Part shown: positions 1 through 46,298 of the stretch, in pieces
How the letters are laid out: every line of letters starts with the position of its first letter
Position numbering within the stretch: position 1 is the stretch's first letter
Source: Gammaproteobacteria bacterium
GTDB taxonomy: Bacteria; Pseudomonadota; Gammaproteobacteria; Enterobacterales; Kangiellaceae
Length of the DNA: 46,298 nucleotides
Direction: 5' to 3'
Assembly (NCBI GenBank): GCA_029880585.1
Contig: JAOUOC010000002.1
Location: 1-46,298 of the forward strand
The notes under the pieces: model-generated
Database searches by the model: none
Told to the model about the DNA's origin: nothing
The model's input: only the letters and a program-made list of their open reading frames with translations
Position numbers and translations under genes: made by a program

Positions 1-3
1 GAG

Positions 4-67
4 TAGATTCCGGTTCAAGCCCGGAATGACGGCTTCTTCTCGTTCCCATGCTCCTGCGTGGGAATGC
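4..67. repeat. Two REP-like hairpin repeats
   Basis: Two different imperfect palindromes lie next to each other. The first, 4-32, has arms ATTCCGG and CCGGAAT followed by GACGG. The second, 41-67, has arms TTCCCATGC and GCGTGGGAA. Both resemble short dispersed intergenic repeats that are common in proteobacterial genomes. The first has relatives at 824-852 and 858-886. They may also act as a 3' hairpin for the minus-strand gene that ends at 110. The family assignment rests on recognition, not on a search. Confidence 0.6.
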
Positions 68-109
68 ATACATAATTGATATATTCCCCTTTTCCTAAAG
101 AATAATCCA

Positions 110-559
110 TCAATGTTTTTCTATAAAATCCCTGATATCTTCCAAATCTTTTATCAATGCTTTTTTGATTGAACTTTTAATTAACGGTGCCATAAGAATT
201 GAGAAAAACTTGGCGATAAAAGATTCACCCGTACCTGTAAATGACATACTGAGTGTCGATTTTCCATCTTCTTCTTTAATGCTTAATTGAGTGATATAGA
301 CAGAACCATGATTTTCAGCACGTGTTGCATAATACTCCCCTGCTACAACATCGGTAATCCACATTGTTTCCGTGGCTTCTTTACCAAACATTTCTCTGGT
401 TTCCTGCCATTTTAAACCAACAAGTTCTGATTCCGGTTTATTAATAACATTGATCTTGATAATACTCGATATAACATTTTGCCACTGATCAATATCAGTT
501 ATGACTTTCCAGACTGATTCCTTGCTACCTTTAATTTCTATTTCTTCCGTGACTTTCAT
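110..559 (-). CDS. SRPBCC family protein (START/polyketide cyclase-like)
   Basis: A 149-residue protein with the features of the SRPBCC fold: an N-terminal strand MKVTEEIEIKGSKESVWKVI, then a helix and a WQNVI segment, a central curved sheet (ETMWITDVVAGEYYATRAEN) and a long C-terminal helix ending in IKDLEDIRDFIEKH. Such proteins bind hydrophobic ligands or act in cyclase or export roles; no catalytic residue pattern points to one function. No signal peptide is seen, so a cytoplasmic location is likely. The frame stays open upstream to 652, but I chose the ATG at 559 because AAAGAGAG precedes it at good spacing and the extra 31 residues do not fit the fold. It is isolated, with hairpin repeats on both sides. 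Confidence 0.75.
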   Translation of the reverse strand: MKVTEEIEIKGSKESVWKVITDIDQWQNVISSIIKINVINKPESELVGLKWQETREMFGKEATETMWITDVVAGEYYATRAENHGSVYITQLSIKEEDGKSTLSMSFTGTGESFIAKFFSILMAPLIKSSIKKALIKDLEDIRDFIEKH

Positions 560-699
560 TTGCGCTCTCTTTTGATAAAAAATATTAAATGCACTGGTTG
601 TGCACAATGACTTTATAAAATTATAGATTATTTTTTGTTTACATAATTTCATATTGTCGGTTCCTGACTAGAAATTGATAACACCGTTGCCTTCAGTAA

Positions 700-730
700 A
701 TTGCCATATCGCAAGATCCTCGCAATGACA
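700..730. repeat. Dispersed repeat unit ending GCAATGAC
   Basis: The unit begins ATTGCCATATCGC and ends CCTCGCAATGAC, so its ends (ATTGC and GCAAT) are complementary. This pattern resembles a well-known dispersed intergenic element of gammaproteobacteria. It is degenerate here. Confidence 0.45.
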
Positions 731-823
731 GCTTTCTTTTGGCAATTTTATGGATTATGGTATTCGTAGAATGCTGGTGAAGTACGAACCGCATCTTTCC
801 CTCTATCTCTCCATACAAAAGAT

Positions 824-886
824 ATGGATTCTGGTAGCCACCTGAATGACGACAATAATGGATTCCCATTTTCATGGGAATGACGA
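824..886. repeat. Two tandem 29-nt hairpin repeats
   Basis: Two 29-nt units, 824-852 and 858-886, both start ATGGATTC and both end GAATGACGA, with 5 nt between them. Only the middle differs. The second forms a good palindrome, TTCCCATTTTCATGGGAA at 863-880. The unit at 4-32 is the same type (TAGATTCCGG to CCGGAATGACGG). Together they flank the SRPBCC gene. Confidence 0.6.
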
Positions 887-1049
887 GATTTCAAAGAACA
901 TTAAAATGATGAATTGTTATGATAAATAACGGTCTAAATGTACAAATTTGTTAACGGGAACATATTTCAAAACCATTCATCTTTTATTCAGTTTAGTTTT
1001 GCTTTAATAAGTGGTAAGTTAGTAACTTCATCCCAAGAGGAGAACCGCC

Positions 1050-2510
1050 ATGAAAAAGTTAGCCATTTATTTATTGACTGCATTTTTGTCAATTGTTGCA
1101 ACCTATGGTCAGGCACGAAATAACTCAAACGATTATTTCAGTGATGCCGAACTGGAACAAATTCTGGCACCAATCGCATTATATCCAGATAGCGTTCTGA
1201 CCCATATCCTTATTGCATCCACCTATCCCCTTGAAGTCGTTCAGGCCAACCGTTGGGTTGAAAGAAATCCCAATGTTAAACCTGCCGATGCTTTAAACGC
1301 TGTGGATGAAGAAAACTGGGATCCGAGTGTAAAAGCCCTTATCCCCTTTCCAAATGTATTACAAAGAATGAGTGATGATTTGGAATGGACGCAAAAAGTA
1401 GGCGATGCATTCCTGCAAGATGAAGAAAGATTACTGGCAGGTATCCAATCTTTAAGAAGAAAAGCCGATCAAGCCGGCAGTCTGGATCAAATGGAAAACA
1501 TGAACATCGAAAGAGACAATGACAACATTGTGATTGTACCTGCTCAACGTGAAGTAGTTTATGTTCCTTATTATGATACCCGACTGGTTTACGGAAACTG
1601 GTATTGGCATGATTATCCACCAGTTTACTGGAACATTGGGTACTACGGTCGTTATTCGGGTTTGTATTACTGGTATCCAAGAGTTCATATTACCTACTAC
1701 CCTTATTTTCACTACAGTGCTTTCCATTGGCACAACAGACATATCGTTGTTCTTGATAGTAGCAGACGTTATTCATCAACGACTTATGTCACTCGCACTA
1801 ACGTGATCAGACATAAGGAAGCAAAACGCTGGAAGCACAATCCTGATCACAGACGTGGTGTTGCCTATAGAACCGAAGTGGTAAAAACAAAATACGCAAG
1901 TTCACGACCTGCTATTGACCAGAGAGATCGTTATTCTAACCAAAAGGACAAGAACTATCGTGTTAAGGAAACCAACAGAAATGCCAATGGTAAAACACAG
2001 GTTAATAGTGGACGTACTGACAGTGAAAGACAGTTTGGTCGTGATAAATTTGAGAACTCTAAAACTGATAAAATGAGAGTTAATAATCAACCTGACACTC
2101 GTCAACAAATGTTACGACAAAAGCTGGAGAATCAGCGAGATGATCGTGGGAACTCTCAGGGCAATAGCTACAAAGGTACCACTGAGCGCAATAATGATCG
2201 CTATATTGATAAAGGTAAAACCCGCTCCAAAGAAACTGGTGGAAAATCTGACAATAGAAGCAATTCTCAGGGTAAAAATCAAAATAACAATCAGGGTACC
2301 AAGCCTGTGAAATCAGTTAAGGCGCCTGAACCTGTTTATCAACCAGTAAATCGATCTGAGTATAAACAACCTAAGGTTTCTACACCGAATAATCAAAGCA
2401 GTTATGAAAAACCGGCTGCTCGCTCCGATAATTCCAGAAAAGTGGAGCGTAGTAATAACAAACCACAAAGAAGCAATTCTTCCGGAAACGGTCGTAAAAG
2501 CGATAATTGA
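1050..2510 (+). CDS. DUF3300 domain-containing exported protein
   Basis: A 486-residue protein. Residues 1-22 form a signal peptide (MKKLAIYLLTAFLSIVATYG, then QA). Residues from about 28 match the DUF3300 pattern: FSDAELEQILAPIALYPDSV, LTHILIASTYPLEVVQANRW, then WDPSVKALIPFPNVLQRM. Residues of about 170-235 are very rich in Tyr, Trp and His. From about 250 to the end the chain is basic and polar (Arg, Lys, Asn, Ser, Gln), with little predicted structure. The function of the family is unknown; a periplasmic or surface role, perhaps binding a polyanion, is inference from the tail. The start is well supported by AAGAGGAG seven bases upstream. It is a single-gene unit followed by a hairpin. Confidence 0.85.
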   Translation: MKKLAIYLLTAFLSIVATYGQARNNSNDYFSDAELEQILAPIALYPDSVLTHILIASTYPLEVVQANRWVERNPNVKPADALNAVDEENWDPSVKALIPFPNVLQRMSDDLEWTQKVGDAFLQDEERLLAGIQSLRRKADQAGSLDQMENMNIERDNDNIVIVPAQREVVYVPYYDTRLVYGNWYWHDYPPVYWNIGYYGRYSGLYYWYPRVHITYYPYFHYSAFHWHNRHIVVLDSSRRYSSTTYVTRTNVIRHKEAKRWKHNPDHRRGVAYRTEVVKTKYASSRPAIDQRDRYSNQKDKNYRVKETNRNANGKTQVNSGRTDSERQFGRDKFENSKTDKMRVNNQPDTRQQMLRQKLENQRDDRGNSQGNSYKGTTERNNDRYIDKGKTRSKETGGKSDNRSNSQGKNQNNNQGTKPVKSVKAPEPVYQPVNRSEYKQPKVSTPNNQSSYEKPAARSDNSRKVERSNNKPQRSNSSGNGRKSDN

Positions 2511-2518
2511 TCTGTTCA

Positions 2519-2556
2519 GGGTAGTGATCAATCAGAATCACTACCCGTTTATGTTT
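2519..2556 (+). terminator. Hairpin after DUF3300 gene
   Basis: A perfect 10-bp stem, GGGTAGTGAT (2519-2528) pairing with ATCACTACCC (2537-2546), with an 8-nt loop. It is followed by a T-rich but interrupted stretch (GTTTATGTTT). It lies 9 nt after the stop codon. The poor T-run makes it a weaker terminator candidate than others in this window. Confidence 0.6.
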
Positions 2557-2686
2557 AATCCTTTCTATTTTTTATATCATGTAAAAAGTTTTAACAAAAA
2601 AATAATCTAAAGGCTGGTAATAGACTTTCAGATCAGTTAAAAAGGCACACCTGATATTTTAAACTGGATTATTGTGGTTAATTGAT

Positions 2687-3643
2687 ATGTCATTAAATCA
2701 GAAATTTAGCCTTTTAAAAGAGAATCTTTGCCAACAAATCATCGGTCAAAGTGGATTGATCGACAGACTTTTGGTTGCCTTGTTAGCTGATGGACACCTG
2801 ATTGTGGAAGGTGCGCCTGGTTTAGCCAAAACCAGAGCCGTTAATGCGCTTTCCCATGCTATTGAAGGCGATTTTCATCGAATTCAATTTACTCCTGATC
2901 TGCTTCCTGCGGATCTGACCGGTACCGAAATTTATCGTTCACAGGATGGCACTTTTAACTTTGAAAAAGGTCCTATTTTTCATAATCTGGTTTTAGCAGA
3001 CGAAATTAATCGTGCTCCTGCCAAAGTACAATCTGCCCTGCTGGAAGCAATGGCAGAAAGACAAGTTACTGTCGGCAGCAAAACCTACAAACTCCCTGCC
3101 CTGTTTCTGGTAATGGCAACCCAAAACCCGATTGAACAGGAAGGAACCTATCCTTTGCCAGAAGCACAACTGGATCGTTTTTTAATGCATGTTAAGGTTG
3201 ATTATCCTGATGCTGAGGCAGAAGCCCAAATATTGGCTTTGACTAGAGAAGAGGCACATAAAAACTACAAAGCCGATAAAGTAAAAGAACTGAAACAAAA
3301 AGATCTGTTTGAAGCCAGAGATCAGGTTCTGGACATTCACATGTCGGAATCTTTGCAGGAATATATTGTCCAGTTAATTATCAATACCAGAAACAAGCCT
3401 GATGCAGATTTGGCACGCTGGCTGGATTATGGAGCAAGCCCCAGAGCAACAATTGCAATTGATCGTTGCTCCAGAGCAAGAGCATGGTTGAATGAAAGAG
3501 ATTATGTGACACCTGATGACATTCAAAACGTTGCTTTTGATGTGTTGCGACACCGTCTGATTTTAACTTACGAAGCTGAAGCTGAAGGTATTGATAGTGA
3601 CAAGGTGATTGAAAAACTTTTACAGATCACGCCGGTTGCCTAA
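2687..3643 (+). CDS. MoxR family AAA+ ATPase
   Basis: A 318-residue MoxR-type AAA+ protein. Walker A is GAPGLAKT (about 42-49), Walker B is LVLADEI (101-107) followed by NRAP, and the sensor 1 region is VMATQNPIEQEGTYPLPEAQLDRF split over about 145-170, as is typical. The C-terminal lid domain carries GASPRATIAI. MoxR ATPases act as chaperones for metal-ion or cofactor loading together with VWA-domain partners. Two such VWA proteins follow in this operon, which supports the assignment. I chose the ATG at 2687 over an in-frame TTG at 2672 because the family begins close to SLNQKF. The RBS is weak. It is the first gene of the Bat-like operon, 61 nt before the DUF58 gene. Confidence 0.93.
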   Translation: MSLNQKFSLLKENLCQQIIGQSGLIDRLLVALLADGHLIVEGAPGLAKTRAVNALSHAIEGDFHRIQFTPDLLPADLTGTEIYRSQDGTFNFEKGPIFHNLVLADEINRAPAKVQSALLEAMAERQVTVGSKTYKLPALFLVMATQNPIEQEGTYPLPEAQLDRFLMHVKVDYPDAEAEAQILALTREEAHKNYKADKVKELKQKDLFEARDQVLDIHMSESLQEYIVQLIINTRNKPDADLARWLDYGASPRATIAIDRCSRARAWLNERDYVTPDDIQNVAFDVLRHRLILTYEAEAEGIDSDKVIEKLLQITPVA

Positions 3644-3704
3644 AAATTAAATCTGTCTGTAAATACATTCAAATTAAACTTTACCAAGAGCTAAACCAAC
3701 TGAT

Positions 3705-4733
3705 ATGTCAGATAAAACGCAACAGCTATTCAACTCCGAGCCGATAACATCTTTCAAAGGTGTTACCATCGATCTCGATCTGTTGATGGAAATGCGTTAT
3801 CAGTCCATCATTCCGTGGATTACACCTGACTCCAGAGTAAAAACCAGTCGAGTTGGCGGTTTCCGTTCCAAATTTAAAGGTCGGGGAATGGATTTTGATG
3901 AAGTCAGACTTTATCAAATGGGCGATGACATCAGAAACATAGACTGGAAGGTGACGGCCAGAACAGGCAATACGCACACCAAGCTGTTTAAGGAAGAAAG
4001 AGAAAGACCTGTTTTTGTGATTCTGGATCAAATGCCTGGCATGTTTTTTGGCACAAAACAGTCTTTTAAAGCGGTTGTTGCTGCTCAAATTGCTGCACAA
4101 CTTATGTGGTATGCGCTAACCAATGGTGATCGATTTGGTGCCTTGATGTTCACCCAGCAAAATCATATTGAGATGAAACCATCCAACAACAGACGCAATT
4201 GCATGCGTTTGCTTAACCGGATCATTGAGAATCATCAAATGCAGCTTGAAAGTATTTTCGACTGGCAGGGCAAACAAACTTCTGACAGAACAAATCAAAT
4301 AAAAGCATCCTCTACTGAAAAAAGCAAAGTTAATCCTTTGACTGAAACCATCAAACGCATTCATTACCTTGCCAAACCTGGCAGCTTGATCCATTTGATC
4401 AGTGACTTTAACTTGCTGGATGAAGAAGGCAAGCAACTTTTAACCAAGGTTAGCCAACATACCGACATACATTGCATTATGATCACTGATGAAATTGAAC
4501 AACAATTACCACCTGCTGGCAATTACGGCATTAGTGACGGCAAGCAGCAAAGCATTCTGCAAACCTCAAATTTGCAATTCAGAAATGACTACGAACAGCT
4601 TTTTGCACTAAAAAAAGAAACCGTTAAGCGATTTGCCTTAAACCACAAAGGTGTCTTCACTCATGTTGATACTGATTACAAGAGTGAATCCATTGGTCAA
4701 CAGTTGGCAGCATCAGCAAGGCGGGCAAGATAA
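3705..4733 (+). CDS. DUF58 domain-containing protein
   Basis: A 342-residue protein of the DUF58 family. The hallmark block is seen at about residues 60-110: RGMDFDEVRLYQMGDDIRNI, DWKVTARTGNTHTKLFKEER, then a VWA-like strand PVFVILDQ. DUF58 proteins are almost always found next to MoxR ATPases and VWA proteins, as here. The biochemical role is not known; participation in an envelope assembly or stress-resistance complex is inferred from context. No strong membrane segment is evident. It ends directly before the start codon of the DUF4381 gene (TAA then ATG), so the two are probably translationally coupled. Confidence 0.92.
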   Translation: MSDKTQQLFNSEPITSFKGVTIDLDLLMEMRYQSIIPWITPDSRVKTSRVGGFRSKFKGRGMDFDEVRLYQMGDDIRNIDWKVTARTGNTHTKLFKEERERPVFVILDQMPGMFFGTKQSFKAVVAAQIAAQLMWYALTNGDRFGALMFTQQNHIEMKPSNNRRNCMRLLNRIIENHQMQLESIFDWQGKQTSDRTNQIKASSTEKSKVNPLTETIKRIHYLAKPGSLIHLISDFNLLDEEGKQLLTKVSQHTDIHCIMITDEIEQQLPPAGNYGISDGKQQSILQTSNLQFRNDYEQLFALKKETVKRFALNHKGVFTHVDTDYKSESIGQQLAASARRAR

Positions 4734-5246
4734 ATGAATCAAGCTGCCAACCCACTCGATCAACTTAGGGATATTCATTTGCCACCGGCAATTGACACTT
4801 TTGAATTGGCCTATGGTTGGTGGATTGTTATCGGTTTATTGTTAATCGCTGGTCTGTTAGCTCTTTATCAATGGAAACAACGACTTCACGCTCGCAGATA
4901 TTTGAAACCTGCCCTTGTTGAACTGGAACATATAAGCAAACTTTCACCAAAAAGTGAAAACCTGCAAATACTTTCAGCGCTGTTGAAAAGAGTCTGCCTG
5001 CTGTATTTTCCAAAACACGAATTTGCCGCCGTCGCTGGTAAAGAATGGTTTGAATATTTGAATCATAAAGCGGGCGATTCAATTTATGACGCACAACAGT
5101 TGAATATGGTTGAGCAACTACTCTATCGAAAAGATGCCGAAATAGAATTAAATCAGTGGCATGAATTAATCAAGCAGAGTAAAAAAGCTATTGTTCAGTT
5201 GATTGAAAATGGCATTTTGAATAATAGCGGGGAGAAGCTGTCGTGA
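4734..5246 (+). CDS. DUF4381 domain-containing membrane protein
   Basis: A 170-residue protein with the DUF4381 layout: a short N-terminal segment ending LRDIHLPPAIDTFELAYGWW, one membrane helix at about 27-46 (WIVIGLLLIAGLLALYQW), then a basic stretch and a soluble helical domain with the pattern LLKRVCLLYFP and GKEWFEYL. The family occurs only in MoxR/Bat-type operons and is thought to sit in the inner membrane beside the VWA proteins. It begins immediately after the DUF58 stop codon and its own stop overlaps the next start by 4 nt (GTGA), a sign of coupled translation. Confidence 0.88.
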   Translation: MNQAANPLDQLRDIHLPPAIDTFELAYGWWIVIGLLLIAGLLALYQWKQRLHARRYLKPALVELEHISKLSPKSENLQILSALLKRVCLLYFPKHEFAAVAGKEWFEYLNHKAGDSIYDAQQLNMVEQLLYRKDAEIELNQWHELIKQSKKAIVQLIENGILNNSGEKLS

Positions 5247-6274
5247 TTGAACCGGTTTACCCCTATGTTTTACTTTTGATTCTTTTACCACTTATTTTCA
5301 GGCTGTTTAGTAAACAGAAAAAACCACATATTGTCAGTATCAGAACCCCGCTTTTTGATCAATGGCAAAACATGCAACAAAACCATTCTTCCGGTAAGAA
5401 CTGGACAAGTTTTCTGATTTTTTGGCTGGCATGGAGTAGTTTTGTGATTGCTGCTGCCAGAATTCAACATATTGGAGAAGTGGTTGAACTGCCACCCAGC
5501 GGACGCGATCTGCTACTTAGTATTGATATTTCAGGCAGTATGCAAGAAGAAGATCTGCAACTTAATGGTCAGGCTGCAGACCGATTAACCGTTGTTAAAT
5601 CAATTATTTCGGATTTTATTTCAAAGCGTGATGGAGACAGAATTGGCTTGGTATTGTTTGGTGAAAACGCCTATTTACAAACGCCTCTAACCTTTGATTT
5701 AAAAACTGTTAATTACATGTTGGAAGAAACGGAAATTGGTTTGGCCGGTTCTTCCCGTACTGCCATTGGTGAAGGTATTGGGCTTTCTGTCAAAAGGTTG
5801 AGAGAAAGACCGGAACAAAATCATGTACTGATTTTGTTAACTGATGGACGTAATAATTCTGGTGCTTTAGATCCTGTTGAAGCAGCCAAACTTGCGGCTC
5901 ACGCCGGTATCAAAATCTATACCATTGGCGTTGGTGCCGATGAGGCTTATCGAAGAACATTTTTTGGAACAACCAAATTTAACCCTTCAGCGGAACTGGA
6001 TGAAAAAACACTGGCTCAGGTTGCCAAAATTACTGGTGGCAGGTACTTCAGAGCAAGAAGTACTGAAGAACTTGCACAAATTTATGCCATGCTGGATGAA
6101 TTGGAGCCTATTGAAGATGAACCTGAAATTTTCCGCCCGATAAAGGAACTGTTTTATTATCCTGCAATCGCTGGCATCTTCTTTCTTTTGCTACCTTTTA
6201 TCATTGCATTATTTCAGCAACTGTTTGTCAGCAAGCGAAACGTTTTAAAGGGAGGTCAAAATCATGCCTCTTGA
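5243..6274 (+). CDS. batA: VWA domain-containing protein, BatA-like
   Basis: A 343-residue inner-membrane protein. There are membrane helices near the N terminus (about 8-22 and 54-73) and one near the C terminus (about 306-330), with a von Willebrand A domain between. The metal-ion-dependent adhesion site is intact: DISGSM at 95-100 supplies D95, S97 and S99, and LLTDGRNN later supplies the second Asp. This is the BatA arrangement. Bat proteins were first linked to aerotolerance in Bacteroides; their exact function in proteobacteria is unsettled. The start is GTG at 5243, overlapping the previous stop by 4 nt, with GGGGAG upstream. The last 11 nt overlap the next gene. Confidence 0.92.
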   Translation: MIEPVYPYVLLLILLPLIFRLFSKQKKPHIVSIRTPLFDQWQNMQQNHSSGKNWTSFLIFWLAWSSFVIAAARIQHIGEVVELPPSGRDLLLSIDISGSMQEEDLQLNGQAADRLTVVKSIISDFISKRDGDRIGLVLFGENAYLQTPLTFDLKTVNYMLEETEIGLAGSSRTAIGEGIGLSVKRLRERPEQNHVLILLTDGRNNSGALDPVEAAKLAAHAGIKIYTIGVGADEAYRRTFFGTTKFNPSAELDEKTLAQVAKITGGRYFRARSTEELAQIYAMLDELEPIEDEPEIFRPIKELFYYPAIAGIFFLLLPFIIALFQQLFVSKRNVLKGGQNHAS

Positions 6275-8048
6275 TTTCAGCCAATTTCACTTTATTCGTG
6301 CCGAGATTTTATGGTTGTTACTTCCAGCTCTGGCAATTTTGTTTTACTTTAAACAAAAACATAAAAACAGTTCTGCCTGGAGATCTGTGATCAGCTCTCA
6401 CCTGTTCCGATTTTTGTCTGGTGACACAAGTAGTTCCAACCAAAAACAGGGACGAATTTGGCTAGAGCCCTTTATCATTATCATTGCTATTATTGCTGCA
6501 GCTGGACCGAGTATGCGCGAGCAGTTGATTCCTGTCTTTGAGGATCAACAGGCAAAAATTGTCCTTCTTGATGCATCCTTTTCCATGAATGCCAATGACA
6601 TCAAGCCTTCACGTATTGAAAGAGCCAAATACAAACTTATAGATCTACTAAAACAAACGAAAGAAGGCACAATTGGATTGGTCGTTTATGCCGGTGAAGC
6701 ATTTGTGATCAGCCCCCTCACCTCCGATGCTAACACCATTGATAACATGGTTCCGGTGTTATCAGCGGGTATCATGCCAGTATATGGTTCAAGACCTGAC
6801 AAAGGCATTGCAAAAGCCATTGATCTGCTGAAAAATGCCATGCAAAATAATGGTCAAATAATCTGGATGACTGATGGCGTAGATCAACAATATGTCTCTC
6901 CTATCGTAGATTTGGTTAAAAAATCCGGCTATAAACTTTCTATTTTGGCAATTGGAACAAAACATGGTGCACCAATAAATTTGCCTGATAATCTGGGGTT
7001 CCTGAAAGATAGAAATGGTGTCATTATCATACCCAAGCTGGAAATAGAAAATTTACAGCAGATTGCCAATCAGCTGAATGCTGGACTGGTAACCTTAACC
7101 AGCGATAATAGTGATCTGGAATATTTGCAACGCTATTCTGAAGCTCAACTTAATACTGAAGGCAAAACTGAAGATAATCGAGCTATTAATTATTTTATAG
7201 ATGATGGCTACTGGCTTATTTGGCTTATTCTGTTACTGCTATTGCTAAAAATATTACGACAAAATGCGCAGGTAGCGCTATCTTCTGTTTTACTACCTGT
7301 ATCATTATTGCTTTCCGGTTCTCTTATTTCAGGTCATGTTGAAGCCAGTGTTTGGGATGATCTATGGTTTACCAAAAACCAGCAGGCTCAAAAAGCCTTT
7401 GATAATCAGCAATATGATAAGGCCGCCGCACTGTTTGAGAACAAGGACTGGCAAGCATCCGCTCATTATAAAAACAACAATTATCAGGCCGCATCAGACT
7501 TGTTTGACCCACATGAATCAATTGAATCTCTATACAATCATGCCACCAGTCTGGCCAAGATGAATAAACTGGAAGAAGCCTTAAACCTTTACAATCAATT
7601 GCTGAACAAACAACCAGATCATCAGGATGGACTGTATAACAAAAACATTATTGAAGATTTATTGAAGCAACAGCAAAATCAGGAAAACCAGAATAAGGAC
7701 AATCAGAATCAGGAAAATTCTGATCAGCAAAAATCAGATCAGCAAAATGACTCTAAGCAAGATGAGCAATCAGAATCTGACCAAAATCAACAACAAAACC
7801 AACAGGATCAACAAAACGATTCTGAACAACAAAATCAACAGCAGCAGATGCAGGATCAGAAGACCAGTGAGCAGGTTCAGGAAGAAGTAGAAATTAGTGA
7901 AGACCAACGAGATCAAATGGAAAAGGATCAGGCGCTGGAAGTCTGGCTGGAAAAAGTGCCGGATGACCCTGCTGGCCTGTTACGTAATAAAATGTACCGC
8001 GAAAATCAAAAACGAGGAAATAGGCAACATGAAAAGAAAACCTGGTAG
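6264..8048 (+). CDS. VWA-TPR fusion protein, BatB/BatC-like
   Basis: A 594-residue protein joining BatB-like and BatC-like parts. The N-terminal membrane helices (about 12-28 and 69-82) are followed by a VWA domain with the MIDAS motif DASFSMN (D103, S105, S107) and MTDGVDQQ. Two more hydrophobic segments lie at about 315-355. A TPR-type region follows (AFDNQQYDKAAALFENKDWQ, YNHATSLAKMNKLEEALNLY). Then comes a very Gln/Asn/Asp/Glu-rich linker at about 465-560 and a conserved end (EVWLEKVPDDPAGLLRNKMY). In many species BatB and BatC are separate genes. GGGAGG lies 8 nt upstream of the start. The gene overlaps BatA by 11 nt and BatD by 20 nt. Confidence 0.9.
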   Translation: MPLDFSQFHFIRAEILWLLLPALAILFYFKQKHKNSSAWRSVISSHLFRFLSGDTSSSNQKQGRIWLEPFIIIIAIIAAAGPSMREQLIPVFEDQQAKIVLLDASFSMNANDIKPSRIERAKYKLIDLLKQTKEGTIGLVVYAGEAFVISPLTSDANTIDNMVPVLSAGIMPVYGSRPDKGIAKAIDLLKNAMQNNGQIIWMTDGVDQQYVSPIVDLVKKSGYKLSILAIGTKHGAPINLPDNLGFLKDRNGVIIIPKLEIENLQQIANQLNAGLVTLTSDNSDLEYLQRYSEAQLNTEGKTEDNRAINYFIDDGYWLIWLILLLLLLKILRQNAQVALSSVLLPVSLLLSGSLISGHVEASVWDDLWFTKNQQAQKAFDNQQYDKAAALFENKDWQASAHYKNNNYQAASDLFDPHESIESLYNHATSLAKMNKLEEALNLYNQLLNKQPDHQDGLYNKNIIEDLLKQQQNQENQNKDNQNQENSDQQKSDQQNDSKQDEQSESDQNQQQNQQDQQNDSEQQNQQQQMQDQKTSEQVQEEVEISEDQRDQMEKDQALEVWLEKVPDDPAGLLRNKMYRENQKRGNRQHEKKTW

Positions 8049-9801
8049 CCTTAAACAGTATTTGGTTAATCTTGTTTTGTTAGGTCTCGCCCTTGTGAGC
8101 TCCATAGCAACTGCCAAAATTTCTCAGACCATTGATAGAGAAGAAATCAGTGCTGGTGAAACCTTTGTTTTTGAAATTCAGGTTGATAACAATGAAGATA
8201 CACAACCCGATCTTTCCTTGATCCCGGGAGATTTTACCATTGTCTCTACCAATCAATATCAACATACGCGTATTATTAATGGTGCAAGCTCTACAATGCG
8301 AGGCTGGAAGATAAAACTTTCTACCCTTAAAACAGGCAAAATCACATTACCACCTATTACTGTAGGCAATGAAGCTACACAACCGATACAACTGAATATT
8401 AAATCTACTGCAGATCAGGTGAATATTAATGGACAGGATAAGGCGATATTTCTGACAGCTGAAGTTGATGTAAAAGACCCCTACATTCAGCAGCAGGTTA
8501 TTCTTGATATTAAACTTTATCGTTCCGTTGCAACTCATTTTGAGAATATGTCAGCGCCATTGGTTAACGATGCCATTATGGAAACCCTTGGAAGTGATGT
8601 GATTTATGAAAAAGAAATTAATAATACCAGATACATGGTATATCAAAGTCGCTATGCTATCTTTCCACAGAAAAGTGGTGAAATTTCAATTAGCCCTATC
8701 ATCTTTAGCGCAGAAATCAGTGATCCCAGAAATCGACGCAATGGATATTTTTTGAATGCCACCAGGCCCATTACGGTATCGACCGAAAAAATCACCCTAA
8801 ATGTCAAGCCCCAACCTGCCAGCGTAAAAACCAACTGGCTTCCTGCAAAGTCTGTAGAAATTAATAAGCGCTGGTCCAGGTCTCTGGATGAATTAAAAGT
8901 TGGTGAACCGGTTACATTGACAATTGATACGATAATAAAAGGTATTAGCGAATCACAACTACCAGAAATTACGTTTCCTGATATTGAAGGTTTGCAACTT
9001 TATCCTGATACACCGGAAAAAGAACGAAAAGCTACCCTTTCCGGACTGGTTGCAAAAAAGAAACAAATAATTGCTGTACTTCCGACCAAATCGGGCAAGA
9101 TTGAATTACCGGAAATTAAATTGCATTGGTGGAATACTGATACACAAAAAGCAGAAGTAACCGTGATGCAAGCTCAGCAGCTGGATATTGTTGGAAATAG
9201 TTCAAATACAAATAGCCCTTCAGATGTTCAAAATCTCGGACAGGGAGATATCTCTCACAATCAGCAACATTTGACTGAGAATACTTCCTTACAGCCACAA
9301 AACCCTGATAATGGTAAACAAGGTATTTGGCAATTAACCAGTGTGATTTTTGCTATTCTATGGCTTTCAACTCTGGTACTTTTCTGGTTTTATTACAATC
9401 GCAATCCTTACAATAATCCTCACATTCGAAGCCGCCATGATTCTATTCATCGTAATGTTGCAAAAACTGCTTCAGATAGAAATAAATTGATCGAGCAAAC
9501 ACTGCAAAGCTGGAGTTTGGCCAAGGAAAATCAACAAAAGTTTGGGGCATTTGTTTCATGCCTGCTAAGCCTTGTTAATCTAAATCAGGATCGTCAATAT
9601 TATTCACTCGGCAGCATTGCTCAAAGGTTAAACAATTCGGAATTGAAGAGCAAATTAAATGACATTGAAAAGCGTCAATATTCTGCAACGCAACAATCAA
9701 ACTTTCCTGATCTCAATAAGCAGGAACTCCTTTCAATCATTGAAGATCTGGAAAATAATTCAATAAAATCAAGGGACAATATTATCCCGTCATTATATTG
9801 A
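8029..9801 (+). CDS. batD: BatD family protein
   Basis: A 590-residue exported protein. The N terminus is a signal peptide (MKRKPGSLKQYLVNLVLLGL and on to ATA), followed by the BatD pattern (ISQTIDREEISAGETFVFEI, then repeated beta-sandwich segments with RYMVYQSRYAIFPQKSG). One membrane helix lies near residues 435-460 (QLTSVIFAILWLSTLVLFWF), with a cytoplasmic C-terminal tail. An open frame extends upstream to 7897 inside the previous gene, but ATG 8029 has GAGGA 10 nt upstream and is directly followed by the signal peptide, so I take it as the start. It is the last gene of the operon. BatD proteins are linked to aerotolerance by name, but their mechanism is unknown. Confidence 0.9.
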   Translation: MKRKPGSLKQYLVNLVLLGLALVSSIATAKISQTIDREEISAGETFVFEIQVDNNEDTQPDLSLIPGDFTIVSTNQYQHTRIINGASSTMRGWKIKLSTLKTGKITLPPITVGNEATQPIQLNIKSTADQVNINGQDKAIFLTAEVDVKDPYIQQQVILDIKLYRSVATHFENMSAPLVNDAIMETLGSDVIYEKEINNTRYMVYQSRYAIFPQKSGEISISPIIFSAEISDPRNRRNGYFLNATRPITVSTEKITLNVKPQPASVKTNWLPAKSVEINKRWSRSLDELKVGEPVTLTIDTIIKGISESQLPEITFPDIEGLQLYPDTPEKERKATLSGLVAKKKQIIAVLPTKSGKIELPEIKLHWWNTDTQKAEVTVMQAQQLDIVGNSSNTNSPSDVQNLGQGDISHNQQHLTENTSLQPQNPDNGKQGIWQLTSVIFAILWLSTLVLFWFYYNRNPYNNPHIRSRHDSIHRNVAKTASDRNKLIEQTLQSWSLAKENQQKFGAFVSCLLSLVNLNQDRQYYSLGSIAQRLNNSELKSKLNDIEKRQYSATQQSNFPDLNKQELLSIIEDLENNSIKSRDNIIPSLY

Positions 9802-9850
9802 TAGTGATGAACAAACTGCTTCAAAATATTGGATAAAGATTTTTTAAATT

Positions 9851-9880
9851 TTGACTTTACATTTTATTCTCACAACTATA
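9851..9880 (+). promoter_or_regulatory. Candidate promoter for nrdJa
   Basis: TTGACT at 9851-9856 is a good -35 element. An 18-nt spacer leads to ACTATA at 9875-9880, which lies inside the first NrdR-like box. Binding there would block RNA polymerase. The -10 element is imperfect, so the exact promoter position is tentative. Confidence 0.4.
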
Positions 9881-9920
9881 TATTGTTGCCTACAAAGTAA
9901 AACAGCACCAGATATAGTAA
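9873..9920 (+). promoter_or_regulatory. Pair of NrdR-box-like sites
   Basis: Box 1 (9873-9888) contains ACTATATATTGT, a full match to the NrdR core ACWATATATWGT. Box 2 (9905-9920) contains ACCAGATATAGT, which matches 10 of the 12 core positions. The two are offset by 32 bp, leaving 16 bp between them. NrdR boxes are known to come in pairs 15-16 bp apart upstream of ribonucleotide reductase genes, and the downstream gene here is one. NrdR senses ATP/dATP and represses. Confidence 0.7.
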
Positions 9921-9991
9921 TTATCTGATTTTTAAGCTTTTTTATTTTTATACACATTTAGTTGACAAAGTATCCAAAATTAAATCACAGC

Positions 9992-10012
9992 TTATCCAGA
10001 GATTTATACAGA
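9992..10012 (+). promoter_or_regulatory. Two DnaA-box-like sites
   Basis: TTATCCAGA (9992-10000) and TTATACAGA (10004-10012) each differ at one position from the DnaA box TTATNCACA. They lie in the same orientation, 12 bp apart, 70-90 bp before nrdJa. In E. coli, DnaA regulates nrdAB through such boxes, so a similar role is plausible here but not shown. Confidence 0.4.
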
Positions 10013-10079
10013 TACACAGGGATCCAACTATGAGGTATGTGAATATTAATAAGTAAATGAAGGAAGGGTTGTATCTATT

Positions 10080-12227
10080 ATGACGGCGTTAAAAGCAGCA
10101 AAAAAAGCAGAAAATTTCCAAATTGAATTTCAAAGTACATCGCTGGACATCTGGGAGTCCAAATATCAGCTCAAGACCAAAGATGGCAGTCCGGTTGATA
10201 AAAGCATTGACCAAACCTATGAGCGGGTTGCCAAAGCGTTGGCTGATGTTGAAGATGACGATAAAAAACAGGCCGTTATGGAAGACTTTTTATGGGCGTT
10301 AAGACACGGTGCCATTCCGGCAGGCAGAATAACTTCCAATGCAGGCGCACTTGAGCATAAACCGGCAACTTCAACTATCAATTGTACTGTTTCTGGCACA
10401 ATTACCGATTCAATGGACGATATTCTGGCAAAGGTACATGAAGCTGGTTTAACCTTAAAAGCAGGGTGTGGTATTGGCTATGAATTTTCAACCCTCAGAC
10501 CAAAAGATGCCTATGTATCCGGTGCAGGTGCCTATACCTCTGGCCCTCTATCCTTTATGGATATTTACGATAAAATGTGTTTTACCGTTTCGTCTGCAGG
10601 TGGCCGTCGTGGAGCACAAATGGCAACCTTTGATGTTTCACATCCTGATGTCATGGAGTTCATTAAGGCAAAAAGAGAAGATGGTCGCTTACGTCAGTTT
10701 AACTTGTCCTTGCTGATTACAGATGAGTTTATGCAGGCAGTCATTAATGACGATGACTGGAATCTGATATTTCCGATTGCCGAAAAAGAAGTTGCGCACG
10801 ACCAGATTGATCTCAACGATAAAAATCAGATTGTATGGCGTGAATGGCCAACAACAGAAGGCTATCATTGCAACGAATATGGGCAGGTTGCATGCCGAAT
10901 TCACAAAACAATCAAAGCCAAAAATCTGTGGAATATGATCATGTCATCGACTTATGATTTCGCAGAGCCTGGCTTTATCCTGATTGATCAGGTTAATGAA
11001 CAAAACAACAACTGGTTTTGTGAAAATATCAGAGCCACCAACCCATGTGGTGAACAGCCTCTGCCCGCTTACGGTTCATGCTTGTTGGGTTCCATCAATT
11101 TGACCCGATTTGTTAAAAATCCATTTACCGATAAAGCCGAATTTGACTGGAAAAAATTTCGCAAGGTCGTCAACATTTTTACCAGAATGCTGGACAATGT
11201 TGTTGAAATCAATGGTTTGCCGCTAATTGGCCAGCGAGATGCAATCATGTCAAAAAGAAGACACGGTATGGGTTATCTTGGTCTCGGTTCAACGCTAACC
11301 ATGCTTTGCAAAAAATATGGTTCTTCTGAATCAATAGACTTCACCGATCAAGTGACCCGTGAATTGGCAATCGAAGGCTGGAAAGCAGGTCTGGAACTTG
11401 CCAAAGAAAAAGGTCCTGCGCCAATCATGGAAAGAGATTTTATTGTAACTGGTGAAATGTTGCACAAAAGACCTGAAATGAAAAAGGATGGCTATAAAGT
11501 AGGTCAAAAAGTTAAAGGTAAATTATTGCACGCCAAATACAGTCGATATATGCAAAAAATTGCTGAAGTTGAACCCAAACTGGTTGAAGAATTGTCAAAA
11601 GTTGGAGCAAGATTTACACATCACTCATCTATAGCTCCAACAGGAACCATATCCTTGTCTCTGGCCAATAATGCCAGTAATGGTATTGAACCAAGTTTTG
11701 CTCACCACTATTCCAGAAACGTGATCAAACAAGGCAAAAAATCGAAAGAAAAAGTGGATGTCTTTTCATACGAGCTATTGGCATACAGAACACTGGTTAA
11801 TCCTAAAGCAATGCCTTATTCAGATGTTGCTGAAGAGAAATTACCTGAATACTTTATAACTTCAGAAAATATTACACCAACCCAGCATGTTGATATTCAG
11901 GCAGCAGCTCAAAAATGGATAGATTCTTCTATTTCAAAAACGGCTAACGTACCAACAGATTTTGATTATGAAGAATTCAAGGACATTTATCTTTACGCAT
12001 ACAAGGAAGGGTTAAAAGGATGTACGACATTCCGATTTAATCCTGAAGTATTTCAGGGCGTTTTGGTGAAAGATAGTGATTTGGAAAATACCACCTATCA
12101 ATTCACTCTGGAAGATGGTTCAAAAATTGAATTGCGTGGGAATGAGGAAGTCGAATATGATGGCGAAATACATACAGCAGCCAACCTGTTTGATGCTCTC
12201 AAAGAAGGTTATTACGGAAAGCTTTAA
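10080..12227 (+). CDS. nrdJa: Adenosylcobalamin-dependent ribonucleotide reductase, large part (NrdJa)
   Basis: A 715-residue class II ribonucleoside-diphosphate reductase, which uses adenosylcobalamin to start the radical and so works with or without oxygen. The active-site radical motif NPCGEQ has its cysteine at residue 323. The redox cysteine pair is C102 (TINCTVSG) and C334 (YGSCLLGSINL). Other family blocks are GCGIGYEFSTLRP, SSAGGRRGAQMATFDVSHPD and HHSSIAPTGTISL. The redox-shuttle cysteines expected at the C terminus are absent here and lie on the next gene, so the enzyme is split as in Pseudomonas aeruginosa NrdJa/NrdJb. A GGAAGGG precedes the ATG by about 11 nt. NrdR-like and DnaA-like sites lie upstream. 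Confidence 0.95.
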   Translation: MTALKAAKKAENFQIEFQSTSLDIWESKYQLKTKDGSPVDKSIDQTYERVAKALADVEDDDKKQAVMEDFLWALRHGAIPAGRITSNAGALEHKPATSTINCTVSGTITDSMDDILAKVHEAGLTLKAGCGIGYEFSTLRPKDAYVSGAGAYTSGPLSFMDIYDKMCFTVSSAGGRRGAQMATFDVSHPDVMEFIKAKREDGRLRQFNLSLLITDEFMQAVINDDDWNLIFPIAEKEVAHDQIDLNDKNQIVWREWPTTEGYHCNEYGQVACRIHKTIKAKNLWNMIMSSTYDFAEPGFILIDQVNEQNNNWFCENIRATNPCGEQPLPAYGSCLLGSINLTRFVKNPFTDKAEFDWKKFRKVVNIFTRMLDNVVEINGLPLIGQRDAIMSKRRHGMGYLGLGSTLTMLCKKYGSSESIDFTDQVTRELAIEGWKAGLELAKEKGPAPIMERDFIVTGEMLHKRPEMKKDGYKVGQKVKGKLLHAKYSRYMQKIAEVEPKLVEELSKVGARFTHHSSIAPTGTISLSLANNASNGIEPSFAHHYSRNVIKQGKKSKEKVDVFSYELLAYRTLVNPKAMPYSDVAEEKLPEYFITSENITPTQHVDIQAAAQKWIDSSISKTANVPTDFDYEEFKDIYLYAYKEGLKGCTTFRFNPEVFQGVLVKDSDLENTTYQFTLEDGSKIELRGNEEVEYDGEIHTAANLFDALKEGYYGKL

Positions 12228-12282
12228 TATCGGTTAGCAGTACTATCATATTAAATAGATGTAGAATGAACGGAAATTACAA

Positions 12283-12957
12283 ATGCCAAAAATTATTGAT
12301 AAACCCATTGTTGGTTACAAAGTAAAAACTGAAGACGCGGAAGCTATACAGCAAGAAGAACAACATTCTGCTGATATAGTGCATATGCATGAAAGTGTCA
12401 AACGTCCTGAAATGTTGCTGGGTTCAACTTACAAAGTGAAGACACCCCTTTCAGACCATGCGCTTTACGTCACAATAAACGATATTATTTTAAATCAGGG
12501 AACTGAACATGAATTAAGACGTCCCTTTGAAGTATTTATCAATTCCAAAAACATGGATCATTTCCAATGGGTTGTTGCCTTAACCCGTGTTATTTCAGCT
12601 GTATTCAGAAAAGGCGGTGACTGCACTTTTTTAACAGAAGAACTAAAAGCGGTATTTGACCCAAAAGGTGGTTACTTTAAGGCTGGTGGAAAATTCATGC
12701 CGTCACTGGTTGCTGAAATTGGTGATGCGATTGAGTCCCATTTGAAAATGATAGGCTTGATCAAGGAAAAGAAACTCGATAGTCATCAGCAAAAAATGGT
12801 TGATGAGAAAAAAGCTGAAATTGAAAACCAGAAAAATGACGTACAAGCTGATTATCCAGATGAAGCACAAATGTGCAGCAAATGCATGACAAAAGCCGCC
12901 GTGTTAATGGACGGCTGTATGACATGCCTTAGCTGTGGCGATTCCAAGTGCGGCTAG
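12283..12957 (+). CDS. nrdJb: Ribonucleotide reductase C-terminal part (NrdJb)
   Basis: A 224-residue partner of NrdJa, 55 nt downstream. The N-terminal part resembles the TSCPD-type domain found at the end of unsplit class II reductases (LYVTINDI, RPFEVFINSKNMDHFQWV, ALTRVISAVFRKGGD). The C terminus is cysteine-rich: C198, C201, C212, C215, C218 and C223 (ending CMTCLSCGDSKCG). A CxxC pair here most likely re-reduces the active-site disulfide of NrdJa, while the others may bind zinc. The residues between about 160 and 190 are charged and helical, perhaps a linker. The RBS is weak. A strong terminator follows 25 nt after the stop. Confidence 0.9.
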   Translation: MPKIIDKPIVGYKVKTEDAEAIQQEEQHSADIVHMHESVKRPEMLLGSTYKVKTPLSDHALYVTINDIILNQGTEHELRRPFEVFINSKNMDHFQWVVALTRVISAVFRKGGDCTFLTEELKAVFDPKGGYFKAGGKFMPSLVAEIGDAIESHLKMIGLIKEKKLDSHQQKMVDEKKAEIENQKNDVQADYPDEAQMCSKCMTKAAVLMDGCMTCLSCGDSKCG

Positions 12958-12982
12958 TCTCAAGGACTACTGCTACCACTAT

Positions 12983-13010
12983 GCCCGATAGCAATATCGG
13001 GCTTTTTTTT
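12983..13010 (+). terminator. Rho-independent terminator of nrdJab
   Basis: The stem GCCCGATA (12983-12990) pairs with TATCGGGC (12995-13002) around a GCAA loop and is followed by eight T residues. It closes the nrdJ operon. Confidence 0.92.
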
Positions 13011-13053
13011 GTTTTAATGTTTTGCTTTTATATATCGTGTTATACATTTACAG

Positions 13054-14004
13054 CTATTTTTTACGTTTAAAGATTGCTGTAAATAATGCTGCAATTCCTG
13101 CAATAATAAACACACCAAATTTCTTTAAAATAAGCAATAAGGCCGCCAAAAAACCACCTTTGGCCAAAAGCTTGCCCGCAACCAATGCACCTAGGCCATA
13201 GGCCGCAACTTCATCAACAGAGGGATCAAAATCATCATAGGTTGCGCCTGGATTAAAGTTGGTCATATTCATAACCGTATCAAGATTATCATTGATTTCA
13301 TCTAACTGATCGATACCAGCAATAAAATTCAATACCAGATAACCTTGTCTGCCTAATGCTCTGATGTTGTAATTCAAAGTATTAACCGGAATATCTCCAA
13401 ATTTTAATTCCTGAGCCCAATACAGCTTATGGCTTTCAGCGTCATAACGTGGCTGAGCAGCCCAACCTACCAATGAAATGGATTCATACCCAGCTTTAAC
13501 GCGCTCTTTACTTTCTTCTCTTGTGTCATCTTGCATACTTTCAAGCAAATCATTATAGTCAATGTCAGCAGCATCATCATCTGATACATAGCCATCCTGA
13601 ACATATTCTATTGTTACTCCCCAGGATGTTTCATCGAAAGGTGTATACTCTGAAGGAAACAACATGCCCAGCATAGGTAATTCGGCAGGAGGGTTTCCCC
13701 AAAATTCTGTCAATACCGTTGCCGTATCTTCTGGATTAAGGTAATAAAAGTTTTCCGGTACATCCAGATAGGCGATATTACCAGGCAATTCAATTTTGCC
13801 TGTTTGTCTATCCATGGCATTCCACAGTGATGAAACATGCTCAAGATAAGCCCGTTCTTCTTCTGACAAACCATCATCTTCAGTTAATGCAGCTTCGATT
13901 TGCGGCTCTTCTGATAGAGTTTCTTGCTCTGCAGCATTTTGCATGGGAGAAAGAATTGTCAAGATCATCATTATGATGACTGTTAATTGTTTTTTATTGG
14001 CCAT
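13054..14004 (-). CDS. DUF2167 domain-containing membrane protein
   Basis: A 316-residue protein with an N-terminal signal peptide (MANKKQLTVIIMMILTILSP), an acidic stretch at about 25-50, and the DUF2167 core: GKIELPGNIAYLDVPENFYY, FWGNPP, LGMLFP, then SWGVTIEYVQDGYVSDDDA. The C terminus has small-residue-rich membrane helices (about 270-312) and ends KRKK, so it is anchored in the inner membrane with most of the chain in the periplasm. The function of the family is unknown. The first possible start is a GTG at 14010, but AAGAGAG is well placed only for ATG 14004. It is divergent from the TonB receptor. Confidence 0.88.
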   Translation of the reverse strand: MANKKQLTVIIMMILTILSPMQNAAEQETLSEEPQIEAALTEDDGLSEEERAYLEHVSSLWNAMDRQTGKIELPGNIAYLDVPENFYYLNPEDTATVLTEFWGNPPAELPMLGMLFPSEYTPFDETSWGVTIEYVQDGYVSDDDAADIDYNDLLESMQDDTREESKERVKAGYESISLVGWAAQPRYDAESHKLYWAQELKFGDIPVNTLNYNIRALGRQGYLVLNFIAGIDQLDEINDNLDTVMNMTNFNPGATYDDFDPSVDEVAAYGLGALVAGKLLAKGGFLAALLLILKKFGVFIIAGIAALFTAIFKRKK

Positions 14005-14090
14005 TTTCACTCTCTTTTCTTAAGTTTTAATTTAAGTTTGAACTGTAACCTTATGATTTATATTAAGTCAAACAATAGGTTCACACTTTT

Positions 14091-14110
14091 ATATTTTTGT
14101 TCAAAAATAT
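14091..14110. repeat. 20-bp AT-rich palindrome
   Basis: ATATTTTTG and CAAAAATAT are perfect inverted arms separated by TT. The inner 14 bp, TTTTTGTTCAAAAA, also occur at 31610-31623 upstream of the HD-GYP-like gene. It may be an operator, but AT-rich sequence makes chance occurrence possible. Confidence 0.45.
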
Positions 14111-14330
14111 AGCTGTACATTATGACTGTATGTTAGGAATAAAATCTTTTAAATTACTAAAGATTATATGGTAGGATTTCAGCTGTGTTAATGATTATGA
14201 AACGTAACGCAACCGATAAAGTAATAGATAGATTTATACTGAAGCTGTATATTTCCATTAATAAAACTTAATAATAGTTGTCTTTGTGTTGAGTTCAATC
14301 GGATACTTCAGATTGTTCACAAAATTATTA

Positions 14331-14372
14331 GTTTTTAGTTTTTAGTTTTTAGTTTTTAGTTTTTAGTTTTTA
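14331..14372 (+). repeat. Six tandem copies of GTTTTTA
   Basis: Six perfect copies of a 7-bp unit in a row, ending about 145 bp before the TonB receptor start. Perfect short tandem arrays are prone to slippage in replication. The unit length of 7 is not a multiple of 3, and the array lies outside any coding frame. Confidence 0.92.
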
Positions 14373-14516
14373 GGGAATAATAAACATAAATCAGGGATAA
14401 AGGATAAAAAGATTTTAATTCTCTTTTCGTAGTCTCTTCATTTTCCTCATCATTGCTTTAATCGCAACAAACTTGTTTGTCCAAATTTAATAACTAAATG
14501 TTAAGGGATAATTATC

Positions 14517-17500
14517 ATGAAAAAGAAAATACTCGCATCCATGATTGCCATGGCGCTCAGTTCTACTGCTTTTGCAGAAGACACAGCATCCAGCATTCGA
14601 GGTAAAATTACCGACCCGCAAGGAGATGGGGCTGCAAATACAAAAATCACCATTGTGCATGTACCTTCTGGTACCAGCAAGTCTATAACAACAAATGAAA
14701 ATGGTAACTTCAATGCTTCTGGCCTTCGTGTAGGAGGTCCTTACACAATCACCATTGATTCGGACCAATTCGCAGATCAGGAATATAATGATGTCTACTT
14801 GCAATTAGGAGAAATAGAAAGATTAAATGTTCAACTTGAATCAGTTGATAGTAATACTTTAGTTATTACTGGAACCAGAATTCCTAATACTCTTACTAAT
14901 GGTTCAAGCACAATTTTTGGCGAACAAGCTATTAGAAATCAAACAGGAACAACAAGAGATATTAAAGACGTTATCAGAGCCAATCCACTAGTTAGCATTG
15001 GCGTAGGTGCAGAAGCACCAATCAGCATAGCTGGTTCAAATCCAAGATACAATAGTTTTACTGTTGATGGGATAAGTCAAAATGATGATTTTGGCCTAAA
15101 TGATGGCGGTTACCCCACTCAAAGATCACCACTACCTATTGATGCAATCGATCAGGTAACAATTGATGTTGCTCCTTTTGATGCAAAAGTATCAGGATTT
15201 AGCGGTGGTCTGGTAAATGCTGTCTTTAAATCCGGTACAAATGACTTTAATGGTGAGATTTTCTTTGAGCAATTAAACGATAGTAGGTCGGGAACTCCAA
15301 CATATAAAGGTGAAAGATTTGATATAGAATTTGAAGAAGAAACCTGGGGTTTCGGAATAAGTGGCCCTATTATAGAAGATAAGCTCTTTTTCAATGTTTC
15401 TTATGAAGAATATGAATCTCCCCAAACACTTGAATGGGGTGCAGGTAACTCTGGCGCGGCCAATGAAACAGATGCAACTCTTGCTGATGTCGCAGAGGTT
15501 CAACGAATAGCCAGAGAAGTTTATGGTATGACTGATGCTCAAGTTGGTTCAGCTTCCGGTTCTCCCGTTGAAGAAGATGAAAAGTATGTCATAAAACTTG
15601 ATTGGAATATTAATGATTACCACCGTGCAGCTTTTATCTATCAATATAATCTGGGTAACAGAACCAGAAATACGACAAGCGGCCCTGGAGAATTAAGACT
15701 TTCATCACACTGGTATAACGTGAGTGAGGAGTTAAATAACTTCACCACTAAACTCTATTCCGACTGGACAAGTAATTTTACATCTGAAATCAGTTTTACC
15801 AGCAAGGAAGTAGCCAATAGACAAGTATCATTTGGTGATTTTGCAGATGTCACTATTCAAAATCTTCCTGGTGGTGGTGAAATTGCGTTTGGTTCTGATC
15901 AATTCAGACATGCTAATGTGCTTGATACTGCTACAGACATTGTCAAGTTTGACGGTACATATACCATGGATGAGCATACACTTGAATTTGGTTTAGAGCA
16001 TCAACAATTTTCTGTTCAGAATCTTTTTGTACCCTCATCTAAGGGTGTCATAGTCTTCAATAGTTTGGCGGATTTTGAAGCCAGACTTGCTGAGCGATAC
16101 ACATACTCAAATGGTACAGGTAATGATCCTTTTGCCGTAGGTGCAGATTTTGACCGCTCTAGTCTGGCCCTCTATATACAGGATAACTGGGATGTTAATG
16201 AAGATTTAAATGTTGTTTTTGGTCTTAGATATGAATCTTTGTCATCAAATGATAAACCACCTTACAATGCAACATCGCAAGCAAGGACAGGTTACGATAA
16301 CACCCAAAATCTTGATGGAATTGATATTTTACTTCCGAGGATCGGTTTTAATTACACTGTTAATGATGATTTAACCATTAGAGGTGGTATCGGTAGATAT
16401 AGCGGTGGTCAACCAAATGTTTGGATTTCTAACGCTTATTCACAAAATGGAGTAAACGAAGGATTTTACACAGCTTCAAACATAACTATAGATCCTACAT
16501 CAATCACAGGCATTTATCAGCCAGCTTTTAATGCCATTGAAAATGCATCCAGTGACGGTCATGTATCATTTACTGATCCCAATTTTGAACTACCTTCAGA
16601 TTGGCGTTATCAGATAGCTGCTGATTATATGGTTGATATCCCCTTTCTGGGCGATGATTTTAAATGGACAACAGAATTTTTGCATATCAAAAAAGTTGAT
16701 TCAGCATTCTGGATAGATGCTTCTTTGCATGATGCTATAGTAACTACAACTGCTGATGGTCAACGTCTTATTTATAATGACAACGACAATCGTTATGACT
16801 TGATGCTAACAAACTCAAACGTAGATGGTCGCTCTAATATATTTATGACCTCATTGGACAAGGTTTGGGATAACGGCTTGTCTATGTCCATGTCTTATGC
16901 AAATCAGGATATTACAGACGTCAACCCTGGAACAAGTTCAACTGCCAGAAGCAACTACCGTTATTCAGACGGCATAAATAGAAATATTCCTGCAGATCAA
17001 TTAGGTCGTTCAAATTTCGAAATAGAACATCGTTTCGTATTGAATATGGGCTATAGCACAGAAGACGAAGAAGGATATAAAACAAATATAAATATGTTCT
17101 TTGAAAGAAAATCTGGTAACCCAATCACATATACCACTAACTTTGCTGCTACAGGTCTCAATCCTGGTGTTAGCCCAAGTTTATTTGGTGGAGATTATAC
17201 TACTTACATTCCAACTCGTAATGATCCAAATGTAACATATGATCCTGCTATACCAGGATTAGAAGATGATTTAATGGATGCAATTAAAGCCGCTGGACTG
17301 GAAAAATATGCAGGTGGTTATGCGCCAAAAGGTACTGGCACTTCACCTTGGGTTAATAGTCTTGATGTAAGCTATAATCGGGAAATACCAGGATTTAAAG
17401 ATGGCCACAAAGGCGTTTTCACTATCATAATTGATAACTTCCTGAATTTTGTTGATAGTTCTAAAGGTAAAGTTGTTGATAATACATTCAATACTAAAAG

Positions 17501-17630
17501 ACTCTATGATGTTGATTCTATTAATGCTCAAGGCCAATATGTTATTGATAGAGTAAGAAATGATTCTAATAGATTCAATGCGTTTGAATCAACCTGGAAA
17601 ATTAAAATTGGTGTTAAATACACCTTCTAA
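14517..17630 (+). CDS. TonB-dependent receptor with carboxypeptidase-regulatory domain (Oar-like)
   Basis: A 1037-residue outer-membrane receptor. Residues 1-20 are a signal peptide ending AFA. Residues of about 25-105 form a carboxypeptidase-regulatory-like domain (SSIRGKITDPQGDGAANTKI, then GNFNASGLRVGGPYTITI). LVITGTRIPN follows, then a plug domain at about 130-235 with SIAGSNPRYNSFTVDGISQN and GFSGGLVNAVFKSGTN. The rest is a beta-barrel ending in the terminal aromatic pattern KIGVKYTF. This order is that of the Oar group, which in several marine bacteria handles large peptides or other polymers; the ligand here is unknown. AAGGGA precedes the start by 8 nt. It is a single-gene unit with its own terminator. 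Confidence 0.93.
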   Translation: MKKKILASMIAMALSSTAFAEDTASSIRGKITDPQGDGAANTKITIVHVPSGTSKSITTNENGNFNASGLRVGGPYTITIDSDQFADQEYNDVYLQLGEIERLNVQLESVDSNTLVITGTRIPNTLTNGSSTIFGEQAIRNQTGTTRDIKDVIRANPLVSIGVGAEAPISIAGSNPRYNSFTVDGISQNDDFGLNDGGYPTQRSPLPIDAIDQVTIDVAPFDAKVSGFSGGLVNAVFKSGTNDFNGEIFFEQLNDSRSGTPTYKGERFDIEFEEETWGFGISGPIIEDKLFFNVSYEEYESPQTLEWGAGNSGAANETDATLADVAEVQRIAREVYGMTDAQVGSASGSPVEEDEKYVIKLDWNINDYHRAAFIYQYNLGNRTRNTTSGPGELRLSSHWYNVSEELNNFTTKLYSDWTSNFTSEISFTSKEVANRQVSFGDFADVTIQNLPGGGEIAFGSDQFRHANVLDTATDIVKFDGTYTMDEHTLEFGLEHQQFSVQNLFVPSSKGVIVFNSLADFEARLAERYTYSNGTGNDPFAVGADFDRSSLALYIQDNWDVNEDLNVVFGLRYESLSSNDKPPYNATSQARTGYDNTQNLDGIDILLPRIGFNYTVNDDLTIRGGIGRYSGGQPNVWISNAYSQNGVNEGFYTASNITIDPTSITGIYQPAFNAIENASSDGHVSFTDPNFELPSDWRYQIAADYMVDIPFLGDDFKWTTEFLHIKKVDSAFWIDASLHDAIVTTTADGQRLIYNDNDNRYDLMLTNSNVDGRSNIFMTSLDKVWDNGLSMSMSYANQDITDVNPGTSSTARSNYRYSDGINRNIPADQLGRSNFEIEHRFVLNMGYSTEDEEGYKTNINMFFERKSGNPITYTTNFAATGLNPGVSPSLFGGDYTTYIPTRNDPNVTYDPAIPGLEDDLMDAIKAAGLEKYAGGYAPKGTGTSPWVNSLDVSYNREIPGFKDGHKGVFTIIIDNFLNFVDSSKGKVVDNTFNTKRLYDVDSINAQGQYVIDRVRNDSNRFNAFESTWKIKIGVKYTF

Positions 17631-17650
17631 ACTCTAGCGAGTGTGTTTTT

Positions 17651-17676
17651 AGCCGAGGTTCGCCTCGGCTTTTTTA
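17651..17676 (+). terminator. Rho-independent terminator with TTCG loop
   Basis: The stem AGCCGAGG (17651-17658) pairs with CCTCGGCT (17663-17670) around the stable tetraloop TTCG and runs into six or more T residues. It ends the TonB receptor transcript and lies only about 10 nt before the stop of the convergent PhoD-like gene. Confidence 0.93.
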
Positions 17677-17686
17677 TTTCTCAGTA

Positions 17687-18799
17687 CTATTGAATTTCGG
17701 AAAATGGAACCATTATGGAACGTTGCGTTTTATTAGCCTTATTCTGAATTTCTAATGTCAAAGCTCTGTTTTCCCAATCCAGATGTATCAATCCGAAACT
17801 GGCCTCGCTAACCAGATATCCAACCTGAGTAGAATCCATTTCTTTATCTACATTTGGAATTGGCATATTAAGTGAGCTGGCAGTTAATTCGTACAAAGGA
17901 TATGGTGTTTTCCCTGCTTTAAAGTAAAGACCACTTTGATGCCTGTCTCCGGAAACCAGTACAACCCCTTTTGCATTTGTTTGCGTTAATAAATCAAAAA
18001 ACCGCTGGCGCTCTTTTGGAAAATTTCCCCAACGTTCCCAACCATGATCTTCGGCTAAAACCTGAATCGAAGAAGCAATAATTCTAAGATCAGCCGGTTT
18101 ATTTAGCTCTTCTTCAAGCCATTTCCATTGCACCTCACCCAGCATATTCTGCTGTGGGTCTGAAGAAGGTTGATATCTTTGATAACCTTCTTTATTGCCT
18201 GGCTCTGCCTTGGTTAAATCTGTTCTAAAGCTTCGGGTATCCAAAAATATTAACTGCACCCTTTTCCCCTCTTCGCCTTTAATTTTGGAATAGTAAACCC
18301 CTTGCCTTTTTCTGATTTCAGACGCTTGTGGAAGATTGAAACTTGATAAAAAGAAATCCTTTGCCAATGCAGCAACCGGGTTTTCTGCTCCGCCATCATT
18401 TTGTCCATAATCATGATCATCCCATATTGGAAATACAGGGATCCTTTTAGATAATCTTTGATAATGGACATTATTTAATAAAGCATGATATGACTTTTTA
18501 AAAGATTCTTCTGTTGCTACAGGAAGCCACTTTCCATCAAGTCTGTCAGCGTAGACATTGTCTCCCAAAAAAAGAAACAAATCGGGATTAGTAGCCTCTA
18601 CCGATTGCCAGATAGTTTGGTCATTATGAGGATTAAGGCATGAGCCTAATGCAATAGTTTCTATACTTTTATCACTAAATGAACCTGCATTCTGTTGTTT
18701 AGGAATATTATTGGCACAACCTGAAATAAAACCTGTGCACAACGATAAGACGATGAGGAACCTACCTGAAATTAACTTTATTTTGTTATTTATTCTCAC
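17687..18799 (-). CDS. PhoD-like alkaline phosphatase/phosphodiesterase, lipoprotein
   Basis: A 370-residue metallophosphoesterase of the alkaline phosphatase D type. Metal-binding blocks are visible in order: ALGSC, FLGDNVYAD, PIWDDHDYG and VLVSGDRHQS. The N terminus (GRFLIVLSLCTGFISGC) has a hydrophobic segment and a lipobox-like FISGC, so it is probably a lipoprotein. An upstream ATG at 18826 is in frame, but GGGAG lies 9 nt before a GTG at 18799, so I take GTG as the start. PhoD enzymes release phosphate from phosphodiesters such as teichoic acids or nucleotides. It is divergent from an S1/P1 nuclease, which suggests nutrient scavenging from nucleic acids, an inference. Confidence 0.9.
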   Translation of the reverse strand: MRINNKIKLISGRFLIVLSLCTGFISGCANNIPKQQNAGSFSDKSIETIALGSCLNPHNDQTIWQSVEATNPDLFLFLGDNVYADRLDGKWLPVATEESFKKSYHALLNNVHYQRLSKRIPVFPIWDDHDYGQNDGGAENPVAALAKDFFLSSFNLPQASEIRKRQGVYYSKIKGEEGKRVQLIFLDTRSFRTDLTKAEPGNKEGYQRYQPSSDPQQNMLGEVQWKWLEEELNKPADLRIIASSIQVLAEDHGWERWGNFPKERQRFFDLLTQTNAKGVVLVSGDRHQSGLYFKAGKTPYPLYELTASSLNMPIPNVDKEMDSTQVGYLVSEASFGLIHLDWENRALTLEIQNKANKTQRSIMVPFSEIQ

Positions 18800-18913
18800 T
18801 TTATATGTCTCCCTAACAATACTCATGTGAAGGTTACATTCTAATCAATATCTTTTTACATTCAATAAATTATGCAATAACATAAGCGGATAATTCGATT
18901 AAGGGAAATGACG

Positions 18914-19756
18914 ATGACAAAAAAAATCTTTATTACGCTTGTTACCATTGGCTTTTTAAGTTTTCATTTTGATGTATCAGCTTTTGGAAAAAACGGACAT
19001 AGAACTGTAGGTTTGATTGCAGAGCAACATTTGACAGAAACTGCAAAACTTAAAGTCAAAGAATTACTTGGAGATGATAGCCTGGCAGAAGTTTCAGTAT
19101 GGGCCGATTTTATGCGTTCTGACCCACATCCACTTTGGCAGAAGCATGCATCGAGTTGGCACTATGTTAATCTCGATGACAACATCAGCTATCAGAAGTC
19201 CAGGAAGAATACTAAAGGCGACATTTATCAGGCCATCAACACTTTTATCGCAATTTTAAAAGATGAAAAAATACCGCAGAATGGCGTTACCAAAGGATTG
19301 GAATCTTATTTTGGTTCACTGGATACACTTAAAGAAAAAACAGAACTAAAACAATTTGCCTTAAAATTTTTGATACACCTGATTGGCGATCTTCATCAGC
19401 CATTGCATGTTGGTTACTATCATGACCTCGGTGGTAATAAAGTTGATGTAAAGTGGTTTGGCAAAAAGACCAATCTTCATCGAGTCTGGGATGAGCACAT
19501 TATTGATTCCAGCCAATTAAGTTTCTCTGAACTTGCTGATTTTGTCAGTCATAACCAAACTTCTCAGATAGCATCGAAATCTGTTGATCCCTTAAGCTGG
19601 CTAAATGAATCGTTATCCTTAAGAAAAGAACCTTACCAGTATGATGAAAATAATTTGGGCTATCAGTATTACTACCAACACTACCCTTTAGTCAAACAAC
19701 AATTGTACAAAGCGGGTATCAGATTGGCAGATTGTCTTAACCAAATATTTAAGTAA
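18914..19756 (+). CDS. S1/P1 family nuclease
   Basis: A 280-residue secreted zinc nuclease. The signal peptide covers about residues 1-23 (ending VSA), so the mature protein starts FGKNGHRTVG; family members usually begin Trp-Gly at this place, where the N-terminal residue binds zinc, and here Phe replaces Trp. H29 lies in NGHR. The zinc-binding blocks are SSWHYVNLD, HLIGDLHQPLHVG and NLHRVWDEHII. S1/P1 enzymes cut single-stranded DNA and RNA and remove 3' phosphates. Two ATGs are in frame; the second, 18914, has AAGGG at the right distance, while the first at 18908 is too close to it. Divergent from the PhoD-like gene. Confidence 0.93.
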   Translation: MTKKIFITLVTIGFLSFHFDVSAFGKNGHRTVGLIAEQHLTETAKLKVKELLGDDSLAEVSVWADFMRSDPHPLWQKHASSWHYVNLDDNISYQKSRKNTKGDIYQAINTFIAILKDEKIPQNGVTKGLESYFGSLDTLKEKTELKQFALKFLIHLIGDLHQPLHVGYYHDLGGNKVDVKWFGKKTNLHRVWDEHIIDSSQLSFSELADFVSHNQTSQIASKSVDPLSWLNESLSLRKEPYQYDENNLGYQYYYQHYPLVKQQLYKAGIRLADCLNQIFK

Positions 19757-19796
19757 GTGAGTATGATTCAACCCTAAAATATTAAATCCGTTATTT

Positions 19797-20432
19797 TTAT
19801 GTTTGTTTAATTAATTTTTGAAATTTTGGATGCGAAATGGCTTGTTCTCGCATCTCGTTGATACTGATAGAACCATCAATAACGATATCTGCAACTGATT
19901 CTTTAGGTGCTGCATATTTTTCATACATGGGTTTTACTGTTGTAACATATTGATTAATAACCGAATCAACAGTGCGCCCTCTCTCATGGATGTCCCTGTG
20001 AATCCGACGGGCAAGACAGATATCCAAATCAGTTTTAACAAAAATTCTATAGTCACACAAATCAACAATTTGTTGGTCAAAATTGGTATGAATGCCTTCA
20101 ACTATAACAAACGGTAAAGGATGAGTCGTTTTTAATTCTTCAGTTCTTTGGTGAGTTTTATAACAATAATTTGGCACCTTAACAGCATGACCATTTTTTA
20201 GCTCAGATAATTGTTGATATAAAAACTGGTGATCCAGTGAATTAGGATGATCAAAATTGACTGCCGCTCTTTCCTCGAATTCAAGATGCGAGAGGTCATG
20301 GTAATAACTATCCTGGGCAATAATTTCACAAACCTGAGATTTGTAATGTGTATCAAGCCAAACTTGTAATTGTGTCGCCAGAGTAGTTTTGCCCGATGCT
20401 GATGCTCCGGCTATAGTGATGATATGTGTCAA
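19797..20432 (-). CDS. udk: Uridine kinase
   Basis: A 211-residue P-loop kinase. The Walker A motif GASASGKT is at 9-16. The conserved uridine-kinase features follow: AQDSYYHDLSHLEFEERAAV, NFDHPNSLDHQFL, VPNYCYKTHQRT, VIVEGIHT and RRIHRDIHERGRTVDSVINQ. It phosphorylates uridine and cytidine to UMP and CMP in the pyrimidine salvage pathway, in the cytoplasm. Its length is close to the 213 residues of E. coli Udk. It lies 33 nt downstream of the GspE-type ATPase gene on the same strand and may be cotranscribed with it, although no functional link is evident. Confidence 0.93.
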   Translation of the reverse strand: MTHIITIAGASASGKTTLATQLQVWLDTHYKSQVCEIIAQDSYYHDLSHLEFEERAAVNFDHPNSLDHQFLYQQLSELKNGHAVKVPNYCYKTHQRTEELKTTHPLPFVIVEGIHTNFDQQIVDLCDYRIFVKTDLDICLARRIHRDIHERGRTVDSVINQYVTTVKPMYEKYAAPKESVADIVIDGSISINEMREQAISHPKFQKLIKQT

Positions 20433-20465
20433 ACCTTGTTCCTGATTTTAAAGCTATTGCTATTT

Positions 20466-22241
20466 TTATGTTTCCATCGATGGCGAAGCAACTCTCATTA
20501 CTTCATCTATAGTGGTGATACCTTCAACGACTTTTTGTGCGCCACTTATGCGCAATAAAGACATACCATTTTTTAAAGCCTGATTCCTGATTGGTTCAGA
20601 CTCCCCTGCAGTGGATATCAAAGATTTAATATCTGATGATACTTTCATCAATTCATATATACCAATTCGCCCTGAATATCCTGAATGACGGCATTCATCA
20701 CAGCCTTGAGGCTGATGAATTTTTGCTGGCACAGGCATGTCAAATCCGGTTGTCAGTTCTTGCCATGCGACTTTATCTGTTTCAACTTCTTTTTTACAAT
20801 GGGTACAGAGTGTACGCACCAAACGCTGAGCCATCACCCCCAACAAGGTTGCATTAATCAGATATGAAGGCAATCCAATATCCATAAGACGGGTTACTGC
20901 TGAAGCAGCATCATTGGTATGCAAGGTTGAAATAACCAAATGGCCTGTTAAAGACGCCTGAATAGCCATTTCTGCAGTTTCCTTATCCCTGATCTCACCA
21001 ATCATAATAACGTCAGGATCTTGTCTTAACAGCGCTCTCACTCCCGTTGCAAAATCAACATTAATATCGTGATGCACCTGCATCTGATTAAATGCAGGCT
21101 CAACCATTTCTATCGGGTCTTCAATGGTACAAACATTTATTTTTGGTGTGGCTATCAACTTCAAAGTGGTGTAAAGCGTTGTTGTTTTACCAGAACCAGT
21201 AGGCCCTGTTAAAAGGACTATACCATTAGGCTGCCTTGACATCTCAAGCCACAATTTTTCAGTATCAGCATTCAGACCCAAATCCTTAAAATCACGTAGC
21301 AAAACAGTCGGATCAAATATTCTTGCAACCAGCTTCTCACCAAAAGCGGTTGGTAAAGTTGAAAGGCGCAGTTCAATTTCAAGCCCTTGCGGTGTTTTGG
21401 TTTTAATACGTCCGTCAAGAGGCTTTCTTCTTTCTGCTACATCCATACGACCTAATATTTTAAATCTCGCCACAACAGCAGCAGCGATGTTATCTGGCAT
21501 TTCATATACTTTATGCAAGACACCGTCGATTCTCAATCGAATGTTAGCTACATCTCTTCGCGGCTCAATATGAATATCACTGGCGCGTTCACTAAAGGCA
21601 TATTGCAATAGCCAGTCAACAATTTGAACAACATGCTGATCATTGGCATCTATATCTCCAATATTTCCTACTTCAAGAAGTTGTTCAAGATTACTCAATT
21701 TGGGGCGCTGCAACTTCTCACCAGATGCGCCTTTCATTGAATGGCTTAAATTATAAAAATCCTGTTGCAGGCGGATCACCGTTTCAGGATTAGCAAAAAC
21801 GCGTTTAACCGGTTTTCTTAATATGTGGGTTAACCCTTGCTCCCAACTTACCTCTTCAGGATTAAGCACAACAACAGTGACATGGTTATTATTTACGTCA
21901 CATGCCAGTATATTGTGTCTTATAGCAAAAGCCTTTGACATTACTGAAGTCACTGCATCCACATCTATTTTTAGAGGATCCAGTCGAACATAAGGCAGTT
22001 GATATTGGTCAGCAAACCATTCACTCAAAAATTCTGCTTTTAATTCTTTTCCAGTGGATTTTGATTTTAGCTTCAAACCGGCAATGAGATTTATTGGGTG
22101 AGCTTTTGAAGGTTTTTGACGCAAAATTCGCAATGCATCGCGAGATTGCTCCAATTCAAGCAAACCTGACTTTTCCAATCTGGTTAAAACAGTTAACAAA
22201 TCAGTTCCAAAAGCTGTGCTTTCTGAAGATATATTTTGCAT
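20466..22241 (-). CDS. GspE/PulE family type II secretion/type IV pilus ATPase
   Basis: A 591-residue secretion ATPase. An N-terminal T2SSE-type domain (about 30-165) precedes the catalytic part: Walker A GPTGSGKT at 346-353, the Asp box CTIEDPIEMV, Walker B DVIMIGEIRDKET, and the His box LVISTLHTNDA. A zinc-binding tetracysteine is complete: C479, C482, C514 and C517. The protein is therefore intact and likely active. It most resembles GspE/PilB enzymes, but no other secretion or pilus gene lies nearby, so its partner system is elsewhere in the genome. I see no clear c-di-GMP-binding MshEN repeat in its N terminus. It sits upstream of udk on the same strand. Confidence 0.92.
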   Translation of the reverse strand: MQNISSESTAFGTDLLTVLTRLEKSGLLELEQSRDALRILRQKPSKAHPINLIAGLKLKSKSTGKELKAEFLSEWFADQYQLPYVRLDPLKIDVDAVTSVMSKAFAIRHNILACDVNNNHVTVVVLNPEEVSWEQGLTHILRKPVKRVFANPETVIRLQQDFYNLSHSMKGASGEKLQRPKLSNLEQLLEVGNIGDIDANDQHVVQIVDWLLQYAFSERASDIHIEPRRDVANIRLRIDGVLHKVYEMPDNIAAAVVARFKILGRMDVAERRKPLDGRIKTKTPQGLEIELRLSTLPTAFGEKLVARIFDPTVLLRDFKDLGLNADTEKLWLEMSRQPNGIVLLTGPTGSGKTTTLYTTLKLIATPKINVCTIEDPIEMVEPAFNQMQVHHDINVDFATGVRALLRQDPDVIMIGEIRDKETAEMAIQASLTGHLVISTLHTNDAASAVTRLMDIGLPSYLINATLLGVMAQRLVRTLCTHCKKEVETDKVAWQELTTGFDMPVPAKIHQPQGCDECRHSGYSGRIGIYELMKVSSDIKSLISTAGESEPIRNQALKNGMSLLRISGAQKVVEGITTIDEVMRVASPSMET

Positions 22242-22392
22242 TATATTAGCCTTCGAGACGAAACTGATTTCAAGTCTATATCATTAATAACAAAGATAAA
22301 ACTCTTCTATTGAAAAAATGTAACCCATAACCACATTATTCACAAATATACTTGAATAATATGTAGTTGTATCTGCATCAGATGGTTATTAA

Positions 22393-23175
22393 TTAGCTAT
22401 TCAGGCGCAATACTGACTGAACATTCAACGTTGTTTGCTTGGCCAAAACAGAAGCTGGCTCATTCCTTAAAGAGACAAAACTTCTAAAATTATCGTAAAG
22501 ATGTAACGGTGTGTTAAAAGGTGTTTTACAGGTTGCTGGTGGCATATCAGGTGCATCGGTTTCCAGAACAATACTTTCTAATGGAAGCGAAGCAGCCAGT
22601 TTGTGTAATTTGGCGGCTCGGGGAAATGTCATGGCACCACCAAAACCTAATTTAAACCCCATATTAATGTACTTTTCAGCCTGAATTTCACTGCCATTGA
22701 AGGCATGAACTATGCCACCAATAGAAAAATTATGTTTTTTTAAAATTTGCAACACATGATCGTGAGCTTTTCTAACATGTAAAATAACAGGTAAATTTGC
22801 ATTTTTTGCAATATCGATTTGAGCTTCAAAATATTTTATTTGCAGCTCACTATTATTTTTTGATTCGTAAAAATCCAGACCAATTTCACCAACAGCAACC
22901 ACATCCCCTAAAGAAAAAGACATTTCAAGATCATGTAAATGCTTTTCGTGATGTTTTTCGACAAACATGGGATGCAAACCCAATGCAGCATGGCAAATTG
23001 GTTTTCTGGCTGAAATTTGCTTGATGCGTCTCCAGCTATCCTTGGTAACGCCAGGCATTAATATTCCACCTATTCCTACTTCCTCGCATTTTGATACTAT
23101 TGCATCTATATTGCCTTCAAATTCCGGCATATCCAGATGACAATGTGAATCGAAAAGCTTTAACTGGTTTAACAT
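22393..23175 (-). CDS. TatD family hydrolase
   Basis: A 260-residue metal-dependent hydrolase of the TatD family. The metal-binding motif FDSHCHLD (H11, H13) opens the protein, followed by AVGEIGLDFYESKN, LPVILHVRKAHD, GIVHAFNGS and a terminal VLETDAPDMPP. TatD enzymes are DNases with 3'-5' exonuclease or repair roles and are also found as D-aminoacyl-tRNA deacylase-like proteins. The length matches the family. It is 108 nt downstream of prfC on the same strand. The 151-nt gap to the GspE-type gene shows no clear terminator. Confidence 0.9.
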   Translation of the reverse strand: MLNQLKLFDSHCHLDMPEFEGNIDAIVSKCEEVGIGGILMPGVTKDSWRRIKQISARKPICHAALGLHPMFVEKHHEKHLHDLEMSFSLGDVVAVGEIGLDFYESKNNSELQIKYFEAQIDIAKNANLPVILHVRKAHDHVLQILKKHNFSIGGIVHAFNGSEIQAEKYINMGFKLGFGGAMTFPRAAKLHKLAASLPLESIVLETDAPDMPPATCKTPFNTPLHLYDNFRSFVSLRNEPASVLAKQTTLNVQSVLRLNS

Positions 23176-23283
23176 GGCACAACCTGAAGTCCGATTATTG
23201 TTCTATGATTTTAAGTCAAACACATTTTATCAATTTTTATTTTGAAACATAGAGTATATATAAAAATATTCTATTTAGCAGCC

Positions 23284-24870
23284 TTAATGTTCACGGGTTT
23301 CACTAAACGTAATATCCGGCCATCTTTCCTGTATCAAATTTAGATTGACTTTAGTAGGTGCCAGATAAGATAAATTGTCACCACCATCTAATGCAAGATT
23401 ATCTGATACCTTATTTTTAAAGTTTTGCAATTGCTTCTCATCGTCACAGCTTATCCATCGTACAGTATAGATAGACACAGGCTCGAAAATACAATTCACC
23501 TTATATTCCTGCAATAAACGATGTGCAACCAATTCGAATTGAAGCACCCCGACAGCACCTAATATCAAATCGTTGGAATCGGTAGGTCTGAATACCTGAG
23601 TTGCACCTTCCTCTGACAATTGTATTAATCCTTTTAGTAACGCCTTGTTTTTTAGAGGGTCTTTTAATCTAACTCTCCTGAATAGCTCAGGTGCAAAATT
23701 GGGAATGCCGGAAAATTTAAAGAGTTCACCCTCAGTAAAAGTATCTCCAATTTGAATGGTACCATGATTATGCAAACCAATAATATCGCCTGCACAAGCT
23801 TCTTCAAGATTAGCCCTGTCACCGGCTAAAAATGTTACTGCATTGGAAATTTGAACATCTCTGGCTAAGCGAACATGATGCATTTTCATGCCCTTTTGAT
23901 ACTTGCCTGAACATATCCTCATAAAGGCTATTCTATCTCTGTGCGCAGGATCCATGTTGGCCTGAATTTTAAACACAAATCCACTAAAGTTTTCTTCTTC
24001 TGACTTTATTTCACGTAAATCTGATTGTCGGCTGAGTGGCGGCGGCGCCCATTCTACAAAGGCGTCTAACATTTGTGTTACCCCAAAATTACCTAATGCG
24101 GTACCAAAAAAAACAGGGCTTAATTCACCTTTAAGAAACGCCTGAAGATCGAATTCATGACTGGCGCCCAACACCAGTTCAAGTTCTTCTCTTAATTCAC
24201 TAGCCAAATAGCCAATTCTTTGATCCAGCTCCGGATTATTAATACCATCTATAGTATCAACCGTCTGAATAGTATGCCCTTGACCGGATTGATAGAAATA
24301 AATCCGGTCCTCAAGAATATGATAGACACCCTTGAATTGCTTACCCATACCAATTGGCCAGGTAACAGGAGAGCATTTTATATTCAAAACCTCTTCAACC
24401 TCATCCATCAATTCGATTGGATCTTTGATATCCCTGTCCAGCTTGTTCATAAAAGTTGTAATCGGCGTATCTCGCAAACGACAGACTTCCATCAGCTTGA
24501 TAGTCCTGTCTTCAACACCTTTAGCACTATCAATCACCATTAATGCTGAATCAACAGCAGTCAAGGTGCGATAGGTATCTTCAGAGAAATCTTCATGTCC
24601 CGGTGTATCAAGCAGATTGACCACCTTTCCATTATAAGGAAACTGCATGACAGAAGTCGTGACAGAAATACCTCTTTGCTTTTCCATTTCCATCCAGTCT
24701 GAGGTTACCTGTTTACCAGACTTTTTCCCCTTTACAGTTCCTGCTTCCTGTATTTTCTTACCCAAAAGCAGCAATTTTTCAGTGATAGTTGTTTTACCGG
24801 CATCGGGGTGGGAGATAATAGCAAAGGTACGTCTTAGATTTGATTCTGAACTCACAATAGTGTTCCGCAT
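23284..24870 (-). CDS. prfC: Peptide chain release factor 3
   Basis: A 528-residue translational GTPase, near the 529 of E. coli RF3. G1 is HPDAGKTT, the switch region is [12 protein letters not shown]3 is [14 protein letters not shown], and G4 is FMNKLDRD. The RF3-specific parts follow ([13 protein letters not shown]-like start, and a C-terminal domain with [18 protein letters not shown]). RF3 removes RF1 and RF2 from the ribosome after termination, using GTP. The start ATG at 24870 has only a weak RBS; a GTG five codons downstream is possible. It lies 40 nt downstream of mobA and is transcribed in the same direction. Confidence 0.96.
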
Positions 24871-24910
24871 AAAAATAATGCGCGATTATCCTTGATCTAT
24901 CGTTATTTGG

Positions 24911-25528
24911 CTAGTCCAAGTCCACAAAATCATCAATATTGTTAAGATTGGTAAAATGAGATTCGTTTAAATCCGGATTAAATATCCCGGTATTTAATAA
25001 AGAAAGAAACTCTGAAATTTTGGCTTTTCCGTGAGTTATAAAATCTATCAATGCAGCCAGACACTTTCTATTAATCAACAAGGGTAAATAATGTTCTCGA
25101 CTTTCTGTTTCCATACAATACACGTAATTATTTAACTCATTTCTGTGTATATAGTCTGTCATTATTTGTATTAAATTGGCGGGTAAATCTGGTTGATCTA
25201 CAGGTAATACAAACAACCATTCGTTTTGTGAGTTAGCAAATCCCGAAAGAACACCTGTTAAAGGTCCTGCAAAATCAGAATGCGCATTATCAATATAACA
25301 TTCTATATCACCGTCACTGATGACAGGGTAACCAAAAGACAAATAATCTTTATGGTTACGATTTGCAGAGATAAAAATTGAATCAAGCTGTCTGGAAAGC
25401 CATAAAACCTGATGTTCTATAAGACGTTTATCTTTATGCGCTATTAATCCTTTGTCACGCTCACCAACTCTTCTGCCTCGACCACCAGCCAGAATTAATC
25501 CACTAATCTGAGATTTATCAATTTGCAT
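24911..25528 (-). CDS. mobA: Molybdenum cofactor guanylyltransferase
   Basis: A 205-residue nucleotidyltransferase. The signature GLILAGGRGRRVGERDKGL lies at about 10-28, followed by ISDGD and LPVDQPDLP, the metal and nucleotide site. MobA joins GMP to molybdopterin to form the bis-MGD cofactor of DMSO-reductase-type enzymes such as nitrate reductase and formate dehydrogenase. Its presence implies at least one such enzyme elsewhere in the genome. It is located between fnr and prfC, 78 nt after fnr. The adjacency to an anaerobic regulator is consistent with an anaerobic-respiration role, but is no proof of coregulation. Confidence 0.92.
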   Translation of the reverse strand: MQIDKSQISGLILAGGRGRRVGERDKGLIAHKDKRLIEHQVLWLSRQLDSIFISANRNHKDYLSFGYPVISDGDIECYIDNAHSDFAGPLTGVLSGFANSQNEWLFVLPVDQPDLPANLIQIMTDYIHRNELNNYVYCMETESREHYLPLLINRKCLAALIDFITHGKAKISEFLSLLNTGIFNPDLNESHFTNLNNIDDFVDLD

Positions 25529-25606
25529 AGTGAAAACAACAGAATTAAATGTTTGAATGAAATATAAAAATCAATCAGTTATTGTTCTTGTTAGCTGACA
25601 GTCTCT

Positions 25607-26335
25607 TTAATGATGACAAGAGGTTCCGGCCAGAGCACTTAAACCATCCATATCGGTAATCTGGATATAACGATCCTGAATGCCAATCAAACCATTACCC
25701 TGTAATCTGGTCACTAAACGGCTAACTGTTTCGACCGCCAAACCCAAATAATTACCAATATCACTTCTTGTCATGGTTAGCTGGAATTCTTTACTGGACA
25801 ATCCTCTTCGCCCATATCTGGCAGATAAGTTCATGATAAACGCTGCAAATCTTTCATCAGCATTCTTTTTACTTAGCAGCATCATCAAGTTCTGCTCATC
25901 TCTGATTTCATTACTCATCACATGAAAAATCTGTTTTTGCAAACCGGGAATGTCTCTCGAAAGCGTCTCTAATTTATCAAACGGTATTGTACAAACCAGA
26001 GATGTTTCTAATGCCTTGGCAAAGCTGGGATAAGTAGAATGGCTAATAGCATTAAGACCGACAATCTCGCCAGGCAAGTGAAAACCGGTAATTTGCTCTG
26101 TTCCATCAGAACTGATGGTGTATGACTTCAGGCTACCTGAACGGATCGCATGAATCGCTTCAAAATGATCGCCGGCATGATAAAGAAACTCACCTTTCTT
26201 TAAAATTTTCTTTCTTTGAACAATATTCTCAAGATGTTCAATTTCTGACTCAGCCAACATAACCGGCAAACATAATTTTCTTATACTGCAGGTCTGACAA
26301 CGAATTTCACTGTGTAAAGGAGTTCCGGATGACAA
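25607..26335 (-). CDS. fnr: FNR-type oxygen-sensing transcription regulator
   Basis: A 242-residue CRP/FNR regulator. The four cluster ligands are all present: C13, C16 and C22 (CQTCSIRKLC) and C115 (SLVC). The spacing is the same as that of E. coli FNR (20, 23, 29, 122), shifted by seven. The cyclic-nucleotide-like domain covers about 25-150 and the helix-turn-helix about 185-220, with the recognition helix containing ETVSRLVTRLQ, the residues that read TTGAT half sites. With its [4Fe-4S] cluster intact (no oxygen) the protein dimerises and activates or represses anaerobic genes. It is 75 nt downstream of hemN on the same strand, with no obvious terminator between. Confidence 0.95.
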   Translation of the reverse strand: MSSGTPLHSEIRCQTCSIRKLCLPVMLAESEIEHLENIVQRKKILKKGEFLYHAGDHFEAIHAIRSGSLKSYTISSDGTEQITGFHLPGEIVGLNAISHSTYPSFAKALETSLVCTIPFDKLETLSRDIPGLQKQIFHVMSNEIRDEQNLMMLLSKKNADERFAAFIMNLSARYGRRGLSSKEFQLTMTRSDIGNYLGLAVETVSRLVTRLQGNGLIGIQDRYIQITDMDGLSALAGTSCHH

Positions 26336-26410
26336 ACTTTATTCTCACTTCAATGACCATTATTTGTTCTATTATAACCGAAATATATTGAGTTTGTTTA
26401 GTTTTTTCTT

Positions 26411-27817
26411 CTAAATTACTTTAGAAAAACTGTTTATAACCTGCAACTCATTTAGATAGGCATCAAAAGTCATACATATGTTCCTGATAAGCAGTCTGCC
26501 TCGATTAGTGACGTAAATACCTTCATCATCCAGCTCTACCAACCTGTCATCAATATAAACAGACAACATTTCCAATTCATTTTTAAAATATTGATCGAAA
26601 TTGATGTCAAATTTTTCTTCAATATCTTTTTTAATCACTTCAAAATGGCATATCAATGAAAATATCACTGCCTTTCTGACCAGATCATCATAAGACATTC
26701 CAACACCACGCCAGCTGGGTATTTTATTTTGATCCAGAGCTTCGTAATATGAATCAACATCTCTGACATTTTGGTGATATTGGTTATTAATAGAACCAAT
26801 GGATGAAACTCCGACCCCGATTAATTCATATTCCTCATGGGTTGTGTATCCCTGAAAATTTCGATGCAGACATTTGTTATTTTGTGCAATAGCCAATTCG
26901 TCATCCGGTTTGGCGAAATGGTCCATGCCAATGTATAAATAACCTTCGCCTTGCAGTGTTTTAATTATGTACTCAAAAATGTTGAGTTTTTCAGTTGGGC
27001 TTGGCAGCTCATAGCTATTTATTTTTCTTTGTGGCTTAAATCTGTGGGGCAAATGAGCATAGTTAAACACCGAAATTCTGTCAGGAGAAATTGTAATAAC
27101 TTTTTCGAGCGTTGATTTAAAAGTTTCTTGCGTTTGTAAGGGCAAACCATAAATCAAATCAAGATTTATCGAAGTGAAATTATACTTTCTGGCTTCGACA
27201 ACCATTTCATTGGTCATTTCAAAGGATTGTATACGGTTGATAGATTGTTGCACTTTTGGATCAAAATCCTGAACGCCCATGCTCATTCTATTGAACCCCA
27301 TCTCAGACAAGGTTTTAATATCTTCAATATTTAACGCTCTGGGATCAACTTCAATAGAGATTTCAGTGGAATCTTCTTGCGGCACATCAAAATTGGCATA
27401 AATCACATCCATAATTCTCTTCATCTGAGACATGGATAAATAGGTTGGTGTTCCCCCACCCCAATGAATCTGACGCAAGGTTTTGGCAGATAGTTCTTTA
27501 CTAACCAGTTCAATTTCCTTGATAAGATACTGAACGTATTTTTCAGCCTTGTCTTTGTGCTTGGTGATAATTTTATTGCACGCACAGTAATAACAAATAT
27601 TTTGACAGAAAGGCACATGAATATATAAAGACAGAGACTTGTCTTCAGCTAAACTATTCAGGCACACTAAATAATCGTCTAAACTATAATCTTCTGTAAA
27701 TTCGAGTGCTGTAGGATAGGATGTATATCTTGGACCCGCGATATTATACTTTTTAAGTAGTTTCTCATCCCACTCTAATTGTCCAAATGGTTTCAATTTT
27801 ATCTCCTGATTTGCCAT
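26411..27817 (-). CDS. hemN: Oxygen-independent coproporphyrinogen III oxidase
   Basis: A 468-residue radical SAM enzyme that converts coproporphyrinogen III to protoporphyrinogen IX without oxygen. The cluster motif is C71, C75 and C78, followed by C80, as in E. coli HemN. Other blocks are GPRYTSYPTALEF, HWGGGTPTYLS, RMSMGVQDFDP and DLIYGLPLQT. ATG 27817 has a poor RBS. AGGAG lies inside the first codons, 6 nt ahead of a TTG at 27796, which would give an N terminus nearly as long as that of E. coli HemN; translation may really start there. An FNR-type site lies 74-87 nt upstream. Confidence 0.95.
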   Translation of the reverse strand: MANQEIKLKPFGQLEWDEKLLKKYNIAGPRYTSYPTALEFTEDYSLDDYLVCLNSLAEDKSLSLYIHVPFCQNICYYCACNKIITKHKDKAEKYVQYLIKEIELVSKELSAKTLRQIHWGGGTPTYLSMSQMKRIMDVIYANFDVPQEDSTEISIEVDPRALNIEDIKTLSEMGFNRMSMGVQDFDPKVQQSINRIQSFEMTNEMVVEARKYNFTSINLDLIYGLPLQTQETFKSTLEKVITISPDRISVFNYAHLPHRFKPQRKINSYELPSPTEKLNIFEYIIKTLQGEGYLYIGMDHFAKPDDELAIAQNNKCLHRNFQGYTTHEEYELIGVGVSSIGSINNQYHQNVRDVDSYYEALDQNKIPSWRGVGMSYDDLVRKAVIFSLICHFEVIKKDIEEKFDINFDQYFKNELEMLSVYIDDRLVELDDEGIYVTNRGRLLIRNICMTFDAYLNELQVINSFSKVI

Positions 27818-28211
27818 TTCATTTTGCTCAATATTACAGTTTTACAGTAACCTCATGGTGCATAGAATACCAGTTTTGAAAAAGGAAACCCTGATCTGGA
27901 TCATTTTTCTTTTTTTTGACTGATTGATATTCACAGGATATAGCAAATTGAAATTTATTATCAGGAAGTTTATTTTGATATAGTATCAATGGTTGCTCAA
28001 TAAAAAATATTCGATAAAATAAACAACCAGTTGACTTGAATATAAAACGATATTGCAATAATGTCTTATTATAACAATGTTTTCTTTTAGAGTGCTTGTG
28101 TTATATTAGACAGCATAACATCCCATTATGTTTTGTGAACCGATGTTTTTGAGCATAACAAGTAACTTTGTTTACAAGCGATATAACTGTACAAGTGTGG
28201 TAGCGGCATAA
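27818..28211. other. Divergent intergenic region between hemN and TetR gene
   Basis: No gene is supported. The hemN side carries an FNR-like site (27891-27904) and a possible -10 element TATTCT read on the minus strand (27869-27864). The TetR side carries an inverted repeat, arms TGTTAT at 28099-28104 and ATAACA at 28115-28120, and a second AACAT/ATGTT pair at 28117-28132. A short open frame at 27834-28058 has no protein-like content. Confidence 0.55.
27891..27904 (-). promoter_or_regulatory. FNR-box-like site before hemN
   Basis: CTGATCTGGATCAT keeps the inner eight positions of the FNR site TTGATNNNNATCAA. Its centre, 27897.5, lies about 40 bp upstream of the start point expected from a TATTCT at 27869-27864, which is the class II activation spacing. 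FNR is encoded 75 nt beyond hemN. Confidence 0.65.
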
Positions 28212-28844
28212 ATGATTAAAAAAAAAATAGGCAGACCATCTTTATCTCCTGAACAAAAAGAATTAATCAGAAATGAGATAATCAATATTGCCAGAGATCT
28301 TTTTATCAATGATGGTTATGAAAATACCAGTATGCGTAAGATTGCTGCAAAGGCAGGGTTCGCTCCCACAAAAATATATTATTATTTTGAAAATAAAAAA
28401 GAAATCCTTAAACATTTTTGGGATGATATTGCGACAGAATTATATCAATTCACCACGCCACCCAAAGATTATAAAAATGCCCCTCTGAAATCATTACGCT
28501 ACATTATGCAACGTAGCGTGGACTACTGGATCAATAATCCAAAAAGCTATCAACTGGGAATTGCTACACAGGATTTCCCGATCCATCAGGAAGAAAGTTT
28601 TAACATCAATGATACATCGGCATCAATAAACTATCTCCAACTGATCAGAGATAATGCACAGGCGTGTATTGACCAGAAAATATTTCCCGGTAAAGATAGT
28701 TTAATGGTCTCTAAAATTATCAGCGTCTCAATCTATGGCATCTATGGTTCATTTTATAATCTACCATCAATAGACTGGGATGAAAGAGAGTTACTGGTTA
28801 AACTTGCCATTGATAATACTCTTTTAGGTTTACAATACGAATAA
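28212..28844 (+). CDS. TetR/AcrR family transcription regulator
   Basis: A 210-residue regulator. The N terminus (residues about 20-66) has the typical TetR helix-turn-helix: NIARDLFINDGYENTSMRKI, then AAKAGFAPTKIYYYFENKKE. The C-terminal ligand-binding region (about 75-205) is helical and has no recognised specific features. TetR regulators usually repress neighbouring genes until a small molecule binds. Nearest are the divergent hemN and the downstream pepE, but neither is an obvious target. Inverted repeats in the 100 nt upstream could be its own operators. The RBS is weak. It has no clear terminator. Confidence 0.92.
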   Translation: MIKKKIGRPSLSPEQKELIRNEIINIARDLFINDGYENTSMRKIAAKAGFAPTKIYYYFENKKEILKHFWDDIATELYQFTTPPKDYKNAPLKSLRYIMQRSVDYWINNPKSYQLGIATQDFPIHQEESFNINDTSASINYLQLIRDNAQACIDQKIFPGKDSLMVSKIISVSIYGIYGSFYNLPSIDWDERELLVKLAIDNTLLGLQYE

Positions 28845-28913
28845 TCTCAGCTGATGCATATTTAGCTGTTTAAGGTTAAAATATCTGTTCTTAAAATTTA
28901 CCTGAATACGTTT

Positions 28914-29624
28914 ATGAACCTATTATTATTGAGTAGCTCCAAAACAGATTCTGATGACTATTTGATTCATGCTGAATCATTTATTAAAAGTTTTCTAGCA
29001 AAAAGTTGCCACTGCCTGTTTATTCCCTTTGCAGGTGTGACTATAAATTACGATGAATACACTCTTAAAGTTTCTCAGGTTTTTGAGCAATGGGGCTTTA
29101 CGATTGAATCGATTCATCTATCTGAAAACATGCCCCAATCTATTGAAAAGGCTGAAGCTATAATTGTCGGCGGAGGAAATACATTTCATCTTCTCTCTCA
29201 ACTTCAACAATATAATTTGATTGATGTGATCAGAAAAAAGATCATGCAAGGCGTTCCATATTTGGGTTGGAGTGCAGGTTCGAACATCGTTTCTCCTGGT
29301 ATTTATACAACTAATGATATGCCTGTTATTCAGCCAGAAAGTTTTAAGGCATTAAATCTTTTGCCTTTTCAAATTAATCCTCATTATATCGATGGTAATC
29401 CACCTGGACATCAAGGTGAAACTCGAGAGGATAGATTGTTGGAATTTTTACAGATTAACCAGACGCAAAAAGTTATCGCTTTGCCCGAAGGTTCTGCCTT
29501 GCGGATAAATGACAATCAAATAACCTTTTGCAAAACCAATAATCTTGCCGGTTATGTTTTTGAATATGGAAAAGGTAAACAACCCATCCAGGAAACTGAT
29601 TTGACCTGTCTTTTAAATGTCTAA
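28914..29624 (+). CDS. pepE: Dipeptidase E (aspartyl dipeptidase)
   Basis: A 236-residue S51 family serine peptidase. The catalytic triad known from Salmonella PepE falls at the same numbers: S120 in GWSAGSN, D135 in TTNDMPV, and H157 in QINPHYID. GGGNTFHLL is the oxyanion-hole region. PepE splits dipeptides with N-terminal aspartate in the cytoplasm. The start ATG at 28914 has a poorly defined RBS. It is followed by cmoA on the same strand; if cmoA starts at its earliest ATG, the two overlap by 8 nt. Confidence 0.93.
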   Translation: MNLLLLSSSKTDSDDYLIHAESFIKSFLAKSCHCLFIPFAGVTINYDEYTLKVSQVFEQWGFTIESIHLSENMPQSIEKAEAIIVGGGNTFHLLSQLQQYNLIDVIRKKIMQGVPYLGWSAGSNIVSPGIYTTNDMPVIQPESFKALNLLPFQINPHYIDGNPPGHQGETREDRLLEFLQINQTQKVIALPEGSALRINDNQITFCKTNNLAGYVFEYGKGKQPIQETDLTCLLNV

Positions 29625-29655
29625 ACCTGCTTTACAATTAATGCGAAATATTCTC

Positions 29656-30384
29656 ATGAATGACAAAATTGACAATTTGTATGCTAGCCAACAATCTGGA
29701 CAACCCTTTAGTTTTAATCATTCAGTTGCCGAAGTTTTCCCTGATATGATTAAACGCTCGGTTCCAGGTTACGACAAAATATTAAGAAACATAACTCGCC
29801 TTTCAAGTCATTTTGTCAAACCTGATACCAATTGTTATGATCTGGGGTGTTCTTTAGGGGCAGCAAGTCTGGCTATGAGTGAAGGGATTCAACATCAAGA
29901 TGTGACAATTGTTGCGGTTGATAACTCAGATGCTATGCTGGCAAAATGCAAACCTCACATAGACGCATTCAAACACAAATGTAATATTGAACTTATTCAT
30001 GACAACATACAAAATATTTCCATCACTAATGCCTCAATGGTCGTATTGAACTTTACCTTGCAGTTTCTTCCCACCAATGACAGAACTTCATTACTCGGAG
30101 AAATTTATCAGGGAATGAATGATGATGGTGTTTTATTAATATCTGAAAAAATATGCTTTGAAGATGAAACAATTAATCAATTGATTAATAAACTACACCA
30201 CCAGTTTAAAAGCGACAACGGATATAGCCAACTTGAAATCAGTCAAAAAAGGGATGCTTTGGAAGATGTTTTAATACCACAAACCCTTGAGCAACATATA
30301 TACAATTTAAAAGATGCTGGCTTTAAACATATTGACTGCTGGTTTCAACAATATAACTTTGTCTCAATAATTGCCATTAAATAA
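29656..30384 (+). CDS. cmoA: Carboxy-S-adenosyl-L-methionine synthase
   Basis: A 242-residue SAM-dependent protein that makes carboxy-SAM from SAM and prephenate. Conserved blocks are VAEVFPDMIKRSVPGYDKIL, CYDLGCSLGAAS, VAVDNSDAMLAKC and NFTLQFLP. The frame is open further upstream (ATGs at 29617 and 29641), but starting at 29656 gives exactly the same distance, 23 residues, to VAEVFPDM as in E. coli CmoA, so I prefer it. No start has a strong RBS. Its product feeds CmoB, encoded 21 nt downstream. Confidence 0.95.
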   Translation: MNDKIDNLYASQQSGQPFSFNHSVAEVFPDMIKRSVPGYDKILRNITRLSSHFVKPDTNCYDLGCSLGAASLAMSEGIQHQDVTIVAVDNSDAMLAKCKPHIDAFKHKCNIELIHDNIQNISITNASMVVLNFTLQFLPTNDRTSLLGEIYQGMNDDGVLLISEKICFEDETINQLINKLHHQFKSDNGYSQLEISQKRDALEDVLIPQTLEQHIYNLKDAGFKHIDCWFQQYNFVSIIAIK

Positions 30385-30405
30385 CTACAAGATTTGATAA
30401 TTACA

Positions 30406-31404
30406 ATGATTGACAAACAACAATTTCGACATGATTTATTGAAATCATCCATATCAGCATTAACTGACATTCTATTGGAAACAGTGGATAAAAAGTTTCA
30501 ATCTTATACCCATGGCGAACTTTCTGAATGGGAAAATATTATTAGATCACTACCGATAATTCAGCCAGGCGAATTTGAATTAAAGAAGAGAGTTTCCATT
30601 GGTAGCAAAGACAATTTAATTAACCATGGAATCAATGTTGAAGAATTGACTAACACATTGAAAAAACTGCACCCATGGAGGAAAGGCCCATTTGACTTTT
30701 TTGGTATTCATATTGATACAGAATGGCGCTCAGACTGGAAATGGAACAGGGTTTTACCTCATATTTCCTCGCTAAAAAACAGAACCGTTCTTGATGTTGG
30801 CTGTGGAAATGGCTACCACTGTTGGCGTATATATGGTGAAGGTGCAAAACTGGTTTTGGGGATCGACCCGTCGCAAAAGTTTTTGGGGCAATTTTCTATA
30901 TTTAAAAAGTATCTTTCAGACATCCCCGTACATCTACTACCACTTACTCTTGAAGATATGCCAGATACCGAAATGTTTGTAAGTGATGGATTAAAAGGGT
31001 TTGATACTGTATTTTCCATGGGCGTCCTATACCACAGACGCTCACCGATAGATCATTTATTAGCGCTCAAGTCTCAATTAAACAAAGGTGGTGAGTTGAT
31101 TCTTGAAACACTGGTTATTGATGGTGATGAGACATCGGTATTGGTACCGGAAGATCGTTATGCTCAAATGAGAAACGTCTGGTTTATTCCTTCAGTTACA
31201 GCACTGGAGCGCTGGTTGAGAAGAAGCGGTTTTATAAACATTCGGACTGTTGATATAAGTAGAACAAGCTATGAAGAACAAAGAAAAACAGACTGGATGC
31301 ATTTTCATTCTCTTGAAGATTATTTGAATAACGAGAAAACGTTAACAGTTGAGGGCTATCAGGCTCCAACAAGAGCAATACTCATTGCCAATAAACCCAA
31401 ATAA
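30406..31404 (+). CDS. cmoB: tRNA U34 carboxymethyltransferase
   Basis: A 332-residue methyltransferase-fold enzyme (E. coli 323). It transfers the carboxymethyl group of carboxy-SAM to 5-hydroxyuridine at position 34 of certain tRNAs, giving cmo5U, which widens wobble decoding. Conserved blocks are LHPWRKGPFDFFGIHIDTEW, RSDWKWNRVLPH, VLDVGCGNGYH, FSMGVLYHRRSP and LVPEDRYAQMRNV. The frame could begin at a TTG at 30394, but ATG 30406 gives an N terminus MIDKQQF close to E. coli MIDFGNF. It is cotranscribed with cmoA. Confidence 0.95.
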   Translation: MIDKQQFRHDLLKSSISALTDILLETVDKKFQSYTHGELSEWENIIRSLPIIQPGEFELKKRVSIGSKDNLINHGINVEELTNTLKKLHPWRKGPFDFFGIHIDTEWRSDWKWNRVLPHISSLKNRTVLDVGCGNGYHCWRIYGEGAKLVLGIDPSQKFLGQFSIFKKYLSDIPVHLLPLTLEDMPDTEMFVSDGLKGFDTVFSMGVLYHRRSPIDHLLALKSQLNKGGELILETLVIDGDETSVLVPEDRYAQMRNVWFIPSVTALERWLRRSGFINIRTVDISRTSYEEQRKTDWMHFHSLEDYLNNEKTLTVEGYQAPTRAILIANKPK

Positions 31405-31741
31405 ATTAAAAACATATATATATTAATCAAAAAAAAATTATGGCTAATTCTTATAATCTTTGCTAGATTTAACAAGATGTTTGTGTTTATAGTGCTGTTA
31501 TACGATTTTAAGCTGAAAAAAATTGTTTTTAGTCTAAAAAGCAAGTATGATTTTGGCGCTATTGATTGAGTTTTAAATGCACCATTAACCGAATTGATAA
31601 ATGGTTCGTTTTTTGTTCAAAAACAAATGAAAATGTGAACTGGTTCCACATTTTTTTACAGTTTTGTTTTATTATTCTAAAACAAGGGATTGTGTTTGTA
31701 GTTCAGGATGGATGTAGCAGCAACTTGAAAGGCATCCGAAA
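31405..31741. other. Intergenic region before the HD-GYP-like gene
   Basis: No gene is supported. The region is very AT-rich. It holds a palindrome TTTTTGTTCAAAAA (31610-31623), which also occurs at 14093-14106, and a 22-bp inverted repeat with 8-bp arms TTGTTTTA (31664-31671) and TAAAACAA (31678-31685). AAAGG ahead of the start is the RBS. No clear terminator for cmoAB is visible. Confidence 0.5.
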
Positions 31742-33031
31742 ATGCATCTCGATACACAAGAGACATTAGTAGAAGATTTAACCTTAGGCATGTATGTGTC
31801 CCGTCTGGACGTGCCGTGGGTTCAAACGCCTTTTCCTATCCAGGGTTTCCAAATCACAAAAGATGAAGAGCTTGAGCTCTTGTCTCACTATTGCAATAAA
31901 GTTTATGTTGATATTAAACGAAGTAAAGTTGATGTTGCTGCCAAACTAAATATCACCTCTAATGCAAAACCTGGTAAGGGTGAAGCACAATTTGATGCTG
32001 CAACTCTTCGTTTGATGAAAGAGAAAGCTCGTTTCAAGCCTAGAGTTACTACATACCAAGCTTTAAACAAGATGAAAAAAGAAGTTAAAGCTTCTGCTCA
32101 AATGTATGACAAGATCACCACTCAGATGGCTGATATATACGAAAGAATTCAAAATAATGGCGCTTTTGAAATTAAAGAAATTACTGTAGCTTCAAATGCT
32201 ATGGTAAAAAGTGTCATCAGTAACCCTGACGCTCTGGCATGGTTATGTAGAATCAATACTGCAAGTGAAAAACTACACCAACAAGCTGTAAGAAGCGCAA
32301 TATGGGCTTTAATATTTGCACGACATCTTGGTCTTTCAGAATCTGATTTGCATGATTTGGGAACTGCGCTGTTATTGGCTCCAATCGGTAAAACCAAAAT
32401 TGACAGTGCACTTCTTAAAAATAGAAGCAGCGCAAATGAAGTGCAACAATTCAATGAACACGTATCTCTGACCTTGGCTGAAACAAAACAAATGTTTTCA
32501 CCAAATCATCAGATCAATTACATCATTGCTTCTTACTGTGAAAGAAACAATGGAACAGGCTACCCTCGCAATTTGATTGGTAACAAAATACCATTTCTCG
32601 CGCGTGTTGCAGGTATTGCAGATTACTACGAGCAATTAATCAACCCTTACTCTTCAGATGCTGCAGCTATGACACCATCAGAAGCAATTTCACATTTATA
32701 CAATATCCGTGGAAACTTGTTCCAGTTGGAATTGGTTGAATCATTTATTCAGGCAATCGGAGTTTATCCTACTGGCAGTCTTGTTGAATTAAACGACAAA
32801 TCAGTTGCTATAGTTTTAGAGCAGCCTGAGAATGCAAAGTTGCGGCCCAGTGTTGCAATATTAAAGGATTCAGCAGATAAGTTATGCAATAAGCCTGAAA
32901 CTATTAATCTGGCTAAAGAAGGCGTAAACTTGTTAATCAGCAAAAGTTTATCCAGCACTAGCCATGATATAGATGCCAAAACAATTCACCAAAGTATATT
33001 TGGAAGTTCTGGCTGGTTCTCTTTTTCATAA
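31742..33031 (+). CDS. DUF3391/HD-GYP-like protein with lost catalytic residues
   Basis: A 429-residue protein. The N terminus (about 1-130) matches DUF3391, which usually precedes HD-GYP domains: VEDLTLGMYVSRLDVPW, then CNKVYVDIKRSK. Residues of about 180-350 have the HD-GYP framework, but the key motifs are damaged. HDIGK is APIGK (A213, P214), and the HHE of the second motif is YCE (Y265, C266, E267), while GYP (273-275) and ARVAGIADYYEQL remain. HD-GYP enzymes break down the second messenger c-di-GMP; without the HD pair and these histidines this one probably cannot. It could still bind c-di-GMP or a protein partner, as other degenerate HD-GYP proteins may. Good RBS (AAAGG). It is a single-gene unit with a terminator. 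Confidence 0.88.
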   Translation: MHLDTQETLVEDLTLGMYVSRLDVPWVQTPFPIQGFQITKDEELELLSHYCNKVYVDIKRSKVDVAAKLNITSNAKPGKGEAQFDAATLRLMKEKARFKPRVTTYQALNKMKKEVKASAQMYDKITTQMADIYERIQNNGAFEIKEITVASNAMVKSVISNPDALAWLCRINTASEKLHQQAVRSAIWALIFARHLGLSESDLHDLGTALLLAPIGKTKIDSALLKNRSSANEVQQFNEHVSLTLAETKQMFSPNHQINYIIASYCERNNGTGYPRNLIGNKIPFLARVAGIADYYEQLINPYSSDAAAMTPSEAISHLYNIRGNLFQLELVESFIQAIGVYPTGSLVELNDKSVAIVLEQPENAKLRPSVAILKDSADKLCNKPETINLAKEGVNLLISKSLSSTSHDIDAKTIHQSIFGSSGWFSFS

Positions 33032-33046
33032 TACAAAGAATTAAAT

Positions 33047-33079
33047 AAAAAAAGAGGAGCCTATGCTCCTCTTTTTTTT
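33047..33079. terminator. Bidirectional Rho-independent terminator
   Basis: The stem AGAGGAGC (33053-33060) pairs with GCTCCTCT (33065-33072) around CTAT, with an A tract before and a T tract after. It can end transcripts from both the HD-GYP-like gene (plus) and the DUF885 gene (minus). Confidence 0.93.
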
Positions 33080-33102
33080 GCAGATTACCTAAACTAAATC
33101 GG

Positions 33103-34848
33103 CTATTTTCTGTTTTGTTTAATGTAATTATTAATTTGCTGCTCAAGCACATCCAAAGGAATAGAACCATTTTTCAATATCTCATCATGAAACAGTCTAA
33201 GGTCAAAACTATCTCCCAATGCTTTTTCGGCCTTGGCTCTTAATTCCAGAATTTTCAATTCACCCAATTTATATGCCAAAGCCTGACCTGGCCAACTAAT
33301 ATAACGATCCACCTCGGTTCTGATATTATGAGTTGATAAGGCAGAGTTTTCCTCTAACAATTTGATAGCCTGTTCTCTTGTCCAGCCCTTGGCATGAATA
33401 CCTGTATCTATAACCAAACGCCCTGCTCGCCACATTTCATAAGTTAATCGACCAAAGTTACTATAAGGGTCCTGATAAAAACCCACTTCGAGTCCAAGTT
33501 TTTCACTGTATAGTCCCCAGCCTTCGCCAAAGGCTGAAATATAAGAGTAACGTCTGAAATTTGGCACATCTTCCAGTTCCTGATTAAGCGCTCCCTGCAA
33601 ATGATGACCAGGCACAGCTTCATGTAAAGTCAGTGCTTCAAGTGCATAAAGCGGTCTTTTATCCAGAGCATAAGTATTCACCCAGTAAGTACCAGGTCTG
33701 TCACTGTTTAATGGTGCAGACACATATCGTCCAGTGGTGTATTTAGGTGCCATAGCCGCAGGAACAGGCTCAACCGCATAGGGTTGCCTGGGTAATCTGG
33801 TGAAAAGTTTAGGCAATTTACCATCCATTTTTTTTGCTATATAGGCGGCTTCCTTTAACAAATCCTGTTCCGATTTTGCGTAAAATTGCGGCGAATTTCT
33901 TAAAAAATCTAAAAAATCTGCAAAACTACCGTTAAAACCTGATTCTTTAATAACAGCTTCCATTTCCTTGCGAATGCGCGCCACTTCCTTCAATCCAATT
34001 TGATGAATTTCTTCAGCCGTCAGATCAAGGGTTGTATAATTTTTTATTTGTGCCTGATAATAGTTTTTGCCATCAGGAAAATCATACGCGCCCAAGCTTT
34101 GCTTGGTATTTGGAATATATTCTTCTTCAAAAAACGTATACAATTCCTTAAAAGCAGGAAACACCTCATTGGCTATCACTTTTTCTGCCTGCTTTTTTAA
34201 CTGTTTTTGTGATCTGGATGAGATGCTATCAGGCATATTGTTAAATGCCTGTAAAAATGGACTTTTAGAAACACCCTCATCATAGGCTTTTTTTATTACA
34301 TCAGAAAAACCATTCATAACAACCTTTGGCATTGAATAGCCTCTTTTCAAACCTTTACGCATATTCTTTATCTGCTGGTCAAAATAACGAGGAACAGCTT
34401 TCAGGCGTGCAATATAATTTTGGTAATCTTTTTCATTTTGCAGCGGTACCTGTTGATGCAATCGCATGATCTGGGTGTGAAAGCCTGAATCAGACAAAAA
34501 CGGCATTTGATAGCTCTTAAATTCAATTTCAGATAAACGCCATAGCAACTGGGTTTTAAAAATTTGATAATTGATTTTGTCTGTTTCATTCAACTTGTTA
34601 AAATCAATTTCTTCCAGCGCTTTTAAAAATGCTTTTGTTTTCTCTCCTCTTTTATTAAAACTTTCTTCTGATACCTCTTCCAGTAAATGGTTGCTATTAC
34701 GCAAACCTTGTCTGGTCGCCATCATGGGAGATTGTTCCAGCCTGAACTGCCAATCCTGATCGAACAGATCATAAAGTTGTTCTTTAACTGTATTTGCTGA
34801 AGCCAGAGTTGAAAACAGCAACAAGCTTATTACTAATATTTTTTTCAT
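33103..34848 (-). CDS. DUF885 family exported metallopeptidase-like protein
   Basis: A 581-residue protein. Residues 1-18 form a signal peptide (MKKILVISLLLFSTLASA). The rest has the DUF885 pattern, with the zinc-binding HEAVPGHH at 409-416, the upstream YWVNTYALDKRPLYALEALTL split across 389-408, and the downstream SAFGEGWGLYSEKLG. Such proteins are zinc carboxypeptidase-like enzymes, probably of the periplasm; substrates are mostly undefined. An open frame reaches 34884, but AGGT precedes ATG 34848 and the signal peptide starts there. It lies 32 nt after the APC permease on the same strand, so peptide breakdown and amino-acid uptake may be linked. Confidence 0.92.
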   Translation of the reverse strand: MKKILVISLLLFSTLASANTVKEQLYDLFDQDWQFRLEQSPMMATRQGLRNSNHLLEEVSEESFNKRGEKTKAFLKALEEIDFNKLNETDKINYQIFKTQLLWRLSEIEFKSYQMPFLSDSGFHTQIMRLHQQVPLQNEKDYQNYIARLKAVPRYFDQQIKNMRKGLKRGYSMPKVVMNGFSDVIKKAYDEGVSKSPFLQAFNNMPDSISSRSQKQLKKQAEKVIANEVFPAFKELYTFFEEEYIPNTKQSLGAYDFPDGKNYYQAQIKNYTTLDLTAEEIHQIGLKEVARIRKEMEAVIKESGFNGSFADFLDFLRNSPQFYAKSEQDLLKEAAYIAKKMDGKLPKLFTRLPRQPYAVEPVPAAMAPKYTTGRYVSAPLNSDRPGTYWVNTYALDKRPLYALEALTLHEAVPGHHLQGALNQELEDVPNFRRYSYISAFGEGWGLYSEKLGLEVGFYQDPYSNFGRLTYEMWRAGRLVIDTGIHAKGWTREQAIKLLEENSALSTHNIRTEVDRYISWPGQALAYKLGELKILELRAKAEKALGDSFDLRLFHDEILKNGSIPLDVLEQQINNYIKQNRK

Positions 34849-34880
34849 AGCAACCTCATATATATCTAGATAGAAAGTTA

Positions 34881-36173
34881 TCAATGTCTACTTCGATGCC
34901 ATTGATAACCAAAATACACCGGCAATCCTGCCAATATCAAAATTACTCCCCATACAATCGCTTTACTCCCTATGCCTATAATAGCCCAGACACAATAAAG
35001 AAAGGCCAAAACACTAAACAGACTACTTGATATATTACTGAATAATTTTTTATTTTTTACCAAATACTTCATCTCGGCAAATATAGAAAGTAAATAAGGC
35101 ATAAAAATACCAAGTGTTGAAACCATAATGGCGAAGGTAAATAAAGACACCATACCTTTACTAAAATTAAACCAGATTAAAATAGAAATAATAATACTGG
35201 AAAAAATTAACGCAAATTTAGACACACCATCTTTTTTATTATCCTTAAATACATTAGGTAAAAGATTATCTCTCGCTGCAGTCATTGGTACTTGACCCTG
35301 TAATAAAACCCAGCCATTCAGAGCACCCAGACAACTTAAAACTGCACCAGCAGCTATCAAATATCCAGCCCAGCCACCCCAGATGATTTTGGCAGCATCA
35401 GCAAATGGTGCGCCGGAAGTAATCAATTGCTCATTTGGCACGACACTGACAATAGCCACCTGACATGAAATGTAGATAAAAGCTGTAATGGCAAAACCGA
35501 TTAAAGTTGCTTTTGGAATTGTTCTTTTTGGGTCATCAACATTGTCTGCCGGAATGGTGGCTGATTCGAGACCTAAAAATGCCCAAAGTGTTAAAGCAGC
35601 AGTTGCATTTATAGCTTCACCCATTGACAGATCAGAAGTATTGAGTGGTTTGAAAGCTTGAAGGTCAAAAACAAAAAATGCCGCACCACCTATAAAAAGC
35701 AAAGGTATAATTTTTAGAACAGTGACGATCATTTGAGCAAGCGCCGCTTCTCTAATCCCTTTAACATTAATGTAGGTTACCATCCATAAAAGAGACATTG
35801 ATACGACAACTGCAATCAGGTTGTTTTGTTCAATGACAGGAAAGAAAAAACTGAGATAAGTGACCGCGGCGACAGATATGGCAGCATTACCACACCAGAT
35901 TGAAACCCAATAAGACCAGGCTACGACAAATGCCGGCAAGGCACCAAATTGCTCATAGGCATAACGATAAGGCCCACCCTGTCTTGGATAACGTCTGCTT
36001 AAATTAACAAACACTAATGCCGTCATTAGCGCACCAAGGGTTGTTAACAACCAACCTATAATACTAACGCCACCATAAGGTGCAAGAGAAGCTGGTAATA
36101 AAAAAATCCCTGAACCGACCATATTACCAATAACCAGCGAAGAACATCGCCATACACCCAATGCCTTTGTCAT
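34881..36173 (-). CDS. APC family amino acid permease
   Basis: A 430-residue membrane protein with about twelve hydrophobic segments. The N-terminal helix carries the APC signature IGNMVGSGIFLLPASLAPYG, and the third segment region has PRQGGPYRYAYEQFG. A Glu-containing helix LWAFLGLESATIPADNV is the typical TM6 region. The overall pattern is that of the APA/AdiC-type group, which exchange or import amino acids, often arginine-, lysine- or ornithine-related. The substrate cannot be told from sequence alone. It is the first gene of a two-gene minus-strand unit with the DUF885 gene, and is divergent from the aldehyde dehydrogenase-Rieske-dimethylargininase group. Confidence 0.92.
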   Translation of the reverse strand: MTKALGVWRCSSLVIGNMVGSGIFLLPASLAPYGGVSIIGWLLTTLGALMTALVFVNLSRRYPRQGGPYRYAYEQFGALPAFVVAWSYWVSIWCGNAAISVAAVTYLSFFFPVIEQNNLIAVVVSMSLLWMVTYINVKGIREAALAQMIVTVLKIIPLLFIGGAAFFVFDLQAFKPLNTSDLSMGEAINATAALTLWAFLGLESATIPADNVDDPKRTIPKATLIGFAITAFIYISCQVAIVSVVPNEQLITSGAPFADAAKIIWGGWAGYLIAAGAVLSCLGALNGWVLLQGQVPMTAARDNLLPNVFKDNKKDGVSKFALIFSSIIISILIWFNFSKGMVSLFTFAIMVSTLGIFMPYLLSIFAEMKYLVKNKKLFSNISSSLFSVLAFLYCVWAIIGIGSKAIVWGVILILAGLPVYFGYQWHRSRH

Positions 36174-36265
36174 AGGATACTACTCTTTATCATTCATCAG
36201 ATAGGATGATGCATTATGTGCCATTTATGACTTAAATAGCAACTGAGCTTCAGAATAATGGGATT

Positions 36266-36293
36266 TTGACAAAAATTGTTAACTGTTTTTAAT
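36266..36293 (+). promoter_or_regulatory. Candidate sigma-70 promoter of the aldehyde dehydrogenase gene
   Basis: A perfect TTGACA -35 (36266-36271) and TTTAAT (36288-36293), which matches five of six -10 positions, are separated by 16 nt. A start near 36300 would leave a leader of about 107 nt before ATG 36407. Confidence 0.5.
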
Positions 36294-36406
36294 ATCAGAC
36301 CAAATAAGATAAAAATCTAAAATATTAGTTGACCATCTTTTCAAGAAGCACTAAGTTGTCTATCTCTATTTCTTTTCAAACCAGTCAAAATTATTCAGAT
36401 ATTATT

Positions 36407-37831
36407 ATGTACAATTATCAAAAATTTTATATCAATGGTCAGTGGGTAGCAGCTGATAGCAAACAAACATTATCCGTCATTAATCCTGCAACTGAACAAA
36501 GTTGTGGTGAGATATCTATCGCAAATGAAAAAGATGTTGATTTGGCCGTAACCGCTGCTAAAAACGCATTTGCAAGTTATTCAACAACTACTGTTAATGA
36601 ACGTATTGAATTGTTTGAACAGATCATCACTGTCTTTAAAAAGCGATACAATGATTTGGCTGAAGCCATCTCTACAGAAATGGGCGCGCCAATCAGTCTT
36701 GCGACAAAGGCACAAACCGGTGCGGGATTAGGTCATATAAAAACCGCGCTTGAAGTTCTGCGGAATTATAAATTTGAATACCAACAGGATCATAACCTGA
36801 TTGTTAAAGAACCAATTGGCGTATGTGGTTTGATCACTCCGTGGAATTGGCCATTAAACCAAATTACCTGCAAGGTTTCCCCGGCATTGGCAACTGGATG
36901 TACTATGGTGCTGAAACCATCGGAAATTGCTCCAGTATCTGCTTGTATATTTGCCGAAATACTGGATGAAGCTGGTGTACCCGCTGGCGTATTCAATCTG
37001 GTAAACGGTGATGGTCCTGTTGCAGGTACGGCTTTATCAAAACATCCTGATGTTGATATGATGTCATTTACAGGTTCTACTCGTGCCGGAGCATTGGTTG
37101 CACAAAATGCAGCCCCGACAATCAAGCGGGTTACTCAGGAATTGGGTGGTAAGTCGGCCAACATTTTGCTTGAAGATGTAGATCTCGAACAAGCTGTTAA
37201 GCGCGGAGTGATCTCCATCTTAACCAATTCAGGACAATCCTGTAACGCGCCGACTCGAATGCTGGTACCAGAAAATATGTTATTGGAAGCAGAATCTATT
37301 GCTGAAAAATTTGCTTCTGCATCTGTTATAGGTGACCCAAGTGATGAAAATACAAAAATGGGTCCTGTTGTCAGTGAAGCTCAGTTTAATAAAATTCAGG
37401 ATTTAATTCAGTCAGGTATTGATGAGGGTGCAAAACTGGTTTGCGGTGGAACGGGCAAACCTGAAGGCATTGATAAAGGTTATTACATAAAACCAACCAT
37501 ATTCAGTCAGGTTAATAATCAAATGCGTATTGCCAGAGAAGAGATTTTTGGTCCTGTACTTTGTGTTATTCCATATAAGAATATTGATCAAGCTATCGAA
37601 ATAGCCAATGACACGCCTTACGGCTTGGCTGGCTATATACAGGGCAATGATCCTTCAGTTATAAAATATATTGCGAGCAAGGTAAGAGCAGGTAACATAT
37701 ATATCAATGGGCAAACTGGTGGTTTAAATGCGCCCTTTGGTGGTTATAAGCAATCAGGCAATGGCAGAGAATGTGGTGAATATGGTTTTGAGGATTTTCT
37801 CGAAATAAAATCAATTTCTGGCACATTGTAA
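36407..37831 (+). CDS. Aldehyde dehydrogenase family protein
   Basis: A 474-residue NAD(P)-dependent dehydrogenase. Conserved features are PWNWPLNQ, FTGSTRAGALVAQ, the catalytic glutamate E245 (TQELGGKS) and the catalytic cysteine C279 (NSGQSCNAPTRM). The C-terminal block EEIFGPVLCVIPY and FGGYKQSGNGRECGEYGFED is intact. The specificity is unclear; a betaine-aldehyde-type or amino-aldehyde role is suggested only by the neighbours. An open frame extends upstream to 36329, but the family starts near YNYQKFYINGQWV, so I chose ATG 36407 despite a weak RBS. It is the first gene of a probable unit with the Rieske and dimethylargininase genes. Confidence 0.92.
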   Translation: MYNYQKFYINGQWVAADSKQTLSVINPATEQSCGEISIANEKDVDLAVTAAKNAFASYSTTTVNERIELFEQIITVFKKRYNDLAEAISTEMGAPISLATKAQTGAGLGHIKTALEVLRNYKFEYQQDHNLIVKEPIGVCGLITPWNWPLNQITCKVSPALATGCTMVLKPSEIAPVSACIFAEILDEAGVPAGVFNLVNGDGPVAGTALSKHPDVDMMSFTGSTRAGALVAQNAAPTIKRVTQELGGKSANILLEDVDLEQAVKRGVISILTNSGQSCNAPTRMLVPENMLLEAESIAEKFASASVIGDPSDENTKMGPVVSEAQFNKIQDLIQSGIDEGAKLVCGGTGKPEGIDKGYYIKPTIFSQVNNQMRIAREEIFGPVLCVIPYKNIDQAIEIANDTPYGLAGYIQGNDPSVIKYIASKVRAGNIYINGQTGGLNAPFGGYKQSGNGRECGEYGFEDFLEIKSISGTL

Positions 37832-37932
37832 ACTTGGCTATTATACTCAATGCAGACAAAACTATAGGTTCAATGAAAACAAATCATTTGACTGTAAAAT
37901 ATTAATCGATCATTTCACGTGGAGTTGCCAAT

Positions 37933-39057
37933 ATGAAAGTTTTAGAAAAACACCTTAAACCCTATCTAAAAGAAAGCAAGGCTAAGGAAGCATACGCACT
38001 TGAAGCAGATCTTTACTGTAATGAAAGTTTTTATTCTCTTGAAAATGATGTGGTTTTTCAAAATAACTGGCAATTAGTTGGACATATCGATCAGCTAAGT
38101 AATACTGGCGATCAGCTTGTTTGTGAGATAGCGGAATTACCTATAGTTGTTGTCAGAAATGAAAATAATGAACTCAAGGCATTTCATAATGTTTGTCGAC
38201 ACAGAGCGGGTCCTGTTGCAACAGAAAATGGTAATAGCAAGGTTTTGAGATGCAAATATCATGGTTGGACATATTCTCTGGATGGAGAATTGAATAGTGC
38301 GCCTGAAATGGGCTCTACTCCTAATTTTGATGTTTGCCAATATCATCTACCTCAGGTTGAAATTTCTGAATGGCAAGGATTTATTTTTGTTTCCATTAAT
38401 AAACCAGCAGTTCCTCTTGAAAAAATGCTTTCCGGCATCACTGATAATATTAAGCCTATTAACTTGTCAGAAATGACTTTCAGTCACAGAGAAGAATACA
38501 TTATTGAATGTAACTGGAAAGTGTATATGGATAACTATCTTGAAGGCTATCATATTCCCCATATCCACCCTGAGCTTAATCAATTGATTGACTACAGAAA
38601 CTATGAAACTGAAGTCAAAGCATGGTATAGCTATCAATATAGCAAGTTAACCGAACATAATAATGAGGTAGATAACTTTTATGGCAAGGGTACAGCGCAT
38701 TACTACTGCATTTTTCCAAATCTGATGTTAAATATTTTGCCTGGCAGGTTGCAAACTAACCAAATTATTCCAATTACGAAAAATAAAACCAAAGTTGTTT
38801 TTGATTATTTCTACACTGAATTGGAAAGTGAAGAAACCCAAAAATTAATAGCGCAAGACAAAACATTCAGCCATGTTGTACAAAAAGAAGATATTAATAT
38901 CTGCGAGCAAGTACAAAAAGGACTCAATTCTGGCAGTTATGTACCAGGTCGACTTTGTGTAAAGAGAGAACTGGGTGTTTTACATTATCAAAACTTAATC
39001 AGAAAAAGTTTTCGCGATGCCATAAAAACCAAACATATTAAAGTTTCAAAAACATAA
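37933..39057 (+). CDS. Rieske oxygenase alpha-subunit-like protein, quaternary-ammonium type
   Basis: A 374-residue Rieske non-heme iron oxygenase. The [2Fe-2S] ligands are C88, H90, C107 and H110 (CRHRAGPV and CKYHGWTY). The catalytic iron site lies in NWKVYMDNYLEGYHIPHIHP, with H207 and H212 and a glutamate, E204, at the bridging position where most ring-hydroxylating enzymes have aspartate. Glutamate there is known in carnitine oxygenase CntA and stachydrine demethylase, which act on quaternary ammonium compounds, so such a substrate is likely. The enzyme needs a ferredoxin reductase, which is not in this window. GGAG precedes the ATG by about 7 nt. Similar proteins are annotated as choline monooxygenase-like. 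Confidence 0.9.
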   Translation: MKVLEKHLKPYLKESKAKEAYALEADLYCNESFYSLENDVVFQNNWQLVGHIDQLSNTGDQLVCEIAELPIVVVRNENNELKAFHNVCRHRAGPVATENGNSKVLRCKYHGWTYSLDGELNSAPEMGSTPNFDVCQYHLPQVEISEWQGFIFVSINKPAVPLEKMLSGITDNIKPINLSEMTFSHREEYIIECNWKVYMDNYLEGYHIPHIHPELNQLIDYRNYETEVKAWYSYQYSKLTEHNNEVDNFYGKGTAHYYCIFPNLMLNILPGRLQTNQIIPITKNKTKVVFDYFYTELESEETQKLIAQDKTFSHVVQKEDINICEQVQKGLNSGSYVPGRLCVKRELGVLHYQNLIRKSFRDAIKTKHIKVSKT

Positions 39058-39069
39058 TCAGGGATTAAT

Positions 39070-39831
39070 ATGTTTAGTCGTGCAATTGTCAGACGTCCTG
39101 CCAAATCATTGGTTAACGGACTAACATCTGCCAATTTGGGCAAACCGGATTATGAGAATGCTCTCATTCAACATGAAGGCTATATCAACGCCCTGATACG
39201 CTGCGGGCTTGAGGTCACGATTCTGGATGCTTTAGAAGATTTTCCGGACTCTACCTTTGTCGAAGATGTGGCGCTGCTAACGCCACACTGTGCTATTGTG
39301 ACCAATCCTGGTGCTGCATCCCGTAATGGCGAAAATGCTTTTATCAAACCGGCATTGGAAAAGTTTTATCAACAAATTGAAATCATAAAATCACCTGGTA
39401 CTGTTGAAGCAGGTGACATCATGATGGTCGGCAGTCATTTTTACATCGGACTTTCTGAAAGAACCAACAAATCTGGCGCGGAACAAATGATTGCTTTACT
39501 GAAAAAACATGGGTTAACTGGCTCGATTGTCAATCTTAAAGAATTTCTTCACTTAAAAACCGGTATAAATTATCTTGAAAACAATAATATGTTAGCTAGC
39601 GGAGAATTTTTAACAAAATCAGAGTTCCAACAATTTAATCTGACAGAAATTGATACTGATGAAGCCTATGCCGCGAATAGCCTTTGGATTAATAATAAGG
39701 TTCTTACTCCCAAAGGCTTTCCCAAAACCAGACAAAAAATTGAATCATTAGGTTACGAAATAATAGAAGTTGATGTTTCCGAGTTTGAAAAACTGGATGG
39801 TGGTTTAAGTTGCCTTTCACTTAGATTTTGA
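39070..39831 (+). CDS. Dimethylargininase
   Basis: A 253-residue enzyme of the dimethylarginine dimethylaminohydrolase family, which converts N-omega-methylated arginines to citrulline and methylamines. The catalytic residues E113, H161 and C248 (GGLSCLSLRF) each fall one residue before those of the Pseudomonas aeruginosa enzyme (E114, H162, C249). The family features FSRAIVRRPAKS and FVEDVALL are present. It starts 12 nt after the Rieske stop, so the two are likely cotranscribed. Its end overlaps the convergent TfoX-domain gene by 15 nt. Methylated arginine comes from protein turnover, which fits the peptidase and permease genes divergent from this unit, an inference. Confidence 0.93.
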   Translation: MFSRAIVRRPAKSLVNGLTSANLGKPDYENALIQHEGYINALIRCGLEVTILDALEDFPDSTFVEDVALLTPHCAIVTNPGAASRNGENAFIKPALEKFYQQIEIIKSPGTVEAGDIMMVGSHFYIGLSERTNKSGAEQMIALLKKHGLTGSIVNLKEFLHLKTGINYLENNNMLASGEFLTKSEFQQFNLTEIDTDEAYAANSLWINNKVLTPKGFPKTRQKIESLGYEIIEVDVSEFEKLDGGLSCLSLRF

Positions 39832-40173
39832 TTTTTTACTCGCAGCCCTCAATGCACATTCGTAGGCTATATTGCCCCATTCTCTCATGGATTCCATAGA
39901 TTCAAACACCTCTTCAGGCGCCTGATAATAAGACATATCATAGCGCTTGCCATTTTTGCTATAACCGAAAGGCCCCAATCCATTTTCTATGAAGTTATTT
40001 TTGCTCACATCATCCGCTTTAAGATAAAGGGTATTTTCTGCAATTAAGGCAAACATCAAACTGTCCAGAAAAAGACCATAACCACCAAACATCCTTTTTG
40101 AACTGATCGGCCCAATAACCTGAAGCAAATCAACAACATAATTGGCAAATTCAGACTTTTTATCTTCCATCAA
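39817..40173 (-). CDS. TfoX/Sxy N-terminal domain protein
   Basis: A 118-residue protein with the TfoX N-terminal domain: VVDLLQVIGPISSKRMFGGY, GLFLDSLMFALIAENTLYLK, then YDMSYYQAPEEVFES. The C-terminal domain of full-length TfoX/Sxy, the competence regulator, is missing, as in many stand-alone relatives whose function is unknown. The last residues are basic (AASKKSKSK). Translation may start at the first or second ATG (40173 or 40170). The gene converges on, and slightly overlaps, the dimethylargininase gene. Confidence 0.88.
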   Translation of the reverse strand: MMEDKKSEFANYVVDLLQVIGPISSKRMFGGYGLFLDSLMFALIAENTLYLKADDVSKNNFIENGLGPFGYSKNGKRYDMSYYQAPEEVFESMESMREWGNIAYECALRAASKKSKSK

Positions 40174-40313
40174 TCATCAACTTTTTCTTGCGAACCAAGA
40201 TTATAATTTTTGAACTATATTAAATGAAGACTATAGCGTTTTTCTTAAAACTTCAATATTGATTTTTATTGCCGTAAGACGTTGATTTAATTTCATGTCA
40301 GCAAAATTTCGGT

Positions 40314-40346
40314 TATAATCGCGCCACAACTCGGTAGTCTACGAGT
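40314..40346 (+). promoter_or_regulatory. suhB promoter -10 and leader hairpin
   Basis: A perfect TATAAT lies at 40314-40319, 62 nt before the suhB start; the -35 region is poor (TTTCAT at 40291-40296, 17-nt spacing). Directly after it a hairpin forms from ACTCG and CGAGT arms (40329-40346, with TAG/CTA pairing inside), just at or after the expected transcript start. Confidence 0.5.
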
Positions 40347-40380
40347 ATTTAATCGCTATTAAACAATTTAGGTATTGGTC

Positions 40381-41151
40381 ATGCAGGCTTTTTTAACTAT
40401 TGCTGTGCGCGCTGTGCGTAAGGCAGGCAGTTTTGTCATCAGAGAATGGGATAAAATTCGTACAATTGAATCAAAATCAAAAAACGATTATGTGACTAAT
40501 ATCGACGTTCTCGCAGAACAACTTATTATCGACACTATTTCCCATTCCTACTCTGATCATGCCTTTCTGGGTGAAGAAAGCGGCGTTTCAGGTGAAAGTG
40601 AATATCAGTGGATCATTGATCCGATAGATGGCACTACCAACTTTATTCACAAAGTCCCGCATTGGGCAATTTCCATAGCTTGTCGTTATCGTGGTAAAAC
40701 CGAGATTGGTGTGGTTTACGATCCGGTAAGAGAAGAACTCTTTACTGCTATTCGAGGTCGTGGTGCTCAACACAATGACAGAAGAATTCGGGTTAGTGCC
40801 ACTAATGATATTGAAAACAGTATTCTGGCAACAGGCTTCCCCTTCAGAAATGAGCAGCAACTGGATGAATACCTGAAAATATTTAAAACACTATACCCTC
40901 ATTGTAGTGATATGAGAAGAGCAGGCTCTGCTGCATTGGATCTGGCTTATGTTGCCGCAGGCCGATATGATGGTTTTTGGGAATACGGATTAAGTGATTG
41001 GGATACCGCTGCTGGAGCTTTACTAGTTACCGAAGCTGGTGGTATGGTTGCTGATATGCAGGGAAACCCTGACTTTCAAAACAGACACAGTATAATAGCG
41101 GCAAATCCAAAGATATTTAAAAGTATGCTTCAATTAATCAATAAAAAGTAG
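40381..41151 (+). CDS. suhB: Inositol monophosphatase family protein SuhB
   Basis: A 256-residue phosphatase. The metal-binding motifs are E65-E66 (GEESG), D80 and D83 (WIIDPIDGTTNFIH) and SDWDTAAGALLV. The N terminus MQAFLTIAVRAVRKAG closely follows E. coli SuhB (MHPMLNIAVRAARKAG), which supports the assignment and the ATG at 40381 over an upstream TTG. In E. coli, SuhB also works as an RNA-polymerase-associated factor in rRNA antitermination and as a phosphatase of inositol phosphates. Here it lies directly upstream of iscR; trmJ and cysE, found near iscR in many relatives, are absent between them. Confidence 0.94.
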   Translation: MQAFLTIAVRAVRKAGSFVIREWDKIRTIESKSKNDYVTNIDVLAEQLIIDTISHSYSDHAFLGEESGVSGESEYQWIIDPIDGTTNFIHKVPHWAISIACRYRGKTEIGVVYDPVREELFTAIRGRGAQHNDRRIRVSATNDIENSILATGFPFRNEQQLDEYLKIFKTLYPHCSDMRRAGSAALDLAYVAAGRYDGFWEYGLSDWDTAAGALLVTEAGGMVADMQGNPDFQNRHSIIAANPKIFKSMLQLINKK

Positions 41152-41180
41152 TCTTATATAAATGTAGATAGACGGATAAA

Positions 41181-41205
41181 TTACTTGAGTAAAATACTTG
41201 GTTAT
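41181..41205 (+). promoter_or_regulatory. IscR type 1-like site in the iscR promoter
   Basis: Aligned by hand, this 25-bp stretch matches 20 positions of the E. coli IscR type 1 consensus (ATASYYGACTRWWWYAGTC followed by RRSTAT). It covers the -35 element, as expected for a repressor site. IscR with its [2Fe-2S] cluster binds type 1 sites and represses, giving feedback control. Confidence 0.65.
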
Positions 41206-41226
41206 TAATCCAAACAAAGCTATAAT
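41198..41226 (+). promoter_or_regulatory. iscR-suf promoter
   Basis: TTGGTT (41198-41203) and a perfect TATAAT (41221-41226) with a 17-nt spacer lie 36 nt before the GTG start of iscR. Confidence 0.75.
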
Positions 41227-41261
41227 ACACGCAATTCAAATCAAACTCGTGGAGAAACGCC

Positions 41262-41729
41262 GTGAGATTAACAACAAAAGGAAGATACGCAGTCACCGCC
41301 ATGCTTGATTTGGCGATTAATAGTAGTGATAGCCCTGTTAATTTGACTGAAATTTCTGAAAGACAAGCGATATCACTCTCCTATCTGGAGCAACTGTTTG
41401 CCAAGCTAAGGCGTAGAAAACTGGTTAGAAGTATTCGCGGGCCTGGAGGTGGATATATGTTGAATGCAACCACTGATGAAATAAGTGTTGCCAACATTAT
41501 CAATGCAGTGAATGAGTCTATGGATATTTCTCGCTGTGAAGGTCGTGCCAACTGTCAGGATGGACAGCAATGTTTGACTCATAATCTCTGGGTAGATTTA
41601 AGTAATCGAATTAATTCATTTTTGGATGACATCACCATTGGTCAGCTTATTCGTCAAAATGAAGAACAGCGTAAACTTAGAGCAAATCAAAACGATAATC
41701 ATAAGATTGAACTGAATACAATTGCCTGA
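41262..41729 (+). CDS. iscR: Fe-S cluster assembly transcription factor IscR
   Basis: A 155-residue Rrf2-family regulator beginning with GTG (GGAG upstream). The N-terminal winged helix-turn-helix ([20 protein letters not shown], then [20 protein letters not shown]) reads DNA. The cluster ligands C92, C98 and C104 and H107 ([16 protein letters not shown]) are at the same numbers as in E. coli IscR. It holds a [2Fe-2S] cluster and represses when cluster supply is adequate. It is the first gene of the suf operon, so it probably controls suf here rather than isc; sufB follows 35 nt after the stop. Confidence 0.95.
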
Positions 41730-41764
41730 AAAAAGTAGTAAACCGATTTATTTTAGAGAAAATC

Positions 41765-43234
41765 ATGCCAGACTTATTGTCAAAAGAGAAATCATCAGAA
41801 GACGAATTAATTGATAGCTATGTTAAAAGTGAATATAGCGCCGGTTTTGTAACCGATATTGAATCAGAAACCATTCCTCCAGGTCTGAATGAAGAGGTTA
41901 TTCGTTTTATTTCCAATAAAAAGAAAGAACCAGAATGGTTGCTTGAATGGCGTCTGCAAGCATATAAGCACTTTATTACCATGCAGGAACCCGAATGGGC
42001 ACATCTGAATTATGAAAAAATCAATCTGGAAGATGTCTCCTTTTATTCTGCGCCCAAAAGCATAGATGATCGACCCAAGAGCCTTGATGAAGTTGATCCT
42101 GAATTAATCGAAACCTACAACAAACTGGGTATTCCCTTGCACGAACAGGAAGTGTTGGCAGGCGTCGCTGTGGATGTGGTTTTTGATTCTGTATCTGTTG
42201 CAACAACATTTAAAGCAAAACTGGCTGAAGCTGGTGTTATCTTCTGCCCTATTTCGGAAGCAGTACACTCTCATCCCGAACTGGTTAAAAAATATATGGG
42301 TAGTGTTGTTCCGCAAAAAGATAATTACTTTGCGGCTTTAAATTCCGCTGTGTTTAGTGATGGTTCTTTTGTTTATATACCTAAAGGCGTTCGATGCCCA
42401 ATGGAACTATCTACCTATTTCAGAATTAACGAAGCCAAAACTGGCCAATTTGAAAGAACTTTGATCATTGCTGAAGATTCAAGCTATGTCAGTTATCTGG
42501 AAGGCTGTACTGCACCCATGCGCGATGAAAATCAGCTTCATGCGGCCGTGGTTGAACTGATTGCACTTGATGATGCAGAAATAAAATATTCTACCGTACA
42601 AAACTGGTACCCGGGTGATGAAAATGGCAAAGGTGGCATATATAACTTTGTTACCAAGCGTGGTGTTTGCCATAAAAATGCAAAGATTTCGTGGACGCAA
42701 GTTGAAACCGGTTCAGCCATCACCTGGAAATACCCCTCCGTCATTTTGCGGGGCGATAACAGTATTGGAGAGTTTTACTCAGTCGCATTAACCAGAAACT
42801 ACCAACAGGCTGATACTGGTACCAAGATGATTCATTTGGGCAAAAACACCAAATCAACAATTATTTCAAAGGGTATTTCAGCGGGTAAAAGCCAAAATGC
42901 TTATCGTGGTCTTGTGAGAATGAGCCCAAGAGCAGAAGGTGCCAGAAATTACACACAATGTGATTCCTTGTTGATTGGCGACCAATGTGGGGCACACACT
43001 TTTCCCTATATCGAAAGCAAAAACCCGAGCGCTATAGTTGAGCATGAAGCAACCACATCAAAAGTTAGCGATGATCAGCTTTTTTTGTGCCAACAGCGTG
43101 GTATTGATGCTGAAAAGGCTGTTTCCATGATAGTTAACGGCTTCTGTAAGGAAGTTTTTAAAATGCTGCCGATGGAGTTTGCAGTCGAAGCTGGAAAGTT
43201 GCTGGAAGTCAGTCTCGAAGGTTCCGTTGGTTAG
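41765..43234 (+). CDS. sufB: Fe-S cluster assembly protein SufB
   Basis: A 489-residue scaffold subunit, near the 495 of E. coli SufB. Conserved parts include [58 protein letters not shown] and the C-terminal [20 protein letters not shown] with the cysteines and glutamate of the cluster-building site. SufB with SufC and SufD forms the SufBC2D complex, which assembles clusters using sulfur from SufS. AGAGAA precedes the start. Second gene of the iscR-sufBCDS unit; the gap to sufC is 69 nt. Confidence 0.97.
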
Positions 43235-43303
43235 AGTTCTGTTTATCGCGTTTATCGCATTTATTTTAAGATATTGAATAAGATTTAAAACCAGAGAAAT
43301 TTA

Positions 43304-44059
43304 ATGTTAACAATTGATAATTTACATGCCACAGTTGATGGCAAAAACATTCTGAAAGGCCTTTCACTGGAAGTGAAACCCGGTGAAGTTCACGCTATTA
43401 TGGGGCCAAATGGTTCAGGCAAAAGCACGCTGGGCTATGCCTTGTCTGGCCGTGAAGGATATGAAGTGACTGATGGAAAGATAAATTTCAAAGGTGAAGA
43501 TTTACTGGAATTTGAAACCGAAGAGCGAGCGCAAAAAGGTCTGTTTTTGGCTTTCCAATACCCTGTAGAAATTCCCGGTGTCAGTAACATGGAATTTTTG
43601 AAAACCAGTGTGGATGCGGTCAGAAGTTATCAGAATAAAGAGCCACTAGATGCAGTGACTTTCATGAAGCTGGCCAGAGAAAAAAGTAAAGAAGTAAATC
43701 TGGATCAAAACTTCCTTAAGCGTGGTGTTAACGAAGGCTTTTCCGGTGGTGAGAAAAAGCGTAATGAAATTCTGCAGATGATGTTGCTGGAACCATCACT
43801 TTGTATTCTTGATGAAACTGATTCAGGTCTTGATATTGATGCTCTGCAAACGGTAGCAGACGGTGTCAATGCCTGCAGGGATCCTAATCGCTCATTTATT
43901 GTAGTGACCCATTATCAACGCTTGCTGGATTACATTGTACCTGATTATGTTCACGTGTTATCTGACGGTAAAATTATTAAAACCGGTGGTAAAGAGTTAG
44001 CACTCGAGCTGGAAGAGAAAGGCTATAGCTGGATTAATACCCTGCCAGAGGAAGCATAA
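43304..44059 (+). CDS. sufC: Fe-S cluster assembly ATPase SufC
   Basis: A 251-residue ABC-type ATPase without membrane part. Walker A is GPNGSGKST (34-42), the signature is FSGGEKKRNEIL, Walker B is LCILDETDSGLD, and the switch histidine is VVTHYQR. SufC powers the conformational change of SufBC2D. The long E-rich end (GGKELALELEEKGYSWI) is typical. AGAGAAAT precedes the ATG. It is followed by sufD after 5 nt. Confidence 0.97.
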   Translation: MLTIDNLHATVDGKNILKGLSLEVKPGEVHAIMGPNGSGKSTLGYALSGREGYEVTDGKINFKGEDLLEFETEERAQKGLFLAFQYPVEIPGVSNMEFLKTSVDAVRSYQNKEPLDAVTFMKLAREKSKEVNLDQNFLKRGVNEGFSGGEKKRNEILQMMLLEPSLCILDETDSGLDIDALQTVADGVNACRDPNRSFIVVTHYQRLLDYIVPDYVHVLSDGKIIKTGGKELALELEEKGYSWINTLPEEA

Positions 44060-44064
44060 TTATA

Positions 44065-45372
44065 ATGACTGTAGCAATTGATTTTTCACAAAGAGACAAA
44101 CTGAAGCTGGATGATTTTCTGCTAAAGTCATCCGCCGGTTGGTTGGCAGGCAATCAAAAACGTGCTTTCGATTTTTTTTGCACCCTTCCCTTACCACACC
44201 GAAAAAATGAGCACTGGAAATATAATCAGGTTGATTTTCTTAATTCCGGCGATTTTATCCTGTGTCATCAGGCTGGCCAGGCTGAACATAAAAGCCAGTC
44301 TATTAATTTTGAAAATAGCATAAAACTGGATTTTGTTAATGGCATCTTGGTTAACCAATTTAATGATGATGAGCCTGCTTTGCAATTAACAAGAATTGAT
44401 AAATTAAATAGTGAACAACAAGCATTACTCCAGCAGCAGCTAGCACAGCAGGATAAAAACATTTTTGCTCATTTAAACCAACTTATCGCCAATAATGCCT
44501 ATCTGTTGGAAGTTAAAGCTAACACGATCATCGACAAGCCTGTCTATATTCGCCATATCAGCGACCCAGGCCTTGAGAATAGTGAAGCGAATCAATTAGC
44601 AGTGAATGCCCTTTATGTTAGTGTCAGCGCTAATAGCCAGTTAACCCTGATAGAGCAGTTTAATAGCAATACGAACGATTCTGAAAATACTCTATTAAAT
44701 CTTCAGCAGAGCTTTATTCAACTGGCGCAAAATGCTCATTGCAAGCATTACCGGCTGAATCTTGAAGACGCAAACTCTCATCAGGTCAGTGAAGTCAATA
44801 TCAATCAAATGAAGGATTCACATTACAAAAGCTTTTATCTGGGATTGGGTAGTAAATTGAATCGAACTGATATTAATCTGGCTTATCAACAAGAACATGC
44901 TTCAGCCGATCTCTCTGGTGTCTATCTGCCATCGGGAAATGAGACAATTGACTATCACACCAATATTCAACACAAAAATGGCCATTGTCAGACTAATGAA
45001 ATATTTAGAGGTATTATTGCTGATCAAGCCAAGGCTACTTTTAATGGTAAAATTCATATTTTCCCGCAAGCACAGAAATCAGATGCCTATTTAAATAACA
45101 AGAATTTGTTGCTAACCAATCAGGCAGAAATCAATACCAAACCGGAACTGGAAATTTATGCTGATGATGTCTCCTGTGCTCATGGTGCGACAGTAGCGCA
45201 GCTGGATAAAAAGTCATTGTATTATCTGCAAAGCAGAGGTATTGGATTAAAAAAGGCCAAAACCATGTTGAGTCTCGGTTTTATAAATGAGCTGATTACC
45301 CGCATTGACAATGAAGTTATCAGAGAATTTTTGTTATCGCTGGTTGATAAACGTATGAGTCATATTGACTAA
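44065..45372 (+). CDS. sufD: Fe-S cluster assembly protein SufD
   Basis: A 435-residue SufD, near the 423 of E. coli. The N-terminal half is more variable and helical (GNQKRAFDFFCTLPLPHRKN, EHWKYNQVDFL). The C-terminal half carries the SufBD core, with HASADLSGVYLP, NEIFRGIIADQAKATFNGKI, IFPQAQKSDAYLNNKNLLL and CAHGATVAQLD followed by YYLQSRGIGLKKAK. It pairs with SufB in SufBC2D and supports iron acquisition in the complex. Its start lies 5 nt after the sufC stop, with GAGGAAG upstream inside the sufC end. sufS follows 28 nt later. Confidence 0.95.
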   Translation: MTVAIDFSQRDKLKLDDFLLKSSAGWLAGNQKRAFDFFCTLPLPHRKNEHWKYNQVDFLNSGDFILCHQAGQAEHKSQSINFENSIKLDFVNGILVNQFNDDEPALQLTRIDKLNSEQQALLQQQLAQQDKNIFAHLNQLIANNAYLLEVKANTIIDKPVYIRHISDPGLENSEANQLAVNALYVSVSANSQLTLIEQFNSNTNDSENTLLNLQQSFIQLAQNAHCKHYRLNLEDANSHQVSEVNINQMKDSHYKSFYLGLGSKLNRTDINLAYQQEHASADLSGVYLPSGNETIDYHTNIQHKNGHCQTNEIFRGIIADQAKATFNGKIHIFPQAQKSDAYLNNKNLLLTNQAEINTKPELEIYADDVSCAHGATVAQLDKKSLYYLQSRGIGLKKAKTMLSLGFINELITRIDNEVIREFLLSLVDKRMSHID

Positions 45373-45400
45373 AAGCAAAGCTAAGAACAGGTATTTGTAT

Positions 45401-46298
45401 ATGACACAAGAAATGAAAATTGAACAATCAAATGAAAAACGAAGTTTTGATGTTGATTCTGTTCGTCAGGATTTTCCCTTGTTACAGCAAACAGCCAATA
45501 ACAAACCTTTAATCTATTTTGATAATGCAGCGACGGCACAAAAACCACAGTCTGTTATTGATTCTATCCTGAACTATTACAATACAACCAATTCCAATGT
45601 TCATCGCGGCGCTCACGCCCTTGCTGACAAGGCAACCAGTGACTTTGAAGCGGCTCGAGTCAAAACCCAACAATTTATTAACGCTGAATCCAGAGAAGAA
45701 ATCATCTGGACTCGAGGTACAACAGAATCGATAAATCTGGTGGCACTAAGCTGGGGAAAACAGAATATCAATGCCGGTGATGAAATCATTGTTACCACTC
45801 TGGAACATCATTCCAATATTGTTCCCTGGCAAATGCTGGCTGAATCGGTTGGCGCAAAATTGTTAGCTGTTAACATAAAAGAAAATGGTGAACTGGATCT
45901 GGAGCACTTTGAATCGCTGTTATCGGATAAAACAAAACTGGTTGCCCTTGGACATATTTCCAATGCCATTGGTGTAATAAATCCGATAAAACAAATCATT
46001 GATTTGGCACATCAAAAAGGCGCAGTAGTTTTGATTGATGGTGCTCAGGCAGCCCCGCATGTGATGATTGATGTTCAGGCGCTTGATTGTGATTTTTATG
46101 TTTTTTCCGGCCACAAGATGTTTGCTCCAACGGGCATTGGTGTTTTGTATGGCAAAAAAGCACTATTGGATGCCATGCCACCCTGGCAAGGTGGAGGCGA
46201 AATGATTGAGCGTGTCAGTTTTGAAGGTACCACATACAATCAACTCCCCTATAAATTTGAAGCGGGCACGCCAAACATTGCAGGCGCCATAGCTATGG
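45401..46298 (+). CDS. sufS: Cysteine desulfurase SufS (partial, 3' end outside window)
   Basis: The first 299 codons of a SufS-type PLP enzyme, cut off by the window edge. It starts MTQEMKIEQSNEKRSFDVDS, then VRQDFPLL and IYFDNAATAQKPQSVID. The PLP lysine is K239 in FSGHKMFAPTGIGVLYG, and earlier parts such as NSNVHRGAHALADKAT, WTRGTTESINLVA and TLEHHSNIVPWQM are typical. The catalytic cysteine lies in the missing part. It takes sulfur from cysteine and passes it to SufE/SufU and then SufB. It ends the visible part of the suf operon; sufA, sufE and sufT are not seen here. Confidence 0.95.
   Translation, partial: MTQEMKIEQSNEKRSFDVDSVRQDFPLLQQTANNKPLIYFDNAATAQKPQSVIDSILNYYNTTNSNVHRGAHALADKATSDFEAARVKTQQFINAESREEIIWTRGTTESINLVALSWGKQNINAGDEIIVTTLEHHSNIVPWQMLAESVGAKLLAVNIKENGELDLEHFESLLSDKTKLVALGHISNAIGVINPIKQIIDLAHQKGAVVLIDGAQAAPHVMIDVQALDCDFYVFSGHKMFAPTGIGVLYGKKALLDAMPPWQGGGEMIERVSFEGTTYNQLPYKFEAGTPNIAGAIAM

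Follow-up and report, generated by a model that had tools for sequence, protein, structure and literature searches.

A Rieske oxygenase gene beside a dimethylargininase-like gene and an AdiC-like permease gene: a candidate locus for the breakdown of N-methylated basic amino acids in the Kangiellaceae

Which compound is degraded by a gene set that brings together an aldehyde dehydrogenase (ALDH), a Rieske oxygenase and a dimethylargininase (DDAH)-like guanidine hydrolase? Such a set is found in a Gammaproteobacteria bacterium of the Kangiellaceae, related to Aliikangiella, whose draft genome is about 92% complete. The stretch analyzed here, called the window, covers positions 1-46,298 of contig JAOUOC010000002.1 (assembly GCA_029880585.1), i.e. 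46,298 nucleotides. The three closely spaced plus-strand genes reported by the initial annotation are real, with gaps of 101 bp (ALDH to Rieske) and 12 bp (Rieske to DDAH), and all the residues that it cited were found exactly in place when the ALDH is read from its ATG: E245 and C279 in the ALDH, E204, H207 and H212 in the Rieske protein, E113, H161 and C248 in the DDAH. As a unit, the three genes were delimited too narrowly, the divergent AdiC-like permease gene having been overlooked (Table 1). The TTGACA-type promoter proposed ahead of them is present as a match, but promoter-like sites number 20 compared to 17.4 (sd 4.0) in shuffles, and the match is therefore no evidence of a promoter.

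Table 1. Position of the genes and of the promoter-like match in the window
Feature	Position	Strand	Remark
Aldehyde dehydrogenase (ALDH), 474 aa	36407..37831	+	ATG start; Pfam Aldedh
Rieske oxygenase, 374 aa	37933..39057	+	Pfam Rieske and Ring_hydroxyl_A
Dimethylargininase (DDAH)-like guanidine hydrolase, 253 aa	39070..39831	+	Pfam ADI/DDAH_eukar
AdiC-like cationic amino-acid permease (APC)	34881..36173	-	AA_permease_2; divergent from ALDH
DUF885 putative peptidase	33103..34848	-	directly behind permease gene
Sigma-70-like match TTGACA-18-TAATAT	36266..36295	+	upstream of ALDH; at chance level

The longest ALDH reading frame (36329-37831) opens with a TTG at 36329, an unlikely start; the ATG at 36407, in register with the ALDH of a congener, was retained. 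The longer frame matches Pfam Aldedh at 522.8 bits, and no NCBIfam family was above its cut-off among the best 25 of 41 matches. N147 is present alongside the two residues named above, and the protein is 68-71% identical in four congeners. The DDAH aligns end to end with the DDAH structures 3rhy and 1h70 (best E 1.4e-101) and holds the catalytic Glu, His and Cys by which a DDAH is recognized. Its NF045658 score is 392.5 bits for a curated cut-off of 450, so it is named DDAH-like. It thus shares with the P. aeruginosa DDAH the full-length alignment and the catalytic residues but not the model score; the P. aeruginosa gene presumably has a permease neighbour as well, and no Rieske gene. The permease matches AdiC at 2.7e-73 and remains below the curated cut-off of TIGR00905 (334.5 bits vs 409) and below that of the NCBIfam AdiC model. 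It has in common with this arginine/agmatine antiporter the family and, if the residue roles are as we take them to be, the arginine-contact residues, which look kept; unlike AdiC, it is paired with catabolic enzymes.

The breakdown of methylated amino compounds had been proposed for this locus. Its partners do point to N-methylated cationic amino acids, whereas all substrates, including the compound attacked by the Rieske enzyme, are what we infer, as are the cleavage of a C-N bond and the part played by the ALDH. The reading that we favour, with a probability of about 0.4, is that the locus serves the uptake and breakdown of N-methylated basic amino acids, the Rieske oxygenase most likely cleaving a C-N bond of trimethyllysine ahead of the ALDH. 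The compounds would come from algal, plant or animal material, and methylated lysine and arginine would be brought in by the AdiC-like permease. Mono- and asymmetric dimethylarginine would be converted by the DDAH to citrulline and methylamine or dimethylamine. The Rieske oxygenase, drawing electrons from an unlinked donor, would hold a quaternary-ammonium amino acid in its pocket by a cation-pi contact with Tyr202. With N-epsilon-trimethyllysine, the most likely substrate, hydroxylation at the carbon next to the nitrogen would let trimethylamine leave and 2-aminoadipate semialdehyde stay, which the ALDH would oxidize to 2-aminoadipate. The gene set probably makes methylated lysine and arginine available to the bacterium as nutrients.

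The Rieske protein is the sole PF00848 match in the draft genome, and its family was found at E<=1e-90 in 4 genomes of a sample of 369 from the class, this genome included. In a tree of 29 family rows, a selection of the loci, and 22 other sequences, the family forms its own clade beside the group Va quaternary-ammonium oxygenases (CntA). The grouping with CntA to the exclusion of group Vb has modest support (85/72), with a program warning of long branches and of an unusual make-up of the window's row, and this counts against the favoured reading. BphA1 and BenA lie on a separate branch, and a fold search ranked CntA and Stc2 above dioxygenases. An aromatic-ring oxygenase is ruled out by this tree and ranking; clustering apart from ring-hydroxylating enzymes is the mark of group V. 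Among solved structures, CntA ranks first both by sequence and by fold (the top 12 Foldseek matches are all CntA chains), at 24% identity. The nearest NCBIfam model is GbcA (NF058607), yet it gives 170.3 bits for a cut-off of 670.

The iron ligands and the bridging glutamate are kept in 29 of 29 family rows. The initial annotation had relied on this glutamate as an indicator of substrate, which alone it does not give. An aromatic residue at CntA position 203 defines group Va and binds the quaternary ammonium in CntA, the group Vb demethylases having Asn at this position (PMC7948474). The family has Tyr (21/29) or Phe (8/29) there, in agreement with group Va, and the window's protein further shares with CntA/YeaW the fold and the equivalents of Asn270 and Tyr225. 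Stc2, a group Vb stachydrine demethylase, is similar to it in fold and iron site but has Asn at 203 and sits on a separate branch. The carnitine pocket of CntA (Phe258, Tyr295, Tyr315 and Phe319) is not matched: Phe258 is replaced by Ala and Phe319 by Val or Ile in all 29 rows, which is expected to leave space for a longer substrate than in CntA, and Tyr315 is replaced by Phe. Carnitine or glycine betaine monooxygenase activity is ruled out by these residues together with the model scores. Five of the seven contact positions of CntA hold a single residue throughout the DDAH-linked and flavoprotein-linked lineages, and the remaining two vary only between Tyr and Phe or between Val and Ile, which argues for one substrate. 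Two features count against the reading that we favour: Tyr295, which meets the polar end of the substrate in CntA, is Phe in 29/29, and none of the 29 rows has the Cys pair that CntA and Stc2 possess (Gly205 and Leu/Val/Ile208 instead), a CxxC pair beside the iron being found in some group V members only (PMC10952381).

The distribution of partners around the Rieske gene was analyzed at two scales. Within the genus of the window, seven genomes were examined and the gene order is kept in all five that bear the Rieske gene, each with the divergent AdiC-like permease; flanks are only partly shared, so that the order is conserved by more than chance. The wider survey covered 97 loci, or 90 once seven duplicates were left out (in 15 of them one flank of the Rieske match is shorter than 3 kb; L066 and L093 from one MAG; L121 outside the clade). 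The commonest partner within 6 kb is an AdiC-superfamily permease (62/90), which counts for the favoured reading. An ALDH is found in 5/90, all from one genus, which counts against it, and a DDAH in 10/90 (12 found, from which two ADI-like, L032 and L038, were taken out); ALDH, Rieske and DDAH are thus not a general trio. Partners differ by lineage: DDAH or ADI-like hydrolases in the relatives, a flavoprotein and a peptidase in Xanthomonadales, where a DDAH was often not detected. Since ALDH, DDAH and permease are each missing from many loci, the 15 short-sided ones to be borne in mind, the oxygenase might act on an unrelated cationic substrate and share with these genes only a regulon or a chromosomal neighbourhood. 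A DDAH occurs without Rieske ortholog in five genomes (G012, G021, G024, G039 and G040), and L046 has Rieske and permease genes with no DDAH in 8 kb on that side. We consider this unlikely, as the Rieske gene is accompanied by the permease gene and by guanidine hydrolases of three types while flanks change.

These hydrolases were followed in 61 genomes, the window's own and 60 relatives (Kangiellaceae and order relatives): a DDAH or ADI-like gene adjoins the Rieske ortholog in 13 of the 13 genomes that bear one. Three unlike types are concerned, i.e. the P. aeruginosa-type DDAH, an unassigned ADI-like type, and a dimethylargininase type whose highest score is that with NF045660 (222 bits, cut-off 340). 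This last type was seen in two other MAGs (L049 and L050), where it is separated from the Rieske gene by about 0.7 kb (within 0.8 kb). The ADI-like type, when counted from 300 bits upwards, occurs only together with Rieske (6/6), and it has HLM where arginine deiminase has HLD and DDAH has HLK; we take this motif to mean that it departs from arginine deiminase as DDAH does. In G048 a 30-residue Rieske remnant precedes an intact DDAH; the stretch contains 41 N and may be an assembly gap, and loss of the gene was dropped as an explanation. Leaving out G048, an AdiC-superfamily permease lies beside DDAH in 4/6 DDAH loci without Rieske ortholog (62.7, 35, 35 and 28.5% identical to the window's). 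Like the 13/13 adjacency, this counts for the favoured reading.

Trimethyllysine alone does not explain a pairing with three guanidine hydrolase types, which counts against the favoured reading. Symmetric dimethylarginine is not known to be hydrolysed by DDAH, and the Rieske enzyme could instead demethylate the methylated guanidino group of arginine, for example in this compound, leaving the neighbouring hydrolase to finish, or arginine as the product in Xanthomonadales. The hydrolase and permease associations above fit such a role, as do the motif of the ADI-like type and the AdiC contact residues. It nevertheless appears doubtful, for it gives no clear role to an amine-dehydrogenase partner or to the ALDH, and the group V Rieske enzymes characterized so far have quaternary ammonium compounds as substrates (PMC7948474). 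In addition, when the 35 genomes with more distant Rieske loci were searched, 24 gave no ADI/DDAH-superfamily match at E<=0.001, a search of limited sensitivity in which several matches were weak and some were possibly missed. This count also makes doubtful the single linear pathway through all three enzymes suggested initially. Among the other 11 genomes, only the matches of L145, L146, L152 and L153 were read as translations; for L152 and L153 the scores point to dimethylargininases but stay under the cut-off. That the clade is a new Rieske class attacking the methylguanidinium of methylated arginines, symmetric dimethylarginine first, together with three unlike guanidine hydrolases, is rather improbable; we know of no Rieske enzyme with methylguanidinium chemistry.

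In Xanthomonadales, a flavoprotein resembling histamine and trimethylamine dehydrogenases lies near the Rieske gene (37/90 loci); in L110, L113 and L115 it follows that gene after 36-59 bp. It matches histamine dehydrogenase 3k30 at E 4.8e-241, with an Asp aligned to Asp358 of that enzyme. It is probably no trimethylamine dehydrogenase, judging from pocket residues that do not fit: of the residues of that enzyme Trp264 is kept, but Tyr60 is replaced by Glu, and at Trp355 there is a one-residue gap beside an Asp. No NCBIfam equivalog was reached among the best 25 matches shown. A Rieske enzyme paired with a flavoprotein is reminiscent of the glycine betaine and proline betaine pathways, and the succession in Xanthomonadales is one that we take to resemble the Stc2 setting. 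The Rieske enzyme could resemble GbcA and Stc2 in being an N-demethylase that yields a tertiary amine and formaldehyde, from trimethyllysine or from an amino acid trimethylated at N-alpha; arginine betaine, one of the latter, would also fit the guanidine hydrolases. In Xanthomonadales the flavoprotein would remove the remaining methyls. We hold this to be rather unlikely: residue 203 is aromatic, the mark of group Va, and group Vb demethylases have Asn there. Moreover, the 61 Kangiellaceae and order relatives gave no close flavoprotein relative (best about 25-32% identical among the matches listed). The peptidase, near the Rieske gene in 23/90 loci, has the L-arginine carboxypeptidase Cc2672 as best solved relative; it also passes the NCBIfam Xaa-Pro dipeptidase cut-off (516.9 vs 500 bits), so that a preference for Arg/Lys is not certain. 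As partners of the Rieske gene, the flavoprotein and the peptidase count for the favoured reading, against which stand the pocket of the former and the dipeptidase score of the latter. Returning to C-N cleavage of trimethyllysine, a Priestia plasmid carries the row reductase-ferredoxin-Rieske-ALDH-tartrate dehydrogenase, which we read as akin to the way carnitine is degraded by C-N cleavage.

CntA has a linked reductase gene (CntB type), and its setting includes a betaine-type permease; the window's Rieske gene has no linked reductase and a permease of APC type. The absence of a reductase nearby, already remarked upon, was borne out in the window by tblastn (E<=1e-3) with eight reductase or ferredoxin queries; other Rieske systems supplied four of these (one partial, and CntB itself not among them) and the window's genome the other four. 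With these queries the 90 family loci gave no match except a distant one in L045, located in an ORF of 815 aa some 3.6 kb away from the Rieske gene. A GbcB-like reductase of the window's genome (L167; 332.8 bits, cut-off 500) is also present in G002 and G006, two congeners without Rieske gene, and is absent from G049 and from the five Pleionea-type genomes that bear one. It does not track the Rieske gene, and a linked or co-inherited reductase was rejected, which counts against the favoured reading.

Methylated lysine and arginine are set free wherever methylated proteins are digested. Free trimethyllysine is reported from seaweeds and vegetables in an article whose authors refer to an earlier report of theirs that vegetables contain methylarginines (PMC3890275). 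Among the matches listed, no title or abstract opening described an aerobic route by which bacteria specifically degrade trimethyllysine or symmetric dimethylarginine. The Rieske clade, which is widespread and associated with DDAH, a cationic amino-acid permease and amine-oxidizing enzymes, is a concrete candidate for methylated-amino-acid breakdown. If the substrate is trimethyllysine, a further source of trimethylamine would exist in soils and seas; if it is a methylarginine, the Rieske chemistry would be new.

The DUF885 gene is possibly co-transcribed with the permease gene here. It is near the Rieske gene in 2 of the 90 family loci and is no conserved partner. A start at its ATG 34848 would yield a signal peptide, as judged by eye from the translation.

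What we rate as new in this locus is an unassigned clade of Rieske oxygenases of the quaternary-ammonium type with a new set of partner genes; among the matches listed, no description of the cluster was found in titles and abstract openings on trimethyllysine, methyllysine and methylarginine breakdown or on Rieske neighbourhoods, a scope that leaves most subscription papers outside. The catalytic residues initially named for the aldehyde dehydrogenase (ALDH), the Rieske oxygenase and the dimethylargininase (DDAH) are all present in the translations. The TTGACA promoter proposed upstream of ALDH does not stand out: 20 promoter-like sites were counted, against 17.4 (sd 4.0) in shuffles. The Rieske gene is the sole PF00848 match in the 2.93 Mb draft genome (92% complete). 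Relatives of the Rieske protein with known names, from Aliikangiella, Pleionea and a Kangiellaceae MAG, suggest that the genome belongs in or near Kangiellaceae.

Genes of the window (unprefixed coordinates) and hydrolase genes of related loci (L numbers, each with its own coordinates)
Feature	Position	Strand	Remarks
ALDH	start ATG 36407	+	first of three genes at ~36.4-39.8 kb
Rieske oxygenase	37933-39057	+	101 bp behind ALDH
DDAH-like hydrolase	39070-39831	+	12 bp behind the Rieske gene
AdiC-like permease	34881-36173		divergent from ALDH
DUF885 gene	33103-34848		directly behind the permease; apparent signal peptide at ATG 34848
Arginine-deiminase-like (ADI-like) hydrolase, ~292 aa	L033:8584-9462, L048:7041-7925, L038:8275-9159		Pleionea and genome G049

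The position of the Rieske protein was analyzed in a maximum-likelihood tree of 51 sequences, 29 of them from its own family. The family forms one clade (100/99), has a Gemmatirosa protein as nearest neighbour (98/98) and joins E. coli CntA, the carnitine monooxygenase oxygenase subunit, and allied proteins at 85/72, with a long-branch warning. It stands apart from Stc2, BphA1 and BenA, which bears out the view that this is not an aromatic-ring enzyme. On a Gemmatirosa plasmid the clade has an outlying relative (L121:5980-7059, 39% identical), around which no partner gene lies within 6 kb. The AlphaFold model (mean pLDDT 88.3, below 50 at 208-211 beside the iron site) matches the fold of CntA best and that of Stc2 next. 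The residues of the CntA pocket were taken from PMC7948474. Like CntA, the family has an aromatic residue at the ammonium-binding position and retains the iron ligands, the bridging Glu, Asn270 and Tyr225; unlike CntA, it has Ala for Phe258, Val or Ile for Phe319, and Phe for both Tyr295 and Tyr315. It does not have the Cys pair beside the iron site described in PMC10952381. The mapped positions are identical or conservatively varied across DDAH-linked and flavoprotein-linked lineages, and this constancy, together with the pocket changes, suggests that there is a single cationic substrate and that it is longer than carnitine.

Conservation was examined in 61 genomes (the window's own and 60 relatives). 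A close Rieske ortholog (at least 400 bits) is present in 13, with 49-64% identity outside the window. Five of the seven genomes of the genus carry it, all five with the identical order permease, ALDH, Rieske, DDAH; their flanks share one upstream family in three loci and one downstream family in two, and otherwise differ. The congeners G002 and G006 gave no match for either the Rieske protein or DDAH. DDAH occurs without a Rieske ortholog in G012, G021, G024, G039 and G040 (at least 330 bits) and, in a more distant form, in G060 (179 bits). A permease of the same superfamily adjoins DDAH in four of these six loci, one being 62.7% identical to the window's and the others 28.5-35%. In G048 a 30-residue Rieske piece (L162:8932-9021, 73% identical) lies ahead of an intact DDAH; since the same stretch contains 41 N, an assembly gap is likelier than gene loss.

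We then considered 90 loci (80 of 321 related stretches and further genome loci, minus seven duplicates), counting partners within 6 kb of the Rieske gene. The permease is the most constant partner (62/90), followed by a flavoprotein resembling histamine and trimethylamine (TMA) dehydrogenases (37/90), a Cc2672-like peptidase (23/90), DDAH (10/90), an ADI-like protein (6/90), ALDH (5/90) and DUF885 (2/90); absences are upper bounds, because 15 of the 90 loci have less than 3 kb on one side. The three genes stay together within the genus and do not form a general trio in the wider set. In G049 a DUF885 homolog is located ~4.5 kb away from the Rieske gene. Flavoprotein and peptidase occur in loci labelled Xanthomonadales (Lysobacterales) or simply Proteobacteria, where 4-bp overlaps among Rieske, peptidase, permease and flavoprotein genes are frequent. 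As first noted for the window, a reductase is not found nearby: the queries used gave no linked reductase gene in 89 of 90 loci. The sole match, distant and of flavin-reductase type, falls in an 815-aa ORF (L045:1284-3731) that lies ~3.6 kb away from the Rieske gene. This genome has a GbcB-like reductase, which is also present in Rieske-less congeners and absent from Pleionea.

The peptidase, which NCBIfam labels Xaa-Pro dipeptidase above cut-off, has as its best solved relative the L-arginine carboxypeptidase Cc2672, an enzyme that also cleaves C-terminal lysine. The window's permease can be aligned with AdiC from end to end and appears to retain the residues (Trp, Asn, Ser-Gly and Glu) with which AdiC contacts arginine. 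The flavoprotein is closer to histamine dehydrogenase than to TMA dehydrogenase; compared with the latter it has Glu at Tyr60, keeps Trp264 and shows a one-residue gap at Trp355, beside which an Asp aligns with Asp358 of histamine dehydrogenase (histamine-site residues from PMC10180351). These residues make it likely that its substrate carries a second charged group. Taken together, these features point to basic amino acids as substrates.

A guanidine hydrolase adjoins the Rieske gene in all 13 ortholog-bearing genomes: seven have a P. aeruginosa-type DDAH there, six the ADI-like protein (Pleionea and G049). The latter (at least 300 bits) occurs in only these six of the 61 genomes, always beside this Rieske gene; it retains Asp, Glu, His and Cys, and the L033 copy scores below the model cut-offs for arginine deiminase (96 bits of 414) and DDAH (65 of 340). 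A third dimethylargininase type, which scores best with NF045660 but under its cut-off and shares 36-37% identity with the window's DDAH, was found in two MAGs, L049 (Natronospirales) and L050 (Gammaproteobacteria). There it follows the Rieske gene at ~0.7 kb, and an ORF on the opposite strand lies between the two. When these two and 33 other Rieske-locus genomes (28 Xanthomonadales, 5 Oxalobacteraceae) were scanned, 24 of the 35 gave no ADI/DDAH-superfamily match at E<=0.001 (19/28 Xanthomonadales, 5/5 Oxalobacteraceae), although some members may be missed, as several matches score just 20-36 bits. From these and the neighbourhood counts, the hydrolase is a recurrent but apparently dispensable partner.

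We read the common denominator of the gene set as a methylated basic amino acid, and favour trimethyllysine as the substrate on which the Rieske oxygenase would act: the known enzymes of group V have quaternary ammonium compounds as substrates, the products from trimethyllysine suit the amine-dehydrogenase and ALDH partners, and most Xanthomonadales and all Oxalobacteraceae genomes tested show no DDAH. The strongest point against it is the pairing with three guanidine hydrolase types, for which methylarginine as the substrate would be a more direct explanation. With trimethyllysine as substrate, methylarginines may enter through the same permease and then be handled by DDAH; plants are reported to contain both types of compound (PMC3890275).

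Further gene rows were observed on plasmids. Those of Mesorhizobium (L124, pM0123a) and Pseudomonas (L126, pMPC6-328K), from two proteobacterial classes, have the identical order Rieske, SDR, BKACE, aminobutyraldehyde dehydrogenase, SDR, and resemble a mobile module for betaine or carnitine. On a Priestia megaterium plasmid (L125, pMLY91_1), genes for a reductase, a ferredoxin, a Rieske protein, an ALDH and a tartrate dehydrogenase stand in a row and may form a path from carnitine to malate in Bacillota. In the window itself, 41262-45372 holds an Rrf2-type regulator and genes resembling a Suf iron-sulfur assembly operon, ordinary as judged by eye from the translations.
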